NCBI RefSeq assembly: GCF_002283365.1
Contig: NZ_MQWD01000001.1
Span: forward strand, 3,195,749 to 3,259,748
Source of the DNA: Rubrivirga marina
Lineage (GTDB): Bacteria > Bacteroidota > Rhodothermia > Rhodothermales > Rubricoccaceae
Reading direction: 5' to 3'
Length of the DNA stretch: 64,000 bases
This document shows positions 1 to 64,000 of this stretch, in pieces. Each line of letters starts with the position of its first letter. The stretch's first letter is position 1. Below the pieces are notes generated by a model that searched no databases, was not told where the DNA came from, and saw nothing but the letters and a program-made list of their open reading frames with translations. The translations under genes were made by a program, and so were the position numbers.

Positions 1-47
1 TTCCCCTCGTCGCCCCACTGGGCGCCGATGACGACGGAAACTGGCAT
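1..47 (-). CDS. purA: Adenylosuccinate synthetase, N-terminal 15 codons (runs off the window)
   Basis: The first 47 bases, read on the minus strand, give an ATG followed by MPVSVVIGAQWGDEG. The IGAQWGDEGKGK segment is the near-invariant GTP-binding N-terminus of adenylosuccinate synthetase, which condenses IMP and aspartate in AMP synthesis. In that family the motif starts within the first 10 residues, so ATG at 47 is the natural start. Only the first 15 codons lie in the window. It is downstream of the STAS gene on the same strand with an 81-bp spacer of short repeats. The motif is very specific despite the short length. Confidence 0.85.
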   Translation of the reverse strand, partial: MPVSVVIGAQWGDEG

Positions 48-53
48 GACTGC

Positions 54-130
54 GTAAGGGACTGGGGGACTCGGGGGACGGGCGACTAGGGTGGCGACGC
101 GTCAGCCGGTCCCTAGTCCCGATTGTCCCT
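54..130. repeat. Degenerate GGGACT-type short repeats between the STAS gene and purA
   Basis: The spacer holds several imperfect copies of GGGACT / GGGGACT on the plus strand (about 58-92). Two copies of the complementary TCCCTAGTCC type follow at about 111-120 and 126-134. The last one runs into the STAS stop codon (CTA at 129-131 on the plus strand). The opposed copies could pair into a weak hairpin. It looks like decayed simple-sequence repeat, and no function can be assigned. Confidence 0.5.
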
Positions 131-470
131 AGTCCTTGAACGAGGCGACGGCGGCGTCGACGGAGTCGAAGCGCTGGAAGACGCCGTCGAGCTGGGTGAC
201 CTGGAGGATGGCGAGGACGCGCTCGGCGACGGCGGAGAGGCGGAGGTCCCCGCCCGTGTTGCGGGCCGACGTGAGGGCGCCGACGAGCATGCCGAGGCCG
301 GACGAGTTCATGAACCGGACGCCGGACAGGTCGACGACGGCCTTGAGGGGTCCGTCCCCGCGCGCCTCGGCGAGCGCGTCGTGGAGGGCCGAGCCGTCGG
401 GGCCGCCGAGGACGTCGCCGTCGAGGGTGAGGACGGCGACGCCGTTCTGACTGGTGCTCTGGATCTGCAT
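129..470 (-). CDS. STAS-domain anti-sigma factor antagonist
   Basis: A 113-aa single STAS domain of the SpoIIAA/RsbV type. Such proteins bind an anti-sigma (serine kinase) partner and release a sigma factor, controlled by phosphorylation of a serine. The sequence shows the expected pattern: MQIQSTSQNGVAVLTLDGDV at the N-terminus, then VVDLSGVRFMNSSGLGML, in which the serine pair after Asn is the usual phosphorylation site. The length is normal for a stand-alone STAS protein. It lies between secF and purA on the same strand. No kinase or phosphatase partner is visible nearby, so the pathway it serves is unknown. Confidence 0.88.
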   Translation of the reverse strand: MQIQSTSQNGVAVLTLDGDVLGGPDGSALHDALAEARGDGPLKAVVDLSGVRFMNSSGLGMLVGALTSARNTGGDLRLSAVAERVLAILQVTQLDGVFQRFDSVDAAVASFKD

Positions 471-566
471 GAAAGGGAGAGGGGCGGGCCGCCCAAGCTA
501 CGGGCGCCCGCCCCTCCCGACGGCCCCGCGGGGCCGCCCGTTCCGTGAAGCGTGGGGCGGCGGGGG

Positions 567-1499
567 TTACGCGCTCGCCGTCACCACGCGCCGGGCCGGC
601 GCGTACTTCTCACGCAGCGCCACGACGATCGGGCTCGCCACGAAGATCGACGAGTACGTCCCGACCCCGATGCCCACGAGGAGCGCCAGCGAGAAGCCCT
701 TGAGGACCTCGCCGCCGATGAGGAACAGGATGAGCACCGCGAGGAGCGTCGTGCCCGACGTGAGGACCGTCCGCGACAGCGTCGTGTTGATCGCGCGGTT
801 GGCCGTCTCGGCGTACGGCTCCGTCTTGAAGAGGAGCGCGTACTCGCGGATTCGGTCGAACACGACCACCGTGTCGTTGATCGAGTAGCCGACGATCGTG
901 AGCAGCGCCGCAATGATGACCTGGTCGATCTGGAGCGAGAACGGGGTCAGGTTGTGGAACAACGCGAACAGCCCGAGCACGATGATCACGTCGTGAGCCA
1001 GCGTCAGGACGGCCGCCACGGCGTAGCGCCAGTCGAACCGGACGAAGATGTAGAGCAGGATCACGAAGAGGGCGCCGAGCACGAGCACGATCGCCTTCTC
1101 CTTGAGGTCGGAGGCGATCCGGGGCCCCACGGAGTACGTCCCCTCGATCTCCGGGTTGGAGCCGGCGAACGCGCTCGACAGCGTGTTGACGACCGACGTC
1201 CGGAGCGCGTCGGCGTCGCCGCCGGCGGCCGTCCGAACGATCAGGGTCTCGGGGTTGCCGAACTCCTTGACCTCGTAGATCTCGCCGGTCGCGTCGCCGA
1301 GGGCGGAGGCGGCCTGCGTCGAGGGGATGGCGGTGTCGGTGCCGACGATGAACTCGGTGCCGCCCTTGAAGTCGATCCCGGCCTCGAGACCGGGGTAGAT
1401 GAGGGAGACCACGGCGACCAGGAGCAGGATGCCCGAGATGATGTAGCTCGACCGGAAGCTGCTCAGGAAGTCGAAGTGGGTGTTTTCGAAGATGCGCAT
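567..1499 (-). CDS. secF: Protein translocase subunit SecF
   Basis: A 310-aa inner-membrane protein that works with SecD to use the proton gradient during late steps of Sec export. Features seen: a first membrane helix (SYIISGILLLVAVVSLIYP), the IDFKGGTEF motif right after it, a periplasmic region to about residue 130, then five more membrane helices with the conserved GYSINDTVVVFDRIRE segment. The start is the ATG at 1499 (MRIFENTHFDF), which puts the first helix at the normal distance. The reading frame stays open upstream to 1574, but that extension is Arg/Pro-rich spacer translation. It follows secD with an 88-bp spacer holding an inverted repeat. Confidence 0.96.
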   Translation of the reverse strand: MRIFENTHFDFLSSFRSSYIISGILLLVAVVSLIYPGLEAGIDFKGGTEFIVGTDTAIPSTQAASALGDATGEIYEVKEFGNPETLIVRTAAGGDADALRTSVVNTLSSAFAGSNPEIEGTYSVGPRIASDLKEKAIVLVLGALFVILLYIFVRFDWRYAVAAVLTLAHDVIIVLGLFALFHNLTPFSLQIDQVIIAALLTIVGYSINDTVVVFDRIREYALLFKTEPYAETANRAINTTLSRTVLTSGTTLLAVLILFLIGGEVLKGFSLALLVGIGVGTYSSIFVASPIVVALREKYAPARRVVTASA

Positions 1500-1513
1500 G
1501 TCAGTGTTGGATT

Positions 1514-1585
1514 CAGGGTACGTGGTACGAGGTACGGGGCGGGCGCGACGCGGGGTGAGACCCCGAGCGCGCACCCAGTACCCTG
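1514..1585. repeat. Inverted repeat and GGTACG direct repeats in the secD-secF spacer
   Basis: CAGGGTAC at 1514-1521 is matched by GTACCCTG at 1578-1585. Inside them a second hairpin, CGGGG-TGAGA-CCCCG, lies around 1551-1565. The left arm continues as GGTACG repeated at about 7-nt steps (1518-1537). An RNA made here could fold into a long two-part stem between the secD stop and the secF start. It may set the SecD:SecF ratio or mark an RNA processing site, but that is inference. Confidence 0.5.
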
Positions 1586-1587
1586 AC

Positions 1588-3543
1588 TCAGCCGAAGGCG
1601 ACGTTGACGCCGCGCTCCTGGACGAGGTAGTCGATGATGAGGCGGGTCACGACGAGGGCCGTGAACAGCGACGTGAGGATGCCCGCCATCAGCGTCACGG
1701 CGAAGCCCTGGATCGGCCCGACGCCGAACGAGAACAGGATCACGCCGATCAGGAACGTCGTGATGTTGGCGTCGGCGATGGCCGAGAGGGCCTTGGAGAA
1801 GCCGCCGTCGACGGCCGCCTTGAGCGTCTTGCCGCTCTCCATCTCCTCCCGGATGCGCTCGAAGATGAGCACGTTGGCGTCGACCGCCATGCCGATCGTG
1901 AGGAGGATGCCGGCCATACCCGGCAGCGTCAGCGTGGCGCCGAAGCTGGCGAGGACGCCGAAGATGAACAGTACGTTCAGCAGGAGCGCCACGTTGGCCA
2001 CGAGGCCCGCGCCGCGGTAGTAGATGGCCATGAACACGCACACGAGCACGAGGCCCACGAGCAGCGCCCGCGTGCCGGCCTTGATCGAGGCCTCGCCCAG
2101 GCTCGGCCCGACCGTCCGCTCCTCCACGATCGAGACCGGGGCCGGGAGCGCGCCCGACTTGAGGACGGTCACGATGTCGTCGACCTCCTGGCGGCTGAAG
2201 TTGCCCGTGATCTGCGTCCGCCCGTTCGGGATCCGCTCGTTGATCGTCGGGAACGTGTAGACGAGGTCGTCGAGGACGATGACGACGGGCTTGCCGCGGT
2301 TGGCGCCCGTGATCTGGCTCCACCGGCTCGCGCCGACGCCGTCCATCGTGATCGAGACCTGCGGGGCGTTCGTGTACGGGTCGAAGTCCGGGCCCGCGTC
2401 CGTGATCACCTCGCCCTGGAGCTCGACGCGCTGGTTGACGGCCACGAGGTAGTGGACGCCGTCGCCGTCGGCCGTCACGCCGGCGTCGGGGCCGGCCGTG
2501 AACAGGAACTCGACGCCCGGCGGGATGAGCCGGGCCGCGCCCGGCGCCGCGAGGAGCCGCGAGACCTCGGCCGTGTCGCTCTCGGCGACCTGCCCGACGA
2601 TCGGCGAGTTCGACGACGGGTCGACCTGGATCCGCTGGAGGACGGCCGCGAGCGGGTTGCCGCCGGCCTCCTCGGACGGGTCGGCCCCGGCCGTGATGTC
2701 CCCGAGGTCGAGGACGTCGGCCGAGTCGGCGTCGCTGTCGGCGGTCGAGTCGGCCGAGGCGACCTGCGTGGCCGTCGTGTCGGCGTCGGCGGTCGCCGTC
2801 GGGTCCGCCTCGGCGTCCTCGCCGCCGTCCTCGTAGTAGGCGAACAGGTTGGCCGCGGCCTGCTGGACCTCGGCCGTCGGCGGCGTGAGGTGGAACGTGA
2901 GGCGGGCCGTGCCCTTCAGCAGCTCGCGGACGCGCTCCTCGTCGTCGACGCCCGGCAGCTCGACCACGATGCGGGACGTGCCCTGGCGCTGGATGAGCGG
3001 CTCGGTCACGCCGAACCGGTCGATCCGCTGCCGGATGATCTCCTCCGCGCGGACGAGCGCCTCCTCGACCTCCTCCTGGAGGTACGCCACGACGGCGTCG
3101 TTCTCGGAGCGGGCCGTGATGTCGGCGTCGGCGTTGCGGAAGTAGCGGGCCAGGCGCGTGCCGGGCCGCTCGGCCTCGACGGCGTTGGCGAAGAGCGTGA
3201 CGAAGTTCTCGTCGGAGGTCACGGCCTGCTCGCTGGCCGCCGTGAGCGCGGCGTCGAACGTGTCGTCGGTCCGGTTGCCGGCCAGCTCGCGGAGGAGCGC
3301 GCCGGTCCCGACCTCGAGCGTCACGTGCATGCCGCCCTGGAGGTCGAGCCCGAGCTTGAGGGCCTCCTCCGACGTGGCCTGGAGGTCGTCCGCGTTCTCA
3401 GCCTCGTAGGCCTCGCGCTCGGCGGGGTCCATGGACGCGAGGTCGCGGTTGTTGAGGGAGTTCTGAATCGTCGGGAAGAGCTGCCACAGGGAGATGACGA
3501 GCAGCGCGCCGACGGCGAATAGCTTGAAGCCGTTGCCTTGCAT
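1588..3543 (-). CDS. secD: Protein translocase subunit SecD
   Basis: A 651-aa inner-membrane SecD. It has an N-terminal helix (FKLFAVGALLVISLWQLFP), the LGLDLQGGMHVTLEV motif that follows helix 1, a large periplasmic part, then five helices ending with the conserved VDANVLIFERIREE segment. The start chosen is ATG 3543 (MQGNGFKLF); a GTG at 3588 would add 15 Arg/Pro-rich residues. An unusual insertion of about 50 residues rich in Asp, Ala, Thr and Ser lies inside the periplasmic region (around residues 240-300, after FAYYEDGGED). Such acidic linkers fit an exported domain in a salty environment. It is the first gene of secD-secF. Confidence 0.96.
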   Translation of the reverse strand: MQGNGFKLFAVGALLVISLWQLFPTIQNSLNNRDLASMDPAEREAYEAENADDLQATSEEALKLGLDLQGGMHVTLEVGTGALLRELAGNRTDDTFDAALTAASEQAVTSDENFVTLFANAVEAERPGTRLARYFRNADADITARSENDAVVAYLQEEVEEALVRAEEIIRQRIDRFGVTEPLIQRQGTSRIVVELPGVDDEERVRELLKGTARLTFHLTPPTAEVQQAAANLFAYYEDGGEDAEADPTATADADTTATQVASADSTADSDADSADVLDLGDITAGADPSEEAGGNPLAAVLQRIQVDPSSNSPIVGQVAESDTAEVSRLLAAPGAARLIPPGVEFLFTAGPDAGVTADGDGVHYLVAVNQRVELQGEVITDAGPDFDPYTNAPQVSITMDGVGASRWSQITGANRGKPVVIVLDDLVYTFPTINERIPNGRTQITGNFSRQEVDDIVTVLKSGALPAPVSIVEERTVGPSLGEASIKAGTRALLVGLVLVCVFMAIYYRGAGLVANVALLLNVLFIFGVLASFGATLTLPGMAGILLTIGMAVDANVLIFERIREEMESGKTLKAAVDGGFSKALSAIADANITTFLIGVILFSFGVGPIQGFAVTLMAGILTSLFTALVVTRLIIDYLVQERGVNVAFG

Positions 3544-3653
3544 AGGGATCGGGCGCCCATACGGACGCCGGGTTGGGTCTGGAGACACGCTCGTCCCCTT
3601 CGGACGAGCGCAAAAGCGAAAGTCGGATCGGGTCGGCCGTGAGGCCGGCGGCG

Positions 3654-4130
3654 CTAGGGCGCGCGCGGGCGCGACGACGGCGCCAGCGGGCGCGGCGGCG
3701 CGAGGTCGGCGGCCTCGGCGATCTCACCGACGGCCGCGATCGGGGCGACGACATCGGCGGCTGCGCCCAGAGCGGCCGCGGACGTCGAGGCGGGCGTGGC
3801 TAGCTTGGACGAGACGAACGCCTCGTCGTGGGCCGGCGGGAGGACGCCCGACATCGACGACTGGCCCAGCAGGTGGACCAGCGCCTCGACCGACACGTCG
3901 CCGACGGCGGCGGCGTAGGCCTCGGCGAAGACGACGAGCGGATCGGTACCGGCCTCGGCGTCGTGCGCCGCAGCGAGGGCGAGCTCGAACGCCTCTGCGT
4001 CGTCGATGACGACGGCCAGCGACGGCGCCCCGCCCTGTGCCCCCACGGCGGGCACCAACGGCACACCCAGCGCCGCGACGAGGGTCGCGGCGACGAGACG
4101 GCGGACAAAAGCGAGACGGTACGGGCGCAC
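3654..4130 (-). CDS. Hypothetical Ala-rich secreted protein
   Basis: About 158 aa from a GTG at 4130. The N-terminus VRPYRLAFVRRLVAATLVAALGV reads as a signal peptide that would be cut after PAVGA. The mature part is Ala/Val/Asp-rich with no motif I recognise. The open frame continues upstream to 4391, but that region is out-of-frame shadow of the DUF427 gene and lacks protein-like composition. The nearest same-strand gene downstream is secD, 110 bp away. The start codon and the product are uncertain; it could be a lineage-specific exported protein. Confidence 0.45.
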   Translation of the reverse strand: MRPYRLAFVRRLVAATLVAALGVPLVPAVGAQGGAPSLAVVIDDAEAFELALAAAHDAEAGTDPLVVFAEAYAAAVGDVSVEALVHLLGQSSMSGVLPPAHDEAFVSSKLATPASTSAAALGAAADVVAPIAAVGEIAEAADLAPPRPLAPSSRPRAP

Positions 4131-4237
4131 GGTGCCGAAGGCGACAGCGTGCAAACTAACGCAGGCCCCGTCCGGGCCGGGGTTCCCCCGGTGGGGAGTT
4201 CGCGGGAACTCCGTTCGCGAGACCTTCGACGACGGGC

Positions 4238-4519
4238 CTACGGGGTGACGTCGACGCCCTTCCAGAACGCCACGTGGTCCCGGATCTGGGCCGCCGCGTC
4301 CTTCGGCTCGCGGTAGATCCAGGCCGCCTTCTGGTTCACCTCGCCGTCTACGACCACGTCGAAGTAGCCGGCCGTCCCCTTCCACGGGCAAACCGACGTG
4401 TGGTCGGACTCACGGAGGTACTGCCGATCGAGTGCCGCTGGCGGGAAGTAGTGGTTGCCTTCCACCACGACGGTGTCGTCACTCTCGGCGATCGTGGCGC
4501 CGTTCCAGATGGCTTTCAT
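4238..4519 (-). CDS. DUF427 family protein
   Basis: A 93-aa protein matching the DUF427 fold: MKAIWNGATIAESDDTVVVEGNHYFPPAALDRQYLRESDHTSVCPWKG in separate short blocks, including the hallmark CPWKGTAGYF and the final DHVAFW. The family is widespread and small, and its biochemical role is not known. ATG 4519 gives the canonical MKAIWNG start; the frame upstream of it is not conserved-looking. It is on the minus strand with its 5' end 93 bp from the next minus-strand gene's stop. Confidence 0.88.
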   Translation of the reverse strand: MKAIWNGATIAESDDTVVVEGNHYFPPAALDRQYLRESDHTSVCPWKGTAGYFDVVVDGEVNQKAAWIYREPKDAAAQIRDHVAFWKGVDVTP

Positions 4520-4576
4520 GGGTCGCAGTTCGCTCGGGGGAGAGGGTCTCGACACCGGCCGGCCGCACCGGGATCC

Positions 4577-4597
4577 CCCACCTCGACGCCGAGGCGG
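4577..4597. repeat. CCGAGGCGG-type palindrome, imperfect copy
   Basis: ACCTCGACGCCGAGGCGG is an imperfect version of the GC-rich palindrome seen elsewhere in this window (identical 22-nt copies at 10681-10702 and 40614-40635). It sits 16 bp past the stop of the minus-strand gene at 4613, so it could form a hairpin at that transcript's 3' end. Confidence 0.5.
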
Positions 4598-4612
4598 ACC
4601 GAGTCGGCACGG

Positions 4613-4906
4613 TCACCCCTCGTCTCGCTCCGCCCGGACGCCGGCCGAGACGTCGCGGGGCGGCGGGACCACGCAGAGGCGCCCGCCGCGGAACGGGTCC
4701 ACGACGACCGGCACCCACTGGTACTGCCCGAGGTCGGCCCGCTCGCGGCCGAACCGCTCGGCGACGGCCGTTTTGAGGACCTCGTAGGCCTCGGGCCCGA
4801 CCAGGATCGCGTGCGGCTCGCCCCCGGCGTCCTGGAGGTCGCGGACCTGCTGGTCGAGCGTGGCGAGGAAATCGGCGGGGTCGGGCGACGAGTCGAAGAC
4901 GGTCAT
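4613..4906 (-). CDS. Hypothetical small protein
   Basis: A 97-aa soluble protein starting MTVFDSSPDPADFLATLDQQ. Its middle, ILVGPEAYEVLKTAVAERFG, reads like a small alpha/beta fold, followed by WVPVVVDPFRGGRLCVVPPP. I do not recognise the family. The ATG at 4906 lies only 37 bp from the divergent start of the hydrolase gene at 4944, so the two share a very short promoter region. Codon use and GC match the neighbours, which supports it being a real gene. Confidence 0.6.
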   Translation of the reverse strand: MTVFDSSPDPADFLATLDQQVRDLQDAGGEPHAILVGPEAYEVLKTAVAERFGRERADLGQYQWVPVVVDPFRGGRLCVVPPPRDVSAGVRAERDEG

Positions 4907-4916
4907 GAGGGGGAGA

Positions 4917-4924
4917 TACCTTGC
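4917..4924 (+). promoter_or_regulatory. Putative -7 promoter box TACCTTGC upstream of the hydrolase gene
   Basis: TACCTTGC fits the Bacteroidota-type -7 box TAnnTTTG with one change and lies 20 nt before the ATG at 4944. The same octamer is found before ppk1 (48952-48959, minus strand). No convincing -33 TTTG is seen. A start a few bases downstream would give a very short leader. Confidence 0.4.
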
Positions 4925-4943
4925 GGGACGCCCCTGGCGATCC

Positions 4944-5795
4944 ATGACCCACGAGATCGGTTCCCTCATCGCGCCCGACGACGTGACGCTGTTCACGCGC
5001 CGCTGGACCCCCGACGGGCCCGTCCGGGGCGTCGTCGCCCTCGTCCACGGCATCCACGAGCACAGCGGACGGTACGCCTACGTCGCCAGCGCGCTCATGC
5101 GGCGGGGGTTCGCCGTCCACGCGCTCGACCTCCGCGGGCACGGCCGGTCGCACGGCACCCGCGGCCACGTCGACGACTTCGGCGAGTACGTCGACGACGT
5201 GCAGGCCCACCTCCTCGACGTCCGCAAACGGGTCGGCAGCGTGCCCCTCTTCCTCATGGGCCATTCGATGGGTGGGCTCGTGGTGGCCTCCTACGTCGTA
5301 TCGAAGGGGACGGATGGGCTCGAGGGCGTAATCCTGTCCTCGCCCGCGATTCAGCTCCCCGACGACACGCCAGCCGTCCTCCAGAAGCTGGCGCCGCTCG
5401 TCGCCCGCTGGCTTCCGGCGGTCCCGGTGTCGAAGGTGGATCTGTCGCAGCTGTCGCACGACCCGACGGTGGCCCGGGCGTACGAGGAGGACCCGCTCAA
5501 CACCGTCCGTGGCGTCCGGGCACGGACCGGGTACGAGATCCTCCGCGCCGGCGAGCGCGTCCGCCAGCACCCCGAGGCGTTCGACGTCCCGCTCTTTCTG
5601 TTCCACGGCACGGCCGACGCGATCACGGACCCGGCGGGGACGACGTGGCTCGCCGAGCACGCCGCCTCGGACGACGTGACGCTCCGCCTCTGGGCCGACC
5701 TCTTCCACGAGACGCTCAACGAGGTCGAGCGCGACGACGTCATCGCAGCCCTCGCCGACTGGCTCGAGGCCCACATGCCCGCCGAGGCGACCTGA
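4944..5795 (+). CDS. Alpha/beta hydrolase, monoacylglycerol lipase-like (serine hydrolase)
   Basis: A 283-aa cytosolic serine hydrolase of the Hydrolase_4 / lysophospholipase type. The oxyanion region VHGIHEHSGRYAYVA, the DLRGHGRSHGTRGHV block with its usual spacing, the nucleophile elbow GHSMGG (serine at about residue 112), the acid in HGTADAITD and the C-terminal histidine in LFHETLNE together give a complete Ser-Asp-His triad. It probably cleaves monoacylglycerols or lysolipids; the exact substrate cannot be read from sequence. ATG 4944 is chosen because the conserved region begins soon after, although the frame is open back to 4860. Confidence 0.9.
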   Translation: MTHEIGSLIAPDDVTLFTRRWTPDGPVRGVVALVHGIHEHSGRYAYVASALMRRGFAVHALDLRGHGRSHGTRGHVDDFGEYVDDVQAHLLDVRKRVGSVPLFLMGHSMGGLVVASYVVSKGTDGLEGVILSSPAIQLPDDTPAVLQKLAPLVARWLPAVPVSKVDLSQLSHDPTVARAYEEDPLNTVRGVRARTGYEILRAGERVRQHPEAFDVPLFLFHGTADAITDPAGTTWLAEHAASDDVTLRLWADLFHETLNEVERDDVIAALADWLEAHMPAEAT

Positions 5796-5810
5796 CCCGG
5801 CCCGCCTCGG
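5782..5810. terminator. Hairpin spanning the hydrolase stop codon (CCGAGGCG / CGCCTCGG)
   Basis: An 8-bp perfect stem, CCGAGGCG (5782-5789) and CGCCTCGG (5803-5810), encloses the stop codon TGA at 5793-5795 in its 13-nt loop. It also precedes the stop of the convergent gene at 5814. There is no T-tract, so whether it terminates is unproven. It belongs to the palindrome family listed at 10681, 14233, 20326, 36325 and 40614. Confidence 0.45.
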
Positions 5811-5813
5811 GAG

Positions 5814-6110
5814 TCAGTCGGTGGGCCCCGGGAAGCTGTCGACGTACTCGATCTTGACGTCCGGGAAGCTCTCCACGAACGTGACCGTGTAGTCGGGGAA
5901 GTTCTCGACCATCTGGCATTCCCCGGGGTCGTCGGCGAAGCTGTCGACGAGTTGGACGCGGAGGTCGGGAAACGACTCGACAGCCTGGACCTCGCAGTCG
6001 GCGAAGCTTTCGACGACCTCAATCCTGCCGTACAGCTTCGCAGCTCCGGGGCAGTCGTCGCTCTCGGCGAACGGGCTGAGGAGGGCGATGATGAGCCAGA
6101 ACGGGGTCAT
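5814..6110 (-). CDS. Small exported VESFPD-repeat protein
   Basis: A 98-aa protein that opens with a short hydrophobic stretch (MTPFWLIIALLSPFAESDD), likely a signal peptide or anchor. The rest is six copies of a short unit with the core V-[ED]-[SN]-F-[PA]-D: VVESFADCEV, AVESFPDLRV, LVDSFADDPG, MVENFPDYTV, FVESFPDVKI, YVDSFPGPTD. The unit spacing of 9-14 residues with alternating hydrophobics suggests short beta strands stacked as a beta-solenoid or sheet. I recall similar repeats in small uncharacterised proteins but cannot name a function. The ATG at 6110 is the only start that puts the hydrophobic stretch first; the open frame runs on upstream through the tRNA region and should be ignored. 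Confidence 0.8.
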   Translation of the reverse strand: MTPFWLIIALLSPFAESDDCPGAAKLYGRIEVVESFADCEVQAVESFPDLRVQLVDSFADDPGECQMVENFPDYTVTFVESFPDVKIEYVDSFPGPTD

Positions 6111-6133
6111 GGCGGTGCGGCTGGCGGCGCGTG

Positions 6134-6206
6134 TGCCCACGGCTGGAATCGAACCAGCGACCTGCGGTTTAGGAAACCGACGCTCTATCCCCTGAGCTAC
6201 GTGGGC
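6134..6206 (-). tRNA. tRNA-Arg (anticodon CCT)
   Basis: A full cloverleaf is visible on the minus strand: acceptor GCCCACG/CGTGGGC, D stem GCTC/GAGC, anticodon loop TTCCTAA with CCT at 34-36, and T arm GCTGG-TTCGATT-CCAGC. The discriminator base is A and the CCA end is not encoded. CCT reads the AGG arginine codon, which is rare in this GC-rich coding style. The base pair 27-43 at the top of the anticodon stem appears as a T-C mismatch. It is 23 bp upstream of the VESFPD gene's start on the same strand and could be co-transcribed with it. Confidence 0.95.
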
Positions 6207-6212
6207 GTCCCG

Positions 6213-6220
6213 AAAAGATA
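6213..6220 (-). promoter_or_regulatory. Putative -7 box TATCTTTT before tRNA-Arg
   Basis: On the minus strand TATCTTTT matches TAnnTTTG except for the last base and ends 6 nt before the mature tRNA 5' end. This is the AT-rich island expected of a promoter in an otherwise very GC-rich spacer. No clear -33 element is visible. Confidence 0.4.
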
Positions 6221-6284
6221 GTCTGGCCGCATCAGGGGCGTCTCGGGGGCGCCCGGTAGCTTCCGGCGAATCCCCGCTCCCCGA

Positions 6285-7583
6285 ATGCCCGAGCCCTCCC
6301 CCCCCGCCGACAAAAAGGCCATCTGGGCCTGGTCGCTCTACGACTTCGCCAACTCGTCGTTCACGACGCTCGTCATCACGTTCATCTACGCGACGTTTTT
6401 CGTGAAGGGCATCGCGCCGGACGAGACGACAGGCTCGGTGCTGTGGTCGTGGGGCGTCGTGACGCCGACGGCGGTCGCGGTCGCCCTCCTCTCCCCACTC
6501 CTCGGCGCCCTCGCAGACCGGACGGCGACCCGGAAGCGGGCCTTGTTCATCACGACGACGATCACGGTCCTCGGGACCGCCCTCCTGTTCTTCCCCCAGC
6601 GTGGGGACGTAGTCGGGGCCATCCTGCTCGTCGTCGTCGCCAACATCGCGTTCGAGATCGGGCAGGTCTTCTACAACGCGTTCCTTCCCGAGATCGCCCC
6701 ACCCGACATGATCGGGCGCGTCTCGGGCTGGGGCTGGGCGCTTGGGTACGTCGGCGGGCTGCTGTGCATGGGGCTCGCCCTCGCGTTCGTGATGCCCGAG
6801 ACGGCGCCGTTCGGGCTCGACAAGGCGACCGGCGAGCACGTCCGCGTGACGAACCTGATCGTGGCCGGATGGTTCGCGCTCTTCGCGATCCCGGCGTTCC
6901 TCGTGCTCCGCGAGCCGCCTGCGGCCGAGCCGCCTGCCAAGAACTTGATCCGCGCGACGTTCGGCGAGCTCGGCGAGACGTTCCGCCAGATCCGCGACTA
7001 CCGGCAGATCGTGCGGCTCCTCGTCGCCCGGCTGTTCTACAACGACGGCCTCGTGACCATCTTCGCGATGGGCGGCATCTTCGCGGCGACCGCCTACGGG
7101 TTCGACGAGACCGAAATCCTCTTGTTCGGGATCGTGCTCAACGTCGCGGCCGGGATCGGGGCGTTCGGGTTCTCGTTCCTCGACGACGCCATCGGCGGGA
7201 AGCGGACCATCTTCATCTCGCTGGGCCTGCTCGCGATTGCCACACTCGTCGCCGTGTTCGGGCCGACGAAGACGTGGCTCTGGGGCGCGGGCGTCCTCAT
7301 CGGCATCGCGTCGGGGCCGAACCAGGCGGCGAGCCGGTCGCTCCTCGGGCGGTTCGTGCCGGAGGACAAGGAGACAGAGTTCTACGGCTTCTTCGCCTTC
7401 TCGGGCAAGGCTACCGCCTTCATCGGGCCGGTCATGTTCGGGCTGCTGACGGCCGTGTTCGGAACCGAGCGGGCCGGCGTGGGCTTCGTGCTCGTGCTGT
7501 TCGCCCTCGGCGCCTTCTTCCTCACCCGCGTCGACGAAGCCGAGGGCCGGGCCACCCGCCTCGCCTCCCAGACCGCCGCATGA
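6285..7583 (+). CDS. MFS transporter, UMF1 / Atg22-like family
   Basis: A 432-aa polytopic membrane protein with about 12 helices. The opening AIWAWSLYDFANSSFTTLV is the signature of the UMF1 branch of the major facilitator superfamily, related to the yeast vacuolar amino-acid effluxer Atg22. The helix 4-5 region SGWGWALGYVGGLL and the second-half LGRFVPEDKETEFYGFFAF are also typical. The substrate is unknown, with amino-acid or peptide efflux the usual guess. Its stop overlaps the next gene's start (ATGA at 7580-7583), so the two are translationally coupled. A TAGCTTCC box (6257-6264) lies 20 nt before its ATG. Confidence 0.9.
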   Translation: MPEPSPPADKKAIWAWSLYDFANSSFTTLVITFIYATFFVKGIAPDETTGSVLWSWGVVTPTAVAVALLSPLLGALADRTATRKRALFITTTITVLGTALLFFPQRGDVVGAILLVVVANIAFEIGQVFYNAFLPEIAPPDMIGRVSGWGWALGYVGGLLCMGLALAFVMPETAPFGLDKATGEHVRVTNLIVAGWFALFAIPAFLVLREPPAAEPPAKNLIRATFGELGETFRQIRDYRQIVRLLVARLFYNDGLVTIFAMGGIFAATAYGFDETEILLFGIVLNVAAGIGAFGFSFLDDAIGGKRTIFISLGLLAIATLVAVFGPTKTWLWGAGVLIGIASGPNQAASRSLLGRFVPEDKETEFYGFFAFSGKATAFIGPVMFGLLTAVFGTERAGVGFVLVLFALGAFFLTRVDEAEGRATRLASQTAA

Positions 7584-8698
7584 CCGTCGCCGACGTCGTT
7601 TCGACCCTCCACGCCTGGGCCCCGCCCGGCCAGAAAGCCGACTTCGACCGCGTTGGGCTCCAGGTCGGCGACCCGGCCGCCTACGTAGATCGGGTCCTCG
7701 TCGCGCTCGACCTCACGCCGCAGGTCGTCGACGAGGCCGCCGAGGCGGGCGCGCAGCTCATCGTCACGCACCACCCGTTGCTGTTCAAGCCCGTCGGGCG
7801 CGTGACGGCCAACGACCCGGTGGGCTCGCTGGCGTGGCGGCTCGGCCGGGCCGGCATCAGCTACGTCGCGATCCACACGAACCTCGACGCGGCACGTGGC
7901 GGCGTGTCGTTCGCCCTCGCAGAGCAACTCGGGATCCGAGACTCTCAGATCCTGGCCCCACTCGACGGCGTGATGCGGAAGGTCGTCGTGTTCGCCCCGC
8001 GAGAGGCCGCCGACGCGGTTCGGCAGGCGCTGACGGAGGCCGGGGCCGGCGAGATCGGCGACTACCGCGCGTGCTCGTTCACGGGCGACGGGACGGGCCG
8101 CTTCCGTCCGGAGGCCGGCGCCTCCCCCCACCTCGGCATGGTCGGCGAGGACACCGAGGCGGACGAGGTGCGGATCGAGGCGGTCGTGCCCCAGTGGGCC
8201 GTCGGTGCTGTCCGGCGTGCCGTGGCGGCGGCGCACCCCTACGAGGAGCCCGCGCTCGACATCTACCCGTTGGAGGGCCGCGCGACGCGGCAGGGCTACG
8301 GCGTGGTCGGCCGCCTCGACGCGCCCGAGCGCCTCCCCGCGTTCCTCGCCCGCGTCCGCGACGCGCTCGGCGCCGGAGCGCTCCGCTATGTCGGCGACGA
8401 CGACCAGACGGTCGAACGCGTGGCCGTCTGTGGCGGCGCCGGCCTGTCCTTCCTCCCCGCCGCCCTCGCGGCCGGCGCCGACGCCTACGTCACGGCCGAC
8501 GTGACCTACCACCGCTTTTTCGAAGCACTCGACACCGAGGGGCGTCCGAGAATGGCGCTCGTCGACGCCGGCCACTACGAGACCGAGGCGATCACCGAAC
8601 GGCTGATCGCCGACCGGCTCCGCGCCGAGCACCCCGAGTTGGCGGTCGACGTCACGGCGACGCGGACGTCGCCGATGCGGACGTTCACGGGGGCGTAA
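7580..8698 (+). CDS. Nif3-like dinuclear metal-centre protein (YqfO type, with insert domain)
   Basis: A 372-aa NIF3/DUF34 protein. The metal-binding motifs are all present: THHPLLFKP (about residue 58), HTNLDAARGGV (about residue 97) and the C-terminal DAGHYETE. The middle section (about residues 130-245) is the extra PII/CutA-like domain found in the long YqfO branch. The family forms hexameric toroids with two metals per subunit. Its role is still debated (GTP cyclohydrolase-like or metal chaperone). ATG 7580 overlaps the transporter stop. A spacer of 80 bp follows before the coiled-coil gene. Confidence 0.93.
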   Translation: MTVADVVSTLHAWAPPGQKADFDRVGLQVGDPAAYVDRVLVALDLTPQVVDEAAEAGAQLIVTHHPLLFKPVGRVTANDPVGSLAWRLGRAGISYVAIHTNLDAARGGVSFALAEQLGIRDSQILAPLDGVMRKVVVFAPREAADAVRQALTEAGAGEIGDYRACSFTGDGTGRFRPEAGASPHLGMVGEDTEADEVRIEAVVPQWAVGAVRRAVAAAHPYEEPALDIYPLEGRATRQGYGVVGRLDAPERLPAFLARVRDALGAGALRYVGDDDQTVERVAVCGGAGLSFLPAALAAGADAYVTADVTYHRFFEALDTEGRPRMALVDAGHYETEAITERLIADRLRAEHPELAVDVTATRTSPMRTFTGA

Positions 8699-8778
8699 CG
8701 CCCACAATTCGCCTCCCTCTCAAAACCGGGCGCCCGTTGGGGAGGTACCCTACCGGACTCCCAACGCGCACGCACCTC

Positions 8779-9528
8779 ATGGCGACCGACACCACGACGA
8801 TCGAGGACCAGCTCCGAGCCCTCGTCCGTCTCCAGATCATCGACACCAAGATCGACCAGCTCACGAAGCTCCGGGGCGACCTCCCCGAGGAGATCCAGGA
8901 CCTGGAGGACGAGCGGGCGGGCCTCAACACGCGCCTCAATAAGATCGACCAGGACAAGAAGGAGGCCGAGGTCCAGAAGAAGAAGCTGAAGCTCGACATC
9001 GCCGAGAGCGAGGGGCTGATCCGGAAGTACGAGGAGCAGCAGCTCCAGGTGCGCAACAACCGCGAGTACGACGCGCTCACGAAGGAGATCGAGGCCCACC
9101 GCCAGCGGATCCAGACGGCCTACGAGGAGATCGAGCGGTACGACAACCTCGACGAGAACACGGCCGAGACGGTCGAGGGCGCCGACGACACGCTGAAGGA
9201 GCTCGAGGCGCGGATCGCGGAGAAGCGCGTGGAGCTCGACCGGGTGGTCGAGGAGACGAAGACCGAGCAGGACCAGTACGAGGAGCAGCGCGCCGAGGCC
9301 GCCGAGGCCATCGACGAGCGCTACCTCCGCGCCTACGAGCGGCTCCGGACGCGCGTCCGCGACGGCCGCGCCGTGGTCCCGATCGAGCGCGGCGCCGCCG
9401 CCGGGTTCATGATCCCGCCGCAGCGCCAGGTCGAGGTCCGCCAGCGGGACCGGATCATCGTCTCGGAGCACGACGGGCGGATCGTGGTCGATGAGGCGCT
9501 CTTCGACGAGGTCTCCGCCGAGGCCTAA
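8779..9528 (+). CDS. Coiled-coil protein of the CdsZ/zinc-ribbon family, zinc cysteines lost
   Basis: A 249-aa protein with a long antiparallel coiled coil (residues about 8-195, including VRNNREYDALTKEIE). It ends in the position and sequence context of the family's C4 zinc ribbon (FMIPPQRQVEVRQRDRIIV at 210-228). In the family the ribbon carries CGGCF and CEHCGR. Here the four cysteines are A206, G209, S229 and D232, so zinc cannot be held, yet the flanking residues are conserved. Related proteins are proposed to act on ribosomes and translation. There is a 42-nt terminator after it. Start ATG 8779 precedes the coiled coil by a few residues. Confidence 0.88.
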   Translation: MATDTTTIEDQLRALVRLQIIDTKIDQLTKLRGDLPEEIQDLEDERAGLNTRLNKIDQDKKEAEVQKKKLKLDIAESEGLIRKYEEQQLQVRNNREYDALTKEIEAHRQRIQTAYEEIERYDNLDENTAETVEGADDTLKELEARIAEKRVELDRVVEETKTEQDQYEEQRAEAAEAIDERYLRAYERLRTRVRDGRAVVPIERGAAAGFMIPPQRQVEVRQRDRIIVSEHDGRIVVDEALFDEVSAEA

Positions 9529-9535
9529 CCCCCTC

Positions 9536-9553
9536 CGCCTCGACGCCGAGGCG
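9536..9553. repeat. CGCCTCG-ACGC-CGAGGCG palindrome
   Basis: A 7-bp stem with a 4-nt loop lying 8 bp after the stop of the coiled-coil gene. It belongs to the dispersed gene-end palindrome family and is followed 20 bp later by a stronger terminator hairpin. Confidence 0.55.
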
Positions 9554-9572
9554 AGCGAACTCACGAGATCCC

Positions 9573-9614
9573 CGAGCGGGCGCTGGCGCGAAGGCCGGCG
9601 CCCGCTCGTTTCTT
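9573..9614 (+). terminator. Rho-independent-like terminator after the coiled-coil gene
   Basis: The arms CGAGCGGGCGC and GCGCCCGCTCG form an 11-bp stem (with further pairing of the inner CTGGC/CCGGCG part). The run GTTTCTTAG follows. It separates the protein gene from rnpB. Confidence 0.65.
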
Positions 9615-9616
9615 AG

Positions 9617-10050
<434 letters not shown>

Positions 10051-10056
10051 TCGGCA

Positions 10057-10090
10057 CGAAGCCTCGCCTCCGGGCGGGGCTTCGTCGTTC
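10057..10090 (+). terminator. Terminator hairpin after rnpB
   Basis: CGAAGCCTCGCC and GGCGGGGCTTCG form a near-perfect stem with a TCCG-type loop just after the P1 stem of rnpB, followed by TCGTTCC. The T-tract is weak but the position and stem fit a terminator. Confidence 0.6.
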
Positions 10091-10144
10091 CAGGCCTGTC
10101 CCTTCCGAGCCCGAGGTCGCCAGCCTCGTCGGTCGAGCGGACAC

Positions 10145-10176
10145 AAAAAAGCCGCCCGGCGTGTCTGCCGGGCGGC
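10145..10176 (-). terminator. Rho-independent terminator of secG
   Basis: On the minus strand a 10-bp perfect stem (GCCGCCCGGC with GCCGGGCGGC) is followed by six T residues (plus-strand A-run 10145-10150). It lies 20 bp beyond the secG stop. It is the clearest intrinsic terminator in the window. Confidence 0.9.
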
Positions 10177-10196
10177 TTCGGTCGGGAACGCGGAGG

Positions 10197-10577
10197 CTAC
10201 TCCTGCGTCGGCGGGACGTCGGGGGCCGTCGGCGTGGCCGGGTTCGCCGTCGGGAGCTCGCCGCCCTGGGCCGGGGCCTCGATCGGCGCCGGGGCCGCCG
10301 AGGGGAGCTCGCCCGCCCGCTCCTGAAGGATCGACCCGCCGCCGCCCGCTCGCGGGATGAAGAACGTCGTGATGAGGCAGAGCGCGAGGAAGGTCCAGCC
10401 GAGCGACCACGTGGCCTTCTCGAGGAAGTCGGGCGCCTGCCGCGCGCCGAGGATCTGGGTCGTCTGGCCGCCGCTGGCGATACCGGCGAGCCCGCCGCCC
10501 TTGCCGCTCTGCAGCAGGACGGTGATGCCCATCAGGATGGCGATGATGAGGATCAGGACGATCAGGAAGTAGAACAC
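10197..10577 (-). CDS. secG: Preprotein translocase subunit SecG
   Basis: A 126-aa SecG with its two membrane helices (FYFLIVLILIIAILMGITVL and SLGWTFLALCLITTFFI). The conserved LLQSGKGGGLAG loop and the LGARQAPDFLEKATW segment lie between them. SecG assists SecYEG in protein export. The C-terminal 40 residues form an Ala/Pro-rich tail, common in this phylum. The start is GTG at 10577, placing the first helix at residue 2. A TAGTTTGG promoter-like box lies 31 nt upstream and a strong terminator follows, so it appears to be a single-gene unit. Confidence 0.95.
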   Translation of the reverse strand: MFYFLIVLILIIAILMGITVLLQSGKGGGLAGIASGGQTTQILGARQAPDFLEKATWSLGWTFLALCLITTFFIPRAGGGGSILQERAGELPSAAPAPIEAPAQGGELPTANPATPTAPDVPPTQE

Positions 10578-10608
10578 GGCGTCGGTCGCGTGTGGAGGGT
10601 CGGAACGG

Positions 10609-10616
10609 CCAAACTA
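10609..10616 (-). promoter_or_regulatory. Putative -7 box TAGTTTGG upstream of secG
   Basis: On the minus strand CTAGTTTGGCCG contains TAGTTTGG, one of the better matches to TAnnTTTG in the window, 31 nt before the secG GTG. The same octamer precedes the TerB-like gene (41382-41389). No -33 TTTG is obvious. Confidence 0.45.
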
Positions 10617-10680
10617 GCGCCCTGCACCGGGGCCGCCCACGCCGACGCCGCCCAACTCCTGTGAAGACGGCGTCACCCCT

Positions 10681-10702
10681 CCCGCCTCGGCGCCGAGGCG
10701 GG
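10681..10702. repeat. Perfect 22-nt palindrome CCCGCCTCGGC/GCCGAGGCGGG
   Basis: Two 11-nt arms (CCCGCCTCGGC and GCCGAGGCGGG) abut with no loop. It starts one base past the Nudix gene's stop on the minus strand. An identical 22-nt copy lies at 40614-40635, after the DUF2911 gene. It may act as a 3'-end hairpin or as a protein-binding site. Confidence 0.8.
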
Positions 10703-10703
10703 C

Positions 10704-11255
10704 TCAGTCGAGATCCCGCGCGTCGACCACAGCGGCCGCCAGGAGGAGCGCCACGCACGACTTGGCGTCCTCGATCTCGCCCCGCCGCGCCATCGCGGCG
10801 GCTTCGGCGAACGGCATCCGAAACGGCTCGACGAACTCGTCGTCGTCGACGTGCTCCTCCGTTCGCGACAGGCCCTCGGCGAGGAACAGGTGGATCGTCT
10901 CGTCGGAATAGCCGATCGCGGGGAACGTCTGCCCGAGGCGGGTCCACGCGGCGGCCTCGACGCCCGCCTCCTCCGCCAGCTCGCGCTTCGCCACGTCCAG
11001 CGCTTCCTCACCGTCGGAGTCGAACTTCCCGGCGGGGACCTCCCAGAACTCGCGCCCCGGGCCGAACCGGTACTGCCGCAGCAGGATCACCCGGCCCTCG
11101 TCGTCGATCGGCACGACGGCCGAGGCGCCCGGGTGTTTGATCCACTCTCGGCCGGAGGTCTCGCCGTTCGGCAGGCGGACCTCGTCTCGGCGGACGTCCA
11201 GCAGGACGCCGTCGTAGACCTGTTCGGAGCGGAGCGAGCGTTCGGTGAGGTCCAT
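10704..11255 (-). CDS. Nudix hydrolase, ADP-ribose pyrophosphatase-like
   Basis: A 183-aa Nudix enzyme. The Nudix box runs from GKFDSDGEEALDVAKRELAE to EAGV (GX5EX7REXXEEXGX pattern, about residues 75-98), with the divalent-metal glutamates RELAEEAG in place. The upstream WEVPAG and the downstream proline spacing (TFPAIGYSDE) point to the ADP-ribose or nucleoside-diphosphate-sugar branch. It starts one base after the stop of the flavoenzyme gene, suggesting a two-gene operon that might link to NAD or CoA redox housekeeping. The substrate is not certain. Confidence 0.9.
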   Translation of the reverse strand: MDLTERSLRSEQVYDGVLLDVRRDEVRLPNGETSGREWIKHPGASAVVPIDDEGRVILLRQYRFGPGREFWEVPAGKFDSDGEEALDVAKRELAEEAGVEAAAWTRLGQTFPAIGYSDETIHLFLAEGLSRTEEHVDDDEFVEPFRMPFAEAAAMARRGEIEDAKSCVALLLAAAVVDARDLD

Positions 11256-11256
11256 G

Positions 11257-12615
11257 CTAGAGCGAGCGGAGCGCCCGGCTGGCGGCGACTTTCAGGGGGT
11301 CGACGGCCGGCGCGACGGGGGGGTTGTAGACGAGGTCGAGGTCTTCGGCCAGCTCGCGGACGGTGCTGCCGCGGATGACGAGCGGGACGAGGACGTTGGC
11401 CCGGAGCGCGGCGCCCTCGGCCCCGACGACCTGGCCGCCGAGGATCCGGCCGGTCCGCCGCTCGACCACGAGGCGGACGTCGATGGGCGAGGCGCCCGGG
11501 AAGGCCTTCGTCCGGCTCACGTGCCGGATGTCGGTCGCGAACGCGTCGAGGCCGGCGCCTTTCGCGCGCTGCATCGACAGACCGACCGACCCGACCTCGA
11601 CGCCGAACGCGCGGACGGCAACGGCGCCCGCGAACGGCCGGAATCGGTCGCTGCCGGGTTTCGCCACGTTGCGCGCCGCGACACGTGCGGTCCGCCGCGC
11701 CGTGGTGGCGAGGGGCCAGAGGACGCGGCGGCCGTCGGGGGCGCGGGGAATCTGGACGAGGTCGCCGCAGGCCCAGACGTGGCGGTGCGACGTCCGCATC
11801 TCGTCGTCGACCGTCACGCCGCCCATGTCGCCGAGCCGGAGGCCGGCCGCCTCGGCGAGCTCGGCGCGAGGCTCGACGCCGACCGACACGATCAGCATCT
11901 GGCACCCGACGATCTCGCCGCGGTCGGTGCGCACGGCGCGGACGCGGCCCCGGTCGTCGGTCAGCACCTCAGTCGCACGCTCCGGCCGAACGAGCACGCC
12001 GGCCCCGCGGACGGCTCGGTCCATGAGGTCACTCGCCTCGCACGCGACGGCGCCCCCAAGCACGCGGCCCTTCGGGTCGAGGATCGTCGCCCGGAGGCCG
12101 CGCTCGCGCATCGCCTCCGCCATCTCCAGCCCGATGTAGCCGCCCCCCGCGACCACGACGTGGCGGACGTCCTCGGTGTCGAGCCACCGTCGGATCTGCT
12201 CGGTGTCGACGAGGTCGCGGACCGTGAACACGCCTGCGGCCTCCTCCCCGTCGACGCCGAGGCGGCGGGCCCGGGCGCCGGTCGCGAGGACGAACCGGTC
12301 GAACGCCTCCTCCCTCGTGGACCCGAAGTCGAGCGCCTCGACCGTCAGCCGGCCGCGCGCGGGGTCAAGCGCGGTCACGCGGTGGCGGATGCGGACCTCG
12401 ACCCCGCGCGTCCGCTCCATCTCCGCGGGCGAGACGACGACCAGGTCCACCGACGGGTCGATGACCCCGCCGATGAGGTACGGCATCTCGCAGGTCCCGA
12501 CTGAGATGTTCGGCCCCTCCTCGAACAGGACGACCTCGGCGTCGGGTGCTCGGCGCTTGGCCTCGGCGGCGGCGGCCGGGCCCGCGGCGAGGCCTCCGAT
12601 GATGGCGATCCGCAT
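11257..12615 (-). CDS. FAD-dependent NAD(P)-disulfide oxidoreductase, CoA-disulfide reductase-like
   Basis: A 452-aa flavoprotein with an N-terminal FAD Rossmann motif (MRIAIIGGLAAGPAAA), a single redox cysteine at 42 in GTCEMPYLIGG, a central NAD(P)-binding motif (VVVAGGGYIGLEMAEA), and the C-terminal dimerisation domain. The one-cysteine CxxPY pattern places it in the CoA-disulfide reductase / NADH oxidase / persulfide reductase family. The usual CGLPYY is CEMPYL here. It may reduce CoA disulfide or persulfides. It is followed immediately by the Nudix gene (1 bp apart). Confidence 0.9.
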   Translation of the reverse strand: MRIAIIGGLAAGPAAAAEAKRRAPDAEVVLFEEGPNISVGTCEMPYLIGGVIDPSVDLVVVSPAEMERTRGVEVRIRHRVTALDPARGRLTVEALDFGSTREEAFDRFVLATGARARRLGVDGEEAAGVFTVRDLVDTEQIRRWLDTEDVRHVVVAGGGYIGLEMAEAMRERGLRATILDPKGRVLGGAVACEASDLMDRAVRGAGVLVRPERATEVLTDDRGRVRAVRTDRGEIVGCQMLIVSVGVEPRAELAEAAGLRLGDMGGVTVDDEMRTSHRHVWACGDLVQIPRAPDGRRVLWPLATTARRTARVAARNVAKPGSDRFRPFAGAVAVRAFGVEVGSVGLSMQRAKGAGLDAFATDIRHVSRTKAFPGASPIDVRLVVERRTGRILGGQVVGAEGAALRANVLVPLVIRGSTVRELAEDLDLVYNPPVAPAVDPLKVAASRALRSL

Positions 12616-12738
12616 GGCTACCGCGGCTCGGGCCAGCGCACGCGTCGTCGGCAGGCGGGTCGTCTCGTCATGCGGTCGGTCCAGGGGGCGGGAGGTCCCG
12701 CGTGGGACCCGTCGGGCGGTGGCGGGTTTCGTCGGGGC

Positions 12739-13128
12739 TCAGGCCGAGGCCGGATCGAAGGCCTCGCCCCGCTCCTGGCTCTCGACGTCGAACGTCCGGT
12801 AGTCACACGTCAACTCCTCTCCCGCCGCGATGTCGCGGTTGGCGACGGTCTGCCCGTCGGGCTCGTCGCAGTTCGGGTGGTCGGAGTGGTTCATGAACTT
12901 GGCCGTGTCGCCGCAGAGGACGTAGCGGCCGTCGACGTCGAGGTAGGTCCAGGCGCGGAGCCTCGACTGGTACGGCTCCGGGAACGCCGCGAGGTCGTCC
13001 GCCTCGATGCGCCAGTCGACGCCCTCGGTGAACTCCCACAGGACGGTGCCAGCCGGGATCGGGTCGACGGCGAACACGCCCGTGCCGTGGATGGCGCTGG
13101 GCTTGAGCTGGGTTGGAATCAGAAACAT
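12739..13128 (-). CDS. SET-domain protein (putative lysine methyltransferase)
   Basis: A 129-aa protein that is almost only a SET domain. It has the N-terminal IHGTGVFAVDPIPAGT, the cofactor-binding FMNHSDHPNC (NHS motif, about residue 79), and the closing EELTCDYRTFD with the catalytic-type tyrosine. SET proteins transfer methyl groups from SAM to lysines. Bacterial stand-alone forms often have unknown targets. One possible target is a histone-like protein such as the Hc1-like gene at 31434, but nothing here links them. The start ATG 13128 matches the domain edge. Confidence 0.88.
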   Translation of the reverse strand: MFLIPTQLKPSAIHGTGVFAVDPIPAGTVLWEFTEGVDWRIEADDLAAFPEPYQSRLRAWTYLDVDGRYVLCGDTAKFMNHSDHPNCDEPDGQTVANRDIAAGEELTCDYRTFDVESQERGEAFDPASA

Positions 13129-13193
13129 GGTGGGGTGAGGAAAGGCGGCGGAACGTACTGCGCGCCAGCCGGCCGGCCCGCCCCGGCGACGCC

Positions 13194-14183
13194 CTATTTC
13201 GAGGCCCCCTCGGACCGCTCCAAGACGTACTGAAAAATGAGCGGGGCGACGATCGTGGCGTCGCTCTCGATGAGGAACCGCGGGGTGTCCTCCGCCAGCT
13301 TGCCCCAGGTGATCTTCTCGTTCGGGACCGCGCCGGAGTACGAGCCGTAGCTCGTGGTCGAGTCGGAGATCTGGGCGAAGTAGCTCCACAGCGGCGTCCG
13401 CCGGTCCATGTCCTGCTCCAGCATCGGGACGACGCAGATCGGGAAGTCGCCCGCGATGCCGCCCCCGATCTGGAAGAACCCGATGCCCGGTCCGTCACTG
13501 TTGTCCGTGTACCAGTCGGCGAGCCACGTCATGAACTCGATCCCGTGCTTGACGAGGTGAGGGCTCGACACGTCGCCCTGGAGCACGTGCGCGGCGAAGA
13601 TGTTGCCCGTCGTCGAGTCCTCCCAGCCCGGCGTGACGATGGGCAGGTCGCGCTCGGCGGCGGCCGCGAGCCACGAGTCCTCGGGGTCGATCTGGTAGTG
13701 CTCCTCCAGGCGGCCGGACCGGAGGATCCGGTAGAGCACCTGGTGCGGGAAGAGGCGCTCGCCCTCGGCCTCCATCCGCCGCCACTCGTCGAGGAGCGCG
13801 TCTTCGAGACGCCGGAACGCCTCCTCCTCGGGGATGCACGTGTCCGTCACGCGGTTCATGCCCCGCTCGAGGAGGGCCTGCTCGTCGGCCGGCGTGAGGT
13901 CGCGCCAGTTCGGGATCCGCTCGTAGTGGTCGTGCGCCACGAGGTTGAACAGGTCCTCTTCGAGGTTGGCGCCCGTGCACGAGATGATGTCGACGTGGCC
14001 CCGTCGGATCATCTCGGCGAGCGACAGGCCCAGCTCGGCCGTGCTCATGGCGCCCGCGAGGGCGACGAGCATCTTGCCCCCGCCGTCGACGTGGGCCCGG
14101 TACCCCTCGGCGGCGTCGACGAGCGCGGCGGCGTTGAAGTGGCGGTAGTGGTGGCGGACGAAGTCCGAGATCGGGCGGCTCAT
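13194..14183 (-). CDS. Deoxyhypusine synthase-like enzyme (probable homospermidine or related polyamine synthase)
   Basis: A 329-aa protein of the deoxyhypusine synthase family, which transfers an aminobutyl group from spermidine via NAD and a lysine imine. The catalytic lysine is visible as K295 in ITWGK, and NAD/ligand segments include GAMSTAELG, ISCTGANLEED and TPGWEDSTTGN. Bacteria lack eIF5A, the normal substrate, so the bacterial members must do something else. Its divergent neighbours encode the complete arginine-to-putrescine route, making putrescine a likely acceptor and homospermidine or spermidine the likely product (inference). ATG 14183 was chosen over the shadow extension to 14276. 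Confidence 0.9.
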   Translation of the reverse strand: MSRPISDFVRHHYRHFNAAALVDAAEGYRAHVDGGGKMLVALAGAMSTAELGLSLAEMIRRGHVDIISCTGANLEEDLFNLVAHDHYERIPNWRDLTPADEQALLERGMNRVTDTCIPEEEAFRRLEDALLDEWRRMEAEGERLFPHQVLYRILRSGRLEEHYQIDPEDSWLAAAAERDLPIVTPGWEDSTTGNIFAAHVLQGDVSSPHLVKHGIEFMTWLADWYTDNSDGPGIGFFQIGGGIAGDFPICVVPMLEQDMDRRTPLWSYFAQISDSTTSYGSYSGAVPNEKITWGKLAEDTPRFLIESDATIVAPLIFQYVLERSEGASK

Positions 14184-14359
14184 AGGGAGGGGTGCGGGAC
14201 CGTGCGAGGACTTGCCCGGGTGCCGACTCGTTCCGCCTCGGGCCCGAGGCGGGCGTGCGCGCGGCGGGATTCCCACAGACTTGGGCGCCGCGAAGGGCCG
14301 CGGGCGGGACCTTCCGCGCCTCCGATTCGTCGGCCCTTTTGCACGCCGTCCCCCACCCT
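14184..14359. promoter_or_regulatory. Divergent regulatory region between the DHS-like gene and speA, with a 20-nt palindrome
   Basis: This 176-bp spacer must hold the promoters of both polyamine transcription units. It contains a perfect palindrome at 14233-14252 (CCGCCTCGGG followed directly by CCCGAGGCGG). Unlike most copies of this element it lies between two starts instead of after a stop, so it could be an operator. A CCTTTTGC box lies at about 14335, 25 nt before the speA GTG. No riboswitch fold was recognised. Confidence 0.45.
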
Positions 14360-16351
14360 GTGTCCGACCTCGCCCCCTCCCCCCTCTCCGACGCCGTCGA
14401 GGACCTCGACGCCCCCGACGCCTGGACGCCGGCCGACGCCGAGGCGCTGTATCACATGCCGGCCTGGGGCGAGGGCTTCTTCGGCGTCAACGACGACGGG
14501 AACGTCTGCGCCCGCCCCGACGCCGCGCGCGACGGCCACATCGACCTCGCGGCCGTCGTCGACGAAGTCGTCGCGGGCGGGCTCCCGCTCCCGGCCGTCA
14601 TCCGCTTCCAGGACATCCTCGCGGCGCGCGTCCAGGCGCTGAACGCCGCGTTCCGACAGGCCGCCGAGGACGCCGAGTACGGCGGCGGCTACACGTCGGT
14701 CTACCCGGTCAAGGTGAACCAGCTCCGCGAGGTGGTCGACGAGATCGTCGAGGCGGGGCGGCCGTTCGGGAGCGGGATCGAGTGCGGCTCCAAGGCCGAG
14801 CTCGTCGCGACGCTCCCGCGGCTGGAGTCCGACGACATGCTGTGCCTCGTCAACGGCTACAAGGACGCGGCGATGCTCCGCCTCATCCTGACCTTCCAGC
14901 GACTCGGCCGAAAGGTGCTGCCGATCGTCGAGAAGGCGTCCGAGTTCGAGCAGATCTTGAAGCTCTCGGACGACGCGGGGCAGGCGCCGGCGTTCGGCGT
15001 CCGCGTCAAGCTGGCGGCCGTCGCGCCGGGGCCGTGGACGAAGTCGGGCGGGAGCCTCTCGAAGTTCGGCGTGAGCTTGCCCGAGTTGGTGGCGCTCGCG
15101 GACCGCCTGATCGAGGAGGGGCGGCCGGAGGCGCTCCGGCTCCTCCACTTCCACCTCGGCAGCCAGATCGGCGACGTCGCGGCCCTCAAGCACGCAGTCC
15201 GCGAGATCGCCCGCGTCTACGCCGGGCTCGTCCGGCGCGGGCTGACGCCCGAGTACCTCGACGTCGGCGGCGGGCTCGGCGTCAACTACGACGCGCTCCC
15301 GCTCGGCGCCGGCGCCGGCGGCGTCGACTACTCCGTCCAGGAGTATGCCAACGCCGTCGTCTACGCCGCCAAAGAGGTGTGCGACGCCGAGGGCGTGCCC
15401 GAGCCCCGCCTCGTGACCGAGAACGGCCGCGCCGTGACGGCCCACCACTCCGTCCTCGTGGTCGACGTCCTCGGCGCGACGCGCAAGCCGGACGTGGCCG
15501 ACGACTTCGAGCTCCCGAAGGGCGCCCACCCGGTCGCAGGCGAGCTCGACGCGCTCCGCGAGACGGCGGCCTCGGCACGCGGATTGGGCGAGCTGCTGGA
15601 GGTGCTCCACGACGCGAACGAGTCGCGCGAGAAGGCCCACGCCCTCTTCCAGTACGGCTACCTCGACCTCGACGCCGCCGCCCTCGCTGAGCGCCTCTAC
15701 TGGGCCGTCTGCCGCCTCATCCACGAGCGCGTCGAGGCGGCCGGACCGGAGTGGGCGCCGCCCGAGCTCGACGCCCTCGGCGACGCCCTCGCCGACCAGC
15801 TCCTGTGCGACTTCTCGGTGTTCCAGTCGCTCATGGACCACTGGGCCCTCGGCCAGCGCTTCCCCATCATGCCCATCGCCGGGCTCGACCAGGAACCCAC
15901 GCGCCGCGCCCGACTCGTCGACATCACGTGCGACTCGGACGGCGAGATCGCCAAGTTCGTCGCGCCGGAGGGCGCGCGACGCGCGCTCGAAGTCCACGAC
16001 CTCCCGACCGGTCCGCCGGACGAGCCGTACCGCCTCGGCGTGTTTCTGGTGGGGGCGTATCAGGACATCCTCGGCGACGCGCACAACCTGTTCGGTGGGG
16101 TCAGTGAGGCGCACGTGTACCTCGACGAGGACGAGCCCTCGGGCTACTACGTCGAGGAAACGATCCGCGGGACGACCGTCGAGGAGATGCTGGCGCGGGT
16201 CCAGTACTTCCCGTCCGACCTCCAGGCGCGCGTCCAGACGCTCCTCCGCGAGAAGGCCCGCGCGGGCGTGGTCCGCCCGAAGGAGGCCCAGGCCATCCTC
16301 GCCGACTACCGCGCGTTCTTCCCCCAGACGACGTACCTCGACCCGACGTGA
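14360..16351 (+). CDS. speA: Biosynthetic arginine decarboxylase
   Basis: A 663-aa PLP enzyme that converts arginine to agmatine. The length matches SpeA (about 630-660 aa). The PLP lysine is K118 in YPVKVNQ; GSGIECGSKAEL, HFHLGSQIGD and the C-terminal catalytic region with CDSDGEI are all present. The GTG at 14360 gives the usual start (VSDLAPSPLSD) before the conserved WGEGFFGVNDDGN block. The frame is open back to 14192, but that extension is Arg/Ala spacer. It is the first gene of speA-aguB-aguA and diverges from the DHS-like gene. Confidence 0.96.
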   Translation: MSDLAPSPLSDAVEDLDAPDAWTPADAEALYHMPAWGEGFFGVNDDGNVCARPDAARDGHIDLAAVVDEVVAGGLPLPAVIRFQDILAARVQALNAAFRQAAEDAEYGGGYTSVYPVKVNQLREVVDEIVEAGRPFGSGIECGSKAELVATLPRLESDDMLCLVNGYKDAAMLRLILTFQRLGRKVLPIVEKASEFEQILKLSDDAGQAPAFGVRVKLAAVAPGPWTKSGGSLSKFGVSLPELVALADRLIEEGRPEALRLLHFHLGSQIGDVAALKHAVREIARVYAGLVRRGLTPEYLDVGGGLGVNYDALPLGAGAGGVDYSVQEYANAVVYAAKEVCDAEGVPEPRLVTENGRAVTAHHSVLVVDVLGATRKPDVADDFELPKGAHPVAGELDALRETAASARGLGELLEVLHDANESREKAHALFQYGYLDLDAAALAERLYWAVCRLIHERVEAAGPEWAPPELDALGDALADQLLCDFSVFQSLMDHWALGQRFPIMPIAGLDQEPTRRARLVDITCDSDGEIAKFVAPEGARRALEVHDLPTGPPDEPYRLGVFLVGAYQDILGDAHNLFGGVSEAHVYLDEDEPSGYYVEETIRGTTVEEMLARVQYFPSDLQARVQTLLREKARAGVVRPKEAQAILADYRAFFPQTTYLDPT

Positions 16352-16411
16352 GCTCGGAGTCCAAGGGTTCTCCTGCCGAACCCGAGACGCCGAATCCCGA
16401 CCGCTGACCCC

Positions 16412-17317
16412 ATGCCCGACACCGTTTCCCTCGGCCTCGTCCAGATGGCGATGTCGACCGACCGCGACGCCAACCTCGCCCGAGCGAAGGAGCTGGTCCG
16501 CGAGTGCGCCGCCGAAGGCGCGCAGGTCGTCTGCCTGCCCGAGTTGTTCCTCTCGCCGTACTTCTGCAAGACGGAGAGCACGGAGCCGTTCGGCTGGGCC
16601 GAGCCGATCCCCGGCCCGACGACGGAGGCGCTGGAGCCCCTGGCGAAGGAGCTCGACGTCGTGATCGTGGCGTCCCTGTTCGAGAAGCGCGCCCGGGGCC
16701 TCTACCACAACACGGCGGCCGTCATCGACGGGCCGCACGGGTATGCGGGCAAGTACCGGAAGATGCACATCCCGGACGACCCGCTCTACTACGAGAAGTA
16801 CTACTTCGCGCCCGGCGACCTCGGGTTCAAGTCGTGGCGGACGACGCGCGGCGACCTCGGCGTGCTCGTCTGCTGGGACCAGTGGTACCCCGAGGCGGCC
16901 CGGGCCACGGCGCTCCAGGGCGCCGACGTCCTGTTCTACCCGACGGCCATCGGCTGGCACCCGAGCGAGAAGGACTCGCACGGGGACGCGCAGCGCGAGG
17001 CGTGGATCACCATCCAGCGGTCGCACGCCGTCGCCAACGGCGTCTACGTCGTCGCCGTCAACCGGACCGGGTTCGAGCCGGTGACGCTCGACGACCCCGA
17101 CGCCGAGCGCGAGGGGCGCGGCATCCAGTTCTGGGGCTCGTCGTTCATCGTCGGGCCCGACGGCCAGATCCTCAGCCAGCTCGGCGAGGAGGACGAGGGC
17201 GTGCTCGTGGTCGAGGCCGACCTCGGCGCCATCGACGAGCAGCGCCACGGGTGGCCGTTCCTCCGGGACCGCCGTGTGGACGCCTACGGCGACATCGGCC
17301 AGCGCTACGGGAGCTGA
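16412..17317 (+). CDS. aguB: N-carbamoylputrescine amidase
   Basis: A 301-aa nitrilase-superfamily amidase that hydrolyses N-carbamoylputrescine to putrescine, ammonia and CO2. The Glu-Lys-Cys catalytic triad is E44 (CLPELF), K117 (YRKMHIPDD) and C154 (VCWDQWYPE), and FFCKTE-like and DPLYYEKYYF segments are typical of AguB. It begins 60 bp after speA. The stop TGA shares its A with the ATG of aguA (17317), so the two are translationally coupled. Confidence 0.95.
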   Translation: MPDTVSLGLVQMAMSTDRDANLARAKELVRECAAEGAQVVCLPELFLSPYFCKTESTEPFGWAEPIPGPTTEALEPLAKELDVVIVASLFEKRARGLYHNTAAVIDGPHGYAGKYRKMHIPDDPLYYEKYYFAPGDLGFKSWRTTRGDLGVLVCWDQWYPEAARATALQGADVLFYPTAIGWHPSEKDSHGDAQREAWITIQRSHAVANGVYVVAVNRTGFEPVTLDDPDAEREGRGIQFWGSSFIVGPDGQILSQLGEEDEGVLVVEADLGAIDEQRHGWPFLRDRRVDAYGDIGQRYGS

Positions 17318-18396
17318 TGGCCGAGCGCACCCCGACGCTGGGCTCGCCGGCCGCCCGCGGCTTCCGCCGCCGCGCCGAGTGGGAGCCCCACGACTGCACG
17401 TGGCTCGTGTGGCCCCACTGCGAGGACACGTGGCCGGGCTACGTCCTCGACGAGCGCGTCGCGCCGTCGTACGTGGCCATGGTCGACGCCCTCCGCCTCG
17501 GCGAGACCGTGCGCGTGATCGTGCAGAGCGAGGACCACGCCGAGGAAGTCCGCCAGCGGCTGGCGGCGTCGGGCATCGCGGCGGTCCGCGAGTCGCCCGA
17601 GGCGGACGCGGCCGTGCGGCTCCACGTCTGGCCGACCGACGACGAGTGGATCCGCGACTTCGGCGCGCTCGTCGTGCGGAACGCGGCCGGCGACCGGCTC
17701 GCGACCGACTGGGTCTTCAACGCCTGGGGCGGGAAGTACGACCGGACGGAGCAGAACAACACGGTGCCGGTGCTCATGGCGGAGGCGCACTGCCTCGAAC
17801 GGGAGCCGTACGACGTGGTGCTCGAAGGTGGGTCCGTCGACGTCAACGGCGCCGGGCTGGCGCTGACGACAGAGAGCTGCCTCCTCAACCCGAACCGGAA
17901 CCCGGAGTTGAGCCGTGACGAGGTCGAGCAGTTGCTCCTCAACGGCCTGGGCATCCAGGAAACCATCTGGCTCGGCGACGGCATCGCCGGCGACGACACG
18001 GACGGCCACGTCGACGACTTCGCCCGGTTCGTCGGCGAGCGGACCGTCGTGGTGGCGCAGGAGCCGGATGCGGGCGACGTCAACCACGAGCCGCTGGAGG
18101 AGGCCGTCGGCCGGCTCCGCGCCTGGCGCGGGCGCGATGGCCGCGGCCTCGAGGTGGTCGAGCTCCCAATGCCGCCCGCGCTCTTCGAAGGCGACGAGCG
18201 GCTGCCGGCGAGCTACGCCAACTTCCTGATCGCCAACGCCGCCGTGCTGATGCCGTCGTTCGACGTCCCGCAGGACGACGCGGCGGCGGCCGTCCTGGAG
18301 CGCGTGACCGGCCGGCCCGTCGCGCGGATCCCGGCGCGGGCGCTCGTCTGGGGCCTCGGCGCGTGCCACTGCCTCAGCCAGGACGTGCCCGCGTAG
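17317..18396 (+). CDS. aguA: Agmatine deiminase
   Basis: A 359-aa guanidino-group-modifying enzyme that turns agmatine into N-carbamoylputrescine, the step between SpeA and AguB. It starts with the conserved EWEPHDCTWLVWPH block and has WPTDDEWIRDFGA, EGGSVDVNG and DDTDGHVDDFARF. The nucleophilic cysteine is C352 in CHCLSQ at the C-terminus. ATG 17317 overlaps the aguB stop by one base, which fixes the start. The three-gene order speA-aguB-aguA completes putrescine synthesis without ornithine. Confidence 0.96.
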   Translation: MAERTPTLGSPAARGFRRRAEWEPHDCTWLVWPHCEDTWPGYVLDERVAPSYVAMVDALRLGETVRVIVQSEDHAEEVRQRLAASGIAAVRESPEADAAVRLHVWPTDDEWIRDFGALVVRNAAGDRLATDWVFNAWGGKYDRTEQNNTVPVLMAEAHCLEREPYDVVLEGGSVDVNGAGLALTTESCLLNPNRNPELSRDEVEQLLLNGLGIQETIWLGDGIAGDDTDGHVDDFARFVGERTVVVAQEPDAGDVNHEPLEEAVGRLRAWRGRDGRGLEVVELPMPPALFEGDERLPASYANFLIANAAVLMPSFDVPQDDAAAAVLERVTGRPVARIPARALVWGLGACHCLSQDVPA

Positions 18397-18479
18397 TCCG
18401 GGCCGCGGCGTGACGGACCGCCGTCACTGCCGGGCACGACGTTGCCCGGCTGGCGTACGACCGCCCCCGCCTCGACGAC

Positions 18480-20339
18480 ATGACCGACGCCCTCGCCGAC
18501 AAGCTCGCCCACCTCCCGACCCAGCCCGGCGTCTACCAGCACAAGGACGCCGACGGGACGGTCATCTACGTCGGGAAGGCCAAGAACCTCCGCAGCCGCG
18601 TCCGGAGCTACTTCCAGGAGGGCCGCCCGCGCGAGGCCAAGACGGAGGCGCTCGTCAAGAAGATCGCCGACGTCGAGGTCATCGTGACCGACACCGAGGC
18701 GGAGTCGCTCCTCCTCGAGGACAACCTCATCAAGCGGCTCAAGCCCCGCTACAACGTCCTGCTGAAGGACGACAAGAGCTACCCCTTCATCTGCGTCAAG
18801 AACGAGCGGTTCCCTCGCGTCTTCCCCACCCGGAAGGTGCGGAAGGACGGCTCGCTCTACTTCGGCCCGTACACGGACGCGAAGGCCATGAAGCTGGTGC
18901 TCAAGACGATCAAGGACCTGTTCAAGCTGCGGTCGTGCTCGCTCAACCTCAACCCGGCGGCCATCGAGGCGGGCAAGTACCAGCCCTGCCTCGACTACCA
19001 CATCCAGCGGTGCGCCGCGCCGTGCGTCGGGTACGAGACCGAGGCGCACTACAACGGCACCATCGAGCAGATCAAGACGCTCCTCAACGGCAAGACGCGC
19101 GAGCTCACGGACCTCTTGAAGGACGAGATGCAGCGGCTCGCGGCCGAGAAGAAGTTCGAGGAGGCCGCCGAGTACCGCGACCGGCTCCGCGCGATCGAGA
19201 CGTACGCCCAGAAGCAGAAGGTCGTGACCGACCCCGAGGTCGACCGCGACCTGTTCGCGCTCGCCCTCGACCGCGAGGCCGACGCCGGCGTGGGCGTCCT
19301 GTTCAAGGTCCGCGAGGGCAAGATCATCGGGCGGACCCACAAGATCCTCCGCGGCATCGAGGGCGTCGAGGACGGCGAGCTCCTCCAGCGGACCGTCGAG
19401 GCCTACTACGCCAACGCCCAGTTCTATCCCAACGAGGTGTACCTCGCGAGCGAGCTGGCAGAGCCGTCGGCCGTCGAGGAGCTGCTGCGCGACAAGAAGG
19501 GCCGGAAGGTCGAGGTCCGCACGCCCCAGCGCGGCGAGAAGGTGGACCTGATGAACATGGTCGAGGCCAACGCGAGGCTCCTTCTCAGCGAGTGGAAGCT
19601 GCAGCAGGAGAAGCGCGAGGAGGACCGGATCCCGCGGAGCGTGCTCAGCCTCCAACGCGACCTCCGCCTCAAGAACCCGCCCCGGCGGATCGAGTGCTTC
19701 GACATCTCCCACCTCGGCGGGACCGGGACCGTGGCCAGCTGCGTCGTCTTCCAGGACGGCCGCCCGCGCAAGAGTGACTACCGGACCTACAAGATCCGGA
19801 CGGTCGAGAGCGGCAAGCCGGACGACTTCCAGTCGATGCGCGAGGTCGTCGAGCGGCGCTACGCGCGGCTGCTCGAGGAGAACGGGCCGTGGCCGGACCT
19901 CGTGATCATCGACGGCGGGAAGGGCCAGCTCTCGTCGGCCGTCGAGTCGCTGCGGCGGGTGGACGTGTACGGCAAGTTCCCGGTCGTCGGGCTGGCGAAG
20001 CGGCTCGAGGAGGTGTTCGTCCCCGGCGAGAGTGGGTCGACGATGATCCCGCGAACGTCGTCGTCGCTCCGCCTGATCCAGCGTGTCCGCGACGAGGCCC
20101 ACCGGTTCGCCGTTACGGCCCAGCGGAAGCAGCGGCGGATCAAGGACCTCCGGAGCGAGCTCCTCGACATCCCGGGCGTCGGGGCGAAGACGGCCAAGAA
20201 GCTCCTCACGCAGCTCGGCAGCGTGAAGGCGGTGAAGGCGGCGAGCGAGGACGAGATCGCCGCGGTCACGGGACCCGCGGTCGCGCGCGCCATCCGCCAG
20301 CACTACGACACGCCAGACGAAAAGCCCGAGGCGGACTGA
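18480..20339 (+). CDS. uvrC: Excinuclease ABC subunit C
   Basis: A 619-aa UvrC, which makes both incisions in nucleotide excision repair. Domains in order: GIY-YIG endonuclease at the N-terminus (QPGVYQHKDADGTVIYVGKA, residues about 15-95), a Cys-rich segment (CLDYHIQRCAAPCVG), the UVR helix hairpin (AAEKKFEEAAEYRDRL, about 220), the RNase H-like 3'/5' nuclease (ECFDISHLGGT, IIDGGKGQL) and a C-terminal helix-hairpin-helix (LLDIPGVGAKTAKKLL). The start ATG 18480 is at the usual place. The last codons (PEAD) form one arm of a hairpin across the stop. Confidence 0.97.
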   Translation: MTDALADKLAHLPTQPGVYQHKDADGTVIYVGKAKNLRSRVRSYFQEGRPREAKTEALVKKIADVEVIVTDTEAESLLLEDNLIKRLKPRYNVLLKDDKSYPFICVKNERFPRVFPTRKVRKDGSLYFGPYTDAKAMKLVLKTIKDLFKLRSCSLNLNPAAIEAGKYQPCLDYHIQRCAAPCVGYETEAHYNGTIEQIKTLLNGKTRELTDLLKDEMQRLAAEKKFEEAAEYRDRLRAIETYAQKQKVVTDPEVDRDLFALALDREADAGVGVLFKVREGKIIGRTHKILRGIEGVEDGELLQRTVEAYYANAQFYPNEVYLASELAEPSAVEELLRDKKGRKVEVRTPQRGEKVDLMNMVEANARLLLSEWKLQQEKREEDRIPRSVLSLQRDLRLKNPPRRIECFDISHLGGTGTVASCVVFQDGRPRKSDYRTYKIRTVESGKPDDFQSMREVVERRYARLLEENGPWPDLVIIDGGKGQLSSAVESLRRVDVYGKFPVVGLAKRLEEVFVPGESGSTMIPRTSSSLRLIQRVRDEAHRFAVTAQRKQRRIKDLRSELLDIPGVGAKTAKKLLTQLGSVKAVKAASEDEIAAVTGPAVARAIRQHYDTPDEKPEAD

Positions 20340-20365
20340 TCCGTCGCCGGATCTCCCCGCCTCGG
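20326..20365 (+). terminator. Hairpin across the uvrC stop codon
   Basis: CCGAGGCGG (20326-20334) pairs with CCGCCTCGG (20357-20365), and inside it GATCCG (20338-20343) pairs with CGGATC (20348-20353). The stop TGA sits between the two left arms. It has no T-tract. It is another member of the palindrome family that marks gene ends here. Confidence 0.55.
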
Positions 20366-20461
20366 CGGAACGCTGGGGTCACTCGACGCGGCGACAGAAC
20401 GGTCTCGTTCCGCATCGGCACGGCGTTGAGAGGACGGTGCGACAGACATCCGGTCTTCCCC

Positions 20462-20668
20462 ATGCGCCGCCGCCTGATCGCCGTCTTCGTCGCCCTCGAC
20501 GGGCTCTGTGCCCTGGCCTCGCCCCTGCTGGCGCCGGCCCTCCTGCCGAGCCCCCAGCCAGAGTCGACGTACGTGGAGATCGCCGGGATGTGCGTCGAGG
20601 AAGCACCGGACCTCGGCGCCGGCCTGGGGGGCCGACTCGTCGACATGTCGTTCTGCGCGGGGGCGTAG
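20462..20668 (+). CDS. Small secreted peptide, hypothetical
   Basis: A 68-aa ORF. Residues 1-28 (MRRRLIAVFVALDGLCALAS plus a Leu/Pro tail) look like a signal peptide. The mature part is about 40 residues with two cysteines (GMCVEEAPDL and DMSFCAGA), which could form one disulfide. I do not recognise it. Support that it is real comes from a strong rho-independent terminator 24 bp after the stop. It sits alone between uvrC and spmA on the same strand. Confidence 0.5.
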   Translation: MRRRLIAVFVALDGLCALASPLLAPALLPSPQPESTYVEIAGMCVEEAPDLGAGLGGRLVDMSFCAGA

Positions 20669-20691
20669 ACCGACAGAGTTCGCACCGGGAG

Positions 20692-20736
20692 CGCCCCGGG
20701 CCGCTTGTGGTGGGCGGCCCGGGGCGTTCTTCTTTT
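20692..20736 (+). terminator. Strong rho-independent terminator after the small secreted peptide
   Basis: The arms CGCCCCGGGCCGC (20692-20704) and GCGGCCCGGGGCG (20714-20726) form a perfect 13-bp stem with a 9-nt loop, followed by TTCTTCTTTT. It ends the small-ORF transcript just before the spmA promoter region. Confidence 0.88.
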
Positions 20737-20789
20737 GGTTGCGCTCGTCGGGGGAGGCGGCGACCTTGCCGGCCCCTCTCCCGCCCTTC

Positions 20790-21800
20790 ATGCTCAACTA
20801 CATCTGGGCCGGCCTCATCATCATCAGCCTCGTGTTCGCGCTGGCCGCCGACACGCGCGACCTGCTGCAGGACACGTACCGGAACGACGCGCCGCTGCCG
20901 GTCCGCGTCGAGTTCGACCGGCCGTACGACGCCGAGGCCCCCCGCCAGCCCGCGCGCCTCGTCATCGACTCGACGGCGTTCCAGGCGTTCTACGGGCTCG
21001 ACGAGGGGGCGCCGGAGGCCAGCTACGAGGCGCGCGTCCGCCGGACGGAAAGCGGAGGGCTTGAGCTCGTCCTCGCCGACGCCGAGGCCGCGCTGCCCGC
21101 ACCGCTCGACGCGATCCGGGACGCGACGAACCCCGGCGAGGGCATCCTCCAGGGCGAGCTCGTCGGGCTCCGGCTCGCGCCAGACGGGGCGGCGGCCACC
21201 GGCGGACTCCGCTTCCTGCCGGTCCGGTTCGTCAAGCTCGGCGCCATCACGGCGGCGGCCATCGAGTTCGCCGAGGTCGCCGTGACCATCGCCATCGGCC
21301 TGATCGGGGTGCTGGTCCTGTTCCTCGGGCTGAGCCGGATCGCCGAGGATGCCGGCATCATCCACGCGCTCGTGAAGCTGGTCCGGCCCGTGCTCGGGCC
21401 CCTCTTCCCCGAGATCCCCAAGGACCACCCGGCCATGGGGATGATCGCGCTCAACATGGCCGCGAACATGTTCGGGTTGGGGAATGCCGCGACGCCGTTC
21501 GGCATCAAGGCCATGGAGGAGATGCAGGAGCTGAACCAGACCCCGGACACGGCGACCAACTCGATGGCCATGTTCCTGGCGATCAACACGGCGAGCGTCC
21601 AGCTCATCCCGCCGGTCACGCTCATCGCCATCATCGGGCTCGAGACGAACAACGTCTACTTCCCGATCCTCTTCACGACGGCCGGCTCCCTCGCGATTGC
21701 CATCGTCGCGACGAAGCTGCTGCAGCGGCTCCCGCGCTACCGCGCGACCGACCCCGCCCGCCTCGACGCCGACGCGGCCCCCACCCCCGACGCCGCCTGA
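20790..21800 (+). CDS. SpmA-like nucleoside-recognition (Gate) membrane protein with large insert
   Basis: A 336-aa membrane protein related to spore maturation protein A. It starts with a helix (MLNYIWAGLIIISLVFALAAD), then has about 120 soluble residues (about 25-145), then the Gate-domain helices with IPKDHPAMGMIALNMAANMFGLGNAATPFG in two blocks. Bacillus SpmA is about 200 aa and lacks that insert. Non-spore-formers also carry this pair, and its role there is unknown; transport of a small solute or envelope dehydration-type functions have been suggested. It is followed after 3 bp by the SpmB-like gene. A CCTTGCCGG box lies about 25 nt before the ATG. Confidence 0.88.
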   Translation: MLNYIWAGLIIISLVFALAADTRDLLQDTYRNDAPLPVRVEFDRPYDAEAPRQPARLVIDSTAFQAFYGLDEGAPEASYEARVRRTESGGLELVLADAEAALPAPLDAIRDATNPGEGILQGELVGLRLAPDGAAATGGLRFLPVRFVKLGAITAAAIEFAEVAVTIAIGLIGVLVLFLGLSRIAEDAGIIHALVKLVRPVLGPLFPEIPKDHPAMGMIALNMAANMFGLGNAATPFGIKAMEEMQELNQTPDTATNSMAMFLAINTASVQLIPPVTLIAIIGLETNNVYFPILFTTAGSLAIAIVATKLLQRLPRYRATDPARLDADAAPTPDAA

Positions 21801-21803
21801 CCC

Positions 21804-22349
21804 ATGGACGTCTTCCGCGAGTTCATCAGCGCCGCCTCCGTCTTCGTGCTCCCGGCGATGATCGTCGGGATCCCACTCTACGGGCTGTTCAAAAAGGTCC
21901 CCGTCTACGAGTCGTTCGTCGAGGGCGGCAAGGAGGGGTTCGGCCTCGCCGTCCGCATCATCCCGTACCTCGTGGCCATCCTGTTCGCGATCGGGATGTT
22001 CCGGGCGTCCGGCGCGATGGAGGCCCTCTCCAGCTTCTTGAGCCCCGTGCTCGCGCTCATCGGGATGCCGGCCGAGGTCTTGCCGATGGCCATCGTCCGC
22101 CCGCTGACGGGCTCGGGCTCGGTCGCCATCGTGGCCGACCTCGCGGCCCGCTTCGGCGAGTCGTCGATGATCACCCGGATGGCCTCGACCATGTTCGGCT
22201 CGACGGAGACGACGTTCTACGTGATCGCCGTCTACTTCGGGGCCGTCAACGTGAGCAAGACGCGCCACGCGCTCCCCGCCGGCCTCATCGCCGACGTGGC
22301 GGCCATGCTGCTGGCGGTCTGGATGTGCCTCCTCTTCTTCGGCGGCTGA
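21804..22349 (+). CDS. SpmB-like nucleoside-recognition (Gate) membrane protein
   Basis: A 181-aa membrane protein that partners SpmA. About five helices are visible, with the family blocks GIPLYGLFKKVPVYESFVEG, EVLPMAIVRPLTGSGSVAIV and MASTMFGSTETTFYVIAVYF. The length equals Bacillus SpmB (about 178 aa). It begins 3 bp after the SpmA stop, so the two are clearly an operon. The convergent M14-like gene ends 3 bp away without any recognisable terminator between. Confidence 0.92.
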   Translation: MDVFREFISAASVFVLPAMIVGIPLYGLFKKVPVYESFVEGGKEGFGLAVRIIPYLVAILFAIGMFRASGAMEALSSFLSPVLALIGMPAEVLPMAIVRPLTGSGSVAIVADLAARFGESSMITRMASTMFGSTETTFYVIAVYFGAVNVSKTRHALPAGLIADVAAMLLAVWMCLLFFGG

Positions 22350-22352
22350 CGC

Positions 22353-23438
22353 TCACGCGACGACGCCCCGGATCGCCAACTCCAGCGTCGCGAGGTGGAC
22401 GCGGACGGCGTCCGCCAACGGCACGCAGCGGAGGCCGAGGTCGTCCACGAGCGGCCCGAGGTCGGCGCCCTCGGCGGCGGCCTCGACGAGGGCGGGCGTC
22501 CGCTCTCTCCACGTGTGAAGGAGGGCGGGCACGCCGGGCTCGTGCTCGTAGTCGGCGGCGAGTTGGAAGAGCGGGAGCTCGGTGACGATGCGGAGCGGGT
22601 CGCCGCCGGCCTCGGCGGCCTGGTCCATCGACGCGTTGTGAAACCGCGCCGCCGTCTCCGGATCGCCGGACCGCTCGAAGTGGGCGCGCATCGCGGCGCC
22701 GGACGGCGTCGTCCAGAACCCGGGACCCGCGTAGTCGAAGCCCTTGTCGTCGTCGCGGTCGTGGTCGTGGAGCCGGAGGCCGACGGCTCCGGCCGCCTCG
22801 GCGAGTCCGTGGCGGAGCGCATCGGTCTCGGGCCGGTCGAGCCAGCCCCGCTCAACGAGGAGGAGTGCCCCCTCTGAAAACCCCATGCCGTGTAGGCTCG
22901 CGTGGAGCGCGACGGGACCGTCGCCGAAGAGGAACGCCGTCGCCGCGGCGTTCTCGGGGCGCATCGCGGGATACCCATACTCGACGTCGCGCCCCGGCAA
23001 CTCCCGGCGGCGTCCGCGCAGGAACGCCGCCAGCGTCTCGTGCGGGCGCCCCACGTCCCACGCCTCGATCCACGGCCAATTGCGCGCCTCGCCGTCCGGG
23101 TTGACGTGTGGGACGATGCGGAACGTGACCTCGCCCCAGAGCTCTTCGAGGCCTCCCCCCTCGGCGCCCCAGTCGCGGGCGGCCAGCCCTTCCAATACGA
23201 GCGTCCGCAGCGTCTCCGGGCCCACGGGCTCGTCGGCGTGCGCGCCGGCGACGAGGGTGACGAGTCGCGGGCCGTAGCCGAGCGCGACGCCCGCGATCGG
23301 CCGCCCCTCCTCGCTCTCACCGATCGTCTCGAACGTCGCGAGGTCGGGGTTCTGCTCACAGGCCGACCGGAGGTCGTCGAACACGTCGGCGGACGTGCGG
23401 AAGCGGAGGTCGTCGGTGTCGAGGTCGGCGAGCGTCAT
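22353..23438 (-). CDS. M14-family zinc carboxypeptidase-like protein
   Basis: A 361-aa protein with the M14 zinc site. HADEP (about residue 67) supplies His and Glu of HxxE, and VALHASLHGMG (about residue 175) supplies the second histidine. FRIVPHVNPDGE is the usual conserved strand between them. The candidate catalytic glutamate is C-terminal (around TELPLFQ). No signal peptide is seen, so it probably acts on cytosolic peptides, murein peptides or a poly-gamma-glutamate-like substrate. It is convergent with the SpmB gene and divergent from the HTH-like gene at 23495. Confidence 0.8.
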   Translation of the reverse strand: MTLADLDTDDLRFRTSADVFDDLRSACEQNPDLATFETIGESEEGRPIAGVALGYGPRLVTLVAGAHADEPVGPETLRTLVLEGLAARDWGAEGGGLEELWGEVTFRIVPHVNPDGEARNWPWIEAWDVGRPHETLAAFLRGRRRELPGRDVEYGYPAMRPENAAATAFLFGDGPVALHASLHGMGFSEGALLLVERGWLDRPETDALRHGLAEAAGAVGLRLHDHDRDDDKGFDYAGPGFWTTPSGAAMRAHFERSGDPETAARFHNASMDQAAEAGGDPLRIVTELPLFQLAADYEHEPGVPALLHTWRERTPALVEAAAEGADLGPLVDDLGLRCVPLADAVRVHLATLELAIRGVVA

Positions 23439-23494
23439 GGCGGCTGAACCCGCCGGGGCGGCGTGGGGTTCAGGTCTGCCCTCTCCCCGCTGCC

Positions 23495-23953
23495 ATGTCT
23501 GAGATCCCCCCCGAGGCGGACGCCCCCGCCGAGCCCGAGAGCAAAAAGGACCAGATCGTCGCGCTCTACCTGTCCGGCGTCGAGACCGTCGAGGAGCTCG
23601 CGCTCCTCACGCAGTCGCGCCCGAGCTACGTCGGGACCGTCCTCCAGGAGGCCGGCCTCGGCCCCGGCTACTTCGACCTCTACACGTCGACGTCGCAGCC
23701 GATGAACGTGTACTCGAAGTACTTCGCCGGGGCGCTCGGCTACCGCGACGTCGAGGCCGCCCGGCGGAGCGTCGCCGTCATCGACCGGCGCTACCGGCAG
23801 TTCGAACTGGCCGGCGACCGGGCCGGGCAGCACCACGCGCTGCTGATGGCACTGACGATGTTCGACCGCGCGCGATGGACCGGGAAGGACGCCGAGGCCG
23901 ATCCGTTTCGCCGGTGGCTCGTCGCCCACCTGACCGATCAGGAGGCGGACTGA
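23495..23953 (+). CDS. Hypothetical protein with a helix-turn-helix-like N-terminal segment
   Basis: A 152-aa protein. Residues about 18-55 (KDQIVALYLSGVETVEELAL then QSRPSYVGTVLQEAGL) fit a helix-turn-helix of the resolvase/sigma4 type. The C-terminal half (FAGALGYRDVEAARRSV onward) is helical and contains many arginines. I do not recognise the family. It could bind DNA as a small regulator. Its 3' end overlaps the convergent flavodoxin gene by 16 bp, and a hairpin lies in that overlap. Confidence 0.6.
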   Translation: MSEIPPEADAPAEPESKKDQIVALYLSGVETVEELALLTQSRPSYVGTVLQEAGLGPGYFDLYTSTSQPMNVYSKYFAGALGYRDVEAARRSVAVIDRRYRQFELAGDRAGQHHALLMALTMFDRARWTGKDAEADPFRRWLVAHLTDQEAD

Positions 23954-24423
23954 GCGAACGCCTCCGCGCAGCGGACGGCCCACGCGACGGCGCCGGCCAC
24001 GTCCGCCTCGGTCGGCCCGCCGTCGATGTCGTGGAGGCCCTGCGCCTCGGTCGCGCCGCCCGCGCGCAGGAGGCCGACCAGCTTCTCGGCCGCCGTCTGG
24101 TAGTACGGGTCGTAGTCGCGGTCGCCCAGCCCGCAGACGCCGAACTGGAGTCCCGAGAGGTCCGGCGACACGGCCTCCAGTGACTCCACGAAGTCGACGG
24201 CGTTGTCGGGGAACGTGCCGTCGGACCACGTGCACGTGACCGCGATCAGTTGGTGGTACTCCTCGAGCATCTCGGGGTACGCCTCGGCCATGTCGAGCAG
24301 GTGGACGGCGAACCCGAGCTCGCCGAGGGCCTCAGCCACGGCGTCGGCCACGACCTCCGAGTTGCCGGTCTGCGTGCCGACCAGGATCAGGACGTCGGGC
24401 TGGGCGGCGTGGAGATCGAGCAT
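23938..24423 (-). CDS. Flavodoxin-domain protein
   Basis: A 161-aa FMN-binding flavodoxin. The phosphate loop is LVGTQTGNSEVVADAV (residues about 13-28), followed by TCTWSDGTFPDNAVDF and the ribityl/isoalloxazine loop GVCGLGDRDYDPYY. The WSDGTFPDN block resembles the MioC / sulfite-reductase flavodoxin branch. It is a soluble electron carrier; its partner is unknown. ATG 24423 gives a short N-terminus before the first strand (DVLILVG). A long hairpin sits just upstream of it. Confidence 0.9.
   Translation of the reverse strand: MLDLHAAQPDVLILVGTQTGNSEVVADAVAEALGELGFAVHLLDMAEAYPEMLEEYHQLIAVTCTWSDGTFPDNAVDFVESLEAVSPDLSGLQFGVCGLGDRDYDPYYQTAAEKLVGLLRAGGATEAQGLHDIDGGPTEADVAGAVAWAVRCAEAFAQSAS
23941..23965. 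terminator. Hairpin at the convergent 3' ends (GGAGGCG / CGCCTCC)
   Basis: A 7-bp stem with an 11-nt loop spans the stop of the HTH-like gene (TGA 23951-23953) and the last codons of the flavodoxin gene on the other strand. Its arms are variants of the GAGGCGG palindrome family. Confidence 0.45.
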
Positions 24424-24438
24424 GGCAGGCGATGGGTC

Positions 24439-24482
24439 AAGGGGGATGGGTGAGACGCCTTCGCCCCTCACCCATCCCCCTT
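24439..24482. other. 16-bp perfect inverted repeat between the metalloprotease and flavodoxin genes
   Basis: AAGGGGGATGGGTGAG (24439-24454) is the exact reverse complement of 24467-24482, with a 12-nt spacer. It lies in the 69-bp gap between the stop of the metalloprotease gene and the start of the flavodoxin gene. Transcribed, it would be a very stable stem. It could attenuate read-through or shield an mRNA end; no T-tract follows in the minus direction. Confidence 0.7.
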
Positions 24483-24492
24483 CACTCGTTGC

Positions 24493-26961
24493 TCAGTCCT
24501 CCGGGTCCAGGATGGTCTCGATGCGCGCCTGGAGGTCGAGGAGGTGGTACCGCTCGGCGCGCTCGTTCTGGGCGCGATAGCGCGGGAGCGCCGCCTCGAT
24601 CGACTCCTCCAGCGTCAGGAGCGCGCCCCGGGCGAGGGGCCGGACGTCCGAGCGCTCGATGTCCTGCGGGCGATAGTCGTAGGCCCGCTCGAAGAGCGGC
24701 TCCGGGATCGCCGTCGGGTTCTCGTTGAGGAGCTCGCCGAGCCGGTCGACGTAGGCGCGCTGGAGCGAGCGCCGCGCCGGGTCGATGCTCCGGCCGGGGC
24801 CGATCTCCGAGAAGATGCCGGCCTGGAGGTCGTCCATCATCTCGGCCGCCGGGTACGCGTCGTCCGTGAGCCACTCCGCCTCGGCGAGCCGCCCGAGGCG
24901 GACGGGCTCGAGCAGCCGCGTCAGGGCCGACTCCTGGAGCCGCTGGACGCGGTCGGCCGTCCCGCCCGGCTCGATCCGGCCGAGGAGGTCGGTGTCGAGG
25001 AGCCAGTCCGGCGTCGAGAACGCCTCGTCGACGAGGAAGGCGACGGCGGCCCGCTGGCGCTCGGCCGGGACCGGCTGGTACACCGGGCCCTCCTCGCCCA
25101 CCAGCTTCGGGTCGATCGTCACGCCGCCGACCTGCCGGCCGACGTGGCCGAGGTAGCGGCCCCACTGGCCGACGACCTGGCCGTAGAGCTCTTCGAGGTC
25201 GTCGTAGCTCTCGCCCTCCTGCGTGGTCCATTCCTGAAGGCGCGGGACGATCCGCTTGAGGTTGGCGAGGCCGAGCTCGGACGCGTAGACGGCGTCGTCG
25301 CCGAGGTCCTCGCTCTGCGAGCGCGGGTCGACCGGGTCGAACGTCTGGGCGCCGTAGCGGAGCGCGGGGTCGTCGCGGATCTCAGCGACCATGGCCTGGA
25401 GCCGCTGGCGCTCCTCCTCCTCGCTGTCGGCATCGGGGAAGTAGGTGTAGCCCCACTTGATGGCCCAGATGTCGTACTCGCCGATCCGCGGCATGAGCTG
25501 CGTCACGCCGTCCCCGGGCTGGGCGACGTAGTTGAACCGCGCGTAGTCCATGATCGATGGCGCCGTCCCGCGCTCGGCCGTGAACGTCGGGCTGCGGAGG
25601 CTGTCGACCGGATACGCGGTCGACGAGATCCAGTTGTGCGGGAGCCCGAGCGTGTGGCCGACCTCGTGGGCCGAGACGAACCGGACGAGTTCGCCCATCA
25701 CGGCCTCGCGGAACTTCGGCGCGCGGGCGTCCGGGTTCACGGCGGCCGTCTGGACGAAGAACCAGTTCCGCAGCAGGTTCATCACGTTGTGGTACCACCC
25801 GATGTCGGACTCGAGGATCTGCCCGGTGCGGGGGTCGTGGACGTGCGGCCCGTAGGCGTTCTGCGTCTCCGACGGGAAGTACCGCACGACCGAGTAGCGC
25901 GCGTCCTCCGGGCTCCAGTCGGGGTCGTCGACGGGCGCGTCGGCAGCGCGGATGGCGTTGCGGAAGCCGGCGGCCTCGAAGGCCACGTTCCAGTCCTCAA
26001 TCCCCTGCTTGATCGGCTCGCGCCACTCGGCCGGCGTCGCGGGGTCGACGTAGTACACGATGGGCTCGACGGGCTCGACGAGCTCGCCGCGGGCGTAAGC
26101 CTCGGGGTCACTGGGGACCAGCTTCCACCGCGTGATGTACTCGCGCTCCTCGGCGCGCTGGGCCGGGAGGCCGTAGTCGGTCTGCTCGATCGAGAAGTAG
26201 CCGACGCGCGGGTCCGCCCGCCTCGGGCGCATCGGCTCGGCCGGGAGGAGGATCATCGAGTGCGACATCTCGACCGACAGCGTGTTCGTCGACGCGTTCT
26301 CCGGCGGCTCGCCGGCGTCGTAGGTCAGGACCGAGCGGATCTCGACGTTCTCGGGGTAGGAAGCGGCCCGGGCGAGGAACGAGCGGTCCTCGTCGAGGCG
26401 GCGGACCTTGAACTCCTCGCGGGCGCCGGACGGGATCCCGAACACGCGCGTGTCGCCCGTGAACGTGTCGGTCATGTCGACCACGACCGACGTCGAGTCC
26501 GGCCCGAGCGCCTCGATCGCGACGCGGGCGATGATGGGCTCGAACTGGGCCGCGCGCACGGCGCGGTAGATCGGGAGGCTGTCGGGGGCCACGCTCTGGT
26601 ACTGGACCGTCCGGAGCAGGACGTGGTCGCCCTGGCGCTCCCAGCGGACGGCCTGCGTGTTGACCTTCGAGCCGCCGTACTGGAAGCCCTCGGTCGTCTT
26701 CGCGAGGCGGGACACGACGAGCATCTCGCGGCCGAAGAGCGAGTCCGGGATCTCGACGAGCAGCTTCTCGCCCTCGTCGAAGAGGTGGACGTCGAAGAGG
26801 CCCTCGTCCGTGGCGGCGTCGTCCGTGACGACCTCGTCGTAGGGCTTGAACGTGTCGTCGTCCTCCGACTCCGCCGACTCGCCGCCCGAGGCGACGGGGG
26901 CCGTGGACGAGCAGCCGGCGACGAACGCGAGCGCGAACAGGAACGTGAACCAACGGGACAT
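24493..26961 (-). CDS. Zinc-dependent metalloprotease lipoprotein (DUF5117/DUF4953 type)
   Basis: An 822-aa exported gluzincin/metzincin-like protease. The N-terminus MSRWFTFLFALAFVAGCSS ends in a lipobox (FVAGC), so it should be lipid-anchored. The first half matches the DUF5117-type domain (VEIPDSLFGREMLVVSRLAK). The catalytic site is HEVGHTLGLPHN starting at residue 431, with a Met-turn candidate SIMDYARFN about 40 residues later. The family is widespread in Bacteroidota, about 830 aa long, and poorly characterised. A 20-bp gap separates it from the upstream DUF5103 gene on the same strand, so they are probably one operon. Confidence 0.92.
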   Translation of the reverse strand: MSRWFTFLFALAFVAGCSSTAPVASGGESAESEDDDTFKPYDEVVTDDAATDEGLFDVHLFDEGEKLLVEIPDSLFGREMLVVSRLAKTTEGFQYGGSKVNTQAVRWERQGDHVLLRTVQYQSVAPDSLPIYRAVRAAQFEPIIARVAIEALGPDSTSVVVDMTDTFTGDTRVFGIPSGAREEFKVRRLDEDRSFLARAASYPENVEIRSVLTYDAGEPPENASTNTLSVEMSHSMILLPAEPMRPRRADPRVGYFSIEQTDYGLPAQRAEEREYITRWKLVPSDPEAYARGELVEPVEPIVYYVDPATPAEWREPIKQGIEDWNVAFEAAGFRNAIRAADAPVDDPDWSPEDARYSVVRYFPSETQNAYGPHVHDPRTGQILESDIGWYHNVMNLLRNWFFVQTAAVNPDARAPKFREAVMGELVRFVSAHEVGHTLGLPHNWISSTAYPVDSLRSPTFTAERGTAPSIMDYARFNYVAQPGDGVTQLMPRIGEYDIWAIKWGYTYFPDADSEEEERQRLQAMVAEIRDDPALRYGAQTFDPVDPRSQSEDLGDDAVYASELGLANLKRIVPRLQEWTTQEGESYDDLEELYGQVVGQWGRYLGHVGRQVGGVTIDPKLVGEEGPVYQPVPAERQRAAVAFLVDEAFSTPDWLLDTDLLGRIEPGGTADRVQRLQESALTRLLEPVRLGRLAEAEWLTDDAYPAAEMMDDLQAGIFSEIGPGRSIDPARRSLQRAYVDRLGELLNENPTAIPEPLFERAYDYRPQDIERSDVRPLARGALLTLEESIEAALPRYRAQNERAERYHLLDLQARIETILDPED

Positions 26962-26981
26962 GAGGACGGGGGTGGGTGGGA

Positions 26982-28256
26982 CTACTGGGCGACGCCGCTG
27001 CGCACGGCGATGAGGCGGTCGGTGAAGCGGCGCGGGTCGGCGAGGTAGACGTAGGCCGTGAAGAGCGAGGCCGCGCTGAGGCCGGGCGTCTCGACGGCGA
27101 CGCCCTGGTAGCCATAAACGTAGCGCCCCTGCTTGAGGAGGAGCGTGGCCGCGTAGCGACCCTCCGCCTCGACCCACGTCATCTCGGACTCCGGCGTCCG
27201 CTGCCAGCCGTTGAACGAGCCGACGACGTAGACGCGGCGCGGCGACTGGCGACTCTGCGGGGGGACGTACTGGAACTTGACCTCGACGTACTGCCCGTCG
27301 ACGTCCGCCCGACCGACGTCGCGGTAGACGCTCCCGACGAGGGGGATAGAGGCGATGACGGCCTGACGGACGTCGCCGCCGAACTCGGCGTAGTCGAGGT
27401 CGAGGAGAGCCGTCGGCGGCGTCGTCGTCCGGTCGACCTCGAGCACCTCAGTGTTGACGCCGAGGAAGCCGAGGTCGAGTTCGAACAGGGCCTGCTGTTC
27501 CGGGAAGGCGGCCGTCCGCGGGAGGTAGAACTGGTAGAGGGCGAGGTCGACGAGCGACGGCTCGGGCGCGCAGCGGAAGTCGTCGGTCCGCCCGTTCCGC
27601 CCGAAGCAGACGGTGTAGCGCGAGCCGTCGAACTCCTGGAGCCGAGGATCCGGCCGGAGCCGGGCCGCGGGCTGGACGGCGAACCCGACCGACCCGTCCT
27701 GCACCGTCGCGCCGAATGCGAGTTCGACCTGGGCCAGCTGCTCGCTGACGAAGAACGGCACGTCGAACAGGAGCCGGCCGTCGCCGTCCCGAACGATGGC
27801 CCGGTAGTTCCCGCTGACCTTGAACCCGATGTTGGCGTTCGGGAAGTCGTAGCTGTAGTGGACGTACGGGACCTGGACCGACGACGTCGAGCGCTCGTAG
27901 TCGAGGATCTGGTCGCTCTCAAAGCCTGTGAGGTACTCGCTCGGCAGGAGCTGCGACCGCCCCTGCCGGTCGGTGTGCACGAACCGGATCTCGAGCGGCG
28001 CGCCAGCCTCTTGCCCCACGAGGTCGAACTCGAGCCGGAGCGACTGCTGGGCGTCCAGCGTCACGACCGGGAGCGTCGCCTCGTCGCCCGTCTGGTGGAG
28101 TTGGAGCGCGCCGACGCGCGGGTCCGAGATGATCGTCTCGCCGACCCGGGCCGGCGGCGCGGTCTCGGTCGTCCCCGACGTCGCCGCCTCCTCAGGGAGC
28201 GCGCAGCCCGCCACGACGAACAGGGCGGCGAGCGTCAGAACACGGGGCGAGAGCAT
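26982..28256 (-). CDS. DUF5103-family lipoprotein
   Basis: A 424-aa protein starting MLSPRVLTLAALFVVAGCAL, a signal peptide with lipobox VVAGC. The DUF5103 family in Bacteroidota has this architecture: an N-terminal beta domain (LRLEFDLVGQEAGAPLEIRF, YVHYSYDFPNANIGFKVSGNY) and a C-terminal region that includes an E-set/CBM48-like YVVGSFNGWQRTPE segment. The function is unknown, likely envelope or outer-membrane associated. Its first 65 nt overlap the end of the membrane HEXXH gene in another frame. Both frames are well supported, which implies coupling. Confidence 0.85.
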   Translation of the reverse strand: MLSPRVLTLAALFVVAGCALPEEAATSGTTETAPPARVGETIISDPRVGALQLHQTGDEATLPVVTLDAQQSLRLEFDLVGQEAGAPLEIRFVHTDRQGRSQLLPSEYLTGFESDQILDYERSTSSVQVPYVHYSYDFPNANIGFKVSGNYRAIVRDGDGRLLFDVPFFVSEQLAQVELAFGATVQDGSVGFAVQPAARLRPDPRLQEFDGSRYTVCFGRNGRTDDFRCAPEPSLVDLALYQFYLPRTAAFPEQQALFELDLGFLGVNTEVLEVDRTTTPPTALLDLDYAEFGGDVRQAVIASIPLVGSVYRDVGRADVDGQYVEVKFQYVPPQSRQSPRRVYVVGSFNGWQRTPESEMTWVEAEGRYAATLLLKQGRYVYGYQGVAVETPGLSAASLFTAYVYLADPRRFTDRLIAVRSGVAQ

Positions 28257-30492
28257 CAGGGGCGGGCGTCGGATCGACGAAGATAGGCGGAGGCTCCGCC
28301 AGCGACCGGCGCCACGCGACGCGGCGGGCGCGGTCGCGGACGAGGGCGGCGAGGCTGCGAGGCCCCCCGTCGGCGAACGCCACGTCGAGGCCGTCGTAGA
28401 GACGCGCGCTCGCCGTCCGGGCTCCGGCCCGGTACGCCGTTGTGCCCTGAATCAGGCGGAGCCCCCGTCCGGCCTCGGCCGCCTCCGCCGAGTCGAGGCC
28501 CGCGAGGAGACGTTCCGGGCACCACGTCCGCGCGAGGGCCCACGCCTCCAGCGGGCGGTCGGCGGCCGACAGCCGGAGCGCGGCGAGGACCGGCGCCTCG
28601 ACACGGAGACGGTCGGGGACGGAGTCGGGCGGCGTCGCAAGCCAGAGGCGGAGCCCGTCTCGAGTCAGCGCGGCCCGCTGCCGAAGGATGAGACGGCCGA
28701 GAGCATCGACCGGCGCCAGCGAGTCGGCGGCGGCCCGGTACGCCGCCTCGGCATCTCGGCCGAGGAGGCGGCGGACGTCACCGAGGTGGACCAGGGCGGC
28801 GGCGTCGGGGAGGCTGTCGACGATGGCCTCGGCGCGGCGGAAGTCGTCGGGCGTCGCGCGCCCCCCCGTTGCCAGCCGGGTCCGCAGGGCGCCGTCGAGG
28901 GCGGAGACGCGGAAGGGGTTTGCCATAACGGCCCGTTCGTACGCGGCCCGAGCCGTCCCGACCTCCCCGGCCTCCCACGCCTCGGCGCCCGCGCGGGCGA
29001 AGCGGACGTCGGCCGGCACGTGGTGCGGGCAGCGGACCTCGAACAGCGACGGCCGCGAGAACAACCACTGCGCAACCGCCACGGCCTCCGGGTCGACCGG
29101 CAGGCGCGCCAGGTCGCGGTTCCACTCCGTCGCCAGCGCCGCCAGCGACTGGCCGAATGACCGGTCGAACCGTCCGGTCCGGTAGGCCTCCCGGACGGGC
29201 GCCGCGCCGAACCGATCGAGCAGCCAGCCGACGAACGCCCCGTTCGCCGTGTACGCCACGCCCGCCCGCGCCGTCCAGAACCCGCCCGGCGACATCGTCG
29301 CCCGGACCGCCTCGGCCGGGTCGCCCAGGCCGTCGCCCTCGACCGCCCGCCCCGCCGTGACCAGCGCCGCCGGCGACGGCAGCCCGTCGGGCGGCTCGAG
29401 CGCGACGGCCAGCCCCTCCACCAACCCGACGGCCGGCGACGCCTTGATCACCGGCATCCCGAACTCCCGCGCCAGCACGTGGACCATTTCGTGCCCGAGC
29501 GACGCCTCCACCTCGTCGGCCAGCATGTGGATCTGCGGCGTCGGCAGCCAGACCGGGACGACGCTCGTAATCCGGGACCCGATGAGCGCGGCCTTCGTGT
29601 CGGCGTCCGGGTAGAGGTAGACGGCGACCGGGACGTCCGGCCGCACCCCGAGGTGCTCCGACAGCGTCTCGAACCGGTACAGCGCCTCGTCGGCGAGCCG
29701 TCGCCGTTCCGCCCCGGGCGTCTCGGGGTCGAGGTGGAGCACGACCGGCCCGAGGTCGACGGTCTCCGACAACACGCGCTGGATCCCCCGCTCGGTCTGC
29801 ACGATGCCGAGCGGCTGGGCGGCCAGGATCGACACGCCCAGCGCGACGAGCGACGCCCCCCCGAGCCACGTCTCCCTGCGCCCTCCTCCCCGCCGCCACG
29901 CGCCGAGCGCGACGAGCGCGAGCGCCCACAGTACCGTCTGTGCCTTCGCCGCGAAGAGGCCGGGGCGCACGGCCAGTTCCTCGTCGTAGATCGGCCCGAG
30001 GACGCCGCCGAACACGTGGCTGTAGGTGAACAGCTGCGGATGGAGCCCGAGGTCGAACGCCACGCCGACGCCCGCGATCGCCAGCACCGCCAGCGCGAGC
30101 GTCACGCGCGGCATCCGTACGCCGAGCCCCGTCGCCGCGTACGCCAGACCGAGCCCGAACAGCACGCTCGGCGGGACGACCGTCAGGAAGAGCGCGAGCC
30201 CGAGCGCGTACCCGCAGTTCGGCCGCCACACGAGAGAGAGCGTCAGCAGCGCGACCGGGACAAGGAGCGCCCCGAGGTGGACACGGGCGAGCGCGCGGAC
30301 CCCAGCTCCCGAGCGAAACGGGCCGACGGCGCCGACCGCAGCCGTCAGGCAGCCGACGCCGGCGAGCACCGCGCTCGCCTCGGCGTGGAGGATCCCGAAG
30401 ACGGGGACCGGCCAGAGCGCGACGGCCGCGAGCCCGTAGACGCCAGCGACCCGCCACAGGTGCGGCCGGCTAGAGAATGGGGACGGAGACAC
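28192..30492 (-). CDS. Polytopic membrane protein with HEXXH metallopeptidase-like domain and tandem helical repeats
   Basis: A 766-aa protein of composite build. Residues about 12-230 contain seven hydrophobic helices. Residues about 245-460 resemble a peptidase-MA-type domain with HEMVH at 334-338 and a likely third zinc ligand E359 (GLVEGLAVALEP). The C-terminal third is helical, with alternating Ala/Leu-rich TPR-like repeats (GEVGTARAAYERAVMANPFR) and two cysteines. I do not recognise a named family. A membrane-bound protease or a metal-dependent sensor is possible. It overlaps both neighbours: 23 bp with the DUF3078 gene upstream and 65 bp with DUF5103 downstream, so the four genes form one transcript. 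Confidence 0.8.
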   Translation of the reverse strand: MSPSPFSSRPHLWRVAGVYGLAAVALWPVPVFGILHAEASAVLAGVGCLTAAVGAVGPFRSGAGVRALARVHLGALLVPVALLTLSLVWRPNCGYALGLALFLTVVPPSVLFGLGLAYAATGLGVRMPRVTLALAVLAIAGVGVAFDLGLHPQLFTYSHVFGGVLGPIYDEELAVRPGLFAAKAQTVLWALALVALGAWRRGGGRRETWLGGASLVALGVSILAAQPLGIVQTERGIQRVLSETVDLGPVVLHLDPETPGAERRRLADEALYRFETLSEHLGVRPDVPVAVYLYPDADTKAALIGSRITSVVPVWLPTPQIHMLADEVEASLGHEMVHVLAREFGMPVIKASPAVGLVEGLAVALEPPDGLPSPAALVTAGRAVEGDGLGDPAEAVRATMSPGGFWTARAGVAYTANGAFVGWLLDRFGAAPVREAYRTGRFDRSFGQSLAALATEWNRDLARLPVDPEAVAVAQWLFSRPSLFEVRCPHHVPADVRFARAGAEAWEAGEVGTARAAYERAVMANPFRVSALDGALRTRLATGGRATPDDFRRAEAIVDSLPDAAALVHLGDVRRLLGRDAEAAYRAAADSLAPVDALGRLILRQRAALTRDGLRLWLATPPDSVPDRLRVEAPVLAALRLSAADRPLEAWALARTWCPERLLAGLDSAEAAEAGRGLRLIQGTTAYRAGARTASARLYDGLDVAFADGGPRSLAALVRDRARRVAWRRSLAEPPPIFVDPTPAPDALAPCSDARRPVRRGGLRAP

Positions 30493-31351
30493 CGAGGGCG
30501 AGCACCTCGCGCAGTTGGACGTCCGCGCTCACGTCCGCGTCGTAGGCGACCGCCGCGTCGACACGGACGTTGAGGAGGCTGTTCACCTTTAGCAGCAGGA
30601 CGGTCTCGAACAGCACGTCCGGGGCCTGGTTGGCCACCTGCCCGAACGCCTGGAACATCGACAGACGCGATTGGAGGCGGACGTTGTCCATGATCTTGCG
30701 GTCGATGCCGGCTTCCCCATCCACCCCCGCCTGGACGCGGACGGGCTGGTCGAGCGCGTTGCCGTGCACGGGCCGAAGCCGCTCGATCCCCACGACCGTC
30801 TCTTTCAGTGCCACCCCCATCCGGAGAAAGGCCCCGCCACCGGGCCGGACGGCGAGGCCGAGGGACTGGCTCATGACGAGCGGCGCGAACGCGTCGGACA
30901 CCTTGAGTTCCTCGCCCGGAACGACGACGAGCGACGGGTACTCCTCGGCCGTCGGCGTGTAGTCGAAGCCAGGGGCGAACTGGGTACGGAACAGGACCGC
31001 CAGCGCCGGCCGGAAGACCCGTTCGGATATCACCTCGGCGGACGCCTCGTATCGCGCCACGTCGATGGCCTTGCGGACGTCAAGCGTGTCTTGCTTCTGG
31101 ACACCGATCACCAGCCGGAGGGTCTGCTCCGTCAGGAAGTCGCCCACCACGCGGTCGAACGTCCCATCGACCGACGCCGTCCCGGAGAGCGCGTCGACGC
31201 CGCCCTCCTGCCAGTTCGAGAACGAGGCCTGGTTGCCCGCAAGGGTGGCCACGAGCGAGGACCGCCAGCCGTCGGCGGCGGTGAGCGTGTCGGCCTCCTG
31301 AGCGCGGGGCGCGAGGGCGACCAGGAGCGCGAGGAGCGGGACGAGGCGCAT
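30470..31351 (-). CDS. DUF3078-family protein
   Basis: A 293-aa exported protein, signal peptide MRLVPLLALLVALAPRAQEA. The hallmark of DUF3078 is visible right after it: WRSSLVATLAGNQASFSNWQ followed by EGGVDALSG. The rest is an alternating beta pattern (LRLVIGVQKQDT, LAVLFRTQFAPGFDY), as expected of an outer-membrane beta-barrel-like fold. The family is common in Bacteroidota and of unknown function. It is the first gene of the envelope run and its end overlaps the HEXXH gene by 23 bp. Confidence 0.88.
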   Translation of the reverse strand: MRLVPLLALLVALAPRAQEADTLTAADGWRSSLVATLAGNQASFSNWQEGGVDALSGTASVDGTFDRVVGDFLTEQTLRLVIGVQKQDTLDVRKAIDVARYEASAEVISERVFRPALAVLFRTQFAPGFDYTPTAEEYPSLVVVPGEELKVSDAFAPLVMSQSLGLAVRPGGGAFLRMGVALKETVVGIERLRPVHGNALDQPVRVQAGVDGEAGIDRKIMDNVRLQSRLSMFQAFGQVANQAPDVLFETVLLLKVNSLLNVRVDAAVAYDADVSADVQLREVLALGVSVPIL

Positions 31352-31375
31352 GAGCGGGCGGGCCGAAATACGAGA

Positions 31376-31406
31376 CGAGGCCGCATCACCGGGTGACGCG
31401 GCCTCG
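31376..31406 (-). terminator. Terminator hairpin between the Hc1-like gene and the DUF3078 gene
   Basis: CGAGGCCGC (31376-31384) pairs with GCGGCCTCG (31398-31406), extended inside by TCACC/GGTGA. It lies 28 bp past the stop of the Hc1-like gene on the minus strand and ahead of the DUF3078 start. It is followed by TCTCGTATTTC in the minus direction, a weak T-rich run. Confidence 0.65.
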
Positions 31407-31433
31407 TGACGTCATGACGTCAGGACGCAAGAG

Positions 31434-31613
31434 TTAGTCCGCGTTCTTCTTGTCCTGGACGTCGACGCGGATGTCCTGAGCGAGCTGCTTGAGCTCCTGC
31501 ATGCCCTTACGGACACGGGTGCCGGCAGCCTTGTTGCCCTTATCGTAGAACTTGCTGAAGTCGTCCTCCAGGGAAGCGACGTGGTCCTGGAGCTTGCTGA
31601 ACATGTTGGCCAT
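31434..31613 (-). CDS. Hc1-like histone H1-type nucleoid protein
   Basis: A 59-aa gene. It reads MANMFSKLQDHVASLEDDFS, then KFYDKGNKAAGTRVRKGMQE, then LKQLAQDIRVDVQDKKNAD. This is the small Bacteroidota form of the Hc1/histone H1-like family. The characteristic AGTRVRKGMQELKQLAQ.IR helix is fully present, with an amphipathic first helix and a basic centre. The family binds DNA and helps compact the nucleoid. It stands as a single-gene unit with a promoter (31688-31718), a 5'-leader hairpin and a terminator. Its codons are unusually AT-tolerant (AAG, GAT, CGT, GCT) relative to neighbours, as expected of a highly expressed gene. Confidence 0.93.
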   Translation of the reverse strand: MANMFSKLQDHVASLEDDFSKFYDKGNKAAGTRVRKGMQELKQLAQDIRVDVQDKKNAD

Positions 31614-31644
31614 GATGTGGCAGAAGGGTTGGGGAAATGTGGGT

Positions 31645-31678
31645 GCGGGCCAGCCGGCAACCGGCTTCCTGGGCCCGC
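31645..31678 (-). other. Stable stem-loop at the 5' end of the Hc1-like mRNA
   Basis: GCGGGCCA (31645-31652) can pair with the region ending GGGCCCGC (31671-31678), with GCCGG/CCGGC pairing inside. The predicted transcription start near 31681 is only a few bases before it, so the mRNA would begin with this hairpin. Such 5' stems protect abundant mRNAs from decay in other bacteria. Confidence 0.5.
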
Positions 31679-31687
31679 CAGGGCGGT

Positions 31688-31718
31688 CAACATAGCCCCG
31701 CAGGGCGGGCCGATCAAC
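31688..31718 (-). promoter_or_regulatory. Putative Bacteroidota-type promoter of the Hc1-like gene (TTG-N20-TATGTTGA)
   Basis: On the minus strand TTG (31716-31718) is followed after 20 nt by TATGTTGA (31688-31695). This fits the -33 TTTG/TTG and -7 TAnnTTTG arrangement. It is the only place in the window where I find both boxes at the right distance. It lies in the 159-bp gap between the degenerate kinase gene and the Hc1-like gene. Confidence 0.5.
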
Positions 31719-31772
31719 CCGAAGCCGCCCAAATTGAGCCGTATGGGGCGATTCGAAGAGACCGCGAAGTAG

Positions 31773-32429
31773 TCAACCCGTTGTCACTATGGCGGATGAC
31801 CCCTCGGCTTGGCGGAGCGTCACGCGGAGACCGGCGCGCGCGCGGCCTGGAACCGCTACCGCTCGGGCCGCCGCCGAGGGGTCTGGGAACGCCTCCGCCA
31901 GCGTCTCGACAGCTCCCCCGCCCTCGACCGACCTCGTGGTGAGAACGGCCAGCGGCACCCCGAGCGCTTCCGCGAGGACGCCCGACGACTCGGCGGCGTC
32001 CACCTCCGCCGGCCCCTCCGCTCCTTCCACCAGGGCGGCCACGACCGCCACGACGCCTTGCCCGACGAGGTCACCGAGCCACCCCGTACGCCCCGCGACG
32101 AGCGCGCCGTTCGGGCTCTTCAGGAGACCCCGATCCGCGCCCATCACGCGGATGGCAGACACGCCCGCCTCGTTGAGCTCGTGGACGATCTCGCGGTTGA
32201 GGTCCCGGATCGCTCGCTCGATGGTCTCGCGGCTCTCCGCGTCGTCCGTCTGCCACACGCCGTCGACCGCCGTCGGCATCCGGCCCAGCGACTCGAGCGC
32301 GCGCTCCCCCCGCTCGCCGCTGCCGTGGACGAGGACGAGCCCGCCTTCCCGCGCGGCCAGGTCCTGAGCGAGTCCCGGCACGAACAGCGGGTCGCCGAGG
32401 AAGTAGGGGTCGAGGTAGACGACGAGCAT
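31773..32429 (-). CDS. Degenerate amino-acid kinase-fold protein (acetylglutamate kinase-like)
   Basis: A 218-aa protein that aligns by eye with the N-terminal and middle parts of acetylglutamate kinase: LVLVHGSGERGERALESLG, then VDGVWQTDDAESRETIERAI, then VHELNEAGVSAIRVMGADRG. The phosphate-binding start, normally KLGG with the catalytic lysine, reads MLVVYLDPYFLGDP here, so the lysine and glycines are gone. It is also shorter than the usual 250-300 aa. It is therefore probably not an active kinase; a regulatory or ligand-binding role is possible. ATG 32429 is used because the conserved part starts there; the frame upstream to 32777 covers a repeat element. Confidence 0.7.
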   Translation of the reverse strand: MLVVYLDPYFLGDPLFVPGLAQDLAAREGGLVLVHGSGERGERALESLGRMPTAVDGVWQTDDAESRETIERAIRDLNREIVHELNEAGVSAIRVMGADRGLLKSPNGALVAGRTGWLGDLVGQGVVAVVAALVEGAEGPAEVDAAESSGVLAEALGVPLAVLTTRSVEGGGAVETLAEAFPDPSAAARAVAVPGRARAGLRVTLRQAEGSSAIVTTG

Positions 32430-32514
32430 GGGGAGTCGAGGCGATCGGTGTGCGAGTGACCAACGCCGCGCTAGCGGTCGGGCTCCGCCCCGCGCATCAC
32501 CCCTGTGTACGAGC

Positions 32515-32636
32515 GTCATCCTGAGCGAGTCGAAGGATCGCTTCGCGTGACCCGACCTCCAGCGGGCGCCGGGCGCGTTGACCAGGGATCGTGCTCGCCA
32601 GAGATCCTTCGGGTGCGCAGTTCCGCACAGAACGAC
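32515..32636. repeat. REP-like element, GTCATCCTGAGC type (copy 1)
   Basis: The left arm GTCATCCTGAGCGAGTCGAA begins at 32515 and continues GGATC. The right arm GAGATCCTTCGGGTGCGCAG lies at 32601-32620, running on to AACGAC at 32636. The arms are in inverted orientation and flank about 60 bp of unrelated sequence. A second element of the same kind lies at 37407-37515. Such extragenic palindromes are widespread in bacteria, and their spread is usually linked to a transposase elsewhere. Confidence 0.75.
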
Positions 32637-32673
32637 ACCGCGAGGGCGATGCGCCAAGTCATGTCCGAGTCCG

Positions 32674-32695
32674 CCCGCCTCGGCGTCGAGGCGGG
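32674..32695. repeat. Palindrome CCCGCCTCG-GCGT-CGAGGCGGG
   Basis: A 9-bp stem with a 4-nt loop inside the dnaE upstream region. It differs from the 10681 and 40614 copies only in the centre. Confidence 0.7.
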
Positions 32696-32837
32696 GCGAT
32701 TCGGAGGACGGACTCGACGGCTGGGTCCGACGACCACGGCCTGTCGAGCCCCGCGAAGTGGAGCCCAAGTTCTCCACACACCTTGCTCATATCAGCTACG
32801 TCCCGTGATCTTGGCGGCGGTCCCCCTGCCCCGCCCG

Positions 32838-35800
32838 ATGCCCGAGTTCTGCCACCTCCACTGTCACACGCAGTACTCGCTCCTCGACGGCGCCGCCCGC
32901 ATCGACAAGCTCATCGGCCGCGCGGCGGAGCTCGGGCACCCGGCCGTCGCCATCACGGACCACGGGAATCTGTACGGCGTCCCGGAGTTCTACACGAAGG
33001 CGCAGCGGGCCGGCGTCCAGCCCATCGTCGGCTGCGAGTTCTACGTCACGCCGACCGGGATGGACGACAAGTCCGACCGGACGCGGTACCACCAGGTGCT
33101 GCTGGCGAAAAACCTCGGGGGCTACAAGAACCTCATCAAGCTCTCGTCGCTGAGCTACACCGACGGCTACTACTACAAGCCGCGGATCGATCGCGACACG
33201 CTGCGGGCCCACTCGGCCGGCCTCGTCGCCACGACGTGCTGTCTACAGGGCGAGGTCCTGCAGACGATCCTCAAGAAGAGCGAGGCGGAGGCCCGGAAGG
33301 TGTTCGAGGAGTACCTCGACATCTTCGGCGACGACTACTACATCGAGGTCCAGGACCACGCGATCCCGGAGCAGCGGACGTGCAACGCCGTGCTGATGCG
33401 GTGGGCCGAGGAGTACGACGTGACGGTCGTCGCCACGAACGACGTTCACTACGTGGCGCAGGCCGACGCCGAGGCGCAGGACGTGCTCCTCTGCCTCCAG
33501 ACCGGCAAGGACCTCCACGACCCGAACCGGATGCGGTTCGAGAACGACCAGTTCTTCCTCAAGTCGGCCGACGAGATGCGGACGGCGTTTGGGGCGGGGC
33601 TCCAGCAGGGCGTCTTTTCGAGCGCCGCGGCCGTCGACGCCGCGCTCGACGCGAGCCGCGAGATCGCCGACAAGTGCAAGCTGGAGCTGCCGATGGGCGA
33701 ACTCCTCATGCCCCACTTCCCGATCCCGGCGGCGTTCAACAACGACACGGGCGCCTACCTCCGGCACCTGACGTACGAGGGCGCCAAGCGGCGGTGGCCG
33801 GAGATCACGGAGGAGATCCGCGAGCGGCTGGATCTGGAGCTCGGCGTGATCAACTCGATGGGGTTCGACGGGTACTTCCTCATCGTGCAGGACTTTACGA
33901 CGGCCGCCCGCGACCTCGGCGTGAGCGTGGGGCCGGGGCGTGGGTCGGCGGCGGGGTCGGCGGTGGCGTACTGCCTCGGGATCACGAACATCGACCCGCT
34001 CCACTACGACCTCCTCTTCGAGCGTTTTCTGAACCCGGAGCGCGTGTCGATGCCGGACATCGACATCGACTTCGACGACCGCGGCCGGGGCAAGGTCATC
34101 GACTACGTCGTCGAGAAGTACGGGCGCGAGTCGGTCTGCCAAATCGTGACGTTCGGGACGATGGGCTCGAAGTCCGTCATCCGCGACGTCTCGCGCGTCC
34201 TCGGCGTGCCGCTGCCCGAGGCGGACCGGATCGCGAAGCTGATCCCGGACGGCGTCAAGGTGTCGCTCGACAGCGCCAAGAGCGAGGTCAAGGAGTTCGC
34301 CGAGCTGTACCAGCACCAGGACCCCCAGATCCGGAAGCTGATGCACTACGCGACGGTCCTCGAAGGGAGCGCGCGGCACACGGGCGTCCACGCGGCCGGC
34401 GTCATCATCGCGCCGGGCGACGTGAGCCAGTACGTGCCGGTGGCGATCCAGAAGGGCAAAGGCGGGGCCGGCGACGCGGTCGTGACGCAGTACGACGGGA
34501 AGTACATCGAGGACTTCGGTCTGCTCAAGATGGACTTCCTGGGGCTGAAGACCCTCACCATCCTCGACGACGCGCTCGCGCTCATCCAGGAGAACCACGG
34601 CGTCGAGATCGACCTCGACCAGGTGCCGCTCGACGACCCCGACACCTACCGGCTGTTCCAGAAGGGCGACACGGTCGCCATCTTCCAGTTCGAGTCGTCG
34701 GGCATGCGGGAGTGGATGCGGAAGCTGAAGCCGACGTCGCTGGACGACCTCATCGCGATGAACGCGCTCTACCGGCCGGGGCCGATGGACCTCATCCCGA
34801 CCTACATCGACCGGAAGCACGGGCGCGAGCCGGTCGAGTACCCGCACGAAATGCTCCGCGGCATCCTGGAGCCGACCTACGGCATCCCGGTGTACCAGGA
34901 GCAGGTCATGCAGATGGCCCAGGTCATGGGCGGCTACACGCTCGGCGGCGCCGACCTCCTCCGACGGGCGATGGGCAAGAAGAAGCAGGAGGAGATGGAC
35001 AAGCAACGCGTGACGTTCGTCGACGGCGCGCGCGAGAAGGGCGTGCCGGAGGCGAAGGCCAACGAGGTCTTCGACATGATGGCCAAGTTCGCTGGGTACG
35101 GGTTCAACAAGTCCCACTCGGCGGCCTACTCGGTCGTGGCCTACCACACGGCCTACCTCAAGGCGCACTACCCGGCCGAGTTCATGGCGGCCGTGCTGAC
35201 GACGGAAATGGCGTCGTCGGACAAGCTGGCGATCGCGCTCGACGCCACGCGGGCGGCCGGCATCGAGATCCTGCCCCCATGCGTGAACCGCTCGTCGGCC
35301 CACTTCACCGTCGAGCACGGGCGGGTCCGGTTCGGGCTGGCGGCCATCAAGGGGGTCGGGCAGGGGGCCATCGAGGCCATCGTCGAGGCGCGCGACACGC
35401 ACGGCGGGGCGTTCGACGACCTGTTCCACCTCGCCAAGGACCTCGACCTCCGGACGGTCGGCAAGAAGACGCTGGAGGCGCTCGCCTCGGCCGGCGCGTT
35501 CGACTGCTTCGAGGGCCACCGCCGGCAGTTCGTCGACGCCGTCGACCTCGCGTGGAGCTACGCGCAGAAGCACCAGGCCGACAAGGCGGCGGGCCAGTTC
35601 TCGATGTTCGGCGGGGCCGAGCAGGCGGGGTCGTCGTTCGTCCCGGCCCTCCCCCACGCCGAGCCGTGGACGAAGGGCGAGACGCTCCGCTACGAGCGCG
35701 ACCTCATGGGGTTCTACGTCTCGGGCCACCCGCTCGACGACTTCGCCGCCGAGGCCCGCGCCTTCGCCTCCGTCCGCCTCGGCGACACGGAGCACGTGAT

Positions 35801-36314
35801 GCACGAGAGCGACCAGACGGCCATCGGCATCGTGACGGAGGTCACGCGGCGGACGACCAAGAGCGGCCGGCCCATCGCGTTCGTGACGATCGAGGACACG
35901 ACGGGCCAGGCGGAGGTTGTGCTGTTCGCGCAGGTCCTGGAGCGGTGCGGGCACATGCTCCGGGTGGACGAGGTGATGATGGTCAAGGGCAAGGCGGAGA
36001 CCTCGCGCGGCGACCTCAAGCTGGTGGCGAAGGACGTCCTCCCGATGTGGCGCGTCCGCGAGCAGCTGGTCAAGGCGGTCACACTGCGGATCGACGTGGA
36101 CGAGGCGACCGAGGCGGACGTGGCCGCGCTCGCCGACCTCTGCCGCCAGCACCCGGGCGCGTGCAAGGTCTACTTCGAGGTGACGAGCCGGGCGATCCCC
36201 CGGCCGGTGCGCCTCCACGCGCGGACGGCGGTGGTGGATCTGACGCCGGACCTGATGAAGGGGCTGAGCCGAAGGTTTGGCGCCGACTCGCTCATTCTGG
36301 AAAGCGAGGCCTAG
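32838..36314 (+). CDS. dnaE: DNA polymerase III subunit alpha
   Basis: A 1158-aa replicative polymerase, close to the 1160 aa of E. coli DnaE. The N-terminal PHP domain starts FCHLHCHTQYSLLDGAARID. The palm carries GVSVGPGRGSAAGSAVAYCL and the catalytic PDIDIDFDDRGRGKVIDYV. The fingers include RRAMGKKKQEEMDKQR. A helix-hairpin-helix part follows, then an OB fold (TAIGIVTEVTRRTTKSGRPI) near residue 1000. QFSMF at 920-924 sits exactly where E. coli DnaE has its beta-clamp-binding peptide. ATG 32838 (MPEFCHLHCHTQ) was chosen; the open frame back to 32505 is spacer. Confidence 0.97.
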   Translation: MPEFCHLHCHTQYSLLDGAARIDKLIGRAAELGHPAVAITDHGNLYGVPEFYTKAQRAGVQPIVGCEFYVTPTGMDDKSDRTRYHQVLLAKNLGGYKNLIKLSSLSYTDGYYYKPRIDRDTLRAHSAGLVATTCCLQGEVLQTILKKSEAEARKVFEEYLDIFGDDYYIEVQDHAIPEQRTCNAVLMRWAEEYDVTVVATNDVHYVAQADAEAQDVLLCLQTGKDLHDPNRMRFENDQFFLKSADEMRTAFGAGLQQGVFSSAAAVDAALDASREIADKCKLELPMGELLMPHFPIPAAFNNDTGAYLRHLTYEGAKRRWPEITEEIRERLDLELGVINSMGFDGYFLIVQDFTTAARDLGVSVGPGRGSAAGSAVAYCLGITNIDPLHYDLLFERFLNPERVSMPDIDIDFDDRGRGKVIDYVVEKYGRESVCQIVTFGTMGSKSVIRDVSRVLGVPLPEADRIAKLIPDGVKVSLDSAKSEVKEFAELYQHQDPQIRKLMHYATVLEGSARHTGVHAAGVIIAPGDVSQYVPVAIQKGKGGAGDAVVTQYDGKYIEDFGLLKMDFLGLKTLTILDDALALIQENHGVEIDLDQVPLDDPDTYRLFQKGDTVAIFQFESSGMREWMRKLKPTSLDDLIAMNALYRPGPMDLIPTYIDRKHGREPVEYPHEMLRGILEPTYGIPVYQEQVMQMAQVMGGYTLGGADLLRRAMGKKKQEEMDKQRVTFVDGAREKGVPEAKANEVFDMMAKFAGYGFNKSHSAAYSVVAYHTAYLKAHYPAEFMAAVLTTEMASSDKLAIALDATRAAGIEILPPCVNRSSAHFTVEHGRVRFGLAAIKGVGQGAIEAIVEARDTHGGAFDDLFHLAKDLDLRTVGKKTLEALASAGAFDCFEGHRRQFVDAVDLAWSYAQKHQADKAAGQFSMFGGAEQAGSSFVPALPHAEPWTKGETLRYERDLMGFYVSGHPLDDFAAEARAFASVRLGDTEHVMHESDQTAIGIVTEVTRRTTKSGRPIAFVTIEDTTGQAEVVLFAQVLERCGHMLRVDEVMMVKGKAETSRGDLKLVAKDVLPMWRVREQLVKAVTLRIDVDEATEADVAALADLCRQHPGACKVYFEVTSRAIPRPVRLHARTAVVDLTPDLMKGLSRRFGADSLILESEA

Positions 36315-36324
36315 CCGACTCCGC

Positions 36325-36350
36325 CCGCCTCGGCGGCACCACCGAGGCGG
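36325..36350. terminator. Palindromic hairpin after dnaE
   Basis: CCGCCTCGG (36325-36333) and CCGAGGCGG (36342-36350) form a perfect 9-bp stem with an 8-nt loop, beginning 11 bp after the dnaE stop. There is no T-tract. It is a gene-end member of the dispersed palindrome family. Confidence 0.55.
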
Positions 36351-36408
36351 ACGAGGTGACCGCGCGCACCGATCTTCTGTAGACACCCTTCCTCCGTCTT
36401 AACTCTCG

Positions 36409-37380
36409 ATGGCCCCGACCGAACCCCTCGTCACCGACCTCTACACCGCCGACCCCCGTGCCCACGTGTTCGACGGGCGGATCTACGTCTACCCCTCGCA
36501 CGACATCGACGCCGGCATCCCCGAGAACGACTTCGGCGACCACTTCGCGATGGAGGACTACCACGTCTTCTCGATGGACCGCGTCGGCGGCGAGGTCGTC
36601 GACCATGGCGTGGCGCTCCACCTGAAGGACGTCCCGTGGGCCGAGCGCCAGCTCTGGTCCGGCGACGCGGCCGAGAAGGACGGCCGGTACTACCTCTACT
36701 TCCCGGCCAAAGACAAAGACGGCGTCTTCCGCATCGGCGTCGCCGTGAGCGACGACCCCGGCGGCCCGTTCACGCCGCAGCCGGAGCCCATGGAGGGCAG
36801 CTTCTCCATCGACCAGAGCACGTTCCGAGACGACGACGGGACGCACTACCTCTACTGGGGCGGCATCTGGGGCGGCCAGCTCCAGCGCTGGACCACAGGC
36901 TCGTACGACCCCGACGCCCCCGAAGAACGCGACGAGGACGTCCCCGCGATTGGCCCGCGCGTGGCCCGGCTGAGCGACGACATGCTCCAGTTTGGCGAGG
37001 CGCCCCGCGAGATCCAGATCCTCGACGAGAACGGCGACCCGATCCTCCAGACCGACCACGAGCGTCGCTTTTTCGAGGCCTGCTGGATGCACAAGCACGA
37101 GGGCACGTACTACCTCTCGTACTCGACCGGCGACACGCACCTCATCGTCTACGCCACCGGCGACAACCCGTACGGCCCGTTCACCTACCAGGGCGTCGTC
37201 CTTACCCCCGTCCTCGGCTGGACGACGCACCACTCGATTGTCGAGCACGAGGGCCAGTGGTACCTGTTCTACCACGACTCGTCGCTGTCGGGTGGGAGGA
37301 CGCATCTTCGCAGCATGAAGGTGGCCGAGCTCACGCACCGCCCCGACGGCTCCATCGAGACGATCCCGGGCGACCGATAG
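36409..37380 (+). CDS. Glycoside hydrolase family 43 protein
   Basis: A 323-aa five-bladed beta-propeller glycosidase of family 43 (arabinosidases and xylosidases). The catalytic base aspartate is in LYTADPRAHVFDGRIYVYPS, the pKa-tuning aspartate in SFSIDQSTFRDDDGTHYLYW and the general acid glutamate in RFFEACWMHKHEGTYYLSYS. The closing TTHHSIVEHEGQWYLFYHD is typical. There is no signal peptide, so it should act in the cytoplasm on imported arabino- or xylo-oligosaccharides. It stands alone; no transporter or other sugar gene is adjacent. Confidence 0.92.
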   Translation: MAPTEPLVTDLYTADPRAHVFDGRIYVYPSHDIDAGIPENDFGDHFAMEDYHVFSMDRVGGEVVDHGVALHLKDVPWAERQLWSGDAAEKDGRYYLYFPAKDKDGVFRIGVAVSDDPGGPFTPQPEPMEGSFSIDQSTFRDDDGTHYLYWGGIWGGQLQRWTTGSYDPDAPEERDEDVPAIGPRVARLSDDMLQFGEAPREIQILDENGDPILQTDHERRFFEACWMHKHEGTYYLSYSTGDTHLIVYATGDNPYGPFTYQGVVLTPVLGWTTHHSIVEHEGQWYLFYHDSSLSGGRTHLRSMKVAELTHRPDGSIETIPGDR

Positions 37381-37406
37381 GGACCGGAGCCCGCCCCTCG
37401 ATCCGC

Positions 37407-37515
37407 GTCATCCTGAGCGGAGCGAAGGATCTCGGCTCCCGCGGACGAGCCCGAGCCGGCGCTGGCAACGGCCTGCAACGCCGAGTTGAGATCCTTCACT
37501 GCGTTCAGGATGACG
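37407..37515. repeat. REP-like element, GTCATCCTGAGC type (copy 2)
   Basis: The left arm GTCATCCTGAGCGGAGCGAA, continuing GGATCT (37407-37432), and the right arm GAGATCCTTCACTGCGTTCA, continuing GGATGACG (37488-37515), are inverted copies around a 55-bp centre. The centre has its own hairpin potential. It is the same element type as 32515-32636. Confidence 0.85.
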
Positions 37516-37539
37516 TGTGGGGCAGGATGACGTGTGGGG
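37506..37539 (+). repeat. 17-bp tandem duplication at the end of the REP-like element
   Basis: CAGGATGACGTGTGGGG occurs twice in direct succession (37506-37522 and 37523-37539). The first copy includes the outer end of the REP-like element. It looks like a slippage or insertion-site duplication. Confidence 0.85.
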
Positions 37540-37626
37540 ACGACGGGGGCGACCGGACACCCGCTCGCCGGCTCCCCCCGAACTCGCACCGAGGCGGGCG
37601 GTTGGAGGGGCCCCTCCCCCACCGCC

Positions 37627-38937
37627 ATGTCCCGCCATGTCCTCCGCCTCGGTGCGGCGCTCGGCCTGCTCGCCGTCGCCGGGTGCGGCGACACGGCCCG
37701 CCTGAGCGTCGCCGCCGGCACCGGCCCCGACCCGACGCTCCCCCCTCCGACCTCGTCGCTCATTCCGACCGTCGGCATCGCCGACGCCGAGCCGTGGCCC
37801 GACGGGCGCCAGCCGACGCCCGCGCCGGGCCTGGCCGTGAACGCCTTCGCGTCGGGGTTCGAGCACCCGCGCTGGCTGCACGTCCTGCCCAATGGCGACG
37901 TGCTCGTGGCCGAGTCGAACGCCCCGCCGAAGGCCGGCACGAACGGGTTCGTCGGCCGCATCCGGCGCCACTTCATGAAGAAGGCCGGCTCGGCCGGCCC
38001 GAGCGCCGACCGGATCTCCCTCGTCCGCGACACCGACGGCGACGGCGTCGCCGACGTCCGCTCCGCCCTCCTCGACGGCCTCGCGTCGCCGTTCGGGATG
38101 GCGCTCGTCGACGGCCAGCTCTACGTCGCCAATAGCGCGTCGCTCGTCCGCTTCCCCTACGCGGAGGGCGACACCGCAATCACGGCGCCGGCCGACACCG
38201 TCGCGCACTTCCCGGCCGGGACGTACAACCAACATTGGACGCGGAGCCTCCTCGCCTCCCCCGACGGGAAGACGCTCTGGGTCGGCGTCGGCTCGGCGAG
38301 CAACGTCGGCGAGCACGGGCTGGACGAGGAGGTCGGCCGCGCGGCGATCTGGGCGATCGACGTGGCGACGGGCGACACGAGCCTCTACGCGACCGGCCTC
38401 CGCAACCCCGTCGGCCTCGCGGTCGAGCCCACGACGGGCGCGCTGTGGACGGCCGTCAACGAGCGCGACGAGCTGGGCAGCGACCTCGTCCCCGACTACA
38501 TGACGGCGGTGCGCGAGGGCGCCTTCTATGGCTGGCCGTGGAGCTACTTCGGCGACCACGTCGACACGCGCGTCGAGCCCCGCCGTCCCGACCTCGTGGG
38601 CCAGGCCGTCGTGCCCGACTACGCACTCGGCCCGCACACGGCGTCGCTCGGCCTCGCGTGGGTCGAGGCGGGCCAGGTCGCCCCCGAGGCGGGCATGGTC
38701 GTCGGCCAGCACGGCTCGTGGAATCGGCGGCCGAAGAGCGGCTACAAGGTCGTGTTCGTGCCGTTCGCCGACGGCGAGCCCGCCGGCCCGCCGCGCGACG
38801 TCCTGACCGGCTTCCTCTCGGCGGACGAGGACGAGGCGTACGGCCGCCCCGTCGGCGTCGTGGTCGCGGCCGACGGATCGCTCCTCGTGGCCGACGACGT
38901 CGGCGACGTGATCTGGCGCGTGTCGCGCGCCGAGTAG
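37627..38937 (+). CDS. PQQ-dependent sugar (sorbosone) dehydrogenase-like lipoprotein
   Basis: A 436-aa beta-propeller protein with an N-terminal lipobox (LLAVAGC after [13 protein letters not shown]). Features of the sorbosone/glucose dehydrogenase family: [31 protein letters not shown] (a calcium-loop-like repeat), [34 protein letters not shown] and the late [18 protein letters not shown]. The family oxidises aldoses or sorbosone in the periplasm, usually passing electrons to a quinone or cytochrome. PQQ-synthesis genes are not in the window, so cofactor supply is unknown. Confidence 0.85.
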
Positions 38938-39045
38938 GCCGAGGAGTCAGGCGCTCCGGCACGGAATTCCCCCTTGCGGCCGGCCGGTCCATCCCCTACT
39001 CTTGAAGCGCTTCGCCCCGCCGGCGTCGACCGCCGGTGGATCGCC

Positions 39046-39651
39046 ATGACGCACCGCTCTCTGGCTCTGCTCGGCGTCTCGACCGCCCTCGCCCTCGGGT
39101 GCGCCTCGACGTCGCCGAACGTCGTCCCGGCCTTCACCTTCGACCTCGACGGGCACAGATACGGCATCGCCCTGGCCGAATCCGGCGCCGAGCGCGCCAA
39201 CGACCTCGTCCTGCTGGAGGACGGGCGCCTGCGGCTTCGCGTCCGGGACCGCGACCAGGACGGCCGCCTCGACACGCTTTTGGTCGGAGCCATCCGGCTC
39301 GAGGAGGCGGACGCAATCTACGCCCACGGGATCGCCGAGGCCCGCGCCGCCGGCGCCTACAAGGAGCGGGAGCCGGCGCGGACGTTCTCCGTCCGCCACC
39401 TGTACCGCACGCTCGTCGTGTGGTCCGTGGCCTCGGGCGGCTCGGACTGGGAGAACCGGTTCGTGGTGTACGAGAATGCTCGCCGCGGACCCGTCGCCTC
39501 CGACGTCGACTCCGACGGGACGCTGGACGATCATCCGGAGCTCCAGGACGACTACGTCCGCGCGCTCGAAGCCGCCCGCCGGGAAGGCCGTATCGAGACG
39601 CTCGAGGACCGGGTCCGGATCTCGCTCTTGGAGGAGCGACCGCGCCGGTAA
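39046..39651 (+). CDS. Hypothetical lipoprotein
   Basis: A 201-aa protein with signal and lipobox (MTHRSLALLGVSTALALGCA). The mature part has alternating beta-like segments (VVPAFTFDLDGHRYGIALAE, LLEDGRLRLRVRDRDQDGRL) and an Asp-rich turn DSDGTLDDHPEL that could bind calcium. I recognise no family. ATG 39046 is preceded by 108 bp of spacer after the dehydrogenase gene. It may be a lineage-specific envelope protein. Confidence 0.7.
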   Translation: MTHRSLALLGVSTALALGCASTSPNVVPAFTFDLDGHRYGIALAESGAERANDLVLLEDGRLRLRVRDRDQDGRLDTLLVGAIRLEEADAIYAHGIAEARAAGAYKEREPARTFSVRHLYRTLVVWSVASGGSDWENRFVVYENARRGPVASDVDSDGTLDDHPELQDDYVRALEAARREGRIETLEDRVRISLLEERPRR

Positions 39652-39719
39652 GCGCGGGCCGAGCGCGGTTTCGATCGGAGGGGTGTCCGTAAACTCCACG
39701 CGACACCCTCCCGGACTCC

Positions 39720-40598
39720 ATGCGTCTCGCCCTCGCCGCCCTCGCGCTCGTCCCCCTGGCGGCCGCCCCCGCCGCCCAACAGCAGCTCACCACGCCCCGC
39801 GTCAGCCCTCACGCCGAGGTGAGCCAGACGGTCGGCCTGACCGAGTTGCGGGTCGACTACCACCGCCCGGCCGTGAACGACCGGCGGATCTGGGGCGACC
39901 TCGTGCCCTACGGTGAGGTCTGGCGCGCGGGCGCCAACGAGAACACCGTCTTCGAGGCGTCGACCGACGTGATGGTCGAGGGCCAGACGCTCCCCGCTGG
40001 CCGCTACGGGTTCCACACAATCCCCGGCGAGGACGAGTGGACGATCATCTTTTCGACCATCTCCTCGGCCTGGGGGTCGTACTCCTACGACCCCGCCGAG
40101 GACACCCTCCGCGTGATGGTCACCCCGCGGGAGGGCCCGGCGACGGAGCGCCTGAGCTTCCGGTTCGACGCGCCGGACGAGACGTCCGCGACGCTGGTCC
40201 TGGCGTGGGACGACCTCGAAGTGCCGGTCCGCCTGACCGTCGACACGCCCGCCGTGGTGCTGGCGAACATGGAGAGCGAGCTCCGCGGCGTCGCCGGGTT
40301 CTACTGGGAGGGCTGGGACCAGATCGCCCGCTACGCCCTCGACGCCGGCCGCCGTCCCGAGGCCGCCCTCGCCTGGGCCGAGCGGTCGCGAGAGATCCGG
40401 CCGACGTTCGGCAACACGATGACGATCGCGGCCGCCCTGGAGGCCCTCGGCCGCGCCGACGAGGCCGACGAGGCCCGCGCCGCCGCCTTCGGGCTGGCGA
40501 CCGAGGACGAGGTGCGCGCCTACGCCCGCGAGCGCCGCCGCGCCGGCCGTCCCGACGAGGCCGAGGCCGCGCTCGCTCGCCTCGACGAGATCCCGTAG
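39720..40598 (+). CDS. DUF2911-family secreted protein with a C-terminal helical repeat part
   Basis: A 292-aa protein. A signal peptide (MRLALAALALVPLAAAPAAQ) is followed by the DUF2911 signature blocks SPHAEVSQTVGLTELRVDYH, RPAVNDRRIWGDLVPYGEVW and RAGANENTVFEASTDV, then LPAGRYGFHTIPGEDEWTII. The last about 90 residues are Ala-rich helices like TPR repeats (RYALDAGRRPEAALAWAERS). The family is typical of Bacteroidota and its function is unknown. It is followed by a perfect 22-nt palindrome. Confidence 0.9.
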   Translation: MRLALAALALVPLAAAPAAQQQLTTPRVSPHAEVSQTVGLTELRVDYHRPAVNDRRIWGDLVPYGEVWRAGANENTVFEASTDVMVEGQTLPAGRYGFHTIPGEDEWTIIFSTISSAWGSYSYDPAEDTLRVMVTPREGPATERLSFRFDAPDETSATLVLAWDDLEVPVRLTVDTPAVVLANMESELRGVAGFYWEGWDQIARYALDAGRRPEAALAWAERSREIRPTFGNTMTIAAALEALGRADEADEARAAAFGLATEDEVRAYARERRRAGRPDEAEAALARLDEIP

Positions 40599-40613
40599 CC
40601 GGGTCCGGGTCGG

Positions 40614-40635
40614 CCCGCCTCGGCGCCGAGGCGGG
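40614..40635. repeat. Perfect 22-nt palindrome, identical to the copy at 10681-10702
   Basis: The same two 11-nt arms, CCCGCCTCGGC and GCCGAGGCGGG, occur 15 bp after the DUF2911 stop. Exact identity across 22 nt with a locus 30 kb away is beyond what GC bias alone should give and marks it as a defined element. Confidence 0.85.
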
Positions 40636-40732
40636 GCGGGCTGAGAGCGCCTGCGACCCCACCGTCCACTCCCTGTGACACGCGGCTGACACCGCCGCCC
40701 GTCATCTTGCCGCCGCACCTCCGCAGCCGGCG

Positions 40733-41329
40733 ATGACCCGCTCGCAGATCCCCGCCCTCCAGCGCGCCTTCGACACGTTCGAGGCGGCCCCCACGGACCG
40801 CCGCAACGCGCACCTCGCGGACTACTCGTTCCGCTTCGACGCCGACGCGCCCCGGCCGGCCGTCACGCGCCCCGACGGCCCCGGCGACTCGTGGACGCTG
40901 GCTCAGACGCTCCAGGAGATCCGGTTCCGCAACGCCCGGCTCGTCCGGACCACGCGCGGCCTCCGCGTCCGCCACGCGCACCGGATGCTCGAGCTGTCGG
41001 CGGCCGTCCGCCGCCACGCCGAGGCCGTGGATCTCTGGCTCGACCTCGACCAGCCGGCGCCCGCCCACGACTGGGACGACGAGGTCACGCTCCAGGCCGC
41101 GTGGCTCCGCGCCCGCCTCGCCTCGCCGCAGACCCCGCTCGTGCTCCGTCCCGGCGTCTCCATCACCGACTGGCCGACCTTCTCGGCGTCGGTGGAGGGC
41201 CGCCTCGTGGAGGGGCCAGACGCGCCCTGCGCCGACGGGCTCCGTCGCGACCTTCGCGACCTCTACGAGCGCTACGCCCAGACGGACGTGCGGCCGTTCG
41301 TCCGCCGCGCCGCGGCCAAGGCCGCGTGA
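40733..41329 (+). CDS. Hypothetical protein
   Basis: A 198-aa soluble protein starting MTRSQIPALQRAFDTFEAAP. It has no signal peptide and no motif I recognise. The centre is Arg/Leu-rich (ARLVRTTRGLRVRHAHRMLE) and two tryptophans frame an acidic block (DLWLDLDQPAPAHDWDDEV). Helical content looks high. It is followed by the TerB-like gene after 85 bp. A CATCTTGCCGCCG box lies about 25 nt before its ATG. Confidence 0.6.
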   Translation: MTRSQIPALQRAFDTFEAAPTDRRNAHLADYSFRFDADAPRPAVTRPDGPGDSWTLAQTLQEIRFRNARLVRTTRGLRVRHAHRMLELSAAVRRHAEAVDLWLDLDQPAPAHDWDDEVTLQAAWLRARLASPQTPLVLRPGVSITDWPTFSASVEGRLVEGPDAPCADGLRRDLRDLYERYAQTDVRPFVRRAAAKAA

Positions 41330-41381
41330 CATTCGGGGCGTCTCCTCACGGGGGCGCCCGGAGCGTGGCGCCAGTCGGCGG

Positions 41382-41389
41382 TAGTTTGG
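41382..41389 (+). promoter_or_regulatory. Putative -7 box TAGTTTGG upstream of the TerB-like gene
   Basis: TAGTTTGG (followed by CGG) lies 25 nt before the ATG at 41415 and is identical to the box upstream of secG. No clear -33 element is seen. Confidence 0.4.
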
Positions 41390-41414
41390 CGGCCCAATCT
41401 CCCTGGATCCCGCC

Positions 41415-41873
41415 ATGTCTGCCCTTCCGACACTCGACCTCCACGCGCTGCCCGAGAAGCAGCGGCTGATGTTTTACGGCGCCCTCTTCGCCATGTCCGC
41501 CGCCGACCGCGACATGGACGAGAGCGAGGACGACCGGATCTTCGAGTCCCTCGACCTCGGCGACCTCTCGGGCGACGCGCGCAAGCAGGTGTTCCAGCTC
41601 GCCATCCAGCCGCCCCCGCTCGAGCGCTGCCTCCTCCAGTTCAAGGACGAGGACCTCGAGCTCCGGCGGGCGCTGATGCTGAATCTCATCGACGTGGTCC
41701 TGGCCGACGGTCTGATCGAGCCGGCCGAGCACGTCGGGCTCCACGAGGCCCGCGAGGTGCTCAAGCTGGACCGCGACGACATGGCCCACCTCCACGACAT
41801 CGCGTTCTCGGCGCAGGGCGCCGACGTCCAGCGTCCCATCTGCCCCGCCCCGCTCTCGCAGGGCGACGCCTAG
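41415..41873 (+). CDS. TerB-like (tellurite-resistance TerB fold) protein
   Basis: A 152-aa all-helical protein. The pattern MFYGALFAMSAADRDMDESE followed by DLGDLSGDARKQVFQLAI, then RRALMLNLIDVVLADGLIEP, matches the TerB/DjlA-N fold. Two copies of the AD.....E metal-binding-like motif are visible (AADRDMDESED and LADGLIEPAE). TerB-type proteins are linked to metal or envelope stress, but the stand-alone forms are poorly known. No other ter gene is in the window, so tellurite resistance should not be assumed. Confidence 0.75.
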   Translation: MSALPTLDLHALPEKQRLMFYGALFAMSAADRDMDESEDDRIFESLDLGDLSGDARKQVFQLAIQPPPLERCLLQFKDEDLELRRALMLNLIDVVLADGLIEPAEHVGLHEAREVLKLDRDDMAHLHDIAFSAQGADVQRPICPAPLSQGDA

Positions 41874-41909
41874 CGGTCCCCGCTCGGCATCGCACTGGGG
41901 CGGACGGGC

Positions 41910-42908
41910 TCAGGCCGAGGCCGCGTCCTCGCTTGCGGGCGTGCGGCCCGAGTACGGCGCCGGATCGCGCTCGACCGCGATCGGGTGCACCTCCTCGGAC
42001 GGCTCGCCGACGGTCGGCGTCGTGTCCCTGTGGCCCGGTGGGTCCTCGCGGATGCCGCCGCCGACCTTCTCCGCCCAGGCCTGCGTGAACTCCGCGCCGA
42101 CGAGCACGATGAGCGCGGAGTAGTAGATCCAGACGAGGAGGAGCGCCAGCGACCCGGCCGCGCCGAACGCCGACCCCGGCTCGGCCCGGCCGAGGTAGAA
42201 TCCGATCGCCGTCTTGCCGATCGTGAACAGCACGGCGGTCACGATGGCACCGACGGCCACGTCGCGCCACGAGATCTCGGCGTCGGGCAGCACGCGGAAG
42301 AGGACGGCGAAGAGTGCCGCCGTCACGCCGAAGCTGACGACGAGGTTGAGGATCTGGACGCCCGTCCCGACGACGCCCTCCCCCGCGACCGACGCCGCGG
42401 CGTCACCGAGGGCGGCCAGCACCGAGCTAATCGCGAGCGACACGAGGAGTAGGAACGCGACGGTCAGCACCATCCCGAACGACAGGACCCGCTTGAAGAC
42501 GAGGGAGAGGATCGGCCCGCGCTCGTCGGCGGCCTCGACCTCCCAGGCGCGGTTCAGCGCCTTCTGGAGCTGCCCGAACGCCCCGGTCGCGCCGAACAAG
42601 AGCGCCGCGATCCCGGCCAGCTTGGCGCCGAGGCCGGCGCCCAGCGTGCTCGCGTTCTCGATCATCGTCCGGACGGCGTCTGCGGCGTCGCTACCGACGG
42701 CCGACCCGACCTGTGACGTGAGCATTTCCGTCACCTCCGCTGGCCCGATGAACGCGCCGGCGAGGGCCACGATGAGCACCAGCAGGGGGGGCAGCGAGAA
42801 AACCGTGTAGTACGCGATCGCGGCGGCCAGCGAGGTCACGTCGTCGTCGCCCACCTCGCGGACGGTCGTGGTGACGAGGTCTTTTGTGAGGGGCCAGGAC
42901 AGCGCCAT
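41910..42908 (-). CDS. YihY/BrkB-family inner-membrane protein
   Basis: A 332-aa membrane protein. The family opening DDVTSLAAAIAYYTVFSLPP is clear, followed by GIAALLFGATGAFGQLQKAL and four more helices, ending FGAAGSLALLLVWIYYSALI and VLVGAEFTQAWAEK. Six helices in total match the family. The C-terminal 50 residues are a charged cytosolic tail. Members were once called RNase BN, but that was a wrong assignment; the true role is unknown. ATG 42908 is followed by the usual charged N-terminus. It converges with the TerB-like gene. Confidence 0.92.
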   Translation of the reverse strand: MALSWPLTKDLVTTTVREVGDDDVTSLAAAIAYYTVFSLPPLLVLIVALAGAFIGPAEVTEMLTSQVGSAVGSDAADAVRTMIENASTLGAGLGAKLAGIAALLFGATGAFGQLQKALNRAWEVEAADERGPILSLVFKRVLSFGMVLTVAFLLLVSLAISSVLAALGDAAASVAGEGVVGTGVQILNLVVSFGVTAALFAVLFRVLPDAEISWRDVAVGAIVTAVLFTIGKTAIGFYLGRAEPGSAFGAAGSLALLLVWIYYSALIVLVGAEFTQAWAEKVGGGIREDPPGHRDTTPTVGEPSEEVHPIAVERDPAPYSGRTPASEDAASA

Positions 42909-42999
42909 GAGGTGGAGGCAGAGACGGGAGGCAGAAGAGAGGGGCACAGTCGGAACGCCCCGGGCGTGCTCCCGTTCGCCCCACCCCACGACTCCGGAT

Positions 43000-43329
43000 G
43001 TGCCCCACCCCCGTCTCGACGACGACGGCCAGACCGTTATACTCGACCTCCACGGCGCTCGGATTGACGAGGCCCTCCGCCTCGCGCAGTCCCTCGTCGT
43101 GCAGGCCGCCCGGTACGGACGCTCGACGGTCCGCCTCGTCCACGGCAGTTCGACGGCCGACCGCGGCGCCGACCGCACCATCAAGGGCACGCTCCACGCC
43201 GCGCTCGACCGCGGCGACTTCGACCAGCACGTCACGTCCGACTTCCGCCAGGACTCCGTCCTGATCCTCGGCATCGCGCCGGCCCCCTCCCCCCGCCCCG
43301 GCCGCCTCCGACTGGCGGACCTCCGCTAG
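43000..43329 (+). CDS. Smr-domain protein
   Basis: A 109-aa protein that is nearly only a Smr domain: VILDLHGARIDEALR (DLHG motif) at residues about 13-27 and TVRLVHGSSTADRGADRTIK (HG motif) at about 43-62. Smr domains are nicking nucleases or RNA-binding parts of MutS2 and related proteins. The start is ambiguous: an ATG at 42998 is in another frame, while the GTG at 43000 is in frame and sits just before the domain. Its stop is directly followed by the ATG of the next gene, so they are coupled. Confidence 0.82.
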   Translation: MPHPRLDDDGQTVILDLHGARIDEALRLAQSLVVQAARYGRSTVRLVHGSSTADRGADRTIKGTLHAALDRGDFDQHVTSDFRQDSVLILGIAPAPSPRPGRLRLADLR

Positions 43330-44034
43330 ATGGACCGACCCCGCATCGGCGTCACGACGTCGCTCAACCCCACCGACACCGGCGCCCGTGAACAGCGCCT
43401 CGACCTCGCCTACGTCCGTGCGGTCGAGCGCGCTGGCGGGCTCCCCCTCATCGTCCCGATGCTCGCGACCGACGAGGCTGCGGAAGCGTTCGCCGCCCTC
43501 CTCGATGGCCTCGTCGTGACCGGCGGCCCCGCCGTCACCGACGGGCTCGTGGGCGACCTCCCCGACGACATCGACGAGACCGACCCCGACCGGGTCGCGT
43601 CCGACGTCCGCGTCCTCCGCGCCTTCCTCGACGCCCGCCGGCCGACGCTCGGCATCTGCTACGGGATGCAGCTCGCGAGCGCCCTTCGGGGCGGCACGAT
43701 CTACGCGGACGTCGAGCGCCAGGTCGAGGGGACGGCCGTCCACAGCCGGGGACGGGGCGGGACGGTCCATCCCACGCAGGTCATCGAGGGCACGCGGCTG
43801 CGGCAGATCGTCGGGCGGGACGAGATCGAGGTCAACACGCGCCACGTGCAGGCCGTGGCGGAGCCGGGCCACGGGCTCGTCGTCTCGGCTCGGGCTCCCG
43901 ACGGGACCATCGAGGCGATCGAAAGCGCCGACGGGACGTTCATCGGCCTCCAGTTCCATCCCGAAGCGATGGAGCCCCCCCTGGACGCGGTGTTCGAGGA
44001 TCTGGTCGCACGTGCGCGCGAGGCCCGGCGCTAG
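43330..44034 (+). CDS. Class I glutamine amidotransferase-like hydrolase (peptidase C26 / PuuD type)
   Basis: A 234-aa protein of the gamma-glutamyl-gamma-aminobutyrate hydrolase branch. The nucleophile is the cysteine in LGICYGMQLAS (about residue 113), and the His/Glu pair is in LQFHPEAM (about residue 211). The DGLVVTGGPAV and VNTRHVQAV blocks are family-typical. PuuD degrades a putrescine-derived intermediate, which could link to the polyamine locus at 13-18 kb. Nothing else of the Puu pathway is nearby, so the substrate is open. It starts immediately after the Smr stop. Confidence 0.88.
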   Translation: MDRPRIGVTTSLNPTDTGAREQRLDLAYVRAVERAGGLPLIVPMLATDEAAEAFAALLDGLVVTGGPAVTDGLVGDLPDDIDETDPDRVASDVRVLRAFLDARRPTLGICYGMQLASALRGGTIYADVERQVEGTAVHSRGRGGTVHPTQVIEGTRLRQIVGRDEIEVNTRHVQAVAEPGHGLVVSARAPDGTIEAIESADGTFIGLQFHPEAMEPPLDAVFEDLVARAREARR

Positions 44035-44040
44035 TCCTAC

Positions 44041-44084
44041 ACCGGGCTTCCGTGAGGAACCGTCGGGGTCTCGGCCCGGTTTTT
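44041..44084 (+). terminator. Terminator after the C26 hydrolase gene
   Basis: ACCGGGC (44041-44047) pairs with GCCCGGT (44074-44080), and is followed by TTTTG (T-run 44080-44084). The 26-nt loop can form an inner hairpin. It separates the Smr-C26 unit from the transglycosylase-like gene. Confidence 0.6.
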
Positions 44085-44121
44085 GAAGGAACAGAGAGCG
44101 ACTGAATCCTACTTCTTGCAC

Positions 44122-46089
44122 ATGTCCATCCCGCCCGATCCCTTCCGCCCGATCCCGAACGACGACGACCACCTCGTCGACGCAGAAGGCGCTCCCGTCG
44201 ACGAGCACGATGACCTTTCTGTGGGAGGCGCGAGCGGCCGGCGTCGGTTCCGCGAGGCCGCGCTGATCCCGCTCGTCGCCCTCGCTGGGATGGTGGCGAT
44301 CGCGGTCGTGGCCTTTGCCGCCTCGGGCGGGGAGATGCGCCCCGCCCAGTCCGCCGAGCGGCCCCAGTCCGAGACCGAGGTGGAGGACCCCGTCGTCCCG
44401 TTCAGCCCGGACGACCCGTATACGTTCCGCGGGCTCGACATCCACCCCGACCGGCTCTACGGCCAGTACTTCGCCGGCGCCTTCGCCGCGCTCCCGGCCG
44501 ACGCCAGCGCGGAGAGCAACCACCTCGCTGACTTCCGCTGGCGCCTCGACATGTACCGCAAGGCGTACGGCGTCGACGACAACTTCACCGTGCGCGTCCT
44601 CGACGACCGGACGGGCGAGACCTTGGAGGTCTACCAGCTCCGCGACGTCAAGGACCGTTTCGACGGCCGCGGCCAGGCCGACTGGGACGCCGTCAACCGC
44701 GAGCGCCGGACGGCCACGACGCGGCTCCGCGACAAGTGGAAGTCCTACGGCATCCCGGAGGACGCCATCGTCATCCGCTGGGGCTACGCCGACCAGACGC
44801 TCGAGGCCCGCGAGCGCGACGCCCGCTACCTGACCTACGAGGTGAACCTCGCCCGGCGTCTCGGCCTCAGCGTGCTCGCCACGGAGATCGGGACCGTCGA
44901 GACGTTCAACCAGGACCAGCTCGTGTCGTCGGTCGGCGCGCGGAGCCGGTACCAGATGATGCCGGACATCCTGCAGATGTTCGACGTCGAGCAGTACCGC
45001 GTGCCCGTGGCGTCGGGTGGAAGCGTCGAGGTCCGCGAGGAGCGACACCCGCTCCTGGCGATGGAGCCGTACATGATGCTCGTCCGTGCGTATTCGAACT
45101 CCGTCGGTCACGAGCTCCCCGGCATCTCGGCGTACCACACGGGCCCCGGAAACATCTTCAAGCTGTACCGGGAGTACATCCGCGCCAACCCCGGCCGGGC
45201 CCGCGGCGAGCACGTTTCCGACGCCTACATGTGGGGCGTGACGGACGGGTTCGAACAGGTCGACGCCGTGTCGAGCTTCGGGCCGCAGTCGCGGGTCTAC
45301 CTCCTCAAGGCGTACGGCGCCCTCCGCGCGACCGAGGACCGGGTGATCGACCCGGCCGCCTCGATCCACGCCGAGCGGGTCCGGATCAAGCCGGGCACGA
45401 CGGTCAGCCTGTCGCAGATCCTGACGGCCCTCGAGCCGCACCAGCGCCGCCTCGAGTGGGGCCCGATTGACGGCTCGACGATGTACGAGCGGTTCCGCGA
45501 CCTGAACAAGCACATCGACCTGCCGATGTCGCCGTCCGGCGGGGTGCCCGCCTCGGGCGACCTCCGCCTGTCCTCGTCCTCGCGCGACGGGAAGCCGGTC
45601 CGGTTCTTCCTTCCCGAAGGCGCGACCGCCGTGCTCCGCGGCGTCGGCCTCGACGTGATCGGCGAGGTCGACGTGTTCGACGAGCGGACGCACCTGCTCG
45701 ACGAGGACGAGGTGACCTCCGCCGACCGCGCCTACCAGCGGCTCGTGGCCGACGCCGGCCGGTTCGGCTTCACGCGCTCGGCCCAGCAGCGCCTCGAGAC
45801 GATCCACGATCAGCTGCAGGAGCTCGCGGCCCAGAACCCGGACTCTCGGTACCGCCAGACCCAGGCGAAGGTGGCCCGCATCCACCGCTCGATCTGGCGG
45901 ACGTCGTCGTTCCGCGACCTCGTCGCCACGACCGAGACGCTGCTCTCCGTCGACCCCCGCGTCAACCTCGGCCGCCAGCCGGTCGCCGACCTCACGCCGG
46001 ACTCGACCCCCACGCCCCGTCCGCGGACCCAGGTCGACCCCATCCCGGCCAAGCCGCCGACGATGGAGGACGACGTCCGGTACGAGTAG
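44122..46089 (+). CDS. Membrane-anchored lytic transglycosylase-like protein
   Basis: A 655-aa protein. The cytosolic N-terminus (about 45 residues, acidic) is followed by one membrane helix (EAALIPLVALAGMVAIAVVA), so the rest is periplasmic. A region at about residues 265-365 resembles an SLT domain: a candidate catalytic glutamate in LATEIGTVE, then ARSRYQMMPDI (compare GLMQLMP) and ISAYHTGPGNIFKLY (compare YNAGPG). The C-terminal part is helical and charged. It may cleave murein during wall growth or division. ATG 44122 is preferred to 44083 because the latter adds only spacer-like residues. Confidence 0.75.
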   Translation: MSIPPDPFRPIPNDDDHLVDAEGAPVDEHDDLSVGGASGRRRFREAALIPLVALAGMVAIAVVAFAASGGEMRPAQSAERPQSETEVEDPVVPFSPDDPYTFRGLDIHPDRLYGQYFAGAFAALPADASAESNHLADFRWRLDMYRKAYGVDDNFTVRVLDDRTGETLEVYQLRDVKDRFDGRGQADWDAVNRERRTATTRLRDKWKSYGIPEDAIVIRWGYADQTLEARERDARYLTYEVNLARRLGLSVLATEIGTVETFNQDQLVSSVGARSRYQMMPDILQMFDVEQYRVPVASGGSVEVREERHPLLAMEPYMMLVRAYSNSVGHELPGISAYHTGPGNIFKLYREYIRANPGRARGEHVSDAYMWGVTDGFEQVDAVSSFGPQSRVYLLKAYGALRATEDRVIDPAASIHAERVRIKPGTTVSLSQILTALEPHQRRLEWGPIDGSTMYERFRDLNKHIDLPMSPSGGVPASGDLRLSSSSRDGKPVRFFLPEGATAVLRGVGLDVIGEVDVFDERTHLLDEDEVTSADRAYQRLVADAGRFGFTRSAQQRLETIHDQLQELAAQNPDSRYRQTQAKVARIHRSIWRTSSFRDLVATTETLLSVDPRVNLGRQPVADLTPDSTPTPRPRTQVDPIPAKPPTMEDDVRYE

Positions 46090-46093
46090 ACCC

Positions 46094-46122
46094 CCGAGGC
46101 CGGCCCGGTCGGCCGGCCTCGG
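46094..46122. terminator. Bidirectional hairpin between convergent genes (12-bp perfect stem)
   Basis: CCGAGGCCGGCC (46094-46105) pairs perfectly with GGCCGGCCTCGG (46111-46122) around a 5-nt loop. It fills the gap between the stops of the transglycosylase-like gene (46089) and the cupredoxin gene (46123). No T-run follows on either side. Confidence 0.7.
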
Positions 46123-46638
46123 TCAGTCGGCCGGCGTCGAGACGAGGGTGCCCTGCATGAACCGGAAGTGGCCGGGGTAGGTGCAGAGGAACGGGTAGCG
46201 CCCCGGCGGCGGCATCGTAAACACGACGGCCGTCCGTTGCCCCGGCCGCGCGAGGGGCGTGTAGAACAGGATGGCCTCGTCCTCCGGGATGTTGTCGGGC
46301 GCCCCGGCGGCCTCTCGACCGACCCGCTCGACGGCCGCCTCGGACTGGACCACGACGACGTTGTGGACCATCGCCGGGCTCGTCGTCGTGGAGTTGTCCA
46401 TGACGAGGCGGACCGTCGCTCCGGCCGGCGCTGTGACCTCGCCAACCGCATAGCTCATCGCGTTCCGGACGGCCGGCACGACGAGCTCCTGATCGACCTC
46501 CTGCGCGAAGATCGCCTGCTGTTCCGGCGACGGACCGGGCGGCTCGGCGCACCCCGCGCCCAGCCACACGAGGGCGGCCGCGACGACGCCGAGGCGGCCG
46601 ACCCTGACGGCCGCACTCGGGGACCCAGCGCTCCTCAT
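46123..46638 (-). CDS. Cupredoxin (plastocyanin/azurin-like) lipoprotein
   Basis: A 171-aa blue-copper protein. The N-terminus has a signal and lipobox (LVWLGAGCAEPP). The type-1 copper ligands are visible: first His in AMVHNVVVV, then Cys, His and Met in FLCTYPGHFRFMQG. The family shuttles electrons in the periplasm, often for cytochrome oxidase or nitrite reductase in this phylum. The insertion AGAPDNIPEDEAILFYTPLA between the ligand sets is usual for the azurin/auracyanin type. ATG 46638 is the natural start. ppk1 ends 14 bp upstream on the same strand. Confidence 0.92.
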   Translation of the reverse strand: MRSAGSPSAAVRVGRLGVVAAALVWLGAGCAEPPGPSPEQQAIFAQEVDQELVVPAVRNAMSYAVGEVTAPAGATVRLVMDNSTTTSPAMVHNVVVVQSEAAVERVGREAAGAPDNIPEDEAILFYTPLARPGQRTAVVFTMPPPGRYPFLCTYPGHFRFMQGTLVSTPAD

Positions 46639-46652
46639 CCGTCCCGTCACAC

Positions 46653-48935
46653 CTAGAAGGACCACGCCGCGTCGTCTTCTTCGGTCCGCCGGCGGGCACG
46701 GCGCATGAGCGTGTCGTGGAAGGCGCGCACCTTCTCGTTCTCCCCCGGCCAGCGGAGCGAGTAGCGGCCGTCTGCCCCGAGGTCCCACGCCTGGCGGTTG
46801 TCTTCGAGACAGAATTTGAGCGTCCGCTTGAGCCGAGCCCGGGCCGTCTCGTCCTCGACGGGTGCGACCACCTCAACGCGGTCGTCCAGGTTGCGACGCA
46901 TCCAGTCGGCCGAGCCGATGTAGGTCTCGTCGTCGCCGCCGTTGTGGAAGTAGTAGATCCGGCTGTGCTCAAGGAAGCGGCCGACGATCGACACGATGCG
47001 GACGTTCTCAGAGTAGCCCTCGACCCCGGGCCGCATCCGGGTGTGGCCGCGGACGATGAGGTCGATCTGGACGCCGGCCCGGCTCGCGCAGTACAGCTCC
47101 TGGATGATCCCGACGTCGTCGAGCGCGTTCATCTTGGCGATGATCCGCGCCTTGCGCCCGGCCTTCGCGTGGGCCACCTCGCGGCGGATGAGGGACACGA
47201 ACCGGGAGCGGAGGTCGCGAGGAGCGACCGCCAGCGTCTGGTACTCCTGCTCCGGCGCGTAGCCGGTCAGGAAGTGGAACAGGCCGACGAGGTCCTCGCC
47301 GATGTCCTCGCGGCACGTGAACAGGCCGAAGTCGGTGTAGAAGCGGGCCGTCGTGGGGTTGTAGTTGCCCGTGCCGAGGTGGCAGTACGTGCGGAGCCCG
47401 CCGGGCTCCTCGCGGACGATGAGCGTCGTCTTGGCGTGCGTCTTCAGGCCGACGAGGCCGTACGCGACGTGCGCCCCCGTCCGCTCCAGCCGCTGCGCCC
47501 ACTCGATGTTGTTCTCCTCGTCGAACCGGGCCTTGAGCTCGACGAGAGCCGCGACCTGTTTGCCCGCCTCGGCCGCTCGGATGAGGGACCGAACGATGGG
47601 ACTGTCCTGACTGGTCCGGTAGAGCGTCAGCTTGATGGCGAGGACGCGGGGGTCCTCGGCGGCCTCCTCGATGAACCGCTGGGTCGAGGCGGCGAAGCTC
47701 TCGTACGGGTGGTGGACGAGCAGATCGCCCTTCCGGATGACGGAGAACATGTCGTCGTCGTCCTCCATCACCATGTGGCGCAGACGGATCGGGACGACGG
47801 GCTCCCACGGGAGATCCTTCAGGTCGGACCGGTCGACCTTGTAGAGGGCCTCGAGGCCGGCGAGGTCGAGCAGGCCGTCGACCTCGACGACGTCCTCGGG
47901 CTCGGTGAGGTTGAGCTCGCGGCGGAGCAGCTCGCGGACGCGGTCGGGCATCTCGGCCTCGACCTCGAGGCGGACGACCTCGGAGAACTTCCGCTCGCGG
48001 AGCTCCTCGGAGATCATCGACAGGAGGTCGTCGGCCTCCTCCTCGCTCCGGTCGACGCTCGCGTTGCGCGTGACGCGGAAGGCGTAGACGCCCTCGACGT
48101 CCATGCCGCGGAAGAGCTCCTCGGCGTTGTTGGCGATCAGGTCCTCGATGGCCACGAACTCGCCCTCGGACCCGTCGACGGGCATGAACCGAGCGCGGCC
48201 CGTGGGGACCTTCAGTCGGGCGAAGTGCTCGGTCCCGCGCGTCGGGTGGCGGAGCGTGACCGCCAGCGACAGCGACAGGTTCGAGATGAACGGGAACGGG
48301 TGGCCCGAGTCGACCGCGAGCGGCGTGAGGATCGGGAAGATGGTGCCGCGGAAGACCCGGTCGAGCTCGGCCTGCTCGTCGTCCTCCAGGCTGTCGTACT
48401 CGCGGACGACGACGCCGGCGGCGGCCAGTTCGGGGCGGAGCTCGTCCTCCCACACGCGCGAGAGCTCGGCCTGCATATCGAGCACGGCGGCCGTCGTGAG
48501 CTCGAGCTGCTCGCGCGGCGTCCGCCCGTCGGGCGAGAGCGCGCGGACGCCAGCGCCGAGCTGGCGCTTGAGACCCCCGATTCGCTTGCGGTAAAACTCG
48601 TCGAGGTTGTTGGCCGTGATCGCCACGAACCGGACGCGCTCCAGCAGCGGCACCCGCTCGTCGAGGGCCTGAAAAAAGACGCGCCAGTTGAAGTCGATCC
48701 AGCTCAGCTCGCGGTTGAAATAGAGCGCGGGGTGGTCGAGCGGGGCGCCGTCGGGCACCTCGACGGGCTCCACGGCGAGCGCGAGCTCCTGGTCGAGCGT
48801 CGGCTCCGGGGGCACGGCAGCGGTCTCGAGGGCAGGCGCCGCGTCGTCCGCGTCGGCCTCAGGCGTTGCGGCGGGCAGGTCGGGGAGGCCGTCGCCGGGC
48901 GTCGGCGTCGTCTCGGCGGTGGGTTCGTCGGCCAT
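46653..48935 (-). CDS. ppk1: Polyphosphate kinase 1
   Basis: A 760-aa PPK1, which reversibly makes inorganic polyphosphate from ATP. The N-terminal domain starts YFNRELSWIDFNWRVFFQAL and the head domain contains RVRFVAITANNLDEFYRKRI. Catalytic phospholipase-D-like parts include HHPYESFAASTQRF and the autophosphorylated-histidine region YGLVGLKTHAKTTLIVREE. The first 65 residues are an acidic Pro/Ala-rich extension not found in short PPK1s. A TACCTTGC box lies 17 nt before the ATG, as for the hydrolase at 4944. It could supply polyphosphate to the glucokinase at 54129. Confidence 0.96.
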   Translation of the reverse strand: MADEPTAETTPTPGDGLPDLPAATPEADADDAAPALETAAVPPEPTLDQELALAVEPVEVPDGAPLDHPALYFNRELSWIDFNWRVFFQALDERVPLLERVRFVAITANNLDEFYRKRIGGLKRQLGAGVRALSPDGRTPREQLELTTAAVLDMQAELSRVWEDELRPELAAAGVVVREYDSLEDDEQAELDRVFRGTIFPILTPLAVDSGHPFPFISNLSLSLAVTLRHPTRGTEHFARLKVPTGRARFMPVDGSEGEFVAIEDLIANNAEELFRGMDVEGVYAFRVTRNASVDRSEEEADDLLSMISEELRERKFSEVVRLEVEAEMPDRVRELLRRELNLTEPEDVVEVDGLLDLAGLEALYKVDRSDLKDLPWEPVVPIRLRHMVMEDDDDMFSVIRKGDLLVHHPYESFAASTQRFIEEAAEDPRVLAIKLTLYRTSQDSPIVRSLIRAAEAGKQVAALVELKARFDEENNIEWAQRLERTGAHVAYGLVGLKTHAKTTLIVREEPGGLRTYCHLGTGNYNPTTARFYTDFGLFTCREDIGEDLVGLFHFLTGYAPEQEYQTLAVAPRDLRSRFVSLIRREVAHAKAGRKARIIAKMNALDDVGIIQELYCASRAGVQIDLIVRGHTRMRPGVEGYSENVRIVSIVGRFLEHSRIYYFHNGGDDETYIGSADWMRRNLDDRVEVVAPVEDETARARLKRTLKFCLEDNRQAWDLGADGRYSLRWPGENEKVRAFHDTLMRRARRRTEEDDAAWSF

Positions 48936-48951
48936 GGGTCTGGGGGGGGCG

Positions 48952-48959
48952 GCAAGGTA
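48952..48959 (-). promoter_or_regulatory. Putative -7 box TACCTTGC upstream of ppk1
   Basis: On the minus strand TACCTTGCCGCC lies 17 nt ahead of the ppk1 ATG. A transcript starting a few bases downstream would be almost leaderless. It is identical to the octamer at 4917-4924. Confidence 0.45.
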
Positions 48960-49173
48960 GAACGGGCGAGCCGTCCCCGCGCTCCCGAGGCGGGCGGAGT
49001 CCTCGCGGAAGCGTCGTTCCGTTGTCCGGGCCCGATCTGGCCGGGAGGCCAACCGATCCGACCGGCCCTCGCCGATCTCGCCGCTCGCGTCGCCCTGCTC
49101 GTTCAGACCGAGGCCGACCCGATCCTCGGCGCCCCGCGCGGAGGCCCCTGCCTCGGGAGGCCGTCGGGCCGGG

Positions 49174-51054
49174 TCAGCCCTCCCACTCCATGAACTCGCC
49201 TCGGTCGATCGTCCTCCGCAGCGCGTTCAGTTCGTTCACCTGGGCCTGGAGGTCGGCGATGTCCTCGCCGGCCCGCTCGCGCGACTGGATCTCCGCCATC
49301 GTCGCCGTGATCGCCTCTTGGACGCGATCGAGCTTGAGGAGCCGCATCGACGACGTCGCGGTCTCGAACGGCGCGCTGTCCCGCCCCTTGACGGTCGTCC
49401 CGACCTTCGCCTTCCAGTTGTCGGTGCTGAGGCCGTGCCGCTCGGCGAGGGCCTCGGCGACGAGCACACGCGCGGACTCGCCGTGCTCGCCGCGAACGAA
49501 CGGGCCCGCGTCGATGGCGCCGGCCTCGAACTGGGCGATCAGGGCCTGGACGATCTCCCGCGGCGCCCCGGGCGTGAACTCGTCGACGCCCATCCGGGTG
49601 AGGACGTGCTCGACCATCGGCGTGCCGTGTTCGAGCATGAGCCGGATCAAGGACTCCTCCTCCGGTCGGAGCTCCGGAAGAGGGGGCGGCGTGCTCTCCT
49701 GGAACTCCGCGGTCTCAGGCTCGGGCCGAGGGCGCAACCGAGGCGGGGCCTGTCCCTCGAACTGGCGGCGGAGGTCGGTCTCGTAGACGTCGAGGAGCGC
49801 GGCGGCGCGGCGGAGGTACTCACCCGACTGGATCGGGTCGCCGAGCCGCTTGATCGTGCGGAGCACCTCGCGGACGGCGTCGCTCTTGCCCTCGGGCGTG
49901 GCGAGCGCGCCGGACTGGCGGGCCTGCAGCACGAGGAACTCGACGAAGTCCAGCCGCTCGTCGCGGAGGATGCCCCGGAACGCGTCGGCGCCGAACTGGC
50001 GGACGAACGAGTCGGGGTCGGCGCCGTCCGGCAGCGAGACGGCGTACGGCGCCAGGCCAGCGTCGAGGGCGACGTCGACCCCCTTCCGTGCGGCGCCCTG
50101 CCCCGCCGCGTCGGCGTCGAAGAGCAGAACGAGGCGCTGGACGTCGAGCTTCTTCAGGAGGTCCATCTGCTGCGGCGTCAGCGCCGTGCCGCTGGCGGCG
50201 ACGACGTTGCGGACGCCGGCGTCCCACAGCGACACCACATCGGCGTAGCCCTCGACCACAACGGCCTCGCGCTCCGTCCGGATCGACCGCTTGGCCTGCT
50301 TCATCCCGTACAGCACGCGGGACTTGTGGTAGACCTCGGTCTCGGGCGAGTTGACGTACTTGGCCGGCGTGTAGTCGTCGCTGCCCGTCTGGGTGTCCGG
50401 TAGGATCCGCCCGCCGAAGCCGAGCACCTTCCCGATGGGCGACAGGATCGGGAACATGAGCCGGTCGCGGAACACGTCGTAGTGGCCGCCGCCATTCCGC
50501 TCCTTCGCCAGCCCGACGGCCTCCAGAACCTCCGGCTTGTACCCCGCCTCGGTGGCCGTGCGGACGAGGCCGTCCCAGGCGGGCGTCGCGACGCCGATGC
50601 CGAACTCGCGGACGGCGTCCTTCGAGAACCCCCGCTTGCGGAGGTACTCGACGCCGCGCTCACCGTCCGGCGTCCCGAGCGTCGTGTAGAAGTAGCCCGC
50701 CGCAAACCGGAGCGCGGCGTGCATCGCGCCGCGGCGGTCGGCCTCCGGGCTCGTGCCCTCCTCCCGGATCTCGATGCCCGCTCGGTCGGCCAAGAGCCGG
50801 ACGGCGTCCAGGAACCCGACGCCCTCGATCTCCTCCACGAACTTGAACACGTCGCCACCGCGCCGGCAGCCAAAGCAGTAGTACAGGTTCTGCGACGGGT
50901 CGACCGAGAACGACGGGGACTTCTCGTTGTGGAACGGGCAGAGGCCCATGAACCGCTGGCCCTGCTTTTTGAGGCGCACGCGGTCGCTCACGACGTCAAC
51001 GAGGTCGGAGGCCGCGCGGACCTCGTCGATGGTGGCGTCTGGGATTCCGGGCAT
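49174..51054 (-). CDS. dnaG: DNA primase
   Basis: A 626-aa bacterial primase that makes RNA primers at the replication fork. The zinc-binding CHC2 domain uses C39, H42, C60 and C63 (LCPFHNEKSPSFSV and YYCFGCRRGG). The TOPRIM core has VVVEGYADVVSLWDAGV and the acidic LLFDADAAGQ motif. The C-terminal part, about residues 450-620, should bind the DnaB helicase. The start ATG 51054 matches the family (IPDATIDEVRAASDLVDVV). A TAAACTGC box (51072-51079) precedes it and overlaps the MOSC stop. Confidence 0.97.
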   Translation of the reverse strand: MPGIPDATIDEVRAASDLVDVVSDRVRLKKQGQRFMGLCPFHNEKSPSFSVDPSQNLYYCFGCRRGGDVFKFVEEIEGVGFLDAVRLLADRAGIEIREEGTSPEADRRGAMHAALRFAAGYFYTTLGTPDGERGVEYLRKRGFSKDAVREFGIGVATPAWDGLVRTATEAGYKPEVLEAVGLAKERNGGGHYDVFRDRLMFPILSPIGKVLGFGGRILPDTQTGSDDYTPAKYVNSPETEVYHKSRVLYGMKQAKRSIRTEREAVVVEGYADVVSLWDAGVRNVVAASGTALTPQQMDLLKKLDVQRLVLLFDADAAGQGAARKGVDVALDAGLAPYAVSLPDGADPDSFVRQFGADAFRGILRDERLDFVEFLVLQARQSGALATPEGKSDAVREVLRTIKRLGDPIQSGEYLRRAAALLDVYETDLRRQFEGQAPPRLRPRPEPETAEFQESTPPPLPELRPEEESLIRLMLEHGTPMVEHVLTRMGVDEFTPGAPREIVQALIAQFEAGAIDAGPFVRGEHGESARVLVAEALAERHGLSTDNWKAKVGTTVKGRDSAPFETATSSMRLLKLDRVQEAITATMAEIQSRERAGEDIADLQAQVNELNALRRTIDRGEFMEWEG

Positions 51055-51071
51055 GGGCGTGGCGGGGGCCG

Positions 51072-51079
51072 GCAGTTTA
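51072..51079 (-). promoter_or_regulatory. Putative -7 box TAAACTGC upstream of dnaG
   Basis: TAAACTGC followed by CGG on the minus strand lies 18 nt before the dnaG ATG and includes the stop codon of the MOSC gene. It resembles the other TAnnYTGC(CGG) boxes in the window, at the same short distance from the start. Confidence 0.3.
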
Positions 51080-51577
51080 CCCCGGGAGCGTCGGGCGGCG
51101 CGCGACGTCGGCGGGGTCCCACGTGACGGCGTCGCCCACCGCGAGGGTCCCCGACGACACCACCGAGGCGCGGAGGCCGCCGCGCCGGACGAGCGCGTCG
51201 AAGATCCGGTCCTGCCCCGTCACGCGGACGAGGTACTTGCACGGCGCGCACAGGCGGACGCCTTCGAACCGCGCGCCGCCGATGGCGAAGGGGACCCCGC
51301 GGAGGTCGTCGAGCGGCACGCCCTCGACGACGAGGTTGCGGCGGTGCTGGCCCTCGGCGATCGCGACGCCGAACTCGGCCTCGGCCGCCTCGATGGCCTC
51401 GGCGGCGATGAGCGTCACGTCGCGCCCCTTGCCGGGCCAGCGGCTGAACGACCCCTCGCCGGCGGCATACCGATCGCCTTCCAGCCCGCGCCCTGCGACC
51501 GCCTCGGCGCGGCCGACGCGGCGGACGGGGGCGCCCGCAGCCGGGGCCAGATAAATGTCAAGGAGACCACCAGGCAT
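51077..51577 (-). CDS. MOSC-domain protein
   Basis: A 166-aa MOSC protein, the fold that handles molybdenum cofactor sulfur. Features seen: AVAGRGLEGDRYAAGEGSFS at the N-terminus, LIAAEAIEAAEAEFG, HRRNLVVEGVPLDDL (the RNL motif) and the cysteine in GVRLCAPCKYLVRVTG. Stand-alone MOSC proteins carry or detoxify N-hydroxylated compounds or donate sulfur. ATG 51577 was preferred to the TTG at 51610. It is upstream of dnaG with 22 bp between. Confidence 0.9.
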   Translation of the reverse strand: MPGGLLDIYLAPAAGAPVRRVGRAEAVAGRGLEGDRYAAGEGSFSRWPGKGRDVTLIAAEAIEAAEAEFGVAIAEGQHRRNLVVEGVPLDDLRGVPFAIGGARFEGVRLCAPCKYLVRVTGQDRIFDALVRRGGLRASVVSSGTLAVGDAVTWDPADVARRPTLPG

Positions 51578-51633
51578 GGGACGGAACGGGGGCGAGGGCT
51601 CGTCGGTCAACGCCCTCCCCTCTCCCAGGTCCC

Positions 51634-51792
51634 ATGTCCGAAACGCCCACCTCCCCCCAGGACGCCGAGCCGACCGACGACGACATCACTCAGGTAGACC
51701 AGGAAATCCCGCCCACGCCGCAGGGCCGGGCCGACGACGACACGGACGTCCGTGACGACGACGGCGACACCGACGTCTCCCCCACCGACTAG
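51634..51792 (+). CDS. Small acidic protein, hypothetical
   Basis: A 52-aa ORF: MSETPTSPQDAEPTDDDITQ, VDQEIPPTPQGRADDDTDVR, DDDGDTDVSPTD. It is extremely acidic and probably disordered, with no motif. It lies just before egtB; the egtB GTG chosen here starts 4 bp after its stop. Its codon pattern fits coding, but short acidic ORFs arise by chance in this GC-rich DNA. It could instead be the 5' leader of egtB. Confidence 0.45.
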   Translation: MSETPTSPQDAEPTDDDITQVDQEIPPTPQGRADDDTDVRDDDGDTDVSPTD

Positions 51793-51796
51793 CGCC

Positions 51797-53125
51797 GTGC
51801 CCCTCGCCGCCACCGCCACCGACCTCGGCGCCCGATTCGCCGAGGTCCGCGCCTTTACCGAGTCGCTCTGCGACGGTCTCGCTACCGAGGACTTCGTCGT
51901 CCAGTCGATGGAGGACGTCTCCCCCACCAAGTGGCACCTCGCCCACACGACGTGGTTCTGGGAGACCTTCGTTCTCACGCCGTTCGCCGACGGCTACCAA
52001 CTCTACGACGAGCGCTACCCGTTCCTCTTCAACAGCTACTACGTCCAGGCCGGCGAGCGCCATTGCCGCGCCCAGCGCGGCTACCTCTCGCGCCCGACGG
52101 TCGAGGAGGTGTTCGCCTACCGTCGCCACGTCGATGAGGCGATGGCTGAGTTCCTCGACGGCTTCGCCGAGGCGGACCGGCCCGAGGTGGCCGACGTGAT
52201 CGAAGTCGGGCTCCACCACGAGCAGCAGCACCAGGAGCTGATGCTGACCGACCTCAAGCACGTGTTCGCCGTCAACCCGCTGCGGCCGGCATTCCGTGAG
52301 CCCGTCGACGTGCCGTCGGTCGACCCCGGTCCTCTCGGGTGGCGCCCTTTCGAGGCAGGGCTCCACGAGGTCGGGTTCGAGTCGCAGGACGCGACCACGA
52401 GCCGCGGGCGGTTCCACTTCGATAACGAGCGCCCGCGGCACCGCCAGTTCGTGGAGGCCTTCGAGATCGCCGACCGCCTCGTGACGTGCGGGGAGTACCT
52501 CGCGTTCATGGCCGACGGCGGCTACGACGACACGCCGCTGTGGCTGTCGCTCGGCTGGGCGTCGCGCGTCGAGAACGAGTGGACCGAGCCGTTCTACTGG
52601 GAACGCGACGAGGCCTCGCCGACCGGCTACTCCGTGTTCACGCTGTCGGGGATGAAGCCGGTCGACCCGAACGAGCCGGTCTCCCACCTCAGCTGCTTCG
52701 AGGCCGACGCGTTCGCCCGCTGGGCCGGCGCCCGGCTGCCGAGCGAGTTCGAGTGGGAGGTCGCCGCTCGGACGGTCTGGGACGGCACCGGTGACGCCCC
52801 CGGCCCCTTCGCCGACGCCGGCCGCTTCCACCCCACCCCGGCCGTGCCGGTCGGTGGCGACGGGACGCCCGCCGAGAGCCCCGCGCTCCGCCAGATGTAC
52901 GGCGAGGTGTGGCAGTGGACGCACAGCCAGTACACGCCCTACCCTGGCTACAAGCCCGTCGAGGGCGCCCTCGGAGAGTACAACGGCAAGTTCATGGCGA
53001 ACCAGTTCGTGCTCCGCGGCGGGAGCGTCGCCACGAGCCGGAGCCACATCCGCCCGACCTACCGCAACTTCTTCCCCCCCGACGCAACGTGGCAGTTCAC
53101 CGGCCTCCGCCTCGCCCGCTCGTGA
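51797..53125 (+). CDS. egtB: Ergothioneine biosynthesis sulfoxide synthase EgtB
   Basis: A 442-aa non-heme iron enzyme that joins a thiol (cysteine or gamma-glutamylcysteine) to hercynine. The N-terminal DinB-like domain holds the iron-binding histidines: [10 protein letters not shown] (H47 and H50 region) and the HX3HXE motif in HHEQQHQEL (H141, H145, E147). The C-terminal formylglycine-generating-enzyme-like domain shows [20 protein letters not shown] and [20 protein letters not shown]. The start is GTG 51797, because the ATG at 51752 would overlap the small acidic ORF. Its stop overlaps the egtD start (GTGA). Confidence 0.94.
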
Positions 53126-54120
53126 CGCCGCCGTCCCTGCCGGAGGAGCCCGAACTGGAGACGGACGCGCCCGCCTCGGCCTTCGGCCGGGACGTGCTGG
53201 CGGGCCTCGCCGAGCGGCCCCGCGCGATACCGGCCAAGTACTTCTACGACGAGCGCGGCTCGCGCCTCTTCGACGCCATCACGCGGCTCGACGCCTACTA
53301 CCCCACCCGGACCGAGCGCCAGATCCTGCTCGACCACGCCGACGAGATGGTCGAGGCCATCGGCAAAAACGCGGCGCTGGTCGAATACGGGAGCGGGTCG
53401 AGCGAGAAGACGCGCATCCTTCTCGACGCCCTCCACGCGCGCCGGACGCTCGCGGCCTACGTCCCCATCGACATCTCGGCGGCGTTCCTGGAACAGACCG
53501 CCGTGTCGCTCCGAGAAGCCTACCCCGGGCTTCCGGTCCTCCCCGTCGCGGCCGACTACACGCGGGCCTTCGACCTCCCGGAGCTCCCGTCCGAGACCTC
53601 CCGCGTCGTCGTGTTCTTCCCCGGCTCGACGGTCGGCAACTTTACCCAGCCGGAGGCGCGCGACTTCCTCCGCCACGTCGCCGAGGTGGCCGGGCCCGAC
53701 GGCGCGCTCCTCATTGGCGTCGACCAGTGGAAGGACGAGGACGTCCTCCGCCGTGCCTACGACGACCCCGAGGGCGTCACGGCCGAGTTCAACCTGAACG
53801 TACTCCGCCGCATCAACCGCGAACTCGACGGGGACGCCGATCTCGACGCGTGGGCGCACGAGGTCCGCCTCGACGACGACCCGCCGCGGGTGGAGATGCA
53901 CCTCCGGTCCTTGGTAGACCAGACGCTGACCGTGCTGGGGGAGCGCTTCAGGTTCGAGGCCGGCGAGTCGATCCACACGGAGGACTCCCACAAGTTCGGC
54001 CCCGACGGGCTGGCCTCTCTCGCCGAGGACGCCGGCCTCGTGCGGCGCCGGCGGTGGACCGACCCCAGGGGCTGGTTCGCCGTCGAGCTCTACGAAACAG
54101 CCGACGCCCGACCGCACTAG
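53122..54120 (+). CDS. egtD: L-histidine N-alpha-methyltransferase EgtD
   Basis: A 332-aa SAM enzyme that trimethylates histidine to hercynine, the first step to ergothioneine. It has [20 protein letters not shown], the SAM loop [33 protein letters not shown], and [17 protein letters not shown]. The GTG at 53122 overlaps the egtB stop by four bases (GTGA), so they are coupled. Together the pair makes hercynine sulfoxide. The lyase (EgtE-like) needed for the last step is not in the window. A polyphosphate glucokinase gene follows after 8 bp. Confidence 0.95.
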
Positions 54121-54128
54121 CTTCCCCT

Positions 54129-54908
54129 ATGGGCAAGAAGAAAAAGAAGGTCCCCCGCAAGATCCTCGGCGTCGACATCGGCGGGTCAGGGATCAAGGGG
54201 GCGCCGGTCCACACTAAGAAGGGCATCCTCCTCGAAGAGCGGCACCGGATCCCGACGCCGCAGCCGGCCACGCCGAAGGCCGTCGCCGAGACGATGCGGC
54301 AGGTGATGGAGGCTCACGGGTGGAAGAAGGCGCTCGGCTGCACGGTCCCGGGCCGCGTGGTTCGGGGCATCGTCCAGACCGCGGCCAACATCGACGACTC
54401 GTGGATCGGGACCGATGCGCAGAAGCTGTTCAGCGACACCTGCGGCGTCCCCGTCGCCGTCCTCAACGACGCCGACGCGGCCGGACTGGCCGAGATGACG
54501 TTCGGCGCCGGCAAGGGGGCGAATGGCACCGTGCTCCTCCTGACGTTCGGGACGGGCATCGGCAGCGCGCTCTTCACCGACGGCCACCTCGTGCCCAACA
54601 CGGAGTTCGGCCACATAAAGTTCGACAAGCGGATCGCCGAGCACGTCGCGGCGGACTCGATCCGCTCGAAGGAGCACCTGTCGTGGGAGCGCTGGGCGAA
54701 AAAGCGCGTGCGACCCGTGCTGGCGATGTACGAGTTCATCCTCTCCCCCGACCTCATCATCGTCGGCGGTGGCGTCAGTCGACCCGACCGGTGGGAGCAG
54801 TTCGGGAAGTTCTTGGACACGAAGGCCCGGATCGTCCCCGCCGCCCTCGGTAACGAGGCGGGCATCGTCGGCGCGGCGCTCGCGGCCCGGCGCATGCTGA
54901 AGGGGTAG
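54129..54908 (+). CDS. ppgK: Polyphosphate glucokinase (ROK family)
   Basis: A 259-aa ROK-fold kinase with the pattern of polyphosphate-dependent glucokinase. [15 protein letters not shown] carries the phosphate-binding DIGGSGIK. The catalytic aspartate is in [13 protein letters not shown], and [12 protein letters not shown] with NTEFGHIKF follow. The N-terminus is a lysine-rich stretch ([11 protein letters not shown]) unusual for the family. The enzyme phosphorylates glucose with polyphosphate, and a ppk1 gene to make that donor lies about 5 kb away. It starts 8 bp after egtD and may share its transcript. Confidence 0.9.
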
Positions 54909-55028
54909 GGCTCGCGGGGACGGGGGTCCAGGGAAATGGGAATCGGGCAGATGGCGGCGCCAGTCGGCGCGATCATGTCCTGCCTCTCCGTTGGCTCTGC
55001 CGGTTCCCATCTCCTCCCCCCGCTATCC

Positions 55029-55952
55029 GTGATCGAGCTTGACCGCGACGCCCCGCTTCCCCTCGCCGAGCAGCTCGTCGAGGCCATGCGGTACGAGATC
55101 GCCTCGGGCCGGTACCGGCCGGGGGCCCGGCTGCCCTCGACACGGCAGCTCGGGGACCAGCTCGGGATCTCGTTCCACACGGTCCGCAAGGGGTACCAGC
55201 GACTGGCCGAGGAGGGCATCGTCGACGTCCGGCGGGGCGGCGGGTACATCGTCGTCGAGCGCCAGGCGCTGTCCCGGGCCGAGCGGCTGGAGCGGGGGGC
55301 CGGCGTCGTCGAGGAGGCGCTACACAAGCTGGTCGGCCTCGGGCTCAGCGACGACGAGGTGGACTACGTCGTCCAGGAGGGGCTGCAGTTTTTCGAGCGG
55401 CCGGGGCCGAGGCGGACGCTCGTGTTCGCGGCGGGCTACCGGGAGCTGGCGGAGAGCGGAGCGGAACAGGCCGGGGCCGCGCTCCAAGAGCGGGTGACGC
55501 CGTCGTTGCTCACGGAGCTCACCGCGCTCGATGCGCTCGACGGGCTCGTCGTCGCCCTCCCCGATCTCCGCGCAGCCCGCCGCGCACGCCCGCAGGCCGA
55601 GATCGTCGGCGCGGCGGTCGAGTACCCGCTCGACGTGTTGGAGCAGATCGCGCGGCTGGGGCCCGGCGAGTCGCTCGGGCTCGTCACGCGGCACGCCGAC
55701 GCCGTCGCGCCGCTCTCCGACGAGCTCCGCCAGCGGACGGGGTTTGCCGGCCCGCTCCTCGGCCTGCCCGTCGACGCCGACCGGCGGCAGCTCGAGACGG
55801 TCGTCCGCCAGTCGGCGTTCGTGGCGTTCACGCCGCAGGCCCGCCGGCGCGTCCGCCCCGTGCTGACGGCGCTCGACACGCCCAACGCCGAGCTGGCGCC
55901 GACGCTGGCGCCGGCCTCGCTCGCCCGCCTCCGCGACGCCCTGGCGGTGTGA
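55029..55952 (+). CDS. GntR-family transcriptional regulator with an unusual effector domain
   Basis: A 307-aa regulator. The winged helix-turn-helix is clear: PLPLAEQLVEAMRYEIASGR, YRPGARLPSTRQLGDQLGI and SFHTVRKGYQRLAEEGIVDV, followed by RRGGGYIV. This matches the GntR fold (YtrA/YhcF-like spacing). The C-terminal about 230 residues do not look like the FCD, UTRA or aminotransferase effector domains. They read as an alpha/beta domain (LDGLVVALPDLRAARRARPQ, LVTRHADAVAPLSDELRQR) that may bind a small molecule. GTG 55029 starts directly before the domain. The upstream 120 bp contains no clear operator. Confidence 0.85.
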   Translation: MIELDRDAPLPLAEQLVEAMRYEIASGRYRPGARLPSTRQLGDQLGISFHTVRKGYQRLAEEGIVDVRRGGGYIVVERQALSRAERLERGAGVVEEALHKLVGLGLSDDEVDYVVQEGLQFFERPGPRRTLVFAAGYRELAESGAEQAGAALQERVTPSLLTELTALDALDGLVVALPDLRAARRARPQAEIVGAAVEYPLDVLEQIARLGPGESLGLVTRHADAVAPLSDELRQRTGFAGPLLGLPVDADRRQLETVVRQSAFVAFTPQARRRVRPVLTALDTPNAELAPTLAPASLARLRDALAV

Positions 55953-56066
55953 GGGAGACAAGGAGCGGTCCCTGTCGAGACGGCGGAACGCGTCCGACGG
56001 CCGGACCGCCTCCCCCGACGACCGGGCCCCGGGGGCTTCCCGACTCCCGCACACGGGACGGGCCCC

Positions 56067-58568
56067 TCACCCCAACGTCGACCGTTCCTCGGTGGTGGGC
56101 CTCTCCTCGTTGGCGTCCGGGGCCGCGTCGGCGGCCACCTCGAGCTCGTCGGACGCGGCGTCGGTCGCGGCGCCGTCGCCGGAGGGCGCCTCCTCTTCCG
56201 CCTGGTCGGGGTAGCGGACGCGGAAATGGTAGATGCCGCAGAGGAGCCCGTGGAACGCCTCCTTGATCCGCGCGAGGTCCGCGAACGTGAGCGCGGACTC
56301 GTCGAGCTGGCCGTCGGCGACCCGGGCCGCGACGATGGCGTCGATGAGCGACTCCAGCCGCCTCGGCGTCGGCTTCGAGAGGCTCCGCGAGGCGGCCTCG
56401 ACCGAGTCGGCCAGCATGACGATGGCCTGCTCGTTCGTCTGCGGCCGCGGGCCCGGGTACCGATAGTCCGACTCGTCGACGACCGACGGGTCCTCCTCGG
56501 CCTCCTGCGCCTTCCGGTAGAAGTACTCGATGAGTCCCGTCCCGTGGTGGCTCGCGATAAAGTCGATGACGACCTCCGGGAGGTTCTGCTCCCGACCGAG
56601 TTGGACGCCCTCCTTGACGTGCGCCGCGATGACAAGCGCGCTCATCGACGGCTTCAGCTTCTCGTGCGGGTTGTCGCCGGGCTGCTGGTTCTCGATGAAG
56701 TACTCCGGCTTCAGCATCTTGCCGATGTCGTGGTACAGCGCGCCGACGCGAGCCCGGAGCGCGTTCGCGCCGACCGCGTCCGCGGCGGCCTCAGCGAGGT
56801 TGGCGACCTGGAGCGAGTGGTTGAACGTGCCCGGCGCCTGCATCGACAGCTTCTTCAGGAGCGGCCGGTTCGTGTCGGAGAGCTCGAGGAGGGTCATGTC
56901 GGTCGTCACGCCAAAGACGCGTTCCATGCCCCAAAGGACGGGCGCCGCGAGCAGGATGAGCGCGGCGTTGACGGCGACGGCGACGAGGTCCGCCCAGAAG
57001 TCGGACGTGAACGGGTCGGCGCGGAGCAGCTCGTGGCCCAGCAGGACGAGGGCGTACGCGAGGAGCACGAGGCCGGCCGAGGCGAGGATCTGACTCCGGT
57101 TCTTAACGTCGCGGACAGAGAACACGGCCAGCACGCCGACAATGAGCGTGGCGAACGTGAACGGGAAGTTGTACCCAAACGCGAGCCCGCCGATCGCCGC
57201 CAGCGTCAGGGTCGCGAAGCTCCCCACGCGGCTGTCGAACACGATCGTCAGCAGGATCGAGGCCAGCGAGACCGGCACCACGTAGATCGCGCCCCCCCAC
57301 TCCACGGCCCCCGCGACGAGGTACCCGAAGATGACCGCGCCAAGGACGATGCACGCCAGGGTGAACTGGCGGAGGTCGGCGAAGAGGGTCGGGCGGAGGA
57401 GGTACGTGTAGAGGAAGAACAGGGCGATCGCCGAGAACACGAGGATCGTCCGGCCGAGGACCGTCACGATCCACTTCTTGTCGCCGCTCCGCTCGCGCTG
57501 CGCGTAGTCCAGCGACTGGAGCATCTCCCAGCGCTCCTGCGTGACCTCGTCGTAGCGCCGGATGATGATCTGGTTCTCCCGCACGCGCCCGCGCGTGGGG
57601 AGGACCGACTGGAGCGTCTGCTCGCGCATCCGCTGCGTAGCCTCCGCGTCGTAGACCAGCGACGGGTCGAGCACCGAGGCGAACAGGGCCGCGCCGATCG
57701 CGACGGTGTCCGGCTTCTGCGGGAACGCTGCGAAGAGGCTCCTTCGAGCCAGCGTCGACGCCTGGTTGTAGCCGACGACGTCGCTCCGCTGTCGCTCCGT
57801 CTCGCTCCGCTCCTCGATGTCCTGCACGAGCAGCGTCGGGGCGCGCACGGAATCGATCGGGACGTCGAGGACGCCGCGGGCCAGCAACTCGCGCGCGATC
57901 CGGCCGGCCTCGCCGAGCAGACGGTCGTCGAGCGTCGGCCCACCGGCCCGGCCCGTCGCCACGTCGTAGGCGGAGGCCAGGAGGAGCTGCCACTGGCGCG
58001 GGCTGAGGCTCAGCGTCAGCGCCTCCCGCTGCGTCAGGTACTGGACCGAGTCGCGGCGGACGGCCGCGCGGAGCGCGTCGATGTCGGGCGGCGTCTCGCG
58101 GTCGGGGTCCGCCTCGCGGGCGTCGGCGAGGCGCGCGCCCGCCTGACGCCAGTCGACGTAGGCCACGAAGGCCGAGTCGAGCCGGGCGTCGACCGAGTCG
58201 AGCCGGGCGAGCGTCTGCGCTAGGGCCTCCGGCCGCTCCCGGAAGATGGGGGACTCCGAGCGGAGGACCGAGTCGCGGCGCGACGCGAACGTCGAGTCGG
58301 GCAGCCGGATCGAGAAGTCGAACGGCGCGACGACGTCGTCCTGCTGCCACACGTCGCCGGGCTCGGCGGTCCCGTCGTACACCGTGACGTTGGGGAACGC
58401 GAGGAGGGCGAGCGTCGCGAGCGCGAGGAAGAGGCCGACGCGAGAGAGCACCTCCTGCCGCGACATCCTGGGCGTTTCGCGCTCAGGGCGACGGTCCGCA
58501 CGGAGCCCCGCCCGGCGGGAGTACCGGCCGGGCTTGGGCGAGAGACCGAGGCGGTCGAGGAAGCTCAT
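56067..58568 (-). CDS. 7TM-HD family phosphodiesterase (PgpH/YqfF type, probable c-di-AMP hydrolase)
   Basis: An 833-aa membrane protein. The N-terminal helix (about residues 45-60) is followed by a large extracytoplasmic 7TMR-HDED domain (SIRLPDSTFASRRDSVLRSE onward). Seven helices (about 390-560) come next, then a cytosolic HD domain with TFNHSLQVANLAEAA, the ALYHDIGKM HD pair, IASHHGTGLIEYFY and VMLADSVEAASRSL. PgpH homologues degrade c-di-AMP, which controls potassium and osmotic balance. The ATG at 58568 overlaps the symporter stop (ATGA), which supports it over 58466. The C-terminal 50 residues are acidic and probably disordered. Confidence 0.93.
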   Translation of the reverse strand: MSFLDRLGLSPKPGRYSRRAGLRADRRPERETPRMSRQEVLSRVGLFLALATLALLAFPNVTVYDGTAEPGDVWQQDDVVAPFDFSIRLPDSTFASRRDSVLRSESPIFRERPEALAQTLARLDSVDARLDSAFVAYVDWRQAGARLADAREADPDRETPPDIDALRAAVRRDSVQYLTQREALTLSLSPRQWQLLLASAYDVATGRAGGPTLDDRLLGEAGRIARELLARGVLDVPIDSVRAPTLLVQDIEERSETERQRSDVVGYNQASTLARRSLFAAFPQKPDTVAIGAALFASVLDPSLVYDAEATQRMREQTLQSVLPTRGRVRENQIIIRRYDEVTQERWEMLQSLDYAQRERSGDKKWIVTVLGRTILVFSAIALFFLYTYLLRPTLFADLRQFTLACIVLGAVIFGYLVAGAVEWGGAIYVVPVSLASILLTIVFDSRVGSFATLTLAAIGGLAFGYNFPFTFATLIVGVLAVFSVRDVKNRSQILASAGLVLLAYALVLLGHELLRADPFTSDFWADLVAVAVNAALILLAAPVLWGMERVFGVTTDMTLLELSDTNRPLLKKLSMQAPGTFNHSLQVANLAEAAADAVGANALRARVGALYHDIGKMLKPEYFIENQQPGDNPHEKLKPSMSALVIAAHVKEGVQLGREQNLPEVVIDFIASHHGTGLIEYFYRKAQEAEEDPSVVDESDYRYPGPRPQTNEQAIVMLADSVEAASRSLSKPTPRRLESLIDAIVAARVADGQLDESALTFADLARIKEAFHGLLCGIYHFRVRYPDQAEEEAPSGDGAATDAASDELEVAADAAPDANEERPTTEERSTLG

Positions 58569-60133
58569 GGGCTCGTGGGACGCTCCGCCGCCGCATCGGC
58601 TCCCGCGTGGCGGAGCGCGAGCAGGCTGCCGAGCACGACCATGAACACGCTGCCGATCACGGGGTAGAGCGGCCACGCGACGGCCCGGAGCCCCAGCGTG
58701 TCGCGAATGGCCGCCGACGGGCGCCAGTCGAGCGTCCACGAGCTGGTCTCGGTGCTCCACCAGAGCCCGAAGATCAGGAGCACCATCGCCGCGATCGTGA
58801 CCACGAACGCGACCATCGCGTCCGTCTGGCGGGCGCGGCGGGACAGGAGGCCCAGGGCGAACGCCCCGAGCAGGCCGCCGTACGTGAACCCGGCGATCCC
58901 GAGGCCTAGCTCGACGACCGGGTTGTCGAGGCCGGTGAACAGCATCGCGAAGCCGACGAACACGCCGGCCCACACGAGCGTGAGCACGCGGCTGAGCGCG
59001 AGCGCCTTCTCCGGCGTCTCGGGCGCGTGGCCGAACCGCTCCAACAAGTCCATGAGCGTCGAGCCCGCGAGCGCATTGAGCGACGACGACAAGGTGCTCA
59101 TGGCCGCGGCCACGATGCCGGCCAGCAGCAGCCCCCGAAGCCCGGGCGGCATCTCGTTGAGGATGTACATCGGGAACACCTCGTCGCCGCGCGTCAGGCC
59201 GAGGTCGGCGAGGGGGGCACCGCCGTAGTGGACCCACAGCATCAGCCCGACCAGCAAGAACAGGGCGAACTGGACCGCGACGACGATCCCGCTCCAGACC
59301 ATCGCCTTCCGGCCCTCCTCGAGGGTGCGGCACGCCAGGATCCGCTGGACGATGAGTTGGTCGGTCCCATGCGAGGCCATCGAGAACACGGCGCCGCCGA
59401 GGACGGCGACCGGCAACGCGTACGGCGAGGTGAGCATGACCCCGAGGCCGTCGGCCATCCCGAGGTCGAGGAGCTGGAGCTTGCCCGCCTCGGCGGCCGC
59501 GGCCCAGGACCCGGCCATCGGGGATACGGCCAGGAGGACGACCGCCAGGACGGCTCCGCCGACGTAGATCCCCATCTGGACCACGTCCATCCACACCACC
59601 GCCTTGAGGCCGCCGACGTACGTGTAGGCCGCCGTCACGACGCCGATCGCGAGGATCACCGTCGGGTACCCGACCTCGAACCCGGCCGCGCGGGCGACCA
59701 CCTGGATCGGGATCGCCGTCGCGAACAGGCGCACGCCGTCGGCCAGCAGCCGCGTGACGAGGAACGTGACCGACGCGAGCCCCCGCATCCCGTCGCCGAA
59801 GCGGTCGCCGAGGAACGCGTAGGCCGTCTGGAGCTCCCCACGGAAATACCGAGGCAGGAGAACGTAGGCCACCACGACGCGCCCGATTACGTAGCCGATC
59901 GTGAGTTGGAGGAACGTCAGCGCGCCCCCGTACGCCACGGCAGGGACACCGATGACGGTCAGCGTGCTGGTCTCCGTCGCGACGACCGAGAAGCAGACGG
60001 CCCACCACGGGAGGTCGCGGCCGCCGAGGAAGTAGTCCCGCGTCGAGGTCTGCCGCCCGCCGGCCTTGAGGCCGAAGGCGACGATGCCGACGGCGTAAAG
60101 CACGAGGACGGCGAAGTCGAGCGGCGTGAGCAC
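58565..60133 (-). CDS. Sodium:solute symporter family transporter
   Basis: A 522-aa transporter of the SSS family with about 13 helices. Typical blocks are YFLGGRDLPWWAVCFSVVAT, ETSTLTVIGVPAVAYG, AAYTYVGGLKAVVWMDVVQM and AAAMSTLSSSLNALAGSTLM, where the Na-site serines lie. The substrate (sugar, proline, pantothenate or other) is not evident. It overlaps the HD gene and is 3 bp from the DUF6913-like gene. A sodium symporter coupled to a c-di-AMP hydrolase would fit osmotic control (inference). Confidence 0.94.
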   Translation of the reverse strand: MLTPLDFAVLVLYAVGIVAFGLKAGGRQTSTRDYFLGGRDLPWWAVCFSVVATETSTLTVIGVPAVAYGGALTFLQLTIGYVIGRVVVAYVLLPRYFRGELQTAYAFLGDRFGDGMRGLASVTFLVTRLLADGVRLFATAIPIQVVARAAGFEVGYPTVILAIGVVTAAYTYVGGLKAVVWMDVVQMGIYVGGAVLAVVLLAVSPMAGSWAAAAEAGKLQLLDLGMADGLGVMLTSPYALPVAVLGGAVFSMASHGTDQLIVQRILACRTLEEGRKAMVWSGIVVAVQFALFLLVGLMLWVHYGGAPLADLGLTRGDEVFPMYILNEMPPGLRGLLLAGIVAAAMSTLSSSLNALAGSTLMDLLERFGHAPETPEKALALSRVLTLVWAGVFVGFAMLFTGLDNPVVELGLGIAGFTYGGLLGAFALGLLSRRARQTDAMVAFVVTIAAMVLLIFGLWWSTETSSWTLDWRPSAAIRDTLGLRAVAWPLYPVIGSVFMVVLGSLLALRHAGADAAAERPTSP

Positions 60134-60136
60134 GGG

Positions 60137-62961
<2,825 letters not shown>

Positions 62962-64000
62962 CTACTCGAACGCGGTCGGGTCCTCGGCCGGCGGGGCTGC
63001 GCCCTCAGCGGGCGTCGGCGGAGCTGCCGCACTGGCCGTCGCGAGGGAGTCGAGGATCCGCTGGCCCGTCTGCCGATCGATGCGGAGCGGTCGCCCGCTC
63101 TGGGGCGTGAACCGCTGGCCCTGGAACTCGACGGTCGCCTCGGAAAAGTCCTGGCTCGGGTCCTCGCCCCAGAGGACGAGCGAGGAATCCGCCTCGTAGG
63201 TCTCCGAGTTGCCAGACTCGATCCAGTACGGCCGCCGGTCACCGTTGTCGACGGTCACGCGGAACGACTGGAGCCCGTCGCCGCCCGCCGTGACCGCGGC
63301 GCGGATCGGGAACTGGAGGCGCGGCCCGCCCGCGGCGGCGCCCGCCCCGATGCCGGACGAGTCGATGGCGACCGGCTCGGCGTCCGCGTCGGCGCTGACC
63401 GCGACCGTATCGGCGGCGTCCTCGCCGTCGTCGTCTCCCGCAAAGATGAGGAAGTAGAACGCAAGACCCAGGGCCACCACCACGATGCCGAAGAGGGCCA
63501 GGATGGTCGTCCAGTTCTTGTCGAACGAGTGGCGGGCCGTCGGGACCGCCGGCCGGTTGACGCGGGCCTGCGCGAGCGTCTTCGGGGGCTCCGGAGCGGG
63601 ACGGCTCTCGGGCGAGGGCGCCTGGCGGAGCGCCTGGACGGCTGGGGGCGACGCGGCCGCGCCGGCCGCGCGGCCGCGGTCCTGGGACGCTGGGTCCTCC
63701 GGCGCCGGTTCTGAGGGCTCGCGGCGAGGCGCCGAGGCGGGCGGGGCGGGCCGGGGGGCGTCCGCCTCAGACGATCCGGCGGACCGCTGTGGAGGCGGCT
63801 CGGAGCCGGGCTCGTAGTCCGGGTGGAGGCTGCCTCGGTAGCTCCCCGACTTCTGCTCCCCGTAGGCCGCGACGACCGCGCTCGGCGCCAGCCCGACGGC
63901 CTTCGCATACGACTGGAGCAGGTTCTTGAGGTAGACCTCCCCGTAGGTCGGGTCGCCGACGAGGTCGCCGTCCTCGAACCGACGGAGCACGTCGACGGGG
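62962..64000 (-). CDS. RodZ-like membrane protein, 5' end beyond the window
   Basis: An open frame of at least 345 codons that runs off the right edge. The visible N-terminal part, FEDGDLVGDPTYGEVYLKNL then LQSYAKAVGLAPSAVV, matches the end of the cytosolic helix-turn-helix domain of RodZ, an MreB-binding shape protein. A Pro/Ala/Glu-rich linker of about 100 residues follows, then one membrane helix (TTILALFGIVVVALGLAFYF) and a C-terminal beta-rich periplasmic domain (LQSFRVTVDNGDRRPYWIES). That order is the RodZ layout. The start lies outside the window. Its stop abuts the ligA start. Confidence 0.85.
   Translation of the reverse strand, partial: PVDVLRRFEDGDLVGDPTYGEVYLKNLLQSYAKAVGLAPSAVVAAYGEQKSGSYRGSLHPDYEPGSEPPPQRSAGSSEADAPRPAPPASAPRREPSEPAPEDPASQDRGRAAGAAASPPAVQALRQAPSPESRPAPEPPKTLAQARVNRPAVPTARHSFDKNWTTILALFGIVVVALGLAFYFLIFAGDDDGEDAADTVAVSADADAEPVAIDSSGIGAGAAAGGPRLQFPIRAAVTAGGDGLQSFRVTVDNGDRRPYWIESGNSETYEADSSLVLWGEDPSQDFSEATVEFQGQRFTPQSGRPLRIDRQTGQRILDSLATASAAAPPTPAEGAAPPAEDPTAFE

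Follow-up and report, generated by a model that had tools for sequence, protein, structure and literature searches.

Does a 59-codon open reading frame on the minus strand of the Rubrivirga marina genome form a complete transcription unit of its own, and is the hairpin predicted at the 5′ end of its message meaningful? We addressed this question in a window of 64,000 nucleotides (assembly GCF_002283365.1, contig NZ_MQWD01000001.1, positions 3,195,749 to 3,259,748 of the forward strand), comparing the gene, hereafter hc1, with its orthologs in the order Rhodothermales. The original prediction, made from the letters alone, had described a stand-alone unit for a small Hc1-like histone. The open reading frame, promoter, 5′ hairpin and 3′ terminator hairpin are all present and correctly placed:

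31712..31717, minus strand: −35 hexamer TTGATC, in the same register as the TTGACA of the order relatives
31689..31694, minus strand: −10 hexamer TATGTT, 17 nt from the −35 hexamer
31681..31682, minus strand: predicted transcription start, placed from promoter spacing about 7 nt after the −10 hexamer
31645..31678, minus strand: 5′ leader hairpin of 13 pairs with a 5-nt bulge and a 3-nt loop, its pairing kept in three of the four loci of the genus
31614..31644, minus strand: linker before the start codon, with little predicted structure and no Shine-Dalgarno motif
31434..31613, minus strand: coding sequence of hc1 (59 aa, Pfam PF07432), modeled as two helices with a mean pLDDT of 95.3
31375..31407, minus strand: intrinsic-terminator-like hairpin of 15 pairs with a weak T-tract

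This confirms the observation of a complete transcription unit with hc1 as its one gene, which encodes a short Hc1 of the Bacteroidota type. The open reading frame runs from an ATG to a TAA, and its product matches the Hc1 family with 88.4 bits (curated cut-off 23.5) over profile positions 3–56 of 57. It is the sole PF07432 match returned by the profile search of the source genome (4.98 Mb, 11 contigs). A match is present in 92 of the 114 Rhodothermales genomes, and short Hc1 proteins are also found in other Bacteroidota; among named relatives, the nearest Hc1 found was that of Rubrivirga sp. SW42617_bin_3, at 93% identity. Downstream on the same strand, the following gene encodes a DUF3078 protein, and the same-strand open reading frame upstream (31776–32429) has no Pfam match. 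Elsewhere in the window, positions 26982–28256 encode a Type 9 secretion plug-like protein (PF17116).

A total of 95 orthologous loci of the order were extracted and their upstream regions scored for TTGACA-N17-TANNTTTG, with dinucleotide shuffles as the control. A conserved promoter, TTGACA-N17-TANNTT, reached a score of 9 or more in 74/95 loci vs 3.3% of shuffles, and the groups without such a score were mainly the families f14, f15 and f9 and the genus of the window. All four loci of the genus, the window's own included, score 8. Since 13.8% of shuffles reach this value, the window promoter is weak if judged alone, and a sigma-70 scan called no promoter at the window hc1, where 8 of 12 consensus bases match. 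The TATGTTGA element with the 17-nt spacer is present in all four loci of the genus, and both the register and the leader length (68 nt) agree with those of the relatives. The TTG-N20-TATGTTGA promoter of the original prediction thus exists as TTGATC-N17-TATGTT, is supported by the register conserved in the order and appears from its sequence to be a decayed copy of the order consensus.

A count of the motif by itself across the genome was discarded as a test of the promoter, as TTG-N18..21-TATGTTG occurred at 4 places vs 2 for the reversed control. The full CTTGACA-N17-TANNTT is rare, with 2 to 8 occurrences per genome in five relatives (the genome of the window is not among them); of these 26 places four are hc1, and the reversed pattern gave one. 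The multi-copy Hc1 loci of family f9, three in one genome (G038: L021, L039, and L040) and two in another (G016: L027 and L081), all have promoter scores below 9 (5/5). Among the matches listed by our literature search, there was no usable mapping of Rhodothermus transcription starts.

At the other end of the unit, the predicted terminator hairpin is confirmed. The window hairpin has a z of −5.0 (0/200 shuffles), passes a terminator scan and shows the G+C-rich stem followed by a T-tract, weak here, of an intrinsic terminator. Across the order, mean z was lowest, −3.81, at 20 nt past the stop codon (n = 92), and in 81/95 loci the best of the six 3′ windows tried had a z no higher than −2.5. A lax terminator regular expression was useless because, besides 82/92 real flanks, it accepted 181/276 shuffles and 44/94 upstream controls, and fold z was used instead. 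As a separate observation, a stem of the form GGCYRYGY...RCRYRGCC is present in 38/95 hc1 3′ flanks (e.g., L007, L012, and L018) and in 0/95 upstream controls; the window’s genus lacks it at all four loci. A genome-wide repeat of the form AGGCYRYGY...RCRYRGCCT was rejected, with 8 places vs 11 for the reversed control (6 genomes, per strand).

In the window, three unpaired nucleotides precede the leader stem if transcription starts at 31681. We rejected judging this stem from the window alone, where it is not significant over 82 nt: the 82-nt leader folds at −29.1 kcal/mol with a z of −0.76, and 40/200 shuffles fold as well. With dinucleotide shuffles, the window z was −0.15 at 30 nt, a length that cuts the stem, −1.84 at 36, −2.41 at 40, −1.85 at 45, −2.13 at 50, and −1.44 at 60 nt. 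Rfam gave no match at gathering score in 20 loci; its one match in the window region 31300–31800 was at chance level (E 0.96), far below gathering score. It is the comparison with relatives in the order that places the stem beyond chance, and on that comparison the stem-loop proposed at 31645–31678 holds.

Fold z was computed in 45-nt windows at 12 offsets, with the start set 7 nt after the −10 hexamer, for 80 of the 95 loci; the 15 loci without a convincing promoter were omitted, and all starts are predicted ones. Mean z was −0.89 at the predicted start (n = 80) vs −0.36 to +0.48 at the eleven other offsets, and it was positive from +20 to +65. When loci were averaged in 14 groups, corresponding to families with the window’s genus set apart from its own family, the group mean at the predicted start was −1.04, with 12/14 groups negative (Wilcoxon p 0.0017). 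At −80 nt, 12/14 groups were negative too, but with a mean of −0.26 and a p of 0.09. The start-site mean lay between −0.81 and −1.30 for lengths of 30–50 nt with either kind of shuffle, and at about −0.5 for 60 nt. Furthermore, the leader past the hairpin is less structured than its shuffles (group mean +0.47 at +30, p 0.0031).

The signal is unevenly distributed among the families. A z of −1 or lower was reached by 36/80 hc1 loci, and by 33/57 when f13 was left out. Mean z was −2.18 in the window’s genus (n = 4), −1.98 in f3, the presumed Rhodothermus group (n = 7), −2.20 in f10 (n = 3), and −1.32 in f5 (n = 24). Little signal was seen in f2 (−0.19, n = 5) or in the remaining genera of the window’s family (−0.39, n = 3), and no signal was found in f13 (−0.02, n = 23), f4 (+0.34, n = 3), or f9 (+0.09, n = 1). 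The first paired base lies at a median of 6 nt from the predicted start; this distance is no evidence for the hairpin, because f13, which lacks the signal, gives 6 as well.

We also considered sites outside hc1 and outside the order. Non-hc1 sites with the same promoter consensus (n = 21) had a mean z of −0.16, and 3/21 were at −1 or lower vs 36/80 for hc1 (Fisher p 0.012, uncorrected for relatedness). One locus, L188 in genome G010, holds a gene that looks by sequence like that of ribosomal protein L13, with the same strong promoter and a hairpin of its own (z −3.48); a leader hairpin behind such a promoter is therefore not unique to hc1. The Hc1 loci taken as outside the order showed no signal (mean z +0.11; 37/56 with a candidate promoter), in a set where promoter calls are uncertain and a few loci may belong to the order.

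The stem covaries in the Rhodothermus group, where a sequence-only alignment had a 9-pair stem paired in 84.1% of cells vs 23.8–50.9% for slid controls; five of the nine pairs were changed on both sides, and only 0 to 2 of 500 shuffles reached the five measures. Three of the four loci of the window’s genus had 97.4% of cells paired vs 35.1–48.7% when slid, with two double changes; here the shuffle control was not beaten, as 47/500 shuffles (double-change count) and 111/500 reached the observed values. The fourth locus, L011, has a different predicted arrangement in the same place. In f5, covariation by fixed alignment (20/24 loci) was weak and was not retained: 75.7% of cells were paired, a value reached by 116/500 shuffles, and the stem is mostly invariant, with one double-changed pair. 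Since the sequences of stem and loop vary from family to family, it seems to be the shape and the place of the hairpin that are conserved.

On balance, we favor the reading that hc1 forms a single-gene unit with strong transcription, that its 5′ hairpin stabilizes the mRNA, and that its product is a small nucleic-acid-associated protein; we consider it somewhat more probable than its negation. Protection of the mRNA, a known kind of function, is the most likely role of the hairpin. Placed within a few nucleotides of the predicted 5′ end and away from the start codon, it would shield the message from 5′-end-dependent decay, while the terminator hairpin would protect the 3′ end. With both ends protected, the short, strongly transcribed message could persist, and the open linker would leave hc1 free to be translated. 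Stem-loops and terminator hairpins have been described as protective features (PMC7509114; PMC3997798). The stabilized mRNA of the original prediction finds partial support: the predicted position of the hairpin suits a stabilizing stem, and the hairpin is kept in many families, but the fold signal is absent in f13, f4, and f9.

That absence, together with the modest z over the 82-nt leader and the genus shuffle control that was not beaten, could be taken to mean that the window hairpin is a meaningless by-product of high G+C. We find this quite improbable, since the fold signal is position-specific over 14 groups, the stem covaries in the Rhodothermus group, and pairing in three of the four genus loci is far above slid controls. 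If the palindrome acted as DNA, as a repressor operator, its place right after the predicted start and just downstream of the promoter would be suitable; however, the Rhodothermus alignment retains G-U pairs (7/53 paired cells) and the window stem has its one-sided 5-nt bulge, both of which fit RNA pairing, and the arm sequences are not common to the families, which makes an operator very unlikely. A transcription attenuator or pause element seems just as improbable: five or more T in the eight bases past the first helix occur in 9/78 leaders with a predicted helix, including L038 and L025 with strong stems, but no such run is found in the other 69, the window’s included.

A further possibility is that the hairpin is a control site, bound by Hc1, another RNA-binding protein, or a small RNA, which switches translation or decay. 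The persistence of the stem while its sequence changes would agree with this, and in Chlamydia the small RNA IhtA interacts with the message of hctA and represses its translation (PMC3469542); chlamydial Hc1 has been reported to interact with RNA. Against it, stem and loop sequences vary between families, as suits a generic barrier more than a site for specific binding, the 20 loci gave no Rfam match, and the linker and start codon are open rather than sequestered. We therefore regard a control site as rather unlikely, and mRNA protection remains our preferred reading of the hairpin.

The codons of hc1 had been presented as a mark of high expression, on account of GAT, CGT, and GCT. These codons are indeed present, with GCT for 3/6 alanines, CGT for 2/3 arginines, and GAT for 1/8 aspartates. 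The link to expression did not stand, because the ribosomal-protein genes (22 of them, chosen by eye from the L14 cluster) avoid GCT (2% of Ala; background 3%) and rarely use CGT (7% of Arg; background 6%). Overall, the codon choice of hc1 still resembles that of ribosomal-protein genes, at 0.038 log units per codon within their range of −0.027 to 0.088, but 12/141 background windows reach the hc1 value. That GCT makes up half of the Ala codons of hc1, vs 2–3% in the compared genes, is a peculiarity of the gene. At the translation start, a Shine-Dalgarno motif was found in none of the four hc1 loci of the window’s genus, in 7/7 loci of f3, in 22/24 of f5, and in 68/95 overall.

The AlphaFold model of the protein is a two-helix hairpin (residues 4–25 and 28–58). 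Over 58 sequences, L8, D18, F22, A30, G31, R33, R35, and R49 are invariant, and the turn GNKAAGTRxRK is highly conserved in Hc1. No solved homolog had a meaningful E-value by sequence (best 1.1), and Foldseek returned no match at E 0.001 or better, with generic helical bundles and hairpins at the top. The protein scored 21.8 bits against the chlamydial HctA equivalog NF051889 (cut-off 100), matching positions 7–47 of the 121-position model, its N-terminal region. In HctA, the N-terminus serves dimerization and the lysine-rich C-terminus DNA binding (PMC2848022). The limited match and the net charge of +1 (pI 8.0) point to an Hc1 without a lysine-rich DNA-binding tail; in its 59 residues, we found no basic C-terminal domain as in histone H1-like proteins. 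Net charge among the 95 orthologs ranges from −4 to +6. The label "chromatin protein" is therefore an extrapolation. Hc1 of the window belongs to a known family, in which it is unexceptional, and its histone label is doubtful. It is plausible that the helical hairpin dimerizes and contacts nucleic acid through its basic turn; Hc1 would then act as a small nucleic-acid-associated protein and, unlike chlamydial HctA, would not compact DNA by a lysine-rich tail.

Relatives of Hc1 with 56–63% identity are also encoded in three very large uncultured phage records (462–642 kb):

LR756500.1:253598-253759: phage Hc1 relative
LR745206.1:567427-567555: phage Hc1 relative
LR756502.1:529665-529787: phage Hc1 relative

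In IMG/VR, 132/151 candidate stretches encode Hc1 relatives, some of them probably host DNA; one such stretch (L218) coincides with the cellular contig of L156 and is probably host DNA. The presence of PF07432 in large phages is already published (PMC12619734).

What is new is that many families within the order maintain the hairpin at this one small gene. In the open-access collection searched, the term PF07432 appears in a single paper, though short Hc1 is common in the order, and our literature search found no study of bacteroidotal Hc1 among the titles of the matches listed. A leader hairpin kept in structure gives a handle on whether these cells devote effort to keeping the Hc1 message long-lived, and it could lead to what Hc1 does without the chlamydial DNA-binding tail. 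A more speculative and unlikely idea is that the hairpin is an undescribed Rhodothermales cis-acting RNA element that sets the level of Hc1, possibly through binding by Hc1 itself. If this were true, the tail-less Hc1 would work mainly as a dimer associated with RNA or the nucleoid, rather than as a histone that compacts DNA.

Compared with known systems, the protein is no different at family level from the short Bacteroidota type of PF07432. With chlamydial HctA (NF051889) it shares the weak N-terminal match, and it differs in having no lysine-rich C-terminal domain. What the IhtA–hctA pair of Chlamydia has in common with hc1 is a possible post-transcriptional control of an Hc1-family message. 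There is also a likeness to the 5′-terminal stabilizing stem-loops of the ompA, papA, and aprE mRNAs: the shared traits are a stem near the (in hc1, predicted) 5′ end and an open region before the start codon, and the difference is that the hc1 stem is kept in many families on one gene.
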